Shown here in pieces: positions 1-43,986 of a stretch of DNA of 43,986 bases. The stretch's first letter is position 1; each line of letters opens with the position of its first letter. The notes beneath the pieces were generated by a model. That model saw nothing but the letters and a program-made list of their open reading frames with translations, did not search any database and was not told the DNA's origin. Source of the DNA: Thermodesulfatator sp. (lineage in GTDB: Bacteria > Desulfobacterota > Thermodesulfobacteria > Thermodesulfobacteriales > Thermodesulfobacteriaceae); contig JAMOQE010000037.1 of the NCBI GenBank assembly GCA_027064165.1, positions 1 through 43,986 on the forward strand. Reading direction: 5' to 3'. The position numbers were made by a program, and so were the translations under genes.

Positions 1-128
1 CTGGGGACAATGTGGAGTTAGAGGTGGAGTTAATAAAGCCTGTGGCTATGGAGGAGGGGTTGAGGTTTGCGATCAGGGAAGGAGGAAGGACAGTAGGAGC
101 AGGTGTTGTTACCAAAATCATAGAATAG
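1..128 (+). CDS. tuf: Elongation factor Tu, C-terminal end (partial)
   Basis: Only the last 41 codons are inside the window, in the frame beginning at base 3 and ending at TAG 126-128. The translated end contains [19 protein letters not shown] followed by [20 protein letters not shown], the characteristic last strands of EF-Tu domain 3. EF-Tu is the GTPase that brings aminoacyl-tRNA to the ribosome. Its position directly before rpmG, tRNA-Trp, secE and nusG is the usual bacterial arrangement, which supports the call. The GTPase domain lies outside the window. Confidence 0.96.
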
Positions 129-140
129 GGGAATTGAGAG

Positions 141-311
141 ATGGCAAAAAAGGGTGAAGCCAGGGTGATTATTCATCTCCAGTGCACGGAATGTAAGAGA
201 ATAAATTATACCACCACAAAAAATAGAAGGAATACTCCTGATAGGCTTGAGCTTAGAAAGTATTGTCCATGGGATAGAAAACACACTTTGCATAGAGAGG
301 TAAAAAAGTAA
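141..311 (+). CDS. rpmG: 50S ribosomal protein L33
   Basis: A 56-codon gene that starts 12 bases after the tuf stop; a purine-rich stretch (GGGGAATTGAGAG) before the ATG can serve as ribosome binding site. The product matches L33 through [15 protein letters not shown], then [12 protein letters not shown] and HTLHREV. L33 is a small protein of the large ribosomal subunit near the E site. Zinc-binding forms carry two CxxC pairs. Here the first pair is intact (Cys15, Cys18), but the second reads Cys42-Pro-Trp-Asp45, so the fourth ligand is Asp instead of Cys. The gene is followed at once by tRNA-Trp and is probably co-transcribed with it and with secE-nusG. Confidence 0.95.
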
Positions 312-316
312 GTGGT

Positions 317-393
317 AGGCCAGTAGCTCAACTTGGTAGAGCATCGGACTCCAAATCCGAAGGTTGGGGGTTCGAGTCCCTCCTGGCCTGCCA
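317..393 (+). tRNA. trnW: tRNA-Trp (anticodon CCA)
   Basis: A complete cloverleaf can be drawn. The acceptor stem is AGGCCAG (317-323) with CTGGCCT (383-389). The D arm is around GCTC...GAGC. The anticodon stem is TCGGA (344-348) with TCCGA (356-360), and the anticodon CCA is at 351-353. The T arm is GGGGGTTCGAGTCCCTC. Discriminator G390 is followed by an encoded CCA tail at 391-393. The anticodon reads UGG, tryptophan. Location between rpmG and secE is typical of many bacteria. Confidence 0.97.
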
Positions 394-418
394 CTTTTTA
401 TATTTTTAGGGAAAGGAA

Positions 419-697
419 ATGGCAAAAGCAAGGGCAACGAAAGTAGGAAAGAGTGTAAAAGAAGGTGTTAAGGTTGGTAAAAACAGTTTGAAGTCGGTTC
501 AAAGTCTAAATTTTATAGATAAAGCTATAACTTTTTTAAAAGAAGTAAAAATAGAGGCCAAAAAAATCACCTGGCCTGAGAGAAAACAGGTTTTGATGAC
601 TGCTCTTATGGTGACGGTTTTTAGTGTGTTTGTAGGTGCATATTTGGGATTGCTTGATGCTATTTATAATTTTATATTATCCCTTGTGATGAGGTAA
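419..697 (+). CDS. secE: Preprotein translocase subunit SecE
   Basis: SecE is the small clamp subunit of the SecYEG protein-export channel in the inner membrane. The 92-residue product has a basic N-terminal extension, then the SecE signature FLKEVKIEAKKITWPERK (residues about 39-56). One membrane helix follows (residues about 60-88, MTALMVTVFSVFVGAYLGLL). It is the short single-helix form found in most bacteria. The start is supported by GGAAAGGA just upstream. It lies between tRNA-Trp and nusG, the usual neighbours. Confidence 0.96.
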   Translation: MAKARATKVGKSVKEGVKVGKNSLKSVQSLNFIDKAITFLKEVKIEAKKITWPERKQVLMTALMVTVFSVFVGAYLGLLDAIYNFILSLVMR

Positions 698-703
698 GGG
701 AAA

Positions 704-1231
704 GTGGGAGCTATCTGGTATTCAATTCAGGTGTGGTCTGGAAAAGAAAAAGAGGTGAGTGAAAGAGTAAAGGATCTTTTTCGAGAAAGAGGATGGGAAG
801 GTAAACTTGAGAGGCTTTTTGTGCCACCTCCTAAAGAAATAGAGGTGTTTTTTTCTCCAGAAAAGCATTATACTCAAAGATTTTATTCTGGATATTTTCT
901 GATATTGGCAGAGCTTGATGAGGAAATGAGGGAAGCAATTAAAGGGATTGATGGTGTGCTTGATATAGTAGGTGGTGATAAAATCTATTATTTCAGGGCA
1001 GAAGAAGTAGAAAAGCTTATCTCTCAGCTTACAGTAGAAGAGATCAAGCCCAAGCCCAGGTATCAATTTTTGCAGGGTGATAGAGTCAGGATTACAGAAG
1101 GGCCATTTGCCAATTTTATAGGAGTTGTAGATGAGGTAAAACCGGATAAGGGTAAGGTAAGGGTTCTTGTTAGTATATTTGGTAGAGAGACTCCAGTAGA
1201 AATAGAATTTACGCACTTACAGAAGATTTAA
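704..1231 (+). CDS. nusG: Transcription termination/antitermination protein NusG
   Basis: NusG binds RNA polymerase and links it to ribosomes and Rho. The 175-residue product opens with the NGN domain (WYSIQVWSGKEKEVSERVKD). It has the conserved RFYSGYFLI stretch and ends with a KOW domain (GDRVRITEGPFANFIGVVDEV, residues about 122-145). The start codon is GTG at 704, six bases after the secE stop, with AAGGGAAA upstream; starting there preserves the WYSIQ motif near the N-terminus. Length is normal for the family. It is co-directional with secE and rplK and very likely in one transcript. Confidence 0.97.
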   Translation: MGAIWYSIQVWSGKEKEVSERVKDLFRERGWEGKLERLFVPPPKEIEVFFSPEKHYTQRFYSGYFLILAELDEEMREAIKGIDGVLDIVGGDKIYYFRAEEVEKLISQLTVEEIKPKPRYQFLQGDRVRITEGPFANFIGVVDEVKPDKGKVRVLVSIFGRETPVEIEFTHLQKI

Positions 1232-1247
1232 GGAGGGTTGAGGAAGT

Positions 1248-1673
1248 ATGGCTAAGAAAGTAGTCGCTCAGATAAAACTTCAGATACCTGCGGGGCAGGC
1301 AAGTCCTGCACCTCCGGTTGGTCCTGCTCTGGGTCAACATGGTGTAAACATAATGGAGTTTGTGAAGGCTTTTAATGAGAAGACTCGTGGTCAGGAAGGT
1401 ATGATAATTCCTGTTATAATTACTGTTTATCAGGATAGGTCTTTTACTTTTGAGCTTAAAACTCCACCTGCTTCAGTACTTCTCAAGAAAGCTGCTGGTA
1501 TAGAAAAGGGTGCTCATAGTACTAAGAAAGAAATTGTAGGAAAGGTTACCAGAAAACAGGTGGAAGAGATTGCCAGAATGAAGATGCCAGACCTTAATAC
1601 AACTGATTTAGAGGCAGCAATGAGGATGATAGAGGGTACAGCCAAAAGCATGGGTATAGAAATTGTAGACTAA
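1248..1673 (+). CDS. rplK: 50S ribosomal protein L11
   Basis: L11 forms part of the GTPase-associated centre of the large subunit together with L10 and L7/L12. The 141-residue product has the proline-rich N-terminal segment ([20 protein letters not shown], residues about 13-32) and the C-terminal rRNA-binding domain. The latter includes the [18 protein letters not shown] region. It starts with ATG after AGGAGGGTTGAGGAAGT. It is followed 13 bases later by rplA, the conserved L11 operon order. Confidence 0.98.
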
Positions 1674-1686
1674 AGGAGAGGAGAAG

Positions 1687-2409
1687 ATGGCAAGGCGTGG
1701 AAAAAAGTATAGAGAAGCTCTTGCAAAGATTGATAGAACCAAGAAATACACTTTTGAAGAAGCGGTTAAGCTTGCTTTAGACACGGCCTATGCTAATTTT
1801 GACGAGACAGTAGAGGTGGCTGTTAATCTTGGGGTTGATCCCAGGCATGCTGATCAGATGGTAAGGGGTTCTGTTGTTCTTCCTCATGGGACTGGTAAGC
1901 CTGTTAGAGTGCTTGTATTTGCTAAAGGAGAGAAGGCAAAGGAGGCCCAGGAAGCTGGTGCTGATTATGTAGGTGATGAGGATTTAATAAAGAAGATCCA
2001 GCAGGAGGGGTGGCTTGAATTTGACAGGGTAATTGCTACTCCTGATATGATGCCTGCTGTGAGCAAGCTTGGGAAGATTCTTGGCCCTCGCGGGCTTATG
2101 CCAAGTTCTAAGACGGGTACAGTAACTTTTGATGTAGCGAGGGCTGTTAAGGAGGTAAAGGCTGGAAAAATAGATTTTAAGGTGGACAGGGGTGGTGTGG
2201 TACATGTGCCAGTAGGTAAAGTATCTTTTGGTGAAAAGAAAATTTTAGAAAATCTTGCAGCTTTTTTTGATGCCTTACTTAAGGCAAAGCCACCTGCAGC
2301 TAAAGGGCAGTATATAAAGGGAATAACTATTTCCACTACTATGGGACCGGGGATAAAGGTAGATCCAAACGATGTAAGAGAGCTTATAAAGAACTATTCT
2401 GGAGACTAA
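1687..2409 (+). CDS. rplA: 50S ribosomal protein L1
   Basis: L1 forms the mobile stalk that helps release deacylated tRNA. In many bacteria it represses the L11-L1 transcript. The 240-residue product is full length. It contains [24 protein letters not shown], and the family signature around [32 protein letters not shown] precedes the ATG. It is the second gene of the rplK-rplA pair; the L10 leader region lies between it and rplJ. Confidence 0.98.
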
Positions 2410-2411
2410 AT

Positions 2412-2553
2412 AAGCCCCGTGAGTTCAATCCTTTTTAAGGGTTGCTCTTGGGGCCTGAGAGAGTAGGTGCCCTGGGAGGGCTTAAATGAGGGAGCTCCCT
2501 CAGCCTGCTTGAGGCGAAAGGGTACCCTTTCAGAAGCTTTTAATTTTGTTTTA
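2412..2553 (+). promoter_or_regulatory. Ribosomal protein L10 leader
   Basis: The 158 bases between rplA and rplJ hold structured sequence instead of a gene. Recognisable elements are AGAGAGTAGGTGCCC (about 2457-2471), close to the AGUAGGUG element of bacterial L10 leaders, and a CCTGCTTGAGGC segment further on. A perfect 16-base palindrome TGAGGGAGCTCCCTCA lies at 2487-2502. In known leaders the L10-(L12) complex binds this RNA and represses rplJL translation. The placement just before rplJ fits; the fold was read by eye. Confidence 0.8.
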
Positions 2554-2567
2554 AAAGGAGGTTGGCC

Positions 2568-3095
2568 TTGCTTACCAGGGCTCAAAAGGAAGAGATTGTA
2601 AAGAGTTTAAGAGAGAAATTTGAAAAGGCAGAAGGTGTATTTGTAACAACTTTTCGTGGTTTTACAGCGATTGAGAGCAATGAGATAAGGAAGCTTGTAA
2701 AGGAAAAAGGGGGAGAATTCAGGGTAGTAAAAAATAATTTAATAAGGATTGCTTCTAAGAATACTTCTGTAGAGCCTGTAATGGAATTTGTAGAGGGTCC
2801 TACAGCACTTGTGCTTGCCTATGAGGATCCGGTGGAGGTGGCTAAGGTACTTAAAGAGTTTGTAGATAACCACGAGTCTTTAAAGGTTAATGGTTTTGTA
2901 ATAAGTGGTAAACCTTACGAAGGAAAGAGCATAGAAGATTTGGCGAAGTTGCCTCCAAGAGAGGTACTTCTTGCACAGGTGCTTGGCACCATTCAGGCGC
3001 CCCTTGCAAATTTTGTGGGAGTGCTTTCAGCAGTGCTTAGAAACTTTCTTTATGTGCTTAAGGCTATTGAAGAAAAGAAAAAACAAGCTCAGTAA
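2568..3095 (+). CDS. rplJ: 50S ribosomal protein L10
   Basis: L10 anchors the L7/L12 dimers on the ribosomal stalk and acts as the autogenous repressor of its own operon. The product begins LTRAQKEEIVKSLREKF and includes the conserved FRGFTAIESNEIRKLV and VVKNNLIRIA segments. The C-terminal helix that docks L12 is rich in Lys and Gln. I chose TTG at 2568 as start because AAGGAGG at 2555-2561 then has a six-base spacing. An earlier in-frame TTG at 2562 touches the Shine-Dalgarno sequence and would add only two residues. The gene is about 175 residues, normal length. Confidence 0.96.
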   Translation: MLTRAQKEEIVKSLREKFEKAEGVFVTTFRGFTAIESNEIRKLVKEKGGEFRVVKNNLIRIASKNTSVEPVMEFVEGPTALVLAYEDPVEVAKVLKEFVDNHESLKVNGFVISGKPYEGKSIEDLAKLPPREVLLAQVLGTIQAPLANFVGVLSAVLRNFLYVLKAIEEKKKQAQ

Positions 3096-3128
3096 AAAAA
3101 ATTGAAAAAAATAAGGAGGGGTTAAGAG

Positions 3129-3518
3129 ATGGCAGTAACCAAAGAAGAAGTAATTGAGTTTATTTCTAACATGAGTGTCCTTGAGCTTGCAGAGTTTATT
3201 AAAGAGCTTGAGGAAAAATTTGGAGTAAGTGCAGCTGCACCTGTAGCAGCAGTGGCAGCTGTACCTGGAGCAGCTGCTGGTGCTGAAGCTGCTCCTCAGG
3301 AAGAAAAGACAGAATTTGATGTAGTCCTTACTGAAATTGGTGGCAATAAGATTCAGGTGATTAAGGCTGTAAGAGAAATCACAGGTCTTGGACTTAAAGA
3401 GGCCAAAGAGCTTGTTGAGTCTGCTCCCAAACCTGTAAAAACAGGCGTTTCCAAGGAAGAAGCCGAGGAAATTAAAAAGAAGTTAGAAGAAGCAGGAGCC
3501 AAGGTAGAAATTAAATAA
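3129..3518 (+). CDS. rplL: 50S ribosomal protein L7/L12
   Basis: L7/L12 is the multi-copy stalk protein that recruits and stimulates translation GTPases. The 129-residue product has the N-terminal dimerisation/L10-binding domain ([26 protein letters not shown]). An Ala/Pro-rich flexible hinge follows ([20 protein letters not shown], about residues 36-55). The globular C-terminal domain carries the [14 protein letters not shown] helix that contacts factors. AGGAGGGG lies before the ATG. It closes the rplJ-rplL pair before a hairpin that separates it from rpoB. Confidence 0.98.
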
Positions 3519-3552
3519 TTTTATGCAATTTTTTTTCAAAAACACGTATTTT

Positions 3553-3600
3553 CAGGGTTTTCCTCTGCCAAACAGAGGAAAACCCTGCTTTTCTTTTTTT
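3553..3600 (+). terminator. Intrinsic terminator/attenuator between rplL and rpoB
   Basis: A perfect 15-bp stem: CAGGGTTTTCCTCTG at 3553-3567 pairs with its reverse complement at 3573-3587 around a five-base loop. A T-rich tail follows (CTTTTCTTTTTTT). This is a canonical intrinsic terminator. Because rpoB follows in the same direction with no clear promoter of its own, it more likely attenuates, reducing rpoBC expression relative to rplJL as seen in other bacteria. Confidence 0.88.
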
Positions 3601-3626
3601 AAATTTCTAAGGAGGGGATCAGTACC

Positions 3627-6600
3627 ATGTCTGCCAATAATAAATTAAGAATCAGGAAAAATTTCGGTAAGGTCAAACAAATAAGAGATCTTCCGGATCT
3701 TTTAAAAATACCCAAGGATTCTTATAAAAATTTTCTTCAGGCTCATACCCCTCCGGATAGGCGTCAGGATATAGGGATTCACAGGTGTTTGAAGAGTGTT
3801 TTTCCTATTAAAGACTATTCAGAAACTGCTGTACTTGAATATCTGGATTATAAAGTTCTTGATCCTGAATATACTCCAGATGAGGCCAAGGAAAAGGGCC
3901 TTACTTATGAAGTAGCTTTAAAACTCAGAGTAAGACTTGTAACTTATGACCTTGATCCAGAGACAGGAGTTAAAAGTATAAGGGATGCCAAGGAGCAGGA
4001 GCTTTATTTTGGAACCATTCCCATGATGACAGAAGACGGAAGGTTTATTGTAAATGGTACGGAGAGGGCAGTTGTTAATCAAATTCAGAGATCACCGGGT
4101 GTAATTTTTGAGAGAGATAAGACCCATGCCAAGTCAGGCAGGCTGACTTATATAGGAAGAGTGATTCCTGTTAAGGGATCCTGGGTGGATTTTATATACG
4201 ATTATAGAGGAAGATTTTTAGTAAGGATTGACAAGAGAAAAAATATTTCTGCTACTCTGTTTTTGCGTGCTATGGGAATGGACGAAAAAGAAATCCTTTC
4301 TCTTTTCTATCCAACAGAAACAGTCTATATTCTTGATGAGGGAATAGAGAAAGAAATTGATTATGAGCTTATAGCAGGGAAAAAAAGTCCTATTGATATA
4401 ATAAACCCGGAGACAGGTGAAGTAATTGTTAGAAAGGGAAGGGTAATTAGCCTTGGACTTGTTAGGAGGCTTAAAAAGGCAGGAATAAAGACACTCAGAC
4501 TTCCTGACAAGGAACTTCTCGGGAAAATTGCAGCTGAAGATGTAATAGATAAAGAGACGGGAGAGGTTATTCTTTCTGTAAACGAAGAAATTACGAAGGA
4601 GAAGCTTCAGCTTCTGAGAGAAAAAGGTGTAAAGAAAATAAAGATTCTTTTTACTGATCGGCAAAAGTATAGTCTTAATTTGAGAGACATGCTTAAGGCT
4701 GATAAGGCGAAGACACAGAAGGAGGCCTTGATAGAAATTTATAGAAAGATGAGGCCTTCAAGTCCTGTTACTGAGGAGGTTGCTGAGGCTTATTTCAGGT
4801 CCCTTTTCTTTGATCCAGCAACGTATGATCTTTCTGAAATAGGGCGTTATAAGATAAACCTGAGGCTTAATCTTGATATCCCGATAACCCAGAGAATTTT
4901 GACAAAAGAAGATGTAATTGCCATTATAAAAGAGCTTATCAGGTTGAAAGAGATTGAAGGAGAGGACGACGATATTGACAGCTTAGCAAACCGTAGAGTA
5001 AGGTCTGTGGGTGAGCTGGTAGAAAATCAATTTATGATTGGGCTTATGAGAATGGAAAGGATTATTAAGGAAAAGCTTCAGCTACAGGAAATAGAAAACA
5101 TAACTCCAGCAGAGCTTATTAATAGTAAACCAGTGACTGCTGCTGTAAAGGAATTTTTTGCTCAGGGCCAGCTCTCGCAGTTTATGGATCAAACTAATGT
5201 GCTTTCCATGCTTACTCATAAGAGGAGGCTTTCTGCCCTTGGTCCAGGAGGTCTTACCAGGGAAAGGGCTGGTTTTGAAGTGCGAGATGTGCATCCCAGT
5301 CATTATGGAAGGATTTGTCCTATTGAGACTCCAGAAGGCCCGAATATTGGACTTATTGTGTCTCCAACTACCTATGCTCAGACAAATGCCTATGGTTTTC
5401 TTGAGACACCTTATAGGCTGGTAAAAAATGGAAAGGTTACCAATCAGGTAATCTATTTAAATGCTGCAGAGGAAAAAGATCTGGTTATTGGCCAGTCTAC
5501 CATTCGTATAGACAAAGAAGGCAATATACTTGATGAATATGTGCCAGCCAGAAAAAATGGAGAATTTATTATTGCCCATAGGAACGAAGTGGACCTTATA
5601 GATCTTTTCCCTGCTCAGGTAGTAAGTGTATCTACTTCTCTTATTCCCTTTCTTGAGCACGATGACGCAAATCGTGCTCTTATGGGATCAAACATGCAGA
5701 GGCAGGCAGTGCCACTTATTATTCCCAAGGCACCGCTTATAGGTTCCGGGATAGAAAAAAGCGTAGCCAGAAATTCCGGACTTCTTCTTGTAGCAGAGGG
5801 AGACGGAGTGGTAGAAGATGTTGACAGTAAAAGGATAATTGTTAGATATGATGCTAAAAATGGAGGTTTACCTGAAATAAAGGTATATGAACTTGTAAAG
5901 TGGAAAAAATCCAATCAGAATACTACTTTTAACCAGAGACCTCTTGTAAGGCCGGGGCAAAGAGTCAAAAAGGGAGATATTTTAGCTGATGGGCCTTCTA
6001 TGGACAGGGGTGAGCTTGCCCTGGGTAAAGATGTGCTTGTTGCTTTTATGCCTTGGAGAGGATATAACTTTGAAGATTCAATTATTATTTCTGAACGCCT
6101 GGTAAAGGACGATGTTTTTACTTCCATCCATATAGAAGAGTTTGAGTGCATTGCAAGGGAGACCAAGCTGGGAAAGGAGGAAATTACAAGGGATCTTCCC
6201 AATGTGGGAGAAGAATTTCTGGCTAATCTTGATGAGAGTGGAATAGTAAAAATAGGAAGCTATGTAAAACCGGGTGACATTCTGGTAGGGAAAGTAACTC
6301 CTAAAGGGGAACAGACTCTTACGCCAGAGGAAAAGCTTTTAAGGGCCATTTTTGGAGAAAAGGCAAAGGATGTAAAGGATACTTCTTTGAGAGTTCCTGC
6401 TGGAATTGAGGGAATAGTGATAGACACTAAAGTACTTACCAGAAAGGGACTTGAAAAAGATTCAAGGGCAAAGGAAAAGGAAACAGAGCTTGTATCCTAT
6501 CTTCTCAGAAATCAGGCAAAGGTGCTTGAAGTTTTAAGAAGGAGTGTAATACATAAACTTGCTAAGGTCCTTGAAGGAGAGGTAGCAGCTGGTAAGCTTC

Positions 6601-7712
6601 AGATAGAAGACGAGGTGTATCTGAAGAAAAAAGATCCTCTTACTTTGGAAAATCTTCTTAAGATTCCTGCATCGCTTCTGTCCAAGGTAAAAGAAGTGGT
6701 ACCTGCTCACAAAAAAGACATTGTTTCAGAGATCCTTAGTGCTTATGAGAAAAAAAGAAGAGAGATTGTAGCAGAATACGAAGAAAAAATAAACAAGGTA
6801 AAGAAAGGAGACGAGCTTCCTCCGGGTGTTTTGAAGGTGGTAAAAGTGTATGTGGCTATGAAGAGGAAACTTCAACCAGGAGACAAAATGGCAGGAAGAC
6901 ACGGAAATAAAGGAGTGGTCTCAAAAATAGTGCCTGTAGAAGATATGCCTTATTTATCTGATGGTACTCCGGTTGACATTATTCTTTCTCCTCTTGGAGT
7001 TCCCTCTCGTATGAACATTGGACAGCTCCTTGAAACCCACCTTGGTTGGGCCTGTAAAGAACTTGGGAAAAAGATTGCCAGGCTTGCTGAGGAATATCAG
7101 GTGGAGGCAGTAAAAGCATTGCTGAAGGAAATTTTTTATGAAGACGAATATGAAGAGCTTGTGGAAGGTAAGAGTGATGAAGAGATTCTTGAGCTTGCCA
7201 AGGGATTTATAGATGGTATTCACATTGCAACTCCTGTTTTTGCAGGGGCAAAGGAGGAAGAAATCAAGAAGTGGTTAAGATTGGCTGGTCTTAATGAGAG
7301 TGGTGTAACCACCCTTTACAACGGTATGACTGGTGAGCCTTTTAAAGAACCTGTAACAGTGGGATACATGCACATGTTAAAGCTTCATCACCTGGTTGAT
7401 GATAAGATTCATGCCCGTTCTACAGGTCCTTATTCTCTTATTACCCAGCAGCCACTTGGTGGAAAGTCCCAGTTTGGTGGACAGAGGCTGGGTGAGATGG
7501 AGGTGTGGGCTATTGAGGCTTATGGTGCAGCTTATACCTTGCACGAGTTTCTCACTGTAAAGAGTGACGATGTGGAAGGTAGGGCAAAGATGTATGAGAA
7601 GCTGGTGAAGGGGAATAACTTTTTAGAAGGTGGTATGCCTGAAAGCTTCAGGGTGCTTATGAAGGAGCTTCAGGGGCTTTGTCTTAACATAGAACTTATA
7701 GAAGAGGACTAA
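3627..7712 (+). CDS. rpoB: DNA-directed RNA polymerase subunit beta
   Basis: Beta subunit of the core RNA polymerase; with beta' it forms the catalytic cleft. The 1361-residue product is full length. It shows the fork/rifampicin region (QLSQFMDQ, then [20 protein letters not shown], around residues 515-545), followed by [20 protein letters not shown]. It also has the GYNFEDSI stretch and the C-terminal [13 protein letters not shown] and [21 protein letters not shown] motifs. Positions equivalent to E. coli D516, H526 and S531 carry the usual residues, so rifampicin sensitivity would be expected. AGGAGGGG precedes the ATG. rpoC follows after 26 bases. Confidence 0.99.
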
Positions 7713-7738
7713 AAATATAAAAAGGGGGTGTCCTCATA

Positions 7739-10700
7739 ATGAAGGAACTTTTAAACATTTTAGAAAAACCAAAGGACTTAATGAAAATACGGGCTATTAA
7801 AATATCTCTTGCCTCTCCGGAGCAGATAAGGGAGTGGAGCTATGGAGAGGTAAAAAAGCCCGAGACCATAAACTATCGTACTCTCAAGCCTGAAAGAGAT
7901 GGTCTTTTCTGTGCCAAAATTTTTGGTCCTGTAAGGGATTATGAGTGTCTCTGCGGAAAGTATCGCGGGATGAAACATAGAGGCGTGATTTGTGAGAAGT
8001 GCGGTGTTGAAGTGATTCAGAGCAAGGTGAGAAGGGAAAGAATGGGGCATATAGAACTTGCTGCTCCTGTAGCTCACATCTGGTATCTGAGAAGTATTCC
8101 CAGTAAAATAGGCCTTCTTCTTAATATGACGCTTAAAGAGGTGGAATCCATTCTTTATCTTGAAAAGTATGTGGTGGTGGAAAGCGAGATAGAGGATTAT
8201 CCCAAGGGTAAAATTCTTAAAGAAGACGAGTATTATGAGCTTAAAGAAAGATATGGAGACAGGATAAAGATAGAGACCGGTGCAGAAGCTATTTACGAGC
8301 TTTTAAAGGGCATTGACCTTGATAAGGAAGCCCAGTCCATTATGGCTGAAATGCAAGCTACTCATAGTGAGGCCAAGAGGAAAAAGCTTGGAAAGAGGCT
8401 TCAGCTTATAAGGGCTTTTAAGCAGTCAGGTAATAAACCTGAGTGGATGATTTTGCATGTAATTCCGGTGATTCCTCCAGAACTTAGGCCCCTTGTACCT
8501 CTTGAAGGAGGAAGGTTTGCTACTTCTGACCTTAATGACCTTTATCGTAGAGTGATAAACAGGAATGTGCGTTTAAAGAAGCTTATAGATCTTGATGCTC
8601 CTGAGATTATTCTTAAGAACGAGAAAAGGATGCTTCAGGAGGCAGTGGATGCGCTTTTTGACAATGGAAGAAGGGGAAGGCCTGTGACAGGCCCTAACAG
8701 GAGGCCACTTAAGAGCCTTTCTGATGTATTAAAAGGAAAGCAGGGGCGTTTCAGGCAGAATCTTCTTGGAAAGAGAGTAGATTTTTCCGGAAGGTCTGTG
8801 ATTGTGGCAGGGCCTGAGCTTCGTATGCACCAGTGTGGTCTTCCCAAAAAAATGGCACTTGAGCTTTTTAAGCCTTACATCTACGGCTGGCTTGAGAAAC
8901 ACGGCTATGCTACAAATATAAAAACAGCTAAAAGGCTTGTTGAAGAAGAACATCCAGCTGTATGGGATGCCCTTGAAGAAATAGTGAAGGAATATCCCAT
9001 AATGCTAAACCGTGCTCCCACACTCCACAGGCTTGGAATCCAGGCCTTTGAGCCGGTCCTCATTGATACCAAGGCTATACAGCTTCATCCCCTTGTATGT
9101 GTGGCTTATAATGCAGACTTTGATGGAGATCAGATGGCGGTACATGTGCCTCTTTCTGTTGAGGCACAGACAGAAAATAGAGTATTAATTCTTTCTACAA
9201 ATAACATTCTTCTTCCGGCAAACGGCATTCCTGTAGTCTATCCCACCCAGGATATGGTTCTTGGTATTTATTATATGACTCTTGAGAGGCCTTTTGCCAG
9301 GGGAGAAGGAAAGGTCTTTAAAGATAAAGACGAGGTTATTCTGGCCTATCAGACAGGTGAGGTTGATCTTCAGGCCAAGATAAAGGTGAGGATTGATGGT
9401 AAGCTTGTTGAGACTACAGTGGGAAGGGTAATTTTTTCTACTATTGTACCTGAGGAGATCCCTTTTGAAGAATATAATAAGCCTTTGAGAAAAAAGGAAC
9501 TTCAGCAGCTTATTAATATTTCTTATCGTAGAGCGGGTTTAAAAAAGACGGTGATTTTTGCTGACAGGTTAAAGGACCTCGGTTTTTATCAAGCAACAGA
9601 GTCTGGCCTTTCTATTTCAGTGGATTATCTCACTATTCCCAAGAAAAAAGCAGAGATCATTGCTGAGGCTGAAAAGAAAATTGCAGAAATCTGGGAACAG
9701 TACAGAGAGGGTCTTATTACAGAAAGTGAGCGTTATAACAAGGCTATAGACATCTGGTCCAATGCTACTGAAAGAGTAACTGAGGAAATGATAAAGGAGA
9801 TGGAGTCCAGGGTTTATGAGGGGCCAAATGGTGAGAAGGTGATTGGTCCGAGTTTGAATCCGGTTTACATTATGGCATTTTCTGGTGCTCGTGGATCAAA
9901 GGATCAGATCCGTCAGCTTGCTGGAATGAGAGGACTTATGGCAAAGCCCTCTGGAGAGATTATTGAGACGCCAATTAAGAGCAATTTTAGAGAAGGTCTT
10001 TCAGTGCTTGAATATTTTGTTTCCACTCACGGTGCCCGTAAGGGACTGGCTGATACTGCTCTTAAGACTGCCAATGCCGGTTATCTTACAAGAAAACTTG
10101 TTGATGTTGCTCAGGACTGCATAGTTACTGAGGAGGACTGCGGCACAATTGACGGCATAGAAGTGGGACATCTTATTGAAGGTGGAGAGATTATTGAACC
10201 TGTGTGGGATAGGGTGCTTGGAAGGGTTGCACTTGAGGACATTGTGGATCCTGTAACAGGAGAGGTGCTTGTCAAGGCTGATGAAGAAATAGATGAAAAG
10301 GCAGTGGAAAAGCTTAAGGCAGCAGGAATTGAGAAGGTGACTATAAGGTCTGTGCTTACCTGTGAGGCAAAATACGGTGTATGTAGGAAGTGCTATGGAA
10401 GGGACCTTGCTACAGGAAGGCTTGTGGAGATAGGCGAGGCTGTGGGTATAATTGCAGCCCAGTCCATTGGCGAGCCCGGGACTCAGCTTACCATGAGAAC
10501 CTTCCACATCGGAGGAGCAGTTGGTAAGGCACTTGAACAGAGCGAACATAGAGCCCAGTCCCAGGGAATTGTAAGATTTTTCAATTTGCGAACAGTTGAA
10601 AGGCCTGATGGTACCCTTATAGTGCTTAATCGTCAGGGAGAAATTGCTATTGAAGGGCCTGATGGAAGAATAGTTGAGCGTTATCCTGTTATTTATGGTG

Positions 10701-11800
10701 CCAAGGTCAGGGTAAGAGAAGGAGAAAAAGTAAAGGCAGGGGATTTGCTTGTTGAGTGGGACCCTTATACCAACCCCATTATTTCAGAGGTTTCAGGAAA
10801 GGTAAAATTCGGAGATATTATTGATGGAGTAACAGTAGATGAAAAGATAGATCCTACTACTGGAAGAGTAAGTATTGTGGTAAGGGACTATAAGCTTACT
10901 GATTATCGTCCCAGGATTTCTATAAAGGACGAAAAAGGAAGAACTATAGATGTCCCAGGTGGAAGGGGTAAAGCAAGGTATGAGCTTCCTGTAGGTGCTA
11001 TTATCAGTGTGCAGGAAGGGGATTATGTAAATGCAGGAGACATTATAGCAAGAATTCCCAAGGAAACTCTTAAGGCAAAGGACATTACTGGTGGTCTACC
11101 CAAGGTAACAGACCTTTTTGAGGCAAGAAAACCAAAAGAATATGCAATGGTTACAGAGATTGATGGAAAGGTGATATTTGAGAAAGAGACAAGAGGCAGA
11201 AAGAAGGTAGTAATTCAGCCGGAGATTGGAGAACCTAAGGAGTATTATATCCCCAAGGGTAAACATATTGTGGTAAGAGAGGGAGACGAAGTAAAGGCAG
11301 GAGATGCGCTTATTGAAGGTTCTCCCAATCCTCATGATATCTTGAAGGTGAAAGGGATTAAGGGTGTGGCAAGATTTCTTGTGGAGGAGATACAAGAGGT
11401 TTACAGACTTCAGGGAGTTAAGATAAATGACAAGCATTTTGAGGTGATAGTGAAACAAATGCTTAAGAAAGTGAAGATAAAAGAAGCGGGGGATACAAAT
11501 TTTATGATAGGTGAGATTGTGGACAAGGTGAGGTTTGAGGAGGAGAACGAGAGGGTGCTTGCCCAGGGTGGAAGGCCAGCTGTTGCCGAGCCAATTATTC
11601 TTGGTATTACAAAGGCAGCGCTTCTTACAGAATCCTGGCTTTCTGCTGCCTCTTTCCAGGAGACCACAAGAGTTCTTACAGAGGCATCCATTGCTGGAAA
11701 AGTGGACTACTTAAGAGGTCTCAAAGAGAATGTAATTATTGGAAGACTGATTCCTGCTGGCACAGGAAGAATAGTTTATGAAGAAAAAGGCTGGGTTTAA
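7739..11800 (+). CDS. rpoC: DNA-directed RNA polymerase subunit beta'
   Basis: Beta' carries the catalytic magnesium site. The 1353-residue product has an N-terminal zinc ribbon with Cys70, Cys72, Cys85 and Cys88. The active-site motif NADFDGD starts at residue 458, with the three magnesium-binding Asp at 460, 462 and 464. The bridge-helix/trigger-loop regions and a second zinc site ([13 protein letters not shown]) are also present. It starts with ATG after AAAAAGGGGGTG. It ends shortly before a bidirectional hairpin shared with the converging rpsO gene. Confidence 0.99.
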
Positions 11801-11808
11801 ATAAAATA

Positions 11809-11839
11809 AAAGGGAGCAGGCTTTAAGCCTGCTCCCTTT
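11809..11839. terminator. Hairpin terminator between rpoC and rpsO
   Basis: AAAGGGAGCAGGCTT at 11809-11823 is the exact reverse complement of 11825-11839, giving a long GC-containing stem with a tiny loop. On the minus strand it is followed by a T-rich run (TTTATTTTATTT), so it works best as the rpsO terminator. On the plus strand the sequence after the stem is less T-rich, but it still sits 9 bases after the rpoC stop. Confidence 0.8.
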
Positions 11840-11870
11840 ACAGGCTATAAACTATTAAAGCTGGTTTTTT

Positions 11871-12140
11871 CTATTTTTTCAAGCCAAGTGCATTAAGAAT
11901 TGCTTTATATCTATTAAAATCCGTACGTTTTAAATAATTTAAAAGGGCTCTTCTTTTTCCGATAATCATCATAAGGCCACGACGGGAATGATAGTCCTTT
12001 TTGTGAACTTTGAGATGTTGTTCAAGCTGTTTAATTCTTGCGGTAAGAAGAGCAATTTGAACTTCTGGAGAACCAGTGTCATTGGGATGTCTCCTGAATT
12101 TTTCAATAATCATCTGTTTAATCTCAGGATCTAAAGGCAT
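11871..12140 (-). CDS. rpsO: 30S ribosomal protein S15
   Basis: S15 is an early-assembling protein of the small-subunit platform. It binds the 16S rRNA central domain and contributes to an intersubunit bridge. The 89-residue product is full length and contains the family signature [19 protein letters not shown] and the [20 protein letters not shown] region. AAAGGAGGTGTGTT precedes the ATG. It is transcribed alone, convergent to rpoC, with its own promoter and a structured leader. The usual neighbour pnp is absent. Confidence 0.98.
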
Positions 12141-12170
12141 AACACACCTCCTTTTTTAATTTATTTCCAA

Positions 12171-12200
12171 GCCTGGAGAAGGATTACCCCTTTCTCCAAG
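12171..12200 (-). promoter_or_regulatory. Possible structured leader of rpsO
   Basis: In the rpsO transcript, 30-60 bases before the start codon, GGAGAAAGG and CCTTCTCC can pair around a short GGTAAT loop with one bulged A. S15 represses its own mRNA in several bacteria through leader structures that differ between lineages. This hairpin is a candidate for that role, but nothing in the sequence proves binding. Confidence 0.4.
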
Positions 12201-12211
12201 CAGGTGGATAA

Positions 12212-12239
12212 ATTATACTCTAAAATCTGAGATTTTGAA
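12212..12239 (-). promoter_or_regulatory. Probable rpsO promoter
   Basis: On the minus strand a perfect TATAAT (12217-12212) is preceded at 16 bases by TTCAAA (12239-12234), a weak -35. It would give a leader of about 65 bases that contains the hairpin at 12171-12200. Confidence 0.5.
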
Positions 12240-12370
12240 GCCTTAATTTTACGGGAAAATGACAGGATAATAACATATTATTCAGCAGAGTTTTGTTTAT
12301 AATTTAGAAATACAATGATTATTTTTTAAGATGCTTTAGGAAATTATTATTAAAGAGGGTTTAAAAGGTC

Positions 12371-12399
12371 TTGACAAAAACTTAAACTTCCTATATAAA
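12371..12399 (+). promoter_or_regulatory. Promoter of the HU gene
   Basis: TTGACA at 12371-12376, a 17-base spacer and TATAAA at 12394-12399 form a near-consensus housekeeping promoter. Transcription would start near 12406, about 28 bases before the HU start codon and just upstream of its AAAAAAGGAGG ribosome binding site. Confidence 0.85.
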
Positions 12400-12433
12400 G
12401 AGTTGAAGAAATTTTTAAAAAAGGAGGTAGGGT

Positions 12434-12712
12434 ATGAATAAATCAGAATTAATTAAAAGAATGGCTGAAATTGCAGATGTTCCCAAGGTAACAGCAGAGA
12501 AACTTCTGGATGCGTTTATGGAAGCTGTTGAGGAGGCCATATCTAAGGGAGATAAGGTAGTACTTGTTGGCTTTGGATCTTTTCAGGTAGTAAAAAGAGC
12601 TGAAAGGGAGGGAAGGAACCCCAGAACTGGAGAACCTATTAAAATACCTGCCAAGAAAGTAATAAAGTTTAAGCCTGGTAAAAGGCTTGAAGAGGCAGCC
12701 CAAAAATCTTAG
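12434..12712 (+). CDS. hup: HU-family DNA-binding protein
   Basis: A histone-like nucleoid protein that bends and compacts DNA as a dimer. The 92-residue product is a complete HU: MNKSELIKRMAEIADVPKVT, then GDKVVLVGFGSFQV, the flexible arm with GRNPRTGEPIKIPAKK, and the KFKPGKRLEE end. IHF and HU cannot be told apart with certainty from sequence alone. The short N-terminus and generic arm fit HU. It is a single-gene unit with its own strong promoter and terminator, which fits abundant expression. Confidence 0.95.
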   Translation: MNKSELIKRMAEIADVPKVTAEKLLDAFMEAVEEAISKGDKVVLVGFGSFQVVKRAEREGRNPRTGEPIKIPAKKVIKFKPGKRLEEAAQKS

Positions 12713-12740
12713 CAGATATAAAAATTTTTTTATATATATT

Positions 12741-12774
12741 AGCCCTTGCCATTGTCGGCAAGGGCTTTTTTTAG
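12741..12774 (+). terminator. Terminator of the HU gene
   Basis: AGCCCTTGCC (12741-12750) pairs perfectly with GGCAAGGGCT (12757-12766) around a six-base loop. TTTTTTT follows on the plus strand and A/T-rich sequence lies on the other side. It also lies at the end of the converging 12771-15209 gene and can serve both. Confidence 0.9.
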
Positions 12775-15209
12775 TTTATTATAAAATCTGAACAGTCGTT
12801 GAAATCTTTTAAATTTTTAAATTCAATGGTATAAAAATTGAAAAAGTGTCTCTTTTTCAAAATTTGAGGAATGCCTAAATTTTTAAAAAACAGATTTTTA
12901 TTAATCAAAAGAAACACCTGCTTATGAGGATGTTTTGAAAGAAAACCGAGGACATTTTCTACATAATAATAAACTCTTACCAGATGGGCCTGATAACAAT
13001 TTTGAAATGCTGTAGAATTTGTACTATTACAAATATTTTTCAAATATTCAGCAAAAGCAGGGTTAAAAAAGTCTACCTCAGGTAGTTTTAACAACTCCTG
13101 TTGAGAAAGCCCTTTTATTCCTGTTTTTTGAATTTTTGCTATTATGTGTTCTGGAATAGAAATTTTATTTATCTCTATGCCTGTGCTATTTGCCCATTCT
13201 AAAAAGTTTTTTATTGAAGTTTCATCCTGTGGGGAGTAAAAAATTGCTATTTTATGAAATTTTTTTAAATATGAAAGTATTTGTTTTAAAATGTTTATCT
13301 GTTTGTCTGTTTCAGGGAAATTCAAAATTATCAATCTTTTTTCTAATAACTTGAGAGCCACATCTTCCGGACCAAGAAGTTTGGAAGTTTGAATAATGGA
13401 CGAAAAATTATTTAATGAAAAATACAGACCATTTCTGCCTTTTATGAGCCTTTTTTTTAGAATTTTGTTTGGTTTTACCCACAATTCAGTAGCATTTAAA
13501 TTGTTTCTGAAAATCTTTATTAAAGAATTGTCTTCAAAATCAGAAACTTTCAAAAACGCTTTAAACTTGAAAGGAGCTGAAGGGGAGGGCATTACAAAAA
13601 AATAAAGCCCCTCTTTAGGAGGAGTTAAAAAATACATTTCTCTGGGTAAAAGACCAAGGAAAATAGCATTTTGTTTTGAGTGGAAAAATTCAGAAACTTG
13701 ATAATAGTTTTTCTGAGAAATTGTTACTATAGAATAATTAAACAGTTTGAAAAAGCTTAAGAAATTTTTATATTTGAAAAGTTTTTCTTTTCTGACAAGT
13801 ACAACTCCCGGGGCTTTCAGCATATTATCAAGACTTATGTCCGGTTCTTTTGGGCTTAATTTTCTATAGATAAGATAATCCGGATCAAGCACCACTGCTT
13901 TGGGAAGGGCAGAAAGTAAGAGTCTTTTTTCTATGTAAGTATTGTTTTTAAAAGAAAGCTCTTGGGAGATGGTGTTGTTAAGAGTAATAATTTGAACTTT
14001 TATATTGTAAGGAATGGGCAGAGAAGAAAAAATGGTATAATCAAATAAATATTTGTTATCTTGTTTAACAAGAAAATTTTTCTGGAAGCTTAAAGAAACT
14101 TTTTTGAAGTATTTTAGCTCTGGAAAAGTGCCATTTTCAAAAAAAAGTTTTAGAAAATCTTTATGGTCTACTGAATGAAAGGCAAATTTTTGATAGAATT
14201 CATTGGTCTTTTCCACGACTTTTTTGTTTTTTAACAGGTTAATTAAAAAGAAGGTGTCCCGTGCAAAGGGGCTCTCTTCTAATAAGAGATTTTTGCGAAG
14301 CTCTTTCTTTTTTGTAGAAGGAAGATAGGAAAGTAAAAAAAAACTAAGCGCTTTCCCAAAGGTCTTATCCTTCCAGTAAACACCATATAAAAGACTATTT
14401 TTTGCTATGGACTGGAAAATTTTTTGGGGCTGAGGGGAGCTATAAAGAGTTATGAATCTTGGAGCAGAGATAGAGCGAGAAAAATTGTTCTCCAGTAAAA
14501 TGAAGTAATTATGAAAGAGCAGAGGAAAGTTTTCAATAACACCGGTGGCATTGGAAACTGCATTTATATTCCTGGTTACAAAATTACAAAGTTGTTTTTC
14601 TGACTTTAAACAGTAAAAAGATAAAGAAAGGTTTTTCAACTTTACTTTTTTCTTTATTAAATTTCCTACAATAAGAGGAGGTGGAGAAGTAGGCGTAGAA
14701 CTTTTGAAAGTGTAAATAGAATAATATCTGGAATGCTTAAGAGAAAAAGATTCATAAGGCACGAGCACATATTTGGAGTTTTTTTTAGGAAGATATAGTT
14801 TTAAATGGTAGGAAAAAGGATGACTCAGGGGATAGGGAAAAAAAGGCAGAAATATTTCTACAGGAAAGGCCCAGAAGTCAACCTGTTTCTTAAATTTTAA
14901 CTTTACTACATGGTGCCTATTGCCTGTAAGAATAAGCATGTTGCCTTCCTTTGAAAATAGGGGAGATATAAGGTGCTTTTTTCCAAGAATTATCTGAGTA
15001 ATCTTAAAGCCTTTGCTATATATCTGATAATTGGTGTTTGGTTTTAAATAAAAGAGTAGTTCACCTTTTATTAAATTTTTTTTAAAATCAAGAAAGATAC
15101 TTCCCTGAACTTTTAAGTTCTGGGTATTTAAATTTCGGGAAAAGACTTGAGGATTGAGAGAAAAAACAATAATAAAAGAAATTAAAATTATATTAAAAAA
15201 TCTGAGCAT
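12771..15209 (-). CDS. Large secreted protein: M1-peptidase-like fold plus ChaN-like domain, catalytic motif absent
   Basis: I start this at the ATG giving MLRFFNIILISFIIVFSLN, a signal peptide with probable cleavage near VFS-RN. The longer in-frame start at 15269 would run into purQ. The 812-residue mature form would be outside the inner membrane. From memory of family patterns, residues about 30-380 follow the outline of M1 aminopeptidases, but where HExxH should lie the sequence reads KNSLLYGVYW (about 270-279). DPDYLIYRKLSPKEP (about 442-456) resembles the linker seen in such proteins. From about 613 to the end it resembles ChaN-type iron/haem-uptake domains (for example FLSKHPHKQVFLLINKN followed by LGIP). 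The domain calls are inference from divergent sequence. No known catalytic residues remain. It is very rich in Phe, Lys, Leu and Asn. Confidence 0.55.
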   Translation of the reverse strand: MLRFFNIILISFIIVFSLNPQVFSRNLNTQNLKVQGSIFLDFKKNLIKGELLFYLKPNTNYQIYSKGFKITQIILGKKHLISPLFSKEGNMLILTGNRHHVVKLKFKKQVDFWAFPVEIFLPFFPYPLSHPFSYHLKLYLPKKNSKYVLVPYESFSLKHSRYYSIYTFKSSTPTSPPPLIVGNLIKKKVKLKNLSLSFYCLKSEKQLCNFVTRNINAVSNATGVIENFPLLFHNYFILLENNFSRSISAPRFITLYSSPQPQKIFQSIAKNSLLYGVYWKDKTFGKALSFFLLSYLPSTKKKELRKNLLLEESPFARDTFFLINLLKNKKVVEKTNEFYQKFAFHSVDHKDFLKLFFENGTFPELKYFKKVSLSFQKNFLVKQDNKYLFDYTIFSSLPIPYNIKVQIITLNNTISQELSFKNNTYIEKRLLLSALPKAVVLDPDYLIYRKLSPKEPDISLDNMLKAPGVVLVRKEKLFKYKNFLSFFKLFNYSIVTISQKNYYQVSEFFHSKQNAIFLGLLPREMYFLTPPKEGLYFFVMPSPSAPFKFKAFLKVSDFEDNSLIKIFRNNLNATELWVKPNKILKKRLIKGRNGLYFSLNNFSSIIQTSKLLGPEDVALKLLEKRLIILNFPETDKQINILKQILSYLKKFHKIAIFYSPQDETSIKNFLEWANSTGIEINKISIPEHIIAKIQKTGIKGLSQQELLKLPEVDFFNPAFAEYLKNICNSTNSTAFQNCYQAHLVRVYYYVENVLGFLSKHPHKQVFLLINKNLFFKNLGIPQILKKRHFFNFYTIEFKNLKDFNDCSDFIIN

Positions 15210-15220
15210 TCTTTTCCAGG

Positions 15221-15248
15221 TTGTGTTTTTTGTTTTTTGCAATATAAT
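15221..15248 (+). promoter_or_regulatory. Promoter abutting the purQ start
   Basis: TTGTGT (15221-15226), a 16-base spacer and perfect TATAAT (15243-15248). The purQ ATG is at 15256, so the predicted transcription start falls at or within a base or two of the start codon. No Shine-Dalgarno sequence is present. Confidence 0.6.
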
Positions 15249-15255
15249 AAAAAAA

Positions 15256-16068
15256 ATGGCAAAGGTCAAGGTATTAATTTTTTGGGGATATGGAATTAAT
15301 TGCGAGATAGAAAGTGCTTATGTTTTTAAGCTGTGTGGAGCTGATCCAGAAGTAGTTCATTTGTCAGAAATTTTTTCTGGGAAAAAGAGTATTTTAGGTT
15401 ATCATATTCTTTGTTTTCCAGGGGGATTTTTAGATGGAGATCATTTGGGATCTGCTCAGGCCTGTGCACATAGGTTTAAATATTGTAAAATAAATAACAA
15501 AAGGACATTATGGGATGATTTAAAGCTTTTTTTAGAGGAGGGAGGGCTTGTTATAGGAATTTGCAATGGTTTTCAGCTGCTTGTTAAAATGGGGCTTTTA
15601 CCAGGAGGAAAATATCTCGGGGAAAGGGTGGTTACTTTGACATATAATCTTTCTGGTAAATTTGAGGATAGGTGGGTGTATTTAAAAGTAAATCCCTCTA
15701 CTCCCTGTGTATTTTTAAAAGGGCTTTCCGAGCTTTATCTTCCTGTGAGACATGGAGAAGGAAACTTTGTGCCTTCTTCAGCAGGAATCCTTCAGGAACT
15801 TTTTTCCAATGGCCAGGTAGCCCTGCAATATATTAATCCACATACAGGAAAGCCTACTCAGAAGTATCCTTACAATCCCAATGGTTCTGTTGAAGGCATA
15901 GCAGGGATTTGTGATCCCACAGGACGGATTTTTGGACTTATGCCTCATCCAGAGGCATTTAATCACTTTACTAATCATCCACGGTGGACACGCGTAAAAC
16001 ATCTCGCAGCCCAGGGCCTTGAAATTTTCCACAATGCAGTAACCTGGGTAAGAGAAAACCTGTTTTAA
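15256..16068 (+). CDS. purQ: Phosphoribosylformylglycinamidine synthase glutaminase subunit (PurQ-like)
   Basis: A class I glutamine amidotransferase that would supply ammonia for the FGAR to FGAM step of purine synthesis. The 270-residue product opens with KVLIFWGYGINCEIES and has FPGGFLDGDHLGS (an oxyanion-side stretch). The nucleophile motif is GICNGFQLL with Cys103, and the His231/Glu233 pair is in MPHPEAF. GICNGFQ and the G-x-NCE N-terminus are typical of FGAM synthase glutaminases. It is longer than Bacillus PurQ (about 227) and resembles the longer stand-alone form. The start at 15256 aligns with the conserved N-terminus; a longer frame from 15154 would overlap the divergent gene. tatC begins directly after its stop. 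Confidence 0.85.
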   Translation: MAKVKVLIFWGYGINCEIESAYVFKLCGADPEVVHLSEIFSGKKSILGYHILCFPGGFLDGDHLGSAQACAHRFKYCKINNKRTLWDDLKLFLEEGGLVIGICNGFQLLVKMGLLPGGKYLGERVVTLTYNLSGKFEDRWVYLKVNPSTPCVFLKGLSELYLPVRHGEGNFVPSSAGILQELFSNGQVALQYINPHTGKPTQKYPYNPNGSVEGIAGICDPTGRIFGLMPHPEAFNHFTNHPRWTRVKHLAAQGLEIFHNAVTWVRENLF

Positions 16069-16830
16069 ATGTATGCCAGAAAAGTAGCCAGATTTTTAAA
16101 AAATGTTTCCAGAAATAAAAAATTTAGCTTTTTATTATCTTTTATCTGTTTAGTTTTTCTTGCTGTACTTGGGAATACGCCCCGCCTTTTGGTATACTTT
16201 GAAAGATTGTATAATCAAAAATTTGTTTTTTTTAGTGTTGGAGAACCTGTTACCTCAATTTTAAGATTTGCTTTTTTTGTAACAATTTTGCTTGTTTTTC
16301 CCTTGTTGTGGTATTTTTTAATTTCTTTAGTCAACTTTCTTTTTTCTTTTAAAAAACGACTTTTTTTCCTTTTTTTCTTTACAGGAATTGTGTTATTTTA
16401 CACAGGGGTAGTTTTTGCTTATAAGGTAACTCTACCTTATGGTATAAAATTTCTTCTTTCTTTTGGCAATGAAAAAATTGAACCAGCAATTTCTTTAAAA
16501 CACTTTGTTAATTTTTTTGTTTTTTTTTTAATAGCTTTTGGATTTATTTTTGAAATGCCTCTGGTTATATGTTTCCTTTGTCTGGTAAAACTCGTATCTC
16601 CAGAAAGGCTTGGCAGGTATAGAAAAGAAGTGTTCTTTATTATTGTGGTTCTTGCTGCTATTGTAACTCCTACTCCTGATGCCTTTAATATGTCTCTTCT
16701 TGCTATACCACTTTATGTGCTTTTTGAATTAGGGCTTCTTTTGGGACGAGTTCTTTTAAAGACTAATATTTTTTGGGAGGCGCCCCGGAAAGAGCCTCAG
16801 ATAGAACAGCAGCCTTCTCAGGAGGCATAG
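16069..16830 (+). CDS. tatC: Twin-arginine translocase subunit TatC, divergent
   Basis: TatC is the six-helix receptor of the Tat pathway, which exports folded proteins. The 253-residue product aligns along the family: FFSVGEPVTSILRFAFF, GIVLFYTGVVFAYKVTLPYG, AFGFIFEMPLVICFLC, and VTPTPDAFNMSLLAIPLYVLFELGL (split here into two well-conserved parts). The start ATG abuts the purQ TAA, and an in-frame stop immediately upstream fixes the N-terminus. That leaves no HLxELR motif at the start. The residue equivalent to E. coli Glu103 is Lys95 (SFKKRLF), and both positions are signal-peptide contacts in E. coli. No tatA/B is nearby. Its last 68 bases overlap the converging motE-like gene. Confidence 0.85.
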   Translation: MYARKVARFLKNVSRNKKFSFLLSFICLVFLAVLGNTPRLLVYFERLYNQKFVFFSVGEPVTSILRFAFFVTILLVFPLLWYFLISLVNFLFSFKKRLFFLFFFTGIVLFYTGVVFAYKVTLPYGIKFLLSFGNEKIEPAISLKHFVNFFVFFLIAFGFIFEMPLVICFLCLVKLVSPERLGRYRKEVFFIIVVLAAIVTPTPDAFNMSLLAIPLYVLFELGLLLGRVLLKTNIFWEAPRKEPQIEQQPSQEA

Positions 16831-17296
16831 CACTCAAAATATTTGCTACCTGAGAGCTTTTAAGCTGACTTAATATTTTTATTGCCTGATTTTGGTCCAT
16901 CTTTGATAAAAGAGCAGCTGCCTTCGCAGGCCTCATTTCCGAAAAGGCCTTTACAAGAAGTTTGAAGCGTTTATTGTTTATTATCTCTATCTGTTTTAAT
17001 TTTTCATCAATAGTAACTTCCAAGTCTTTTAATACAGCAATTTGCTTTTTTATTCTCTTTTCCAGTAGCTCAAGTTCTTTTCTTCTTGCTTCTATTTTTT
17101 CTGCTTCCTGTTTTAATCTATTCCTTTCAATAACAAGATATTCTGAAAATTCTGGAGGGCAACTATAGGCAGGCCTCTTTTCTTTTGCCTGAAGAAAGGC
17201 AATTTGATTCCCTAAAAGCAGGGTTAAAAAACCTATTTTTAAAAAAGCAAAAAATATTAAACTCCACAAAAGTATTTTTAGTTTTTTTCTAATCAT
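16763..17296 (-). CDS. MotE-like flagellar motor-associated protein
   Basis: The 177-residue product has an N-terminal membrane anchor (residues about 8-28). A long Lys/Glu-rich coiled coil follows (about 55-110). The C-terminal domain is of the MgtE N-terminal type (SEMRPAKAAALLSKMDQNQA, then QLKSSQVANILSAMPPEKAA). That order is typical of MotE, a chaperone of the stator protein MotC in some bacteria, which acts at the periplasmic side of the membrane. It is the last gene of the flagellar operon, overlapping fliJ by four bases (ATGA). The stator genes themselves are not in the window. Its 3' end overlaps tatC on the opposite strand. Confidence 0.75.
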   Translation of the reverse strand: MIRKKLKILLWSLIFFAFLKIGFLTLLLGNQIAFLQAKEKRPAYSCPPEFSEYLVIERNRLKQEAEKIEARRKELELLEKRIKKQIAVLKDLEVTIDEKLKQIEIINNKRFKLLVKAFSEMRPAKAAALLSKMDQNQAIKILSQLKSSQVANILSAMPPEKAAVLSEALSGAPPKKY

Positions 17297-17733
17297 TTGC
17301 TCTCTCTTGCCTTTTTTATAATGGTAAGCTCATCCAGCTCTCTAAGAAAGGCCCTGTATTTTTCCATTTGATAGAGGGCGTAAAGCCGATTTTTTAAGGT
17401 TTCATAAAGTTTTTTTTCTTTATGTACAGCCTCTAAATTTTCTCTAATTTTTTGTATTTCTTTTTTCTTCTGCCCTTCTTTTTCCTGATACTGCTGTATT
17501 AAAGTCTTTACCTGCTCTTTTGCGTAAATTTTAGATATAAGTTCTTCTGCACTAATAATTTTTTTTGTTTCAATTTGTTTTATAAACTCGCTAAGTTCTT
17601 TTTCAAGTTCCTTTTTTTGAGAGGTAAGGGCTTTTAGTTCAGACTGCGTTTTAGAAAGCTTTTGGAGGAGAGTTTCTTCCTGAAGCCCCTTCCAGCGTTC
17701 AAGTAGATTGAGAATCTTTATTTTCCTTTCCAT
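17293..17733 (-). CDS. fliJ: Flagellar export protein FliJ
   Basis: FliJ is the stalk-like coiled-coil protein of the flagellar type III export ATPase, inserted in the FliI ring. The 146-residue product is almost entirely alpha-helical coiled coil rich in Glu, Lys and Gln. It begins MERKIKILNLLERWKGLQEE and has the length of the family. FliJ is poorly conserved in sequence, so the call rests on length, composition, and location immediately after fliI (3 bases) and before the MotE-like gene. Confidence 0.85.
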   Translation of the reverse strand: MERKIKILNLLERWKGLQEETLLQKLSKTQSELKALTSQKKELEKELSEFIKQIETKKIISAEELISKIYAKEQVKTLIQQYQEKEGQKKKEIQKIRENLEAVHKEKKLYETLKNRLYALYQMEKYRAFLRELDELTIIKKARESK

Positions 17734-17736
17734 TTA

Positions 17737-19047
17737 TTAACCCTCCAGAATCTCTTTTAACATTTGTAGAGATGCTTCCACAGTAAAACACTCATCAATT
17801 CCCTGTCTGAGAAAGTTTTTAAGAGGAGTAATAAGTTCTACTGCCCTGTCTATTTCAGGATTTGAGCCTTTTACATAAGCTCCTATGTTAATAAGGTCCT
17901 CTGCTTTTTTATAAGTAGCAAGGATTTGTATGGTTTTGTTAGCTATTTCAAGATGTTCTTTTGAAACGATGTCTTTCATTACCCTGCTTATGCTGGAGAG
18001 TACATCTATTGGTGGATAATGGCCTTCATGAGCAAGGTCTCTTGAGAGCACCACATGCCCATCCACAATACTTCTTACAGCATCAGCAATAGGATCATTA
18101 AAATCGTCTCCCTCTACCAGCACAGTATAAATTCCTGTAATGTCCCCTGCATTTAGTTTTACTCCAGCTCTTTCAAGGAGTCTTGGAAGATGTGCAAATA
18201 CAGATGGAGTGTATCCCCTTGCTGTAGGGGGTTCACCAGAAGCAAGTCCAATCTCCCTTCCTGCCATGCAGAATCTTGTAAGGGAATCCATAAGAAGCAG
18301 TACTTTATAGCCTTTATCTCTGAAGTATTCTGCCAGGGTGGTGGCATAATAGGCTGCCCGGATTCTGAGAGATGGTGGTTCATCAGAAGTGGCAACCACA
18401 ACCACGGATTTTTTTAGTCCTTCTTCTCTTAAATCCCTTTCTATAAATTCTCGCACTTCTCTTCCTCTTTCTCCAATCAGAGCAATAATATTAACATCTG
18501 CCTTTGTATATCGTGCCATCATACCGAGAAGAGTGCTTTTTCCCACTCCAGAACCTGCCATTATGGCAACTCTCTGCCCCCTACCAAAAGTAAGAAGCGC
18601 ATTAATAGCCTTTACTCCTACATCCAGAATTTCTGAGATTCTCCCTCTTTCAAGCGGCTTTAGGGGATCTCCATAGAGAGGATACCTTTCTGAGGCGAAG
18701 GGAGAGGGCTTGTGATCAAGGGCTTCTCCCAAGGCATTTACCACTCTTCCCAAAAAGTTTTCTCCCACTGGCGCAAGGGAGGACCCCACAGGATAAACCC
18801 TTGCTCCTATTTCAAGCCCTTTGATATCTCCCAGAGCAGTTAAAATAAGCTGATTATCCTTAAACCCCACCACCTCTGCCAGGGTTTTTGTTCGTGCTCC
18901 ATGGATTTCACATAGATCTCCTATACTGAGCTTTGGGCCTGTACTTTCAATGGTAAGCCCCAGGACTTTTGTCACATATCCGTAAACTTCAAAGGGAATG
19001 AGGCCTTCTAATCTATTTAAATATTTTTCTCCTGCTTTAAGTTTCAC
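17737..19047 (-). CDS. fliI: Flagellum-specific ATPase FliI
   Basis: FliI hydrolyses ATP to help unfold and deliver substrates to the flagellar export gate; it is related to F1-ATPase beta. The 436-residue product has the Walker A AGSGVGKST (residues 164-172), IALIGERGREVREFIE, the Walker B LLLMDSLTRFCMAGREIGL and the DDFNDPIADAVRSIVDGHVVLSR stretch. All are diagnostic of FliI/YscN ATPases. It starts with GTG at 19047 after GGAGTAGTG. fliH lies six bases upstream and fliJ three bases downstream. Confidence 0.97.
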   Translation of the reverse strand: MKLKAGEKYLNRLEGLIPFEVYGYVTKVLGLTIESTGPKLSIGDLCEIHGARTKTLAEVVGFKDNQLILTALGDIKGLEIGARVYPVGSSLAPVGENFLGRVVNALGEALDHKPSPFASERYPLYGDPLKPLERGRISEILDVGVKAINALLTFGRGQRVAIMAGSGVGKSTLLGMMARYTKADVNIIALIGERGREVREFIERDLREEGLKKSVVVVATSDEPPSLRIRAAYYATTLAEYFRDKGYKVLLLMDSLTRFCMAGREIGLASGEPPTARGYTPSVFAHLPRLLERAGVKLNAGDITGIYTVLVEGDDFNDPIADAVRSIVDGHVVLSRDLAHEGHYPPIDVLSSISRVMKDIVSKEHLEIANKTIQILATYKKAEDLINIGAYVKGSNPEIDRAVELITPLKNFLRQGIDECFTVEASLQMLKEILEG

Positions 19048-19053
19048 TGCACA

Positions 19054-19839
19054 CTACTCCTTATCGGAAAGTACCTCTAATACTCTTTCCCATCTTTTTT
19101 CTAATGTAGCATCTATTACCCCAAGAGAAGTCTGAATCAATGCTCCACCTTTGCTTATTCCTTCTTCCGGAATGAGCTCTATTTTTTCTGAATTCTTGGA
19201 AAATAGATTGAGTTTCCCCTTCAATATTTCGTAGTCTTCAGGATTCACCTTGATTTTTATTTTTACTCCTTCTGCAACATAACTCAAAGCTTCTTTAATT
19301 AAATTCAAAATTGGTTCTTCGTCCAGGTGTATGGTTTTCAAAACAAGTTTTTCAGCAATTTTTTTTGCCAGAGTAAATACATGTTTATCTACATTAATTA
19401 TTGAATTTTCAGCTTCTGAAACAAGATTCTGCAGGAAAGTATCAATTTCTTTAAATTTTGCTTCATAACGGTGCTCCAGTTCTTTTTTTAATTTTTGATA
19501 TTCTTCTTGAGCGTTTTTTTGCCCTTCTTTATAGCCTTTTTGTAGTCCTTCCTGATAGCCTTTTTCTTCTCCTTCTTTCCAGCCTCTTTGGAAACCTTCT
19601 TGGTATCCTTTTTTTATCCCAGCGTTATAACCTTCTTTATAACCTTTTTCATAGCCCTCTTTCCATGCTTTCTCAAATTTGCTTTTTATTTCAGCTGCAA
19701 CTTCTCTTTCTTTTTTCTGTTTTTCTTCTTCCGTGGTTTTAAAAGCAATTTTGAATTCCTCTTTCTCTGCTGGGGAGAGATCGGCTACAAAAATAGAAAA
19801 ACGACCAATATTTTTACCTTTAAGAATTTTATTAGACAA
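19054..19839 (-). CDS. fliH: Flagellar assembly protein FliH, with long glycine-repeat segment
   Basis: FliH forms a dimeric stator-like arm that regulates FliI and tethers it to the C-ring. The 261-residue product has a charged N-terminus. It then carries an unbroken GxxxG-type segment with glycine at every fourth residue from Gly62 to Gly106 (12 glycines), mostly followed by Tyr, Phe or Trp. A coiled coil and the conserved C-terminal domain follow (KKIAEKLVLKTI; EGISKGGALIQTSLGVIDATL; RWERVLEVL). The start is TTG at 19839 with a GGAGAGGAAG site; it overlaps fliG by eight bases, implying coupled translation. Confidence 0.93.
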   Translation of the reverse strand: MSNKILKGKNIGRFSIFVADLSPAEKEEFKIAFKTTEEEKQKKEREVAAEIKSKFEKAWKEGYEKGYKEGYNAGIKKGYQEGFQRGWKEGEEKGYQEGLQKGYKEGQKNAQEEYQKLKKELEHRYEAKFKEIDTFLQNLVSEAENSIINVDKHVFTLAKKIAEKLVLKTIHLDEEPILNLIKEALSYVAEGVKIKIKVNPEDYEILKGKLNLFSKNSEKIELIPEEGISKGGALIQTSLGVIDATLEKRWERVLEVLSDKE

Positions 19840-20842
19840 ATTCTTCCTCTCCTTTGGAGAGTACTATTTTTCCTTCCTGTTCTAATTTTTTGGCGATTCT
19901 TATAATATTTTGCTGGGCCTTTTCTACTTCTGTTATTCTTACAGGCCCCATCATTTCAAGTTCTTCTTTAAGGAGGTCTGCTGCGCGTTTACTCATATTT
20001 CTGAGAAATTTCTCTCTTACTTCTTCAGAAGCACCCTTCAGGGCAAGTTTTAAGTCATCTGTAGAAATCTCTCTGAGAAGGGTCTGAATGGCAAAGTCAT
20101 CCACATTGAGAAAGTCTTCAAAAGTAAAGAGATATTTTCTGATTTCTTCAGCAAGAGAGGGATTTTCGTCTTCTATTTCAGAAAGCAATTCCTCTTCAAG
20201 ATCCCTTCCTGCATGGGAGAGGATTTCTGCTGCTTTTTCAGGTCCTCCTATTCTCTTACCCAAAGCCCCTCCTACACTCTGGAGTTCCTCTTCCAGGGCA
20301 TCACTTATTTCCTGAACAATTTCAGGATCAACTTTGTTAAGAAGAGCAATTCTAAGAAGCACCTCACTTCTTACTTTTTCAGGAAGATAGGGAATTACCT
20401 GACCTGCAAGCTCTGGTTCAAGATGTACAAGGATAATGGCAATAGTTTGTGGGTGCTCATTTGCAAGAAAGCTGGCAATTGTTTTGGGATCAAGCTTTTT
20501 AAGTTTTTTAAAGATCTCAGGCCCGATTTCTTTTTTAATTTCTTCGTAAATCTCTTTTCCTTTTTCTCCGTATGCTTTGAGAAGACTTTGTTTCAAAAAT
20601 TCTTCAGGTGAGAGAGAAAGGTCTCCCAGCATTTCTTTTGCTTCTATATTGGCTTCTTCCAGAACTTTTTTAATAGCTTCTGAAGGAATATAATCAATTT
20701 TGGCCATTTCTATACCAATACGCTTTATGTCATCCTCATCCAGATACTTATATACTTCAGAAGTAAACTCTTCTCCCATAATCATCAAAAAGATAGCAGC
20801 CTTTTGAGGGCCTGTTAGTTTCTCGGGATCAATTTTAGCCAT
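19832..20842 (-). CDS. fliG: Flagellar motor switch protein FliG
   Basis: FliG forms the top of the C-ring and contacts the stators to generate torque. The 336-residue product has the N-terminal FliF-binding domain (LTGPQKAAIFLMIMGEEF), the middle-domain EHPQTIAIILVHLEPELAGQV with its EHPQ motif, and the C-terminal torque helix region. The last includes FEDFLNVDDFAIQTLLREI with charged residues facing the stator, then LFTFED and KLEQEGKIVLS. It starts at ATG after GGCAGGATAAACC, three bases after the fliF stop. Length is normal. Confidence 0.97.
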   Translation of the reverse strand: MAKIDPEKLTGPQKAAIFLMIMGEEFTSEVYKYLDEDDIKRIGIEMAKIDYIPSEAIKKVLEEANIEAKEMLGDLSLSPEEFLKQSLLKAYGEKGKEIYEEIKKEIGPEIFKKLKKLDPKTIASFLANEHPQTIAIILVHLEPELAGQVIPYLPEKVRSEVLLRIALLNKVDPEIVQEISDALEEELQSVGGALGKRIGGPEKAAEILSHAGRDLEEELLSEIEDENPSLAEEIRKYLFTFEDFLNVDDFAIQTLLREISTDDLKLALKGASEEVREKFLRNMSKRAADLLKEELEMMGPVRITEVEKAQQNIIRIAKKLEQEGKIVLSKGEEEFV

Positions 20843-20845
20843 GGT

Positions 20846-22411
20846 TTATCCTGCCTCTGCTAAAGCTTTTTTCCTTTCTTCAAGAGATTCTTCCATTAAC
20901 CATTTCTTTACAAGCATAGCCGCCTTTTCAGGCTGGCTCTGTATAATACCAATAGCAATCTCCTGAGGTAAAACTTCTTTTTCTTCCTCTTCTGCTTCTT
21001 CCACTGGTGGTGCTTCTTCCACAGCTGCTTCTTCTACAGGAGCTGGAGCAGGAGCTAATACATTCTTTAAAATAGGCCTTACTACAAACAAGAAGAAAAG
21101 TACAATTACTAAAAACGCAAGTATAGGCTTATAAAACTTGGCTACATAGTCCATAATACCAGGTTTAGGCATCCGAGGTTTTACAAATGAAATAGCTTCA
21201 ACTTCTACTTCATCTCCCCTATCAGGATTATACCCTATAGCCCCTTTAACCAGGTCCTCTATCCATGTAATTTTTTCTGTGTCATTGGCTGGGATTACAT
21301 CCTTATCCACCAGTACTGCTACACTTATTTTTTTAATCTGTCCTGGAGAAATTTCAAGATTCTTGATCATTTTACTTACTTCGTAATTTCTGATGATGTG
21401 ATTTCTGGTGGAAACCTGGCCCTTGGTTTTGGTGCCTCCTGTGGCCTCAAACTTCTCTGCAAGAGCTCCCTTTACTCCTGCTATTCCTTCAGGACCTTTA
21501 GTGCCCTGATATTTTTTTTCCTGTTCTATCTCCTCTGACACCACTGCAGTACTCTCAGGGTCATAACTTTCCTGCATAATTTTTTCTTTATCAAAAGATA
21601 ACTCTACAGAGACCTGAGCTATTACTTTATCTTTCCCCAGAGCCTTGCCAAGCATTTCTTCTATTTTTTCTTTTAAGTTACTTTCCAGCCTTCTTTTTAA
21701 AATAAGCTGGGCGGTAGTTATATTTTGAGGCTCTTCATTTTCAAGAAATTCAAGTTTTTTACCGGTTTTAGCATCTATAATGGTAACATTACTTGGTTTG
21801 AGACCTGGAACAGCTCCGCTTACCAGATTTACAATTCCTTTTACCTGCTCTTTGGTAAGTGTATAACCCGGTTTCATAGCAATGAGTACAGAGGCCTTGG
21901 CTGGCTGCTCTTCAGAAATAAATACGCTTTCTTTTGGTAAAACGATGTGAACTCTCACAAACTTCACACCTCTTATGCCTTTTATTGTCCTGGCAAGCTC
22001 TCCCTCAAGTGCCCTTTGATAATTTACCTTTTCCTGAAACTCGGTCAGCCCCAACTTCTCCTTGTCAAAAAGCTCAAAACCAGGGCCATTTCCTCCTATA
22101 AAACCTTTGCTGGCAATTTCCATTCTTACTTCAGGCACCCTTTCCTCAGGCACATAAATACTTCCATCCTGTGTTACTTTATAGGGAATTTTGTGAGACT
22201 TAAGATATTGCACAATTTCTCCACTAACGTCTGGTTCAAGCCCACTGTAAAGAAGCCCCCACTCAGTCCTTGTCATAAGAAAGATAGTAATAATAAGGGC
22301 AAGAGTTAAACCAATACTTCCACTTAAAAGGAGTATCTTTTGTTTTTTACTGAGCTTTCCCCAAAATTCCTTTAGTTGAGTTCCCAGCTCTTTGAGCTTG
22401 AGTGGAGGCAT
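20846..22411 (-). CDS. fliF: Flagellar MS-ring protein FliF
   Basis: FliF builds the membrane-embedded MS ring on which the rotor and export gate assemble. The 521-residue product has a first membrane helix at about 26-46 (LLLSGSIGLTLALIITIFLM). Periplasmic ring-building domains follow, with VYFY-like conserved blocks such as FELFDKEKLGLTEFQEKVNYQRALEGEL, EGIRGV-type sequence (IKGIRGVKFVRVHIVLP) and FLENEEPQ. A second helix lies near 430-450, with an acidic C-terminal tail that would bind FliG. GGGGAGTAAAAA precedes the ATG. The following gene is fliG. Confidence 0.97.
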   Translation of the reverse strand: MPPLKLKELGTQLKEFWGKLSKKQKILLLSGSIGLTLALIITIFLMTRTEWGLLYSGLEPDVSGEIVQYLKSHKIPYKVTQDGSIYVPEERVPEVRMEIASKGFIGGNGPGFELFDKEKLGLTEFQEKVNYQRALEGELARTIKGIRGVKFVRVHIVLPKESVFISEEQPAKASVLIAMKPGYTLTKEQVKGIVNLVSGAVPGLKPSNVTIIDAKTGKKLEFLENEEPQNITTAQLILKRRLESNLKEKIEEMLGKALGKDKVIAQVSVELSFDKEKIMQESYDPESTAVVSEEIEQEKKYQGTKGPEGIAGVKGALAEKFEATGGTKTKGQVSTRNHIIRNYEVSKMIKNLEISPGQIKKISVAVLVDKDVIPANDTEKITWIEDLVKGAIGYNPDRGDEVEVEAISFVKPRMPKPGIMDYVAKFYKPILAFLVIVLFFLFVVRPILKNVLAPAPAPVEEAAVEEAPPVEEAEEEEKEVLPQEIAIGIIQSQPEKAAMLVKKWLMEESLEERKKALAEAG

Positions 22412-22428
22412 TTTTTACTCCCCTTTGC

Positions 22429-22719
22429 TTAAATCTGCATCCTCATAATTTCCTGATAGGCATCAATAATTTTGTTTCTTACCCTTATGAGTAATTTTAA
22501 TTCTGCATCTGCTTTAGTCATGGTAATAGCAAGTTCAGAAAGATCCACATTTTCTCCTTTTGCCAAAGCATCAAGCATTGCCTGTGCCTTTTTTTGCTCC
22601 TGGTCCACTTCCTTTACTTTACTTAAAATTAAGCTTCCAAAACTTGAATTTTTTTGGGTTTGAGAAGTATTGTCGTATTTAAAATAGGTTTTGTTAAAAA
22701 GGGCAGGATTTATTTTCAT
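22429..22719 (-). CDS. fliE: Flagellar hook-basal body complex protein FliE
   Basis: FliE joins the MS ring to the proximal rod and is among the first exported proteins. The 96-residue product has the C-terminal signature: EVDQEQKKAQAMLDALAKGE, then LSELAITMTKADAELKLLIRVRNKIIDAYQEIMRMQI, close to the family end. It starts at ATG with AGGAGGTAAAAC. It sits between flgC and fliF, the common order in proximal-rod operons. Confidence 0.95.
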   Translation of the reverse strand: MKINPALFNKTYFKYDNTSQTQKNSSFGSLILSKVKEVDQEQKKAQAMLDALAKGENVDLSELAITMTKADAELKLLIRVRNKIIDAYQEIMRMQI

Positions 22720-22742
22720 GTTTTACCTCCTCTTTATACTCT

Positions 22743-23156
22743 CTATGTCCGTAGCAGGTCAATGGTCCGATTTACCATACTTTTTGTGCTTGAAAGCACA
22801 GTAAGGTTTGCTTCGTAGGCCCTACCAGCAGAAAGCAGCTCCACCATCTCCGTGATAATATCTACATTGGGATACTTTACTATTCCCCGCTTATCCGCAT
22901 CAGGGTGGCCGGGATCGTATACTTCTTTAAAAGGAGCAGGGTCATCTACAATAGCCGCTACTTCAACTTTTTTCAAAAAAGGTTCTTTTTCAGAGAGGGG
23001 CACAGCCCTTACCACCACATCCTTTGCCCTATAAGGGCCTCCTTCTGCAGTCCTGGTAACATCGGCATTGGCAATATTAGTGGCTGCGACATTAAGCCTT
23101 AATTTTTGTACCTGCAGCCCGCTTCCTGCAATCTTGGTTGCCGTAAGAAGATTCAT
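22743..23156 (-). CDS. flgC: Flagellar basal-body rod protein FlgC
   Basis: A proximal rod subunit. The 137-residue product starts LTATKIAGSGLQVQKLRLNVAATNIANADVT, the conserved rod-protein N-terminal helix with NxAN. It has the FlgC-type EVYDPGHPDADKRGIVKYPNVDIITEMVEL segment and ends in the helix VLSSTKSMVNRTIDLLRT. AGGAGGTAAATAGCC precedes the ATG. It is two bases downstream of flgB. Confidence 0.97.
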   Translation of the reverse strand: MNLLTATKIAGSGLQVQKLRLNVAATNIANADVTRTAEGGPYRAKDVVVRAVPLSEKEPFLKKVEVAAIVDDPAPFKEVYDPGHPDADKRGIVKYPNVDIITEMVELLSAGRAYEANLTVLSSTKSMVNRTIDLLRT

Positions 23157-23158
23157 GG

Positions 23159-23629
23159 CTATTTACCTCCTTCTGTAATTGCCTGGTTAAGCATTTGAAG
23201 CTCTTTGGAAAGTGCCTGCAAAGTTGCTTCGTAAAGCATCTGGTTTTGGGTAAGATCTACCATCTCTTCCTCAAGAGAAACATTGTTTGGTGTACCAAGA
23301 GTTTGGGATTCATAAGCTTTTATCAGTTTTTCAATTTTTTTATGCCGGGAACTTTTCACCGGATTTGAGATGTGTCTGGTGGAAGTGGTTTTGAGGGAAA
23401 GCGGAGGTGTAGTATTTTTAATGTGTCTGAGAGAAGAGGTTTTAAGAGGAAGATGAGTTTTTTGCTGGTTTAAATAGGCTTCCATTACCTTTTGAAATGG
23501 AATGTCCTTTCTTCTATATCCAGGAGTATCTACATTGGCTATATTTGAGGCAAGGAGATTGTGTTTATAACTTCTAACTTTAAGAGCAGTGCCAACCAGC
23601 CTGAGTGTTTTCTCAAGTGCCCCAAACAT
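23159..23629 (-). CDS. flgB: Flagellar basal-body rod protein FlgB
   Basis: A proximal rod subunit. The 156-residue product opens with the rod signature (ALKVRSYKHNLLASNIANVDTPGYRRKDIPF) and ends with QNQMLYEATLQALSKELQMLNQAI. Between them, residues about 54-105 hold a Thr/Ser/His/Lys-rich stretch in which the pattern LPLKTSSLRHI and LSLKTTSTRHI occurs twice, a small internal repeat. That makes it slightly longer than typical FlgB. The start overlaps the end region of the upstream activator gene, one base apart. Confidence 0.95.
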   Translation of the reverse strand: MFGALEKTLRLVGTALKVRSYKHNLLASNIANVDTPGYRRKDIPFQKVMEAYLNQQKTHLPLKTSSLRHIKNTTPPLSLKTTSTRHISNPVKSSRHKKIEKLIKAYESQTLGTPNNVSLEEEMVDLTQNQMLYEATLQALSKELQMLNQAITEGGK

Positions 23630-23630
23630 G

Positions 23631-24986
23631 TTATACCTCCTCTGGAAGTAAGCCCTGTTCTCTGTAAAGCTTAAGTTTATTTCTAAGTGTTCTTACCGTT
23701 ATGCCCAAAAGTTCTGCTGCCTTTGTCTTATTTCCTTGGCAGGCTTTTAAAGCTTTCAAAATAGCCTCCCTTTCCAGCACTTCAAGAGGCTTAATTTCAC
23801 TTTCTATAAAATTTGAATCAAAATCTGTGCCAGAACTTTCGCAAGAAGGTTCATCAAAGGAAAAAGGGTCTGTTAAATCTTTTACCGAAATAAATTCCTC
23901 CTGACAGGTAAGAACAGCTCTTTCTATCATATTTTTTAATTCTCTTACATTTCCAGGGAAGTTGTAATTTAAAAGAAATTTTTTTGCTTCTTCTGTAAAC
24001 CCTTTTATTTTTTTGTGATAGGCATGGGAAAATCTTTCCAGAAAGTGTTTTGCCAGAAATTCAATATCTTCTTTTCTTTCTCTTAGTGGTGGAATTTTGA
24101 CAGTAATGACATTTATTCTATAATACAGGTCTGCCCGGAAGCGCCCTTCTTTTACCTCTTTTTCTATGTTTCTATTTGTGGTGGAAATAATTCTAACATC
24201 TACTTTTATAGGATGATACCCACCGAGCCTATCTACTTCTCCTTCCTGAAGTACACGCAGTAGCTTGCTTTGCAGATTGGGATGCATTTCTGTGATTTCG
24301 TCAAGAAGTAGAGTGCCACCGTCAGCTATTTCTATTTTACCTTTTTTTTGATAGGTAGCCCCTGAAAAGGCCCCTTTTTCATAACCAAAGAGCTCGGATT
24401 CAAGTAAACTTTCTGGAAGAGCAGCGCAGTTTATAGCTACAAAAGGCCCATTTTTTCTGGGACTATGTTTATGAATAAACCTTGAAAGTAGCTCCTTACC
24501 GGTACCAGATTCTCCTACCAGTAGTACTGGCACATTACTTTGAGCAACACCCTTGAGTTTTTCTAAAATTTTCAGAAGCTTGGGATTTCTTGTCAGAAAT
24601 GTGTCTTCCTCCCAAAAGATGCGTTTTTCCTCAAGGGCAAAAAGTACTGTCTTTTCAAGAAGATCAAGAGGGGTAGATAGAAGTTTAAAATCAAAGGCAC
24701 CGCGTTTGATAAAATATACAGCACTCTCAACCGAAGATTCTTCGGCCAGTACAATAAAATTAAATGTACTTTCCTTTTTAACTTTTTCTATTTTCTCTAA
24801 AAATTTGGGAGCCTTGTCTTCGCCTGGCTTTAACTGATAAACCAGCACATCGCACTTTTTGAGCTCTTCTTTTTTTAAGTCTTCAAGGCCAGGATGATAA
24901 CAAACTGCAAGCCCTCGTTCTTTAAGTGCATCACGCAGGAGTTTAACTTCTGTTGCCTCTCCTATTATCAGAATGTTTCCTTTCAT
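23631..24986 (-). CDS. Sigma-54-dependent regulator with degenerate receiver (FlrC/FlgR-like)
   Basis: An activator of sigma-54 RNA polymerase. Residues 1-120 look like a receiver domain, but where the phosphorylated Asp is expected the sequence reads VLVYQLKPG (Tyr50/Gln51). The AAA+ domain has Walker A GESGTGKE (158-165), the sigma-54-contacting loop GAFSGA (205-210, usually GAFTGA), Walker B GGTLLLDEI (223-231) and RADLYYRINV. A Fis-type helix-turn-helix ends the protein (GNKTKAAELLGITVRTLRNKL). Its place directly before flgB suggests it controls flagellar genes, as FlrC/FlgR do elsewhere. No cognate histidine kinase is visible. Confidence 0.88.
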   Translation of the reverse strand: MKGNILIIGEATEVKLLRDALKERGLAVCYHPGLEDLKKEELKKCDVLVYQLKPGEDKAPKFLEKIEKVKKESTFNFIVLAEESSVESAVYFIKRGAFDFKLLSTPLDLLEKTVLFALEEKRIFWEEDTFLTRNPKLLKILEKLKGVAQSNVPVLLVGESGTGKELLSRFIHKHSPRKNGPFVAINCAALPESLLESELFGYEKGAFSGATYQKKGKIEIADGGTLLLDEITEMHPNLQSKLLRVLQEGEVDRLGGYHPIKVDVRIISTTNRNIEKEVKEGRFRADLYYRINVITVKIPPLRERKEDIEFLAKHFLERFSHAYHKKIKGFTEEAKKFLLNYNFPGNVRELKNMIERAVLTCQEEFISVKDLTDPFSFDEPSCESSGTDFDSNFIESEIKPLEVLEREAILKALKACQGNKTKAAELLGITVRTLRNKLKLYREQGLLPEEV

Positions 24987-24990
24987 TTTG

Positions 24991-27006
24991 CTAAAACACC
25001 AGTTTCTGAGCTTCTTTCAGAAATTTTTTAAATTTTTCGTAATTTCTGGCAACTATATTTTCATACTCGTTTCCAGCAGAAGAAATTTCCTGCCAGAGCT
25101 GATTGGCCTGTTTTATCCTTCCAGTTTTTTCATAAAAGTACGCGCCCAGCCACTTTATTTTGAAATTTTTGGGATAAAGCTTTTCTGCGACTTTTAAAGT
25201 CTTTTCAAAGACAACAGGATCTTTTGAAAAGCTACAGGCAAGAAGTAAAATAAAGTCCTCAGGTGTGGGATTAAACCCCTTGGTTAAGGTATAAGAAAGG
25301 GCTTTTTCGTACTCTCCCCTTTTGAGTGCCCAATTTCTGAATGTTTTGAGAAGTTTTTCTTTATAAGCAAGGTCAAGCTCGGAGTTTAAGGCCTTTTTAA
25401 GCCAGATATCTGCATCCTGGTTCCCTTTTTCCACCTCAAAGAGCGCTTTTAAATAGCAATACCAGGGAGAGTTACCCAGTACTTTTCCATAGTTCTTCTC
25501 AAGTTCTGAAAAAAGCAAAGTGGCTATATTTTTTTCTCCTTCATCTATTGCAATTACGCCAAGATAAAGCAAGGTTTTGGCCATAATCTTTTTAGGAGGC
25601 TTGTGTTCGTATGCTTTTATAAAATAATAAGTGGAAGCAAGACGAAAATGATATTTCCAGTGTATTTTTCCTATAAAGAAAAACACATTTCCACAGTCTG
25701 CTTTTTCCAGAAATATCTGTTTCTTTTTAAAAAGATTGAGCATCTTTGTTAACGCTTCTTTATTATAAAAATTTTTTAAAATAGAATAGGTGGCTTTACA
25801 ATAATAAACTTTTGCTTTTCTGGCATAAGGACTTTTGGGGTGGCGAACGAAATACTCTACAGAAGTTTCCAGAAAAGACTTTTTACTTCTCACAAATTTC
25901 GCTACATCTTTGGCTGGAAGTTTTTGGTAAAAATCCCGTAAGATATAATAATTTGCCAGAGCATAATATTTTTCTACTTTTTTATTATAAGGACTTTTGG
26001 GATACCGAGAGAGGAACTCAGAAGCCACCTTTTTGACCTTCCTCCACTTTTTGTATTGAAAAAAGAGCTTAACTTCAAAAAAATGAGCATCTTGCGTGAT
26101 TTTTTCCTGAGGATATTTCTTTTTCAATACTCTTATGTAAAACAATAAGTCATCAATCATCTGTTGAGGAATAAGTTCTTTAATTTTTATCCTTTGATAT
26201 GCTATTTGATAAAGCCTAAATTTTGCAAAGGTAGCTTCTTTCTTGCTCTCCCATTCAGTAATGATAAGCTCATAAAGGGTGTTTGCCTTTTCAATCTGTC
26301 CGGCTTTGAAGAAGGCATCAGCTATTTTAAAAAGTAATCCACTTCCTTTTTTATAATTTCCATAGATATTTAGCCAGATAAAGGCTTCCTGAAGGGCCTG
26401 GTTCAAATTTTTTTGTTTGAGTAGATACATTATTCTTACTTGATAAATTTCATCCAGCATACTTTTGACTACTTCAGGAGACCTACCTGCTAACTTTTTT
26501 ATTTCAGTTTTACCTAAGTAATAAAGTATGACCTTAACTTCATTTTGGAATGCTTTAGCACAGAATGTCTTATTTAAGGCTTTAATTTCCTGAAGGGCCT
26601 TTTTGGTTTTTCCCATAATTGCCAGGGCTTCAATTTTTACCAGCCTTGCCCGGCAGCAAACTTCTGTGTTAAGGTGAAGAGAAAGGATTTTATCTGCAAA
26701 TTTGATAGCCTTTTGAGGCTCTCCCATGTATAAAAAACTTCTTGCTATCATCAAATTTTCTTCAGAATTTAAAGGCAAAAAAGGTGGAAGTTGTTGATAC
26801 ACTTCAACAACTTTTTCATAATCCCCCTTTTGATAATACGTCTGCATAAGAGAAAAGATTTGGTTTAGTTTCTCTTCCAGGGTTCCATTTACAAGAAGGC
26901 CGAGATAATTTAACTTTTGAGATTTGGCTGAACAAGGGATGTTAAATAAAAAAAGCGAAAAAAGTAATATCAATCCCTGTTTTAGAGCCAAACATAGCCC
27001 TTTCAT
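24991..27006 (-). CDS. Secreted tetratricopeptide-repeat protein
   Basis: I start at ATG 27006, which gives a clear signal peptide (MKGLCLALKQGLILLFSLFL, probable cleavage after IPCSA). An in-frame TTG at 27024 would add six residues. The 671-residue product is helical with TPR-like pairs, for example YYQKGDYEKVVEVYQQLPPF, RSFLYMGEPQKAIKFADKIL, and ADAFFKAGQIEKANTLYELI. It also has two similar blocks containing FVRHPKSPYARKAKVYY and FLSRYPKSPYNKKVEKYY. Its localisation would be periplasmic. It lies inside the flagellar operon between two sigma-54 activators with gaps of only 4 bases on the shorter side. No specific function is recognised; a role in motor assembly or outer-membrane steps is only a guess. 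Confidence 0.75.
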   Translation of the reverse strand: MKGLCLALKQGLILLFSLFLFNIPCSAKSQKLNYLGLLVNGTLEEKLNQIFSLMQTYYQKGDYEKVVEVYQQLPPFLPLNSEENLMIARSFLYMGEPQKAIKFADKILSLHLNTEVCCRARLVKIEALAIMGKTKKALQEIKALNKTFCAKAFQNEVKVILYYLGKTEIKKLAGRSPEVVKSMLDEIYQVRIMYLLKQKNLNQALQEAFIWLNIYGNYKKGSGLLFKIADAFFKAGQIEKANTLYELIITEWESKKEATFAKFRLYQIAYQRIKIKELIPQQMIDDLLFYIRVLKKKYPQEKITQDAHFFEVKLFFQYKKWRKVKKVASEFLSRYPKSPYNKKVEKYYALANYYILRDFYQKLPAKDVAKFVRSKKSFLETSVEYFVRHPKSPYARKAKVYYCKATYSILKNFYNKEALTKMLNLFKKKQIFLEKADCGNVFFFIGKIHWKYHFRLASTYYFIKAYEHKPPKKIMAKTLLYLGVIAIDEGEKNIATLLFSELEKNYGKVLGNSPWYCYLKALFEVEKGNQDADIWLKKALNSELDLAYKEKLLKTFRNWALKRGEYEKALSYTLTKGFNPTPEDFILLLACSFSKDPVVFEKTLKVAEKLYPKNFKIKWLGAYFYEKTGRIKQANQLWQEISSAGNEYENIVARNYEKFKKFLKEAQKLVF

Positions 27007-27027
27007 ACACTTTAAAGAAAGCAATTT

Positions 27028-28020
27028 TTATGCCAATCTATACTTTTTGAGCTTTTCCAGGAAAGTGGTACGGTTAAGTCCAAGGAGCCTGGCTGCTTTA
27101 CTTTTAACCCCTCCTGTAAGCTCAAGGGCCTTTTTTAGATAGAACACTTCCACATCTTTTAGAATCTGAGGCAGGTTTATTCCGGTTTCTGTTAAGTGAG
27201 GTAGGTGTATTCCCTGAGATATCAGAAGCTCTTTCTGGTAAGATTCCTTTTTAGCAAGAAAATTTTCTTGCAATGGCCCTAAATTTAAGTCTTCAGGAGA
27301 AATTTCCTCGGAGTCACAGAGAATTACAATTCGTTCTATAAAATTTTCAAGTTCTCTTATATTCCCTGGCCAGTTGTATTCTGTGAGCATTTTTATGGTA
27401 TCAGGATGAAGTTTTTTTTCAGGGATTCCCTCCCGAGCACAGATTTTTTTTATAAAAAATTCTGCTAACAAGGGTATGTCTTCTTTTCTTTCCCTGAGAG
27501 GAGGCAATTTTAGAGGAATTACATTTAATCTGAAGTACAAATCTTCTCTAAACCTTCCTTCCTGGACTTCCTTCTTTAAATCTTTATTGGTAGCAGCGAG
27601 TATTCTTACATCAATCTTTACTGGCTTTTCACTTCCCAATCTTTCTACCTGGCGTTCCTGCAGGACTCTCAATAACTTGGCCTGTAATTTAAGGCTAAGG
27701 TCTCCTATTTCGTCAAGAAAGATGGTACCACCTTCAGCAAGTTCAAATTTACCGGGTTTGCTTTTTACTGCACCTGTGAAAGCACCTTTTTCAAATCCAA
27801 AAAGTTCTGCTTCAAGCAGATCTTCTGGAATGGCAGCACAGTTTACAGCTATAAATGGACCTTTTCTTTTACTACAGAAGTGAATATATTTGGCGAGTAC
27901 TTCTTTTCCTGTGCCTGATTCCCCTAAAATTAAAACAGTGCTATAAGAAGGAGCAACTTTCTTTGCAAGCAGGAAAATTTCTCTTACTAATTTGTTTCGG
28001 CTCTCTATAAGATACTTCAT
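27028..28020 (-). CDS. Sigma-54-dependent activator without receiver domain (FleQ/FlrA-like)
   Basis: The 330-residue product begins almost directly with the AAA+ domain: Walker A GESGTGKE (33-40), GAFTGA (79-84) intact, Walker [10 protein letters not shown] (97-105), and [24 protein letters not shown] (in the sensor/arginine finger region). It ends with a Fis-type helix-turn-helix ([21 protein letters not shown]). With no input domain, its activity must be set by abundance or by partner proteins. As first gene of the flagellar operon it is the likely master regulator, though it has no FleQ-type N-terminal domain. The ATG lies 10 bases from its -10 box. Confidence 0.85.
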
Positions 28021-28030
28021 TTCAGCCGTT

Positions 28031-28060
28031 ATTATATCACATTTTTGACTAAAATGTCAA
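28031..28060 (-). promoter_or_regulatory. Promoter of the flagellar operon with overlapping inverted repeat
   Basis: On the minus strand TTGACA (28060-28055) and TATAAT (28036-28031) are separated by 18 bases, both perfect. The predicted start point is only about four bases before the ATG at 28020. TTTGAC-ATTTTA-GTCAAA is an inverted repeat overlapping the -35 box and could be an operator. No sigma-54 or sigma-28 promoter is evident here. Confidence 0.8.
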
Positions 28061-28155
28061 ATTTTTGAAAAATTTAATAGTTGTAAAATGTGTGATATGT
28101 GTTAGTTTTTAAACACTGAAATTGGGAAAATAACAGAATTATAAGGGCTTTAGAG

Positions 28156-29487
28156 ATGTTTGAGAGTCTTAATGAAAAGTTAGAGCAGGCTCTGGGAAAA
28201 TTTAAAGAAAAGGGGAAGCTTACCCCAGACGATATAAAAAGAGGATTAAGGGAGGTTAAACTTGCCCTTCTTGAAGCAGATGTCAATTATAAGGTGGTAA
28301 AAAATTTTATTAATAAGGTTCAGGAGAGGGCTCTTTCATCTGAAGTAATGGAGAGCCTTACCCCTTTTCAGCAGATAGTTAAAATTGTCTATGAAGAACT
28401 TGTGAATACCCTTGGAGGAAGTGCAAAGGGGCTTGATCTTGGTGCTCAAAAGCCTGCAAGAATTTTACTTGCAGGGCTTCAGGGTTCAGGGAAAACAACT
28501 ACTGCTGCCAAACTTGCAAGGTATTTGAAGAAGAAGGGACATCATCCCATGCTTGTTTCTGTGGATATTTATCGTCCTGCAGCCATTGAACAGCTTAAAG
28601 TGCTTGCAGAAAAGGTAGGGGTGCCTTTTTGTGAAGCAAGTCCTGATGAAAAGCCTGTGGAAATAGTTAAAAGGGCTCTTGAGGAGGCAAAGTCTCAGGG
28701 AAGAGATATTCTTATTATTGACACTGCAGGGAGACTTCACATAGACGATGCTTTGATGGAAGAACTTGTTGAACTTAAGGAAAGATTTAATCCTTCCGAG
28801 GTACTTCTTGTGGCAGATGCCATGATGGGTCAGGATGCAGTTAATGTAGCAAAGGAATTTAATGATAGAGTAGGGATTACGGGCATAGTGCTTACTAAAG
28901 TGGAAGGCGATGCCAGAGGTGGAGCAGCTCTTTCTATTAAGGAAGTTACAGGCAAGCCCATTAAATTTCTGGGAGTAGGAGAGAAAGTAGATGCTTTAGA
29001 AGTTTTTTATCCAGAGAGGCTTGCCAGTAGAATTCTCGGGATGGGAGATGTGCTCACTCTTATTGAAAAGGCTCAGGAAACGCTGGATCTCAAAAAAGCC
29101 AAGGAATGGGAAAAGAAAATAAAAAGGCTTGAGTTTGATCTGGAGGACCTGAGAGATCAACTCAGACAGATGAGAAAGCTTGGCTCTGTAAAAGACATTT
29201 TGAGTTATTTCCCGGGACTTGGAAAAAGGCTTGAAGATATCCCTTTTGATGAGAAAGAATTAGTGAAGATGGAGGCCATAATTAATTCCATGACAAGACA
29301 GGAGAGGCGAAATCCTAAGATTATAAATGCCAGTAGGAAGAGAAGGATTGCCAGGGGAAGTGGAACCACTGTGCAAGATGTGAATAGACTTTTGAGAAGC
29401 TATGAGGAGATGAGAAAAATTTTAAAGCACATGAGAAAGCCTGGAAGACTTGAAAGTTTTTTTAGAAGATTTATAGGTTTGGGCTAA
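28156..29487 (+). CDS. ffh: Signal recognition particle protein Ffh
   Basis: Ffh with 4.5S RNA delivers inner-membrane proteins to SecYEG. The 443-residue product has the N domain, then the G domain with [19 protein letters not shown] (P-loop), [40 protein letters not shown] and [12 protein letters not shown]. The C-terminal M domain carries the RNA/signal-binding segment ([22 protein letters not shown] region, in two parts). Its Met content is modest. The gene faces away from the flagellar operon. It is followed by rpsP, as in many bacteria. Confidence 0.98.
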
Positions 29488-29500
29488 CTTTAAAAAATAT

Positions 29501-29549
29501 TTGCCAAAAATTTAATTAGTGTTAAAATAATAGTCTCAAAATTTTTGAG
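29501..29549 (+). promoter_or_regulatory. rpsP promoter with a stem-loop at the expected 5' end
   Basis: TTGCCA (29501-29506), a 16-base spacer and TAAAAT (29523-29528). The expected start near 29535 coincides with an inverted repeat CTCAAAA-T-TTTTGAG (29535-29549) that sits directly before the GGAGGAGGG ribosome binding site. Confidence 0.6.
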
Positions 29550-29561
29550 GGAGGAGGGAAA

Positions 29562-29819
29562 GTGCCTGTAAGGATTAGACTTATGAGAATGGGAAGAAAA
29601 AGGAGGCCCTTTTACAGGGTTGTAGCAGCAGACTCAAGGGCACCAAGAGATGGAAAGTTTCTGGAAGTGCTTGGGTATTACGATCCACTTAAAGAGCCCT
29701 TTGAATTTAAAGTTAACGAAGAAAAAGTAAAAAAATGGCTGGAAAAAGGGGCGGAACCTACAGAAACAGTAAGAGCGCTTTTGAGGAAAATAGGGATAAA
29801 GGTAGCCAGAAAGGCTTAA
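29562..29819 (+). CDS. rpsP: 30S ribosomal protein S16
   Basis: S16 is an assembly protein of the small subunit body. The 85-residue product begins [20 protein letters not shown] with [21 protein letters not shown], the family signature. It starts with GTG at 29562 after GGAGGGAAA. It opens the rpsP-khpA-rimM-trmD operon, which is widely conserved. Confidence 0.98.
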
Positions 29820-29843
29820 CACTATACTAAAGGGGGAGTAAGG

Positions 29844-30083
29844 ATGAGTAAGTTAAAGGACCTGGTAGAGCACATTGCAAAGGTGCTTGTGGACAATCCT
29901 GATGCTGTGCAGATTAATGAAATTGAAGGAGAGCAGACATCTGTAATTGAGTTAAAAGTAGCCAAGGAAGACCTTGGCAAAATTATAGGTAAAGAAGGGA
30001 GGACTGCCAAGGCAATAAGAACTATTTTAGGGGCAGCCTCCAGCAAACTCAAGAAGAGGGTAGTGCTTGAAATTATAGAATAA
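29844..30083 (+). CDS. khpA: KH-domain RNA-binding protein KhpA
   Basis: A small single-KH protein (79 residues) that binds RNA and in some bacteria pairs with KhpB. The KH core GKIIGKEGR is at residues 45-53, followed by [25 protein letters not shown] precedes the ATG. Its place between rpsP and rimM is the standard one. Confidence 0.93.
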
Positions 30084-30599
30084 TTGCAATTGTTAGTACC
30101 CGCAGGAAAGATTTTAACTACTCACGGATTAAAGGGGGAAGTTAAAGTTTCCCCCTTTCTTTTTGATCTGGAAGTATTTTTACAATTGCCCTGTTTTTAT
30201 CTTGACAAACAGGGTAATTTGCGTGTGGAAGTAGAATTCATTCGTTGTAATCCGGCAAAACATATATGTATAGTAAAATTTAAAGGCCTTTCTCTTGAAG
30301 AGGCTGAGCAATTAAAAGGTAAGATTCTTTATATAGATCTTTCCCGACTTCCTTCAGCAGAAAAAGAAGAATTCTATTATTATCAGCTTCTTGGGGCTGA
30401 AGTAGTTGATGTTGAAGGGACTTTCTGGGGGAAAGTAATTGAAATAATGCCTGTAGGAGAATACGAGCTTTTACTTGTTTCTCATCCTGAGGCCGATTTT
30501 TACATTCCTTTGATAGAGGAATATGTATCTGAAGTAGATACAAAAGAAAAAAAGATTACAGTAAAAGATATAAAAGGCCTTTTTGAAGTGCAAAAGTGA
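30084..30599 (+). CDS. rimM: Ribosome maturation factor RimM
   Basis: RimM binds S19 and helps assemble the 30S head. The 171-residue product has an N-terminal beta-barrel domain (AGKILTTHGLKGEVKVSPF) and a PRC-barrel C-terminal domain (LLGAEVVDVEGTFWGKVIEI; ADFYIPLIEEYV). It starts at TTG 30084 immediately after the khpA TAA; a second TTG two codons later is also possible. It lacks a strong own ribosome site and is probably coupled to khpA. Confidence 0.92.
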   Translation: MQLLVPAGKILTTHGLKGEVKVSPFLFDLEVFLQLPCFYLDKQGNLRVEVEFIRCNPAKHICIVKFKGLSLEEAEQLKGKILYIDLSRLPSAEKEEFYYYQLLGAEVVDVEGTFWGKVIEIMPVGEYELLLVSHPEADFYIPLIEEYVSEVDTKEKKITVKDIKGLFEVQK

Positions 30600-30795
30600 A
30601 GAAAGTGAGACTCAAAGATCAGGAGATAAACATAATAAAAGAAACCGCAGAAAAATTTTTTGGAAAAGGGACATGAGAAAAAGGAGGGGGACATTGATGA
30701 AAAAAGCCTGGGAACAGAAAATAGATGTAGTTTTAGCAAAAGGTCCTGAAAGGAGAATTGAAAGAATAGCTTTGGAAGAAGGGGTTGAACTTTGA
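30596..30795 (+). pseudogene. Decayed MNT-type nucleotidyltransferase gene
   Basis: Pieces of one small protein are visible in different frames. From GTG 30596 the sequence reads KKVRLKDQEINIIKETAEKF FGKG, then hits a stop. A piece resembling the GGDID active-site part (KKEGDID) follows in the same frame after the stop region. The end, AWEQKIDVVLAKGPERRIER ending GVEL, is in another frame and stops at 30795. Intact relatives, as I recall them, carry a VYLFGSR motif between the first two pieces; it is missing here. The remnant therefore has at least one deletion and a frame change. It lies between rimM and trmD, and the trmD start TTG overlaps its last stop. Confidence 0.6.
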
Positions 30796-32102
30796 AGATT
30801 CACATACTCACAATTTTTCCAGAGTATTTTGAAAGCCCTTTGAAGGTGGGGCTTCTGGGAAAAGCTATTCAAAAGGGACTTATAGAAATAAATCTTTTAA
30901 ATCTCAGGAACTTTGCTACTGATAAGCATAAAACAGTTGATGACGAACCTTTTGGTGGTGGAGAGGGCATGGTATTTAAGCCAGAGCCCCTTTATAGGGC
31001 TATTCAAAGTGTAAAAGAGAAAAATCCTTCTACCCATGTGGTTTATCTTTCTCCTCAAGGAAGGCGTTTTACTCAGGAATTGGCAGAGGAGCTCTCCCAG
31101 AAAGAGGAGCTACTCTTTATTTGCGGAAGGTATGAAGGTATAGATGAGAGAATTCGGGAGCACTTTGTGGATGATGAGATTTCTATTGGAGATTATGTTG
31201 TTTTTGGAGGGGAGGTGGCAGCTTTGGTAATTATTGAGGCAGTCTCAAGGCTTATTCCAGGAGTTGTGGGGAGAAAGGACTCAGTGGAGAGAGAGTCTTT
31301 TACTTCAGGGCTTCTCAAGTATCCCTGCTATACCCGCCCAAGGGAGTTTATGGGGCTGAAAATACCTGAAGTGCTTCTCTCGGGGAATCACGCTCTTATT
31401 GAAGACTTTAGGAGAAAAAAGTCCCTTGAGATTACTTTAAAAAAGAGACCGGTTCTTTTGCATAGAGCCAGACTGGAAGGAAAAGACTACGAATTTTTAA
31501 GGGAGCTTCTTCAAAAGCAGAGGCTTTATCTTTTTCTTATGCATTATCCTGTGAAGAATAAGAGGGGAGAGAAGGTGGCTTCTGCTATTGCGAGCATAGA
31601 TTTACACGATCTTTCAAGGCTTGCAAGGACATATGGAATAAAGGGTGTGTTTGTGGTGCAGCCCTTAGAGGATCAAAGAAAGATTGCAGAAGAGCTGATT
31701 GATTACTGGCTTTCTGAAAAGGGAAGAGAGTATAATCCCTTGCGAAGCGAGGCCCTCAAACTTTTAAAGTTATTTGCCACCCTGGAGGATGCAATAGGGA
31801 AAGTGAGGGAGCTTGAGGGAGAGGATCCTGTGCTTGTAGCAACCGATGCTTCTCCCAAAAGAGATTTTATAAGTCCGGAAGAATTGAGAGAACTTCTTTG
31901 GGAAAAACCTGTTGCCTTGGTATTGGGTACAGCCTGGGGGCTTACAGAGGAGTTTATAAATAAGTGTGACCTATTTCTTGAGCCTATCTGGGGAAGGCTT
32001 GATTCCTACAATCATCTCTCAGTGAGAGCAGCAGCATCTATATTGCTTGATAGAATTCTTGGAATTTATTCTTTTCAAAAAGTTTTCCAATTTTCAGATT
32101 GA
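30792..32102 (+). CDS. trmD: tRNA (guanine-37-N1) methyltransferase TrmD fused to a second SPOUT-type RNA methyltransferase domain
   Basis: TrmD methylates G37 next to the anticodon, preventing frameshifts. Residues 1-240 are a full TrmD: TIFPEYFESPLKVG, DEPFGGGEGMVFKPEP, YLSPQGRRF, FICGRYEGIDER and SIGDYVVFGGEVAALVI, the knotted SAM-binding site. Residues about 246-430 form another domain (FLMHYPVKNKRGEKVASAIA, HDLSRLARTYGIKGVFVVQP, ALVLGTAWGLTEEF and GRLDSYNHLSVRAAASILLDR). It has the SPOUT trefoil pattern. In related bacteria I recall it as a separate gene next to trmD; here they form one 436-residue protein. The start is TTG at 30792, preceded by GAAGGGG. The second domain's target is unknown. 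Confidence 0.9.
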   Translation: MKIHILTIFPEYFESPLKVGLLGKAIQKGLIEINLLNLRNFATDKHKTVDDEPFGGGEGMVFKPEPLYRAIQSVKEKNPSTHVVYLSPQGRRFTQELAEELSQKEELLFICGRYEGIDERIREHFVDDEISIGDYVVFGGEVAALVIIEAVSRLIPGVVGRKDSVERESFTSGLLKYPCYTRPREFMGLKIPEVLLSGNHALIEDFRRKKSLEITLKKRPVLLHRARLEGKDYEFLRELLQKQRLYLFLMHYPVKNKRGEKVASAIASIDLHDLSRLARTYGIKGVFVVQPLEDQRKIAEELIDYWLSEKGREYNPLRSEALKLLKLFATLEDAIGKVRELEGEDPVLVATDASPKRDFISPEELRELLWEKPVALVLGTAWGLTEEFINKCDLFLEPIWGRLDSYNHLSVRAAASILLDRILGIYSFQKVFQFSD

Positions 32103-32600
32103 AAAAGTTTTCTTTTATGCTAATTTTGGCCACAAGTTTTGTTCCAATACTTAAAAGAAGTTGGATAAGGAAAAGTCATTAAAATTGCAAGGTATCGGCG
32201 TTTAATAGCAGTACTTTGTCTGATATCAGAAAGTAAAAAAGGATTTTAGGCCTTGATTGCTGAAGGTTTGATGATATAGGCAGGAGGCAAACCTAAAGGA
32301 GCCCGGATTGAACCTAAATTTCTGGTAAAAGTGTTGCAATCAAGAACTTTTAGAGCCTGCAGGTGATTTTACAAAAGCTTTTGGTTTGAAAGGCTATTAT
32401 AGTGTCCATACTTAATTAAGCTGCAAAATTATTGGTTTCAACTTTAATTTATAAATTAAGAAATCGGCAAATTTTTGGTCCTGTAAAGGGGTTTGCCTTT
32501 TCCTTTGCTAATGCAGAGAATTAAAGCAAAGCGTTGACAGAAAGAAAAAAATATTTTAAGCTTCACAAAGAGAGTCTTTTTCACTTTAAGGAGGTAGGAA
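32103..32600 (+). other. 498-base stretch with no intact gene
   Basis: No reading frame of useful length is open on either strand. Short protein-like fragments exist on the plus strand, for example IARYRRLIAVLCLISE near 32180-32230 and EPAGDFTKAFGLKGYY near 32355-32400, separated by stops. They could be remains of a decayed gene, but I cannot name it. A loose inverted repeat GGCAAA...TTTGCC lies near 32465-32500. A TTGACA at 32534-32539 is a possible -35 for the next gene, without a convincing -10; AAGGAGG at 32588-32594 serves the gene at 32601. Confidence 0.5.
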
Positions 32601-34067
32601 ATGACCAGGAAAAAGAAAAAAATAAGGAAAGTATTAATTGCTAACAGGGGAGTTCCTGCGGTAAGAATTATGAATACCTGTCGGGATAAAATGATAAAGA
32701 CAGTTGCTATTTATAGTACTCCTGATAGATTGGCCTATCATGTATTTCTTGCAGATGAGGCGGTGCACATAGGAGAGGCACCTCCACACGATTCTTATCT
32801 CAATATGGAAAAGATAATCAAGACGGCGCTGGAAACAGGTTGTGATGCTATTCATCCTGGCTGGGGATTTCTTGCAGAAAATCCAGAATTTGCTGAGATG
32901 GTAGAGGATGCTGGTTTAATTTGGGTGGGCCCTCCTGCAAGGGTAATAAGGCTGATGGGAGATAAAATCAAGGCCAAAAAAATAGCCCAAAGGGCTAATG
33001 TTCCTACTATACCGGGTGCTTATAATGTAAAAACCCCTGAAGATATTCTTAAGTGGATGAAAGAGGAAGAGGTGGAGTTTCCTATAATGATTAAGGCAGC
33101 AGCAGGTGGTGGTGGAAAGGGCATGGTAAGGGTGGATAGAGAAGAAGAGCTTTCTATTTCCCTGGAAAAGGCCCGTTCAGAAGCAAAAAAGGCCTTTGGA
33201 GATGATACATTACTTGTGGAAAAATATATTCAATATGGAAGACACATAGAAGTCCAGGTGCTGGGAGACAGGGAAGGAAACATCCTTCATCTTTATGAAA
33301 GGGAATGTACCATTCAGAGACGCAATCAAAAGATTCTTGAAGAGGCCCCTTCCCCAAGCATAAATGAAAGTTTGAGGCAGGAAATTTGTTATACTGCTGT
33401 AAGACTTATGAGGGAGATAGGTTATTACTCAGCAGGCACTGTGGAATTTCTCTTTGATCCCAAAACGAAAAAGTTTTATTTTCTTGAGGTAAATACCCGT
33501 CTTCAGGTGGAGCACGGAATTACAGAGCTTATTACAGGGCTTGACATAGTGAGCCTCATGTTTGATATAGCAGAGGGGAAAACATTGCCCTTTGAGCAGG
33601 ATCAAATTTATCCTAACAGACATGCCATAGAAGTAAGAATCAATGCTGAGGATCCAAAGACTTTTAATCCGTCTTTTGGTACTATTACAAGGCTTGAAAT
33701 ACCGCAGGGTCCAGGAATAAGGGTCTCTTCAGGTGTGTATGAGGGAGCAGATGTACCTCCTTATTATGATTCCCTTCTTATGCTTGTGATGGCAGCAGGT
33801 GCAGATAGAAATGAGGCCTTGAGGGTTATGGACAGGGCTTTAAGCCGGGGATTGCGTGTAGAAGGAGTAAAGACAATTGCTCCTTTGCTTTTGAGTATAA
33901 TTCGCCATCCCAAGTTTGTTGAGGGGAAATATTCCACCCGGTTTATAAATGAACATTATCAGGAACTTCTTGCAGCATTTAAAGAGAAGACTGCAGATGA
34001 TGAGGCGTTAAAGATTGCTCAATATGTGGCAGAGGTTTCAGCTCTTGGACCTCAGAGCTGGATGTAA
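32601..34067 (+). CDS. Biotin carboxylase subunit of a biotin-dependent carboxylase
   Basis: An ATP-grasp enzyme that carboxylates biotin with bicarbonate and ATP. The 488-residue product has KVLIANRGVPAVRIMNTC (family: GEIAVRI), the glycine-rich ATP loop AAAGGGGKGM, HIEVQVLGD, and EVNTRLQVEHGITE. HAIEVRINAEDP is also present. All main catalytic positions are kept, with small departures such as GITE instead of PVTE. It starts at ATG after AAGGAGG. The partner subunit begins 36 bases downstream. It could serve acetyl-CoA, pyruvate or 2-oxoglutarate carboxylation; the partner's carboxyltransferase decides this, and that one is atypical. Confidence 0.88.
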   Translation: MTRKKKKIRKVLIANRGVPAVRIMNTCRDKMIKTVAIYSTPDRLAYHVFLADEAVHIGEAPPHDSYLNMEKIIKTALETGCDAIHPGWGFLAENPEFAEMVEDAGLIWVGPPARVIRLMGDKIKAKKIAQRANVPTIPGAYNVKTPEDILKWMKEEEVEFPIMIKAAAGGGGKGMVRVDREEELSISLEKARSEAKKAFGDDTLLVEKYIQYGRHIEVQVLGDREGNILHLYERECTIQRRNQKILEEAPSPSINESLRQEICYTAVRLMREIGYYSAGTVEFLFDPKTKKFYFLEVNTRLQVEHGITELITGLDIVSLMFDIAEGKTLPFEQDQIYPNRHAIEVRINAEDPKTFNPSFGTITRLEIPQGPGIRVSSGVYEGADVPPYYDSLLMLVMAAGADRNEALRVMDRALSRGLRVEGVKTIAPLLLSIIRHPKFVEGKYSTRFINEHYQELLAAFKEKTADDEALKIAQYVAEVSALGPQSWM

Positions 34068-34103
34068 GTTAGTATTAGCAAAACCTAAAGGAGGGACAAC
34101 CAG

Positions 34104-36176
34104 ATGGGTTACATATTTGTAAAACCTGGGATGAGCCCGAAAGAAATAGTGAAAAAAGTAAGGGAATTACCAGGGGTATGCTTTGTTTCAGTAGGAATGA
34201 GGGATGCCGGGCAATCTGACTATAAAAATCGTCTGAGGATTTATGATCTGAAGACCCTTGCTCCTTATTACAACGAGATGGGGCTTTTTGCCGCTGAGTG
34301 TCACGGTGGGGCAAGGTGGCATGTGGGAATAATGAATAGGAGGGAAAGCCCTTTTGAAGAAATAGCCATTTTAAGAGAGCTTATGCCAAATGTCCTTCTT
34401 CAAACTCTTATCCGTGAAACCAATATGTGGGGTTATCGTCCCTATCCAAGGAATGTTATTGAATATGTGGTACAAAGGGTGGACATTGATGTATGGAGGT
34501 GTTTTTCCTTTCTGAACGATGTACGGAATATGAGACCGGTTGCAGAAGTTGTGATGAAAAGAGGCAGGCTTTTTGAGCCTGCTATTTCTTACACTGTAGC
34601 CCCATGGTTTGATACTAAGTATTATCTAAAAGTGGTTGATGACATAATATCTCTCTGTGGAGGGGTAGATGAAATTATTCTTTGTATAAAAGACATGGCA
34701 GGAGTTGGCACGGTAAAGTCTATTACAGAGCTTATAGATGCTATCAAACAAAAGTATCCCGAGCTTGTGATAAATTATCACAGGCACATTACAGATGGGC
34801 TTGCTCTTCCTGTGCTGCTTGCTGCTGCAAAGGCTGGTGCAAAGATTATAGATGTGGAAGAGGATACCTTGGTGAGGTTTTATGGTCATTCTCCCATACT
34901 TGCAGTTGAGGCACTTTTCAGGGAGCATGGAATTCCTGTCAACCTTAATCGCAAAGCAGCAGAGCAGGCAGTGGCAAAGGTGAGGGAATGGATAAGAGAC
35001 TACGATTGGGCAGAATCTCCTTTCAGGGGTTTTGACCACATGGTAACGCGTCATAAGATGCCAGGTGGTGCTTTCCCAAGTTCCTTTGAACAGGCAGAAA
35101 AAGGGGGATTCCTGCACCTTATGCCTTATATTCTGCAGGTAATGTCCCTTTATAATCAGATAGTAAAATATTTTGATGTGACCCCTGGTTCTCAGATTAC
35201 CTGGGTTACCTGTAGTGGAATAGTTAACCGCTATGCCAAAGAAAGGGGAGAGGCAGGGGTCAAGCATGTGATAGAGCTCCTGAAAAAATTTGTAGAGGAG
35301 AAAAAGCAAAATTTTTCTGCAATGAGCAAGGAAGAACAGGGGGAACTTCTTGAGCTTTTCAGCCAGGCGCCAGGGGATTTTAAAAATCTTATTCTTGGCC
35401 ATTATGGAAGGCTTCCTGTAGGATGGCCTGATGAATGGGTTTACAGAAGTGCCTTTGGAGAGGAGTGGAAAGAGAAGATAAAGGAAAGAAAAGAAGATTC
35501 TCCCGTAGAGAGCGTTCCAGAAGAGGATTTAGAAGCTTTAAAAAAGCAGCTTGAAGAGGAACTTGGTAGAGAGCCTACAGAGGAAGAATTTATTCTATAT
35601 CTTATGCATCCTAAGGATGCTCTTGATTTTATTAAGTTTAGAGAAAAATATGGAATAGCTCCTCTTGTACTTCCCACTCCTGTGTGGCGAAGGGGGCTAA
35701 AAAAACCAGGAGATAAGGTAGATTTTGAGCTTGAGGGTAAGCCTTATTGTATTGAGCTTGTTTCTATAGGAAGTGAAAATGATGGTGTGATCCATGTAGT
35801 TCTCAAGATAAACAACAAAACAAGGGTGTTTGAAGTGAAGACAAAGAGGGCAAAAAAGAGTGAAGTAAGAAAGGCTACGAGACCCAATGAAATAGGTGCT
35901 CCTATAAGTGGCACTATATGGAGAATAGGAAATCCTGAAAGAGGTGAGTTAAAAGTAGGGGATATTGTGAAGAAAGGCGAGGAAATAGCTAATCTTGAGT
36001 CTATGAAGATGGAGAATCCTATTGTAGCGCCTTTTGATGCTCAAGTGGTGGAGATTTGTGTAAAGGTAAATCAAATGGTTGAAGAGGGACAGCTTTTGTT
36101 TGTGCTTGAACCTCTGGATAAAGTAAAAAAAGAAGACTCTGTAAATATTGAGGAGGTAGCAGCTAAGTTGTCTTAA
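34104..36176 (+). CDS. Carboxyltransferase/biotin-carrier subunit of a 2-oxoacid carboxylase, atypical
   Basis: The 690-residue product has a pyruvate-carboxylase/oxaloacetate-decarboxylase-type carboxyltransferase (about 25-300) followed by a PYC/OADA middle domain (about 310-480). A biotinyl domain ends it with ESMKMENP and the biotin-accepting Lys635. Kept features are FLNDVRN, LCIKDMAGV and a HxH pair (YHRHITDG). Usual motifs are altered: RDGHQS/RDAHQS is RDAGQS, WGGATFD is HGGARWH, and the PGGM and TPTSQ blocks read PGGAFPSS and TPGSQ. It is co-transcribed with the biotin carboxylase. The acceptor could be pyruvate, 2-oxoglutarate or another acid; I cannot tell which. Confidence 0.82.
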   Translation: MGYIFVKPGMSPKEIVKKVRELPGVCFVSVGMRDAGQSDYKNRLRIYDLKTLAPYYNEMGLFAAECHGGARWHVGIMNRRESPFEEIAILRELMPNVLLQTLIRETNMWGYRPYPRNVIEYVVQRVDIDVWRCFSFLNDVRNMRPVAEVVMKRGRLFEPAISYTVAPWFDTKYYLKVVDDIISLCGGVDEIILCIKDMAGVGTVKSITELIDAIKQKYPELVINYHRHITDGLALPVLLAAAKAGAKIIDVEEDTLVRFYGHSPILAVEALFREHGIPVNLNRKAAEQAVAKVREWIRDYDWAESPFRGFDHMVTRHKMPGGAFPSSFEQAEKGGFLHLMPYILQVMSLYNQIVKYFDVTPGSQITWVTCSGIVNRYAKERGEAGVKHVIELLKKFVEEKKQNFSAMSKEEQGELLELFSQAPGDFKNLILGHYGRLPVGWPDEWVYRSAFGEEWKEKIKERKEDSPVESVPEEDLEALKKQLEEELGREPTEEEFILYLMHPKDALDFIKFREKYGIAPLVLPTPVWRRGLKKPGDKVDFELEGKPYCIELVSIGSENDGVIHVVLKINNKTRVFEVKTKRAKKSEVRKATRPNEIGAPISGTIWRIGNPERGELKVGDIVKKGEEIANLESMKMENPIVAPFDAQVVEICVKVNQMVEEGQLLFVLEPLDKVKKEDSVNIEEVAAKLS

Positions 36177-36338
36177 AGGGAGGAGTTAAAAGAAACCGAG
36201 CTCAGGCTGCAGTTAGAGGTAGAGCAGGTAAGAAAAGAATTGAAAGAAGTGGAGTTTAGCCTGCAGGCAGAAATAGAGAAAGTGAAGCAGAATATAGAAA
36301 AAGCAAAGGCAGAGATATTGAGGTGGTTTTTGCATTAA
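36177..36338 (+). pseudogene. Remnant of a coiled-coil protein gene
   Basis: Directly after the TAA of the carboxyltransferase gene, and in the same frame, 53 codons read as a heptad-like coiled coil. It begins REELKETELRLQLEVEQ and ends AKAEILRWFLH before TAA 36336-36338. No usual start codon stands at its beginning, so it is not a complete gene. The AEILRWF ending resembles C-termini of DUF1640-like coiled-coil proteins. It may be the 3' part of a deleted gene; alternatively it is a read-through extension of the upstream gene. Confidence 0.5.
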
Positions 36339-36357
36339 CATTTTAGAGATGGTAGGG

Positions 36358-36385
36358 TTGACAAATAGAAAAAGTAGCATAAAAT
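36358..36385 (+). promoter_or_regulatory. Promoter of the rplM-rpsI operon
   Basis: Perfect TTGACA at 36358-36363, a 16-base spacer and TAAAAT at 36380-36385. The predicted start near 36392 leaves a leader of about 70 bases before rplM. Confidence 0.75.
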
Positions 36386-36461
36386 GGGGACTGATTTTAT
36401 CTGAGGAGAATTTTTACAAAATGTGAAGAAAAGTAAAAATGTTTGATAAGGGGGATAGGTG

Positions 36462-36908
36462 ATGTCGTCCATTTTTACCACTCAAACACCCTGGGTAAAG
36501 AAAGAAGAGGTTCAGAGAAGGTGGTATCTTATTGATGCCAAAGGTAAAATTTTAGGAAGGCTTGCTTCAAAACTTGCTTATATGCTTCAGGGCAAGCATA
36601 GGCCTGATTATACTCCTCATGTGGATCAGGGAGATTTTTTTGTAATAGTTAATGCTGACAAAATAAGGTTGACTGGAAAAAAACTTGATCAAAAGATTTA
36701 CTGGAGGCATTCAGGTTATATGGGAGGGCTTAAGTTAGAAACTGCAAGAAGGCTTCTTGAAAGGCAGCCTGAGAAATTGATTTATCTTGCAGTAAAGAGG
36801 ATGCTCCCTAAAAATCGTATGAGAAAAAGGCTTTTGAAAAAACTTAAGATATACGCTGGCAATGAGCATCCTCACAAGGCTCAGAATCCTAAGCCTATGG
36901 AGATTTAA
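36462..36908 (+). CDS. rplM: 50S ribosomal protein L13
   Basis: L13 is an early assembly protein of the large subunit. The 148-residue product has [41 protein letters not shown], and the end region [23 protein letters not shown] with EHPHKAQNP, all typical. I prefer ATG 36462 over GTG 36459 because AAGGGGG at 36448-36454 then has a seven-base spacing. rpsI follows after 15 bases. Confidence 0.97.
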
Positions 36909-36923
36909 AGGAGGGGTTAAAGT

Positions 36924-37313
36924 ATGGACAGATTTTATGCTACTGGGAAGAGAAAAACAGCTATTGCCAGGGTTTGGATTTATCCTGGTACTGGCGAGGT
37001 AATAGTGAATGGGAAGCCATATCAGGAATATTTTTCTGATCATATCGTTGCAGGAGATGTTATATTTGCACCTTTTAAGCTTACAGGCCTTGAGGGGAAA
37101 TTTGATGTAAAATGTACAGTTCAAGGTGGAGGAAAGTCTGCTCAGGCAGAAGCTATAAGGCATGGTATTTCTAAAGCGCTTATAGAATATTCTGCTGATC
37201 TTCGGCCAGTTCTTAAAAAAGCAGGCTTTCTCACAAGGGATCCCAGAGTTAAAGAGAGAAAGAAATACGGTCTTCGTGGAGCAAGAAGAGGTCAACAATA
37301 TTCCAAACGCTAA
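36924..37313 (+). CDS. rpsI: 30S ribosomal protein S9
   Basis: S9 sits in the 30S head and its basic tail reaches the P-site tRNA. The 129-residue product has YATGKRKTAIARVWIYPGTG, VQGGGKSAQAEAIRHGISKAL and the basic end DPRVKERKKYGLRGARRGQQ ending YSKR. AAGGAGGGG precedes the ATG. It is the second gene of the rplM-rpsI pair and is followed by a hairpin terminator. Confidence 0.98.
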   Translation: MDRFYATGKRKTAIARVWIYPGTGEVIVNGKPYQEYFSDHIVAGDVIFAPFKLTGLEGKFDVKCTVQGGGKSAQAEAIRHGISKALIEYSADLRPVLKKAGFLTRDPRVKERKKYGLRGARRGQQYSKR

Positions 37314-37318
37314 CCTTT

Positions 37319-37371
37319 CAATGTGTTCCCAGCGGGGTTTTTCCCCGCCTTCTGAACATTTTTTGTTTTTA
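37319..37371 (+). terminator. Terminator after rpsI
   Basis: GCGGGG (37332-37337) pairs with CCCCGC (37343-37348) around TTTTT. Flanking AATGTGTTC and GAACATT can extend the stem imperfectly, and TTTTTTG-TTTTT follows. It also separates rpsI from the converging gene at 37386. Confidence 0.85.
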
Positions 37372-37385
37372 TAGATTTTTAGGTT

Positions 37386-38030
37386 TTATACAGCAGCTTC
37401 TATAAATTTTTTTGCTTTTTGAATTGAGGTTGTTAGAGATTTATAATCTATTTTATAAAACTCAAGTTTGATATACACAATATTATTTTCTTTAGTAATA
37501 GCCAAATGTTTGAAATGTCTGGAATTAAAAAAATTTATAAGGTTAATGAAATTATGGTAAGTCTCATCTTCGTATAACATTTCCCATTTTTTTCCCTCTA
37601 TTTCAACAATTTTACTTTTTAATTTATTCCGATTATATATTTTGGGTTTGGTAAAAAAGTCAAGCACACTTTCTTTTATAAGATGAAATTCACTTTTTAT
37701 GGGATTTTTTGTATAAAACATCAATTGAAGAGAATCTTTTCTATTTGTTAAAAATACGAAAGGGAGATATAGAATACTTTGTCTGGGAATAAGTCTTAAG
37801 GTTGCATGAACTTTTTTAAACCCATCAACATCGTAATCAACAGCAAATCCCAGGACTCCTCCTAAATATGTATATAACTTATCTCGGGGAGTTAATGCAT
37901 TTTCTAAAGATTCTGCTATTAACTTCATAAGTTTTATATTATGTTTATAACCAGCTATATAAAGAATACTTATAGCTACACTCAAACCAACTAAAAGTGT
38001 AAAATATTTATTAATTACAAATAACTGCAT
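37386..38030 (-). CDS. Membrane-anchored protein of unknown function (CstA/ArsA-type operon)
   Basis: The 214-residue product starts with one hydrophobic helix (residues about 7-27, YFTLLVGLSVAISILYIAGY) and then a soluble domain of mixed alpha/beta character. Segments that look conserved-like are YLGGVLGFAVDYDVDGFKKVH followed by LRLIPRQSILYLPFVFLT. No known motif, no cysteine pair and no catalytic signature is visible. It overlaps the ATPase gene by 20 bases, so the two are translated together. I do not recognise the family; its function would be inferred only from the operon. Confidence 0.7.
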   Translation of the reverse strand: MQLFVINKYFTLLVGLSVAISILYIAGYKHNIKLMKLIAESLENALTPRDKLYTYLGGVLGFAVDYDVDGFKKVHATLRLIPRQSILYLPFVFLTNRKDSLQLMFYTKNPIKSEFHLIKESVLDFFTKPKIYNRNKLKSKIVEIEGKKWEMLYEDETYHNFINLINFFNSRHFKHLAITKENNIVYIKLEFYKIDYKSLTTSIQKAKKFIEAAV

Positions 38031-38919
38031 CAGCCCAGAGTTCTGCCAGGCTTATCAAGGTATTTTTATCCAAAAAGTTACTTTTTAGAAAAGGTACTTC
38101 TTTTATAGGTATATCTTTGAATAAATTTTTAAAACTGATATTGATGTCAGTTGTATTGACCAATCCTTTTTTATTTAGCAAAATTAAATTTAAAGATATG
38201 CCTAAGGAATCAAGACCTTTTTTTATACGAACACTTTCTTTTATTGAAAGTAGGTCCTGATTTAGGACCAGGATAATTTTGGTCGTTTTGTTTTTAAACA
38301 AATTGGTCATAAAGTCTATAATTTTTGATTGAATTCCCAGTTCCTTTAAGACATCATCTTCGTTTTCGTTTAAAGGCAAATCTTCTCTTATTGCCGAGGG
38401 ATTAATATTGGCTATAGAAGCGCGTGCATTAAGTATTTTTTTTCTCCATTTGATAAGTTTGTTTATCCATAGTTTAGAATTGAAAGGAAGAGCAAAAATT
38501 TTAAGCATAAGCCCGGTAGGTGGTGTATCAACGATTATATAATCTTTATCTAAATTTGCTTCCACTTTTTCTTTTAACGCATACATAATGGCGTATTCTT
38601 CCATTCCAGGAGAGTATTTCATAATTTCTATCATTTTATCTAAATTTATTATTTGTAAATATTTATATGTTTGTTTCATTTTATTTGTTGTTTCTTTTAT
38701 AAAATTTTCAACATACGCATCTATATCAACTTCTTCTGCTATTATTGCTTCGTCATTTTTAGAAAGATTTGCACCGAGTATGTCAAATATATTATGAGCA
38801 GGATCTATAGAGACAAGGTATACAGAGAATCCTTTTCGGGCCAGGTAATAAGCCAAACTTACGGAAGAAGTGGTTTTACCAACTCCACCTTTTCCCAGAA
38901 AAAAGAGAATATTTTTCAT
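38011..38919 (-). CDS. ArsA/Get3-family P-loop ATPase
   Basis: The 302-residue product has the deviant Walker A GKGGVGKTT (residues 9-17), the switch I-like SIDPAHNIFDILG with Asp39, PGMEE (104-108, ArsA-type), and the switch II VDTPPTG (130-136). All are hallmarks of ArsA/Get3 ATPases, which dimerise and couple ATP to moving anions or membrane proteins. It has a single ATPase half and no metalloid-binding Cys triad. No ars genes are nearby. It overlaps the upstream 88-residue gene by four bases (ATGA). Location beneath a CstA permease suggests a role with that transporter. Confidence 0.85.
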   Translation of the reverse strand: MKNILFFLGKGGVGKTTSSVSLAYYLARKGFSVYLVSIDPAHNIFDILGANLSKNDEAIIAEEVDIDAYVENFIKETTNKMKQTYKYLQIINLDKMIEIMKYSPGMEEYAIMYALKEKVEANLDKDYIIVDTPPTGLMLKIFALPFNSKLWINKLIKWRKKILNARASIANINPSAIREDLPLNENEDDVLKELGIQSKIIDFMTNLFKNKTTKIILVLNQDLLSIKESVRIKKGLDSLGISLNLILLNKKGLVNTTDINISFKNLFKDIPIKEVPFLKSNFLDKNTLISLAELWADAVICN

Positions 38920-39182
38920 ATATCGCCCAGAGCAAAAAACTCTGCAAGCTTGTCGTCCAATCTTGAAGATTTAAATATCATGAGTTGGATTTCGTATTCA
39001 AGATAAGGTAAAAGGGCCATCCCCACATAGCTGGGTGGAGATGGCATACCCATTAATGATGCAAAACAAATAAGGGCAAAGGCATTTTCCATTTCATGAA
39101 GTTCAAGCTCAATAGCTGAAGTACTCTGTTGTTTAAATCCTTCTATAAAAGAATTAATAAATTTTTTAATTTGTTTAAACAT
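38916..39182 (-). CDS. Small conserved-looking protein between cstA and the ArsA-like ATPase
   Basis: The 88-residue product has an amphipathic start (KQIKKFINSFIEGFKQQ), then an acidic segment. The core is FALICFASLMGMPSPPSYVG followed by LLPYLEYEIQLM, and the end is DDKLAEFFALGDI. One hydrophobic stretch (35-60) could touch the membrane. It has a single cysteine. From memory, small proteins of this kind accompany CstA and ArsA-like genes in other bacteria, but I cannot verify the family. AAGTTATG-type spacing shows no strong ribosome site; it follows cstA by 11 bases. Confidence 0.7.
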   Translation of the reverse strand: MFKQIKKFINSFIEGFKQQSTSAIELELHEMENAFALICFASLMGMPSPPSYVGMALLPYLEYEIQLMIFKSSRLDDKLAEFFALGDI

Positions 39183-39193
39183 AACTTTAAAAA

Positions 39194-40906
39194 TTATCGG
39201 GCAGTTTCTTTGTCAGAAGTAAAGAAATCATAGACTAAAATAAGATTAAGTATAAGCATTACAACCATAATAGCTGCAAGGACATAGCCTTGAAATGGAT
39301 TTTTTCCTATAAATATAGGAATTATTTTGATGATGTACCATATCATAGCAAGGGTTACTGTGAGCCATAAAAACATGGCAGGTATTAAGACGGGCCAGGA
39401 GGGTTTTTTCTGGATTCTTATTACCCAGCCACAGACAGTTATTAAAGCAATTGAGGCAAGCATTTGATTGGCTGCGCCAAAGGCAGGCCATATAACCTTC
39501 CATTCTCCTGTCCAGGCCAATCCTATACCTATAGCAGCAGGGATAATTGAGGCAATCCATTTGTTTGTAAATAAGTCATACAAGCCCTTGGCAGAATCTT
39601 TTAAGGGTTCAAAGATTTCAGCAAATGTATATCTTGCAAGCCTGTTCGTGGTATCCAGAGTTGTCATAGCAAATGCAGCTACCCACATTGCTGCAAGTAT
39701 CAACATAAAGGCCTTAGGTATTTTTAATACACTATTTACTACTGTAGCATAAGATTTAGCAAAAATTCCTACCGGGCCACCGATTGCTTTAATAGCAGAT
39801 ATATAATGAGTTCCAAAGGCAGTTGCACTACTTGTTAAAGCTTTGGCTTTTTCTGGAGGAACAATGTTTAACCCAGCAATTCCTATACACAGAACAACTA
39901 AAGTTGATAAAAAACCCTCTGTAAGCATAGAGCCATACCCTATAAACAATGCATCTGCTTCATCAGCTAATTGTTTTGATGTTGTGCCACTGGCAACAAG
40001 TGCGTGAAAACCACTTAAAGAACCACAAGCTACAATCAATGGTATAGCAGGCCAAAAAGGAGTGGGATGTCCTCCTATTACCGGAGCAGAGAATATCGTT
40101 GTGGCAGGTATGGCCATAGGTTTAAAAGAAAATATAACAGCAATTCCTCCCAGAGCTAAGCCGAAGACCAGGAGCCAGGAGTTCATGTAATCTCTTGGCT
40201 GGAGGAGCACATTTACAGGAATAGCAGCAGCTATAATTATGTAAAAAAAGAAAACCACCATCCATATTTTGTAAGATGCATATAAAGGATAAAATTTGGC
40301 TAAAATAATTGATATGGCAAGCATAATTATTGCGATTATTGTAGATATTCCGAAATTAGCCTTTATGCGGTACATAATAAATCCTAAAATCAGAGCAAAA
40401 AGCACCTGTAGTATATATGCTGTGGGGACCGAGGGTTGTTTAACAAAAATGTTACCAAGAACAGCACCAAAAGCAGCTACTACTAAAATAAGAACGAATA
40501 AAATAAACCAGGAGAAGATATAGGATGTCCTTTTTTTGATAACTTTCCCGGCTATCCATTGGACAGAGTGGCCATCGTATCTTACGGAACTCATAAGAGA
40601 AAGGTAGTCATGAACAGCTCCGATAAATACATTGCCAAACCATATCCAAAGCAAGGCCGGGAGCCAACCCCATGCCAGAGCTATAGCAGGCCCAACAATA
40701 GGTGCCGCACCTGCTATAGAAGCAAAATGGTGGCCAAATAATACGTATTTATTTGCTGGAATAAAATCTACACCGTCATAAAGTCTTTTAGAAGGAACTT
40801 CTTTAGTAGGCTCCCCTACGATAGATTTTTTTAAAAAATTGCCATAAGATTTATAGAAGAAAACATATAATATTAAGCCTATAAAGATTAAAATTGTAGA
40901 ATTCAT
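39194..40906 (-). CDS. cstA: CstA-family carbon starvation permease
   Basis: CstA-family proteins import peptides or pyruvate across the inner membrane. The 570-residue product is hydrophobic, with about 15 predicted helices. It has the family blocks GHHFASIAGAAPIVGPAIAL, GNVFIGAVHDYLSLMSSVRY, and ACGSLSGFHALVASGTTSKQ (periplasmic/loop motifs). ATG 40906 is chosen because AAGGAGG at 40918-40912 gives a five-base gap; GTG 40912 would sit on the Shine-Dalgarno sequence. It is shorter than E. coli CstA (about 700) and matches the compact forms. It is the first gene of a four-gene unit. The substrate is unknown. Confidence 0.93.
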   Translation of the reverse strand: MNSTILIFIGLILYVFFYKSYGNFLKKSIVGEPTKEVPSKRLYDGVDFIPANKYVLFGHHFASIAGAAPIVGPAIALAWGWLPALLWIWFGNVFIGAVHDYLSLMSSVRYDGHSVQWIAGKVIKKRTSYIFSWFILFVLILVVAAFGAVLGNIFVKQPSVPTAYILQVLFALILGFIMYRIKANFGISTIIAIIMLAISIILAKFYPLYASYKIWMVVFFFYIIIAAAIPVNVLLQPRDYMNSWLLVFGLALGGIAVIFSFKPMAIPATTIFSAPVIGGHPTPFWPAIPLIVACGSLSGFHALVASGTTSKQLADEADALFIGYGSMLTEGFLSTLVVLCIGIAGLNIVPPEKAKALTSSATAFGTHYISAIKAIGGPVGIFAKSYATVVNSVLKIPKAFMLILAAMWVAAFAMTTLDTTNRLARYTFAEIFEPLKDSAKGLYDLFTNKWIASIIPAAIGIGLAWTGEWKVIWPAFGAANQMLASIALITVCGWVIRIQKKPSWPVLIPAMFLWLTVTLAMIWYIIKIIPIFIGKNPFQGYVLAAIMVVMLILNLILVYDFFTSDKETAR

Positions 40907-40915
40907 ATGCACCTC

Positions 40916-40932
40916 CTTAATTGAGAATTAAG
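40916..40932 (-). promoter_or_regulatory. Inverted repeat in the cstA leader, next to the Shine-Dalgarno site
   Basis: CTTAATT-CTC-AATTAAG on the minus strand forms a seven-bp inverted repeat. Its last bases (AAG) are also the start of the AAGGAGG ribosome binding site at 40918-40912. It could be an RNA hairpin that masks the site, or a DNA operator downstream of the start point. Confidence 0.5.
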
Positions 40933-40948
40933 TTTAATAGTGAAAAGT

Positions 40949-40976
40949 ATTATAATATTGCCACTTAAGTTGTCAA
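40949..40976 (-). promoter_or_regulatory. Promoter of the cstA operon
   Basis: Perfect TTGACA (40976-40971) and TATAAT (40954-40949) on the minus strand with a 16-base spacer; predicted start near 40942, leaving about 35 bases of leader. Confidence 0.82.
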
Positions 40977-41016
40977 GTTGAACTAAGTTTAAAGAGATCT
41001 TGAGTAATTATTGCGT

Positions 41017-41049
41017 TTGAACTTTTGGAATTTGTTGTTATAATAACAA
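41017..41049 (+). promoter_or_regulatory. Promoter and inverted repeat before the 41078 gene
   Basis: TTGAAC (41017-41022), a 16-base spacer and TATAAT (41039-41044). The inverted repeat TTGTTAT-A-ATAACAA (41035-41049) overlaps the -10 box and could be a repressor site. Confidence 0.55.
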
Positions 41050-41077
41050 AAATTAGAATGGAAAAAGGGCATTTAAT

Positions 41078-41800
41078 ATGATAGAAAACATTAAAAAACA
41101 ATTGCCAGAGAAAAGTCCTGCAGAAATAGAAAAAGAAATGGAAAAGTGTCCTATTGTAACATTCGCTGACATTGTAAGGGCACTTAAAGCTCATCCAGAC
41201 TGGCTTGAAGAAATTCGGAAAATTATCCTTACCACTGAACTTATAGAACTTCCCAAAAAATTTGAAGAACTCTTAAAGAGAATAGAAAACCTTGAAAACA
41301 GAGTAGAAAAAATTGAGCAGGATGTAGCAATTTTAAAACAGGATGTGGCGGTCTTAAAAAAGGATATGAAATATTTAAAAGGAGAGTTTGGAAGATTTAA
41401 AGGGAAAGAATTTGAGAGAACTATTAGAGAAAGATACTATGCCTACTTTGGAAGATTGCTAAGAAAGAGTAAACTTATACCTTTTGAAAACCTATTGCCA
41501 GTTATTGATGATCTGGAGGAAAAAGGAGTAATTACAGAGAAAGAAAGGGAGGAACTTCTTAATGTAGATCTCGTGATAAGTGGTGAGATTAAGAGAACAA
41601 AAAAGAGTGTGGTACTTGCAGCAGAGGTGTCTTATAGTTTGCAGCAAGATGACTTAGAGAGAGCTTATGAAAGGGCATGTATTCTTAGCAAAGTCTTAAA
41701 TAAAGAAGTGATTCCTGTAGTTGTATTTGTAGAGGCTAAAGAAGAAATGGAAAAGTTAGGAGAAGATAAAGGAGTTTTATTAATCCAAGTTGAATATTAG
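41078..41800 (+). CDS. Coiled-coil protein with possible nuclease-like C-terminal domain
   Basis: The 240-residue product has an N-terminal helical part, with FADIVRALKAHPDWLEEIRK (about 29-48). A long coiled coil follows (about 65-110), with DVAILKQDVAVLKKDM showing a repeated heptad. A C-terminal domain then contains VDLVISGEIKRTKKSVVLAAE and the pattern DDLERAYERACILSKVL-x-EVIPVVVFVE. The Asp...AlaAlaGluValSer arrangement resembles the core of PD-(D/E)XK-fold nucleases and DUF3782-like proteins, with Ser in place of the usual Lys. I infer this fold; catalysis is not shown. Its stop is eight bases from argC. Confidence 0.65.
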   Translation: MIENIKKQLPEKSPAEIEKEMEKCPIVTFADIVRALKAHPDWLEEIRKIILTTELIELPKKFEELLKRIENLENRVEKIEQDVAILKQDVAVLKKDMKYLKGEFGRFKGKEFERTIRERYYAYFGRLLRKSKLIPFENLLPVIDDLEEKGVITEKEREELLNVDLVISGEIKRTKKSVVLAAEVSYSLQQDDLERAYERACILSKVLNKEVIPVVVFVEAKEEMEKLGEDKGVLLIQVEY

Positions 41801-41808
41801 GAGAGTCC

Positions 41809-42843
41809 GTGGTTAAAGGTGCTATAATAGGGGCTACTGGATATACTGGGCTTGAGCTTTTAAGGCTTGCAGAGTTTCATCCGGAGTTAGAGATAGTTAC
41901 CATTACTTCAAGAAAAGAGGCAGGAAAGAGCCTTTCCGAATTTTGTGGCTGGAATGGTAAATATAAAAATTTAATTTTTGAAGAGCCTGACATAGATAAA
42001 ATCGCAGAAAAAGTTGAAGTTGTTTTTTTGTGCGTACCTGCTGGAGAAGCCCAGAAGTTTGCTAAAAACTTTTTGGAAAAGGGGCTTAAAGTAATTGATT
42101 TTTCTGCAGATTTCAGATTTAAAGAAGTTGCTTCTTATGAACATACTTATAAAATGGAACATAAATTTCCAGAGCTCTGTGAAGAAGCAGTTTACGGTTT
42201 GCCTGAAGTCTTTGAGGAAGAAGTTAAAAAAGCAAGGCTTATTGCAAATCCTGGCTGTTATCCTACCTCTATTTTGCTACCACTTATGCCACTTGCAAAA
42301 GAAGGCCTTATACACACAGACTCCATTATTGCTGATTCAAAGAGCGGTACATCCGGGGCAGGGAGAAAGTCACACAACTTTTACAGCTTCTGCGAGATAA
42401 ACGAGGACTTTAAGGCTTATAAAATTGCTACTCACAGGCATAATCCTGAAATAGAAGAAAAGCTTGTTTTAGCTTCTGGAAAAAAAGTGAAAGTGCTTTT
42501 TACTCCTCACCTACTTCCAATTAATAGAGGTATATTCTCCACCATTTATGTAAAACCAAAGGCTGAGCTTAAGACCTTGAGGGAGTGCCTTGAAAATTAT
42601 TATAACGAAAAGCCTTTTGTGGAAGTAGTTGAGAGGGGAAGAATTCCCACCCTTTCCGAAGTGAAAGGCACAAATCTTTGCAAAATAAATCTTTTTGAGG
42701 ATAAAGAGAGGGGCTGGGTAGTTATCACTTCGGTGATAGACAATCTGGTAAAAGGAGCAAGTGGACAGGCCCTTCAAAATTTTAATCTTATGTTTGGTTT
42801 CCCTGAAGATGTAGGGCTTCCCAAATCTCCTCTTTTTGTGTAA
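41809..42843 (+). CDS. argC: N-acetyl-gamma-glutamyl-phosphate reductase
   Basis: ArgC reduces N-acetylglutamyl phosphate to the semialdehyde, the third step of arginine synthesis, using NADPH. The 344-residue product has GAIIGATGYTGLELLRL (dinucleotide loop), the active site ANPGCYPTS with Cys150, SGTSGAGRKSHNFYSF, and HRHNPEIEEKL. These are all diagnostic. It starts with GTG 41809 after TAGGAGAG, just downstream of the coiled-coil gene and probably on the same transcript. Length is normal. Confidence 0.97.
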   Translation: MVKGAIIGATGYTGLELLRLAEFHPELEIVTITSRKEAGKSLSEFCGWNGKYKNLIFEEPDIDKIAEKVEVVFLCVPAGEAQKFAKNFLEKGLKVIDFSADFRFKEVASYEHTYKMEHKFPELCEEAVYGLPEVFEEEVKKARLIANPGCYPTSILLPLMPLAKEGLIHTDSIIADSKSGTSGAGRKSHNFYSFCEINEDFKAYKIATHRHNPEIEEKLVLASGKKVKVLFTPHLLPINRGIFSTIYVKPKAELKTLRECLENYYNEKPFVEVVERGRIPTLSEVKGTNLCKINLFEDKERGWVVITSVIDNLVKGASGQALQNFNLMFGFPEDVGLPKSPLFV

Positions 42844-42865
42844 AATAATAAAAATAATTTAAAAA

Positions 42866-43267
42866 ATGTCTTTACCTCAAAAAGAAGATCTTGAAGAAAG
42901 CTTTAGAAAAATTAAAAAATTTTTAGAAAAAGATTCCAATATTCTATTTGCTATTGTTTTTGGGTCAGCAGTAGAAGGGAAACTCACAAAAGAAAGCGAC
43001 ATTGATGTGGCTATTTATGTAAAAAATCCCCTTTCTACTCATGAGTTGTTGAGTCTTATAGATAAATTAAGCACCCTTGCAGGAAGGGAAGTTCACTTGA
43101 TAGTTCTCAATGAGGCGAGTCCACTTTTGAGACATCAGGTAATGAAAAATAGGAAAGAGCTTTTTATTAAAGACTTTCTGACTTATTCTAAGTTTAGAGA
43201 AAAAACTATTGATGATTATCAGGAATACCTTGATGTAACAGGATATTGGAAATATGTAGAATCCTGA
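42866..43267 (+). CDS. mntA: MNT-type nucleotidyltransferase, antitoxin of a HEPN/MNT pair
   Basis: The 133-residue product has the minimal nucleotidyltransferase core: FGSAVEGKLTKESDIDVAI, with Gly33-Ser34 and Asp45/Asp47. In characterised pairs MntA adds AMP to its HepT partner and neutralises it. The third acidic residue expected in a stretch such as VDLVDL is replaced here (REVHLIVL, His77). No Shine-Dalgarno sequence is apparent before ATG 42866. hepT follows after three bases. Confidence 0.88.
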   Translation: MSLPQKEDLEESFRKIKKFLEKDSNILFAIVFGSAVEGKLTKESDIDVAIYVKNPLSTHELLSLIDKLSTLAGREVHLIVLNEASPLLRHQVMKNRKELFIKDFLTYSKFREKTIDDYQEYLDVTGYWKYVES

Positions 43268-43270
43268 AAA

Positions 43271-43690
43271 ATGATAGACAAAGTTTTAATCCGAAGCAAA
43301 TTGAAGAAGATAGAAGAATTTGCAGAAGAATTAAAAAGTAGAAGAAAAGTGAGTTTTGAAGAGTTTCAAAAAAATGTAGTGCTAAAACGATTTGTGGAAA
43401 GAAACTTAGAACTTGCTATTCAGCAGATGATAGACATCTGTAAGCACATAGTTAGCAGACTAAATTTACGAGAGCCTGTTTCCTATGCAGATTGTTTTGA
43501 AATTCTGGCAGAAGAGGGATATTTATCTGAAGAAAATCTTGAGAAATATAAAAACATGGCAAGATTTAGAAATCTTCTCATTCATATTTACGAAAAAGTG
43601 ACAGACAAAATAGTATATGAAATTTTTCAAAAAAATTTAGAAGACTTTGGGCTTTTTGTGGATGAGATAAAAATGGCTTTTAAATTATAA
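43271..43690 (+). CDS. hepT: HEPN-domain toxin of a HEPN/MNT pair
   Basis: The 139-residue product is all-helical, with the HEPN ribonuclease motif Rx4HxY as RNLLIHIY (Arg100, His105, Tyr107). It also has a helix typical of the DUF86/HepT group (RNLELAIQQMIDICKHIV). HepT proteins are RNases or tRNA-directed toxins neutralised by their MntA partner. It overlaps nothing but lies three bases after mntA, so the two are one unit. The antitoxin-first order is one of both orders seen. Confidence 0.88.
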   Translation: MIDKVLIRSKLKKIEEFAEELKSRRKVSFEEFQKNVVLKRFVERNLELAIQQMIDICKHIVSRLNLREPVSYADCFEILAEEGYLSEENLEKYKNMARFRNLLIHIYEKVTDKIVYEIFQKNLEDFGLFVDEIKMAFKL

Positions 43691-43705
43691 TGGAAGGTAT
43701 ATAAA

Positions 43706-43986
43706 ATGGGAGTAAATATTCGCAATATAAGGCTTTTTATAGCCTATGATGGTACAAATTACTTAGGCTGGCAGGTGCAGCCAAAGGGTCCCACTGTGCA
43801 GGGCACCCTTGAAAAAATCCTTTCCAGAATCCTTGGGCACAAAGTAAGGCTAAAAGCAGCAGGCAGAACAGATGCAGGAGTACATGCCCTTTGCCAGGTA
43901 GCCCATTTTTTGACCACTTCTGATAGGCCACTTGAAGTTATCTACAGGGCTGTGAATGCTATGCTTCCTCAGGACATAGTAGTCTG
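43706..43986 (+). CDS. truA: tRNA pseudouridine synthase TruA (partial)
   Basis: TruA makes pseudouridine at positions 38-40 of the anticodon stem-loop. Ninety-three codons are present before the window ends. The product starts [20 protein letters not shown] and has [10 protein letters not shown] and [12 protein letters not shown], the catalytic block with Asp56, then [17 protein letters not shown] lies before ATG 43706. The remainder is outside the window. Confidence 0.96.

Follow-up and report, generated by a model that had tools for sequence, protein, structure and literature searches.

A putative exported-type double pseudoenzyme, related to M1-ChaN-PDZ fusion proteins, in a Thermodesulfatator genome

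Pseudoenzymes are mostly studied as duplicates that stand alongside an active copy. Some pseudometallopeptidases use their pseudoactive site for interaction, and the M1 example discussed in the relevant section of PMC11266112 is Tma108. According to the same section, this M1 relative is thought to bind polypeptides without cutting them, which is akin to the role proposed below; however, it is a yeast protein found at the ribosome and keeps its HExxH motif, whereas the protein described here is an exported-type fusion from a bacterium in which both heads appear dead. ChaN is described as haem-binding in the pertinent passages of PMC7979712, which also present EreC, a protein sharing this fold, as a hydrolase that needs no metal and acts via His, Glu and His. 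In the sections of a microbial PDZ survey devoted to them (PMC6411480), aminopeptidase N-PDZ and EreA-ChaN-like PDZ proteins are separate uncharacterised families. No description of an M1-ChaN fusion, intact or dead, was found in the open-access literature searched.

Such fusions form a family whose layout is, from the N-terminus, a signal-like segment, an M1 part (HExxH...NWxE and the Tyr of GYGKGA), a DPxYxxxRxLxxxE linker, a ChaN part (GExH, GxEM, GxxH) and a PDZ domain. Besides that of Thermosulfurimonas dismutans S95 (L082), they are present in sequence records labelled Nitrospirae, Deltaproteobacteria, Deferribacteraceae, Aquificota and Helicobacteraceae. The Pfam profiles Peptidase_M1 (PF01433), ChaN (PF04187) and PDZ_2 all match in 8/8 homologues scanned (from Deferribacteraceae, Hydrogenothermus, Denitrovibrio, Helicobacteraceae, Hydrogenothermaceae, Aquificota, Nitrospira and Deltaproteobacteria). 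Among 64 named homologues of at least 850 residues, 58 have HExxH within the first 500 residues, the remaining six being from Caldimicrobium or other Thermodesulfobacteriaceae. Alignments A5 and A6 used 53 and 45 of these, respectively, each plus the protein studied here. The 46 rows of A6 comprise this protein, five HExxH-less rows of the Caldimicrobium group and 40 others, and in these 40 the M1 residues H, E, H, E and Tyr as well as the ChaN residues E, H, E, H are all present (40/40), while the Gly is found in 38/40. To note, in five gammaproteobacterial loci (L119, L124, L132, L139, L141) an HExxH M1 gene adjoins a divergently transcribed ChaN-PDZ gene, the PDZ being present in 5/5 of these ChaN genes. 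This split arrangement speaks for a functional connection between the two heads.

The window analysed here is the 43,986-nucleotide stretch formed by positions 1 to 43,986 of contig JAMOQE010000037.1 (Thermodesulfatator sp., GCA_027064165.1). Its minus strand carries an intact ORF of 812 residues at 12774-15209 (ATG at 15209, stop codon at 12771-12773), whose product is read from ORF analysis, homology and an AlphaFold2 model as a putative exported-type double pseudoenzyme with an M1-like and a ChaN-like part. The protein is collinear over its full length with the M1-ChaN-PDZ family and shares with the L082 fusion the segment order, the linker and the collinear homology. It begins with a hydrophobic, signal-peptide-like segment (residues 1-24, 15138-15209; recognised by eye, with a helix predicted at 2-18). 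The M1-fold N-terminal beta domain (residues 30-200, 14610-15122) and third beta domain (residues 373-441, 13887-14093) are delineated by the model and structure matches, and the gluzincin-like helical region between them (residues 204-370, 14100-14600) by alignment as well. The DPDYLIYRKLSPKE linker follows (residues 442-455, 13845-13886); across the aligned family, its D, Y, R and E vary little or not at all. A middle alpha/beta region, seen in alignment and model, joins the M1 and ChaN parts (residues 456-607, 13389-13844), and the ChaN-like domain, recognised by homology and alignment, closes the chain (residues 610-804, 12798-13382). All these segments lie on the minus strand; beyond the stop codon, an intrinsic-terminator-like hairpin of 10 pairs (12741-12766, plus strand) separates the gene from a convergent HU gene.

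The AlphaFold2 model (54 aligned sequences) has a pLDDT of 84.0 and a pTM of 0.75. Its residues 30-491 resemble M1 aminopeptidases, as with 1z1w (Z 26.3, rmsd 5.2, 399 residues aligned, 9% identity; VIA-align), and the M1 fold, with N-terminal beta, thermolysin-like helical and third beta domains, is present in the predicted structure. The HExxH orthologue L082 reaches a Z of 31.1 to 3q7j, also factor F3, versus 26.3 for the window protein. The latter thus shares a predicted fold with tricorn-interacting factor F3 and other M1 aminopeptidases (PF01433), but is devoid of zinc ligands and of a PF01433 match, and its catalytic domain is shorter. The 50 VIA-align rows listed bear the names of enzymes that we take to be M1 members. 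ChaN is not among the Foldseek and VIA-align matches listed, which are M1 enzymes covering mainly residues 28-492, and this is no argument against a ChaN domain. Searched against solved structures, a profile of HExxH orthologues retrieves M1 and PDZ proteins, and a profile of members of the window's genus yields no match at E up to 1. The window protein has matches in 37/60 genomes, its own counted, at E <= 0.001; a scan of genome contigs with the single protein as query found no relative. The observation is not a chance one, because of these matches in 37/60 genomes, a conserved place by PurQ and the predicted M1 fold. The initial annotation, which had proposed an intact 812-residue protein with the segment order of M1-ChaN fusions, an M1-like fold and a ChaN-like end, is borne out by the reading frame, the collinear homology, the predicted structure of the M1 half and, for the ChaN half, sequence homology to a Caldimicrobium orthologue (see below).

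Within the gluzincin-like region, no HExxH motif is found, nor is it anywhere else in the 812-residue chain. Its position is occupied by QSIAK (residues 266-270, 14400-14414) where orthologues have HEILH in one alignment, and by QKIFQ, a few residues upstream, in another, so that the register may be off by a few residues; the KNSLLYGVYW segment initially placed at the lost site corresponds to residues 270-279. Further on, KALSFF (residues 286-291, 14337-14354) stands where orthologues have EGLVTY. The three zinc-ligand columns read Q, K and K, the Glu that serves as third ligand being a Lys. A block of 25 alignment columns directly preceding the GYGKGA Tyr of HExxH orthologues is also missing. 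The Peptidase_M1 profile PF01433 has no match to the window protein at E up to 10; it matches 5/5 of the HExxH genomes searched. A zinc site elsewhere in the chain is not supported either: in the alignments the usual zinc site of the orthologues falls where it would be expected, and among the columns where the window protein has a residue, none holds a His or Cys in at least 10 of the 11 rows of the window's genus. Six Asp/Glu are invariant in these 11 rows, from which a carboxylate-only metal site may be formed.

The whole protein has a single, weak Pfam match, to ChaN (PF04187; 19.5 bits for a cut-off of 27.7 bits, E 0.0011, residues 667-781), while 10/10 congeners that have the fusion score above the cut-off. 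Residues 672-805 are 35% identical to the Caldimicrobium orthologue of genome G018 (E 2.9e-22), and it is through homology to ChaN-bearing orthologues that the C-terminus is assigned as a degraded ChaN domain. Homology to Campylobacter jejuni ChaN (2g5g) and PF04187 is likewise established via relatives; compared directly with 2g5g, the ChaN part of an intact relative gives a weak match (E 0.016). Unlike C. jejuni ChaN, the window domain has lost the GExH, Glu and GxxH residues and one internal block, and, taken by itself, it scores under the Pfam cut-off. In the alignment the GExH, GxEM and GxxH residues are replaced or deleted, the second GxxH changing from GKGH to NKNL, and LLINKN (residues 767-772, 12894-12911) falls on this motif. 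The absence of HExxH, of the downstream Glu and of the ChaN GxxH residue, all pointed out in the initial annotation, is therefore seen in comparison with orthologues as well. The C-terminal PDZ is missing altogether: 45/46 A6 rows have at least 60 residues there, and the window protein, with 0, is the sole exception. L082-type fusions keep HExxH, the third Glu, the Tyr, the ChaN GExH/EM/GxxH residues and the PDZ, of which the window protein has none. Within its genus, a His displaced by one column from the second ChaN motif in G003 and G006 (SEKHRI, by eye) and a lone His at the first HExxH place in four rows look like relics.

The losses are distributed stepwise in a table of 36 rows of at least 700 residues. 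All sites are present in 16/16 HExxH rows, which come from the remainder of the order. In Caldimicrobium (g6) and a third genus (g2), HExxH is gone, and all five ChaN sites and 77-79 residues of the PDZ region are kept (9/9 rows, 8 genomes). In the window's genus (g1), HExxH and the first ChaN His are gone in 11/11 rows, and the PDZ region holds 0-1 residues in 10/10 complete rows, the row of G004 being cut by a contig end. Zinc-site loss is thus shared across the three genera. Caldimicrobium orthologues resemble the window protein in having lost HExxH and in having PurQ as a neighbour, but differ from it by their intact ChaN residues and PDZ. An rpoB tree (37 rows, quick search, SH-aLRT support only; without G024, for which no match was found, and the partial G037, G039, G040 and G047) groups the three genera with an SH-aLRT of 100 and the window's genus with 99, without fixing the branching order of the three. 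In the family tree (without the incomplete G004, G037 and G039, the second copy G029b from the same bin, and the short G009, G047 and G037b), a single change suffices for each loss; the window row is long-branched and support for its genus is only 71. The sequences thus show a single loss of the M1 zinc site, on the stem that leads to the window's genus, Caldimicrobium and the third genus. Loss of the ChaN residues and PDZ followed in the window's genus, with shortening of the chain.

A horizontally acquired or unrelated protein can be rejected, as the same main groups appear in the family and rpoB trees and synteny is kept at the locus. Two particular cases are to be mentioned. The fusion genes of L031 and L041 (G001 and G013) are 98.6% identical, with RpoB only 95.5% identical (dS 0.07 versus 0.37), which suggests from sequence a recent exchange of the fusion locus between these two species. 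The Caldimicrobium bin G029 contains two gene copies (L054 and L068) of 94% identity, which probably represent two strains in one bin.

The surroundings of the gene follow the same division. In the clade devoid of HExxH, PurQ adjoins the gene in 18/20 loci (19 genomes), and a gene of the HU cluster is adjacent or one ORF away in 17/20, HU being identified by Pfam in 3/3 scanned. In the HExxH genomes, PurQ is adjacent in 0/16 loci and an HU-cluster gene lies within two ORFs in 4/16; a cluster of CobB/CobQ-like amidotransferases adjoins the fusion in 10/16 (e.g. L043 5131-6483), two of the 16 loci being cut by contig ends on the relevant side. Four of four scanned members of that cluster match GATase_3 and CbiA, and none of the 20 degenerate loci has it within two ORFs. 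Dead and HExxH loci thus differ in their neighbours, and zinc-site loss goes along with the switch. In the window, TatC comes next after PurQ, with FliJ- and FliI-like flagellar genes beyond. The longest PurQ ORF starts at 15154, overlapping the start of the pseudoenzyme gene; if 15262 is taken as the start, the PurQ product matches GATase_5 right from residue 1.

No paralogue that might have taken over the lost activities was found by Pfam profile. By this means the window genome shows no second ChaN and no M1 protein, and none of the 21 genomes of the three genera has a PF01433 match. PF04187 matches at one place per genome in 24/26 genomes, the two misses, G011 and G012, being 70% and 82% complete. 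In G012, PurQ stands at a contig end and is hence uninformative on gene absence. In the congener G009, 122 bp separate the reading frames of PurQ and HU (L194 7557-8803), with no recognisable remnant of the fusion gene between them (best hmmsearch E 0.095). This genome encodes elsewhere a canonical stand-alone ChaN of 272 residues (GEEH, GMEIF, GKGH; L039 1122-1940), beside a TPR gene. This swap hints at the ChaN side as the part that determines the function, although it is a single case in which chance is possible.

Constraint was evaluated on 18 pairs, of which four with infinite dS were left unused. In seven pairs of the window's genus, without the window itself, dN/dS ranges from 0.087 to 0.306, these pairs sharing genomes (G001 in three). 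Two Caldimicrobium pairs with finite dS give 0.177 and 0.178 (one at dS 1.6), and intact pairs 0.066 and 0.092, with a further 0.117 at saturated dS. The dS is 1.1 (1.12) for G003-G006, 1.6 for G024-G026 and 2.4, near saturation, for G019-G025. Two window pairs give 0.43-0.45 at a dS of 1.8, which is near saturation and not informative; since the window has no close relative, selection on its own branch is not measurable. At the codon level, the values of its genus, above those of the two usable intact pairs, point to modest relaxation and not to free fall. Relative to RpoB, the median dN over 14 independent pairs is 4.4 for intact (n=6), 4.6 for M1-dead (n=3) and 6.4 for doubly dead (n=5) forms, with p 0.13 between intact and doubly dead. 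Over 142 dependent pairs, taken separately, the medians are 3.3, 5.0 and 5.8. The M1/ChaN dN ratio is 1.36 in intact, 1.98 in M1-dead and 1.24 in doubly dead forms over all pairs, and 1.37, 1.77 and 1.60 over independent pairs, where the later fall is weak. The pattern is as if the M1 half had loosened earlier and the ChaN half afterwards.

Taken together, these data make it fairly probable that the protein is an exported double pseudoenzyme, vertically inherited from an M1-ChaN-PDZ fusion and kept as a non-catalytic binding protein. The ancestor would have been an exported-type fusion with two heads, one zinc aminopeptidase-like and the other of ChaN/Tiki type, and with a PDZ tail. It would have lost its M1 zinc site on the branch to the three genera, with ChaN residues and PDZ retained, and then, in the window's genus, these as well, the chain becoming shorter. 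At present it may perform non-catalytic work in the cell envelope, the still-folded M1 clamp and the ChaN-like face binding a polypeptide or ligand, as a candidate scaffold, holdase or receptor; the ligand is the least certain part, and the ChaN side would be the better guess for binding it, because G009, which has no fusion gene, has a free-standing ChaN. In support of this explanation are the retained fold, the stepwise loss within one clade, the dN/dS constraint, the lack of a substitute found, the conserved place and the case of G009. Weighing against it are the deviance of the window protein, the relaxed dN/dS of its genus and, again, G009, which lives without the gene. As a candidate pseudopeptidase, the protein has a predicted M1 fold and has lost the catalytic residues from its sequence, the constraint being seen in sister-species pairs. 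A bolder version, doubtful to us, has the double shell in use as a binding machine, dead and canonical ChaN doing the same job, so that the essential role of the ChaN family in these cells would be binding and not chemistry.

The main rival is slow decay, in which uses are lost one by one and the gene drifts towards deletion, the constraint left serving folding and export. We hold it to be somewhat unlikely, though well worth considering: G009 already lacks the gene, the RpoB-relative rates climb from intact to doubly dead forms (in the all-pair medians), and the window protein shares just 24-27% identity with its congeners. Moreover, 35 charged, Tyr or Trp columns are conserved in at least 10 of the 11 rows of the genus, and the window is the exception at 11 of them, which makes it the most deviant member. 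Conversely, that 35 such columns exist at all argues against mere decay, as do the dN/dS of 0.09-0.31 between sister species and the non-significant rise over independent pairs. None of the genome matches listed has an internal stop, and with no stop inside the ORF itself, a broken gene is rejected. The initial proposal that the protein is kept for something other than peptidase activity consequently stands in part: the sister-species dN/dS and the conserved position speak for it, but a somewhat faster evolution, the absence of the gene from G009 and the lack of a close relative on the window branch temper it.

Binding of haem or another tetrapyrrole by the ChaN half without the usual ligands, the M1 half being a spacer, appears improbable. 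Campylobacter ChaN binds haem, as stated in a passage of PMC7979712, and a ChaN-like lipoprotein falls with haem uptake in the results excerpted from PMC10102347; the CobB/CobQ-like cluster beside HExxH orthologues and the free ChaN that G009 has in place of the fusion point the same way. However, the window protein keeps none of the ChaN motif residues, the rows of its genus have no His or Cys in common, and the 20 degenerate loci are without the CobB/CobQ-like cluster within two ORFs. Least probable, and very much so, is continued catalysis, through a different metal site or through an active site newly formed in the old clefts. Zinc loss alone is not decisive here, since metal-free hydrolysis is possible within the EreA/ChaN fold, as the section of PMC7979712 on EreC indicates, and the six invariant Asp/Glu could contribute. 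Yet EreC uses two His and a Glu according to that section, and their presumed, unaligned counterparts in the ChaN motifs are lost in the window protein, in a genus where no His or Cys is common to at least 10 of 11 rows.

Pseudopeptidases themselves are already known; what would be new here is a bacterial one with two dead heads. As no active copy was found by Pfam profile, it was apparently a gene present as a single copy that passed from enzyme to non-enzyme. Neighbouring genera of one family still hold intact, half-dead and fully dead forms, which makes the order of events readable, and such orthologues provide matched proteins for testing what M1-ChaN-PDZ fusions do. For the window protein and its congeners, labels assigned automatically, for instance aminopeptidase or haem-binding ChaN, would be misleading.
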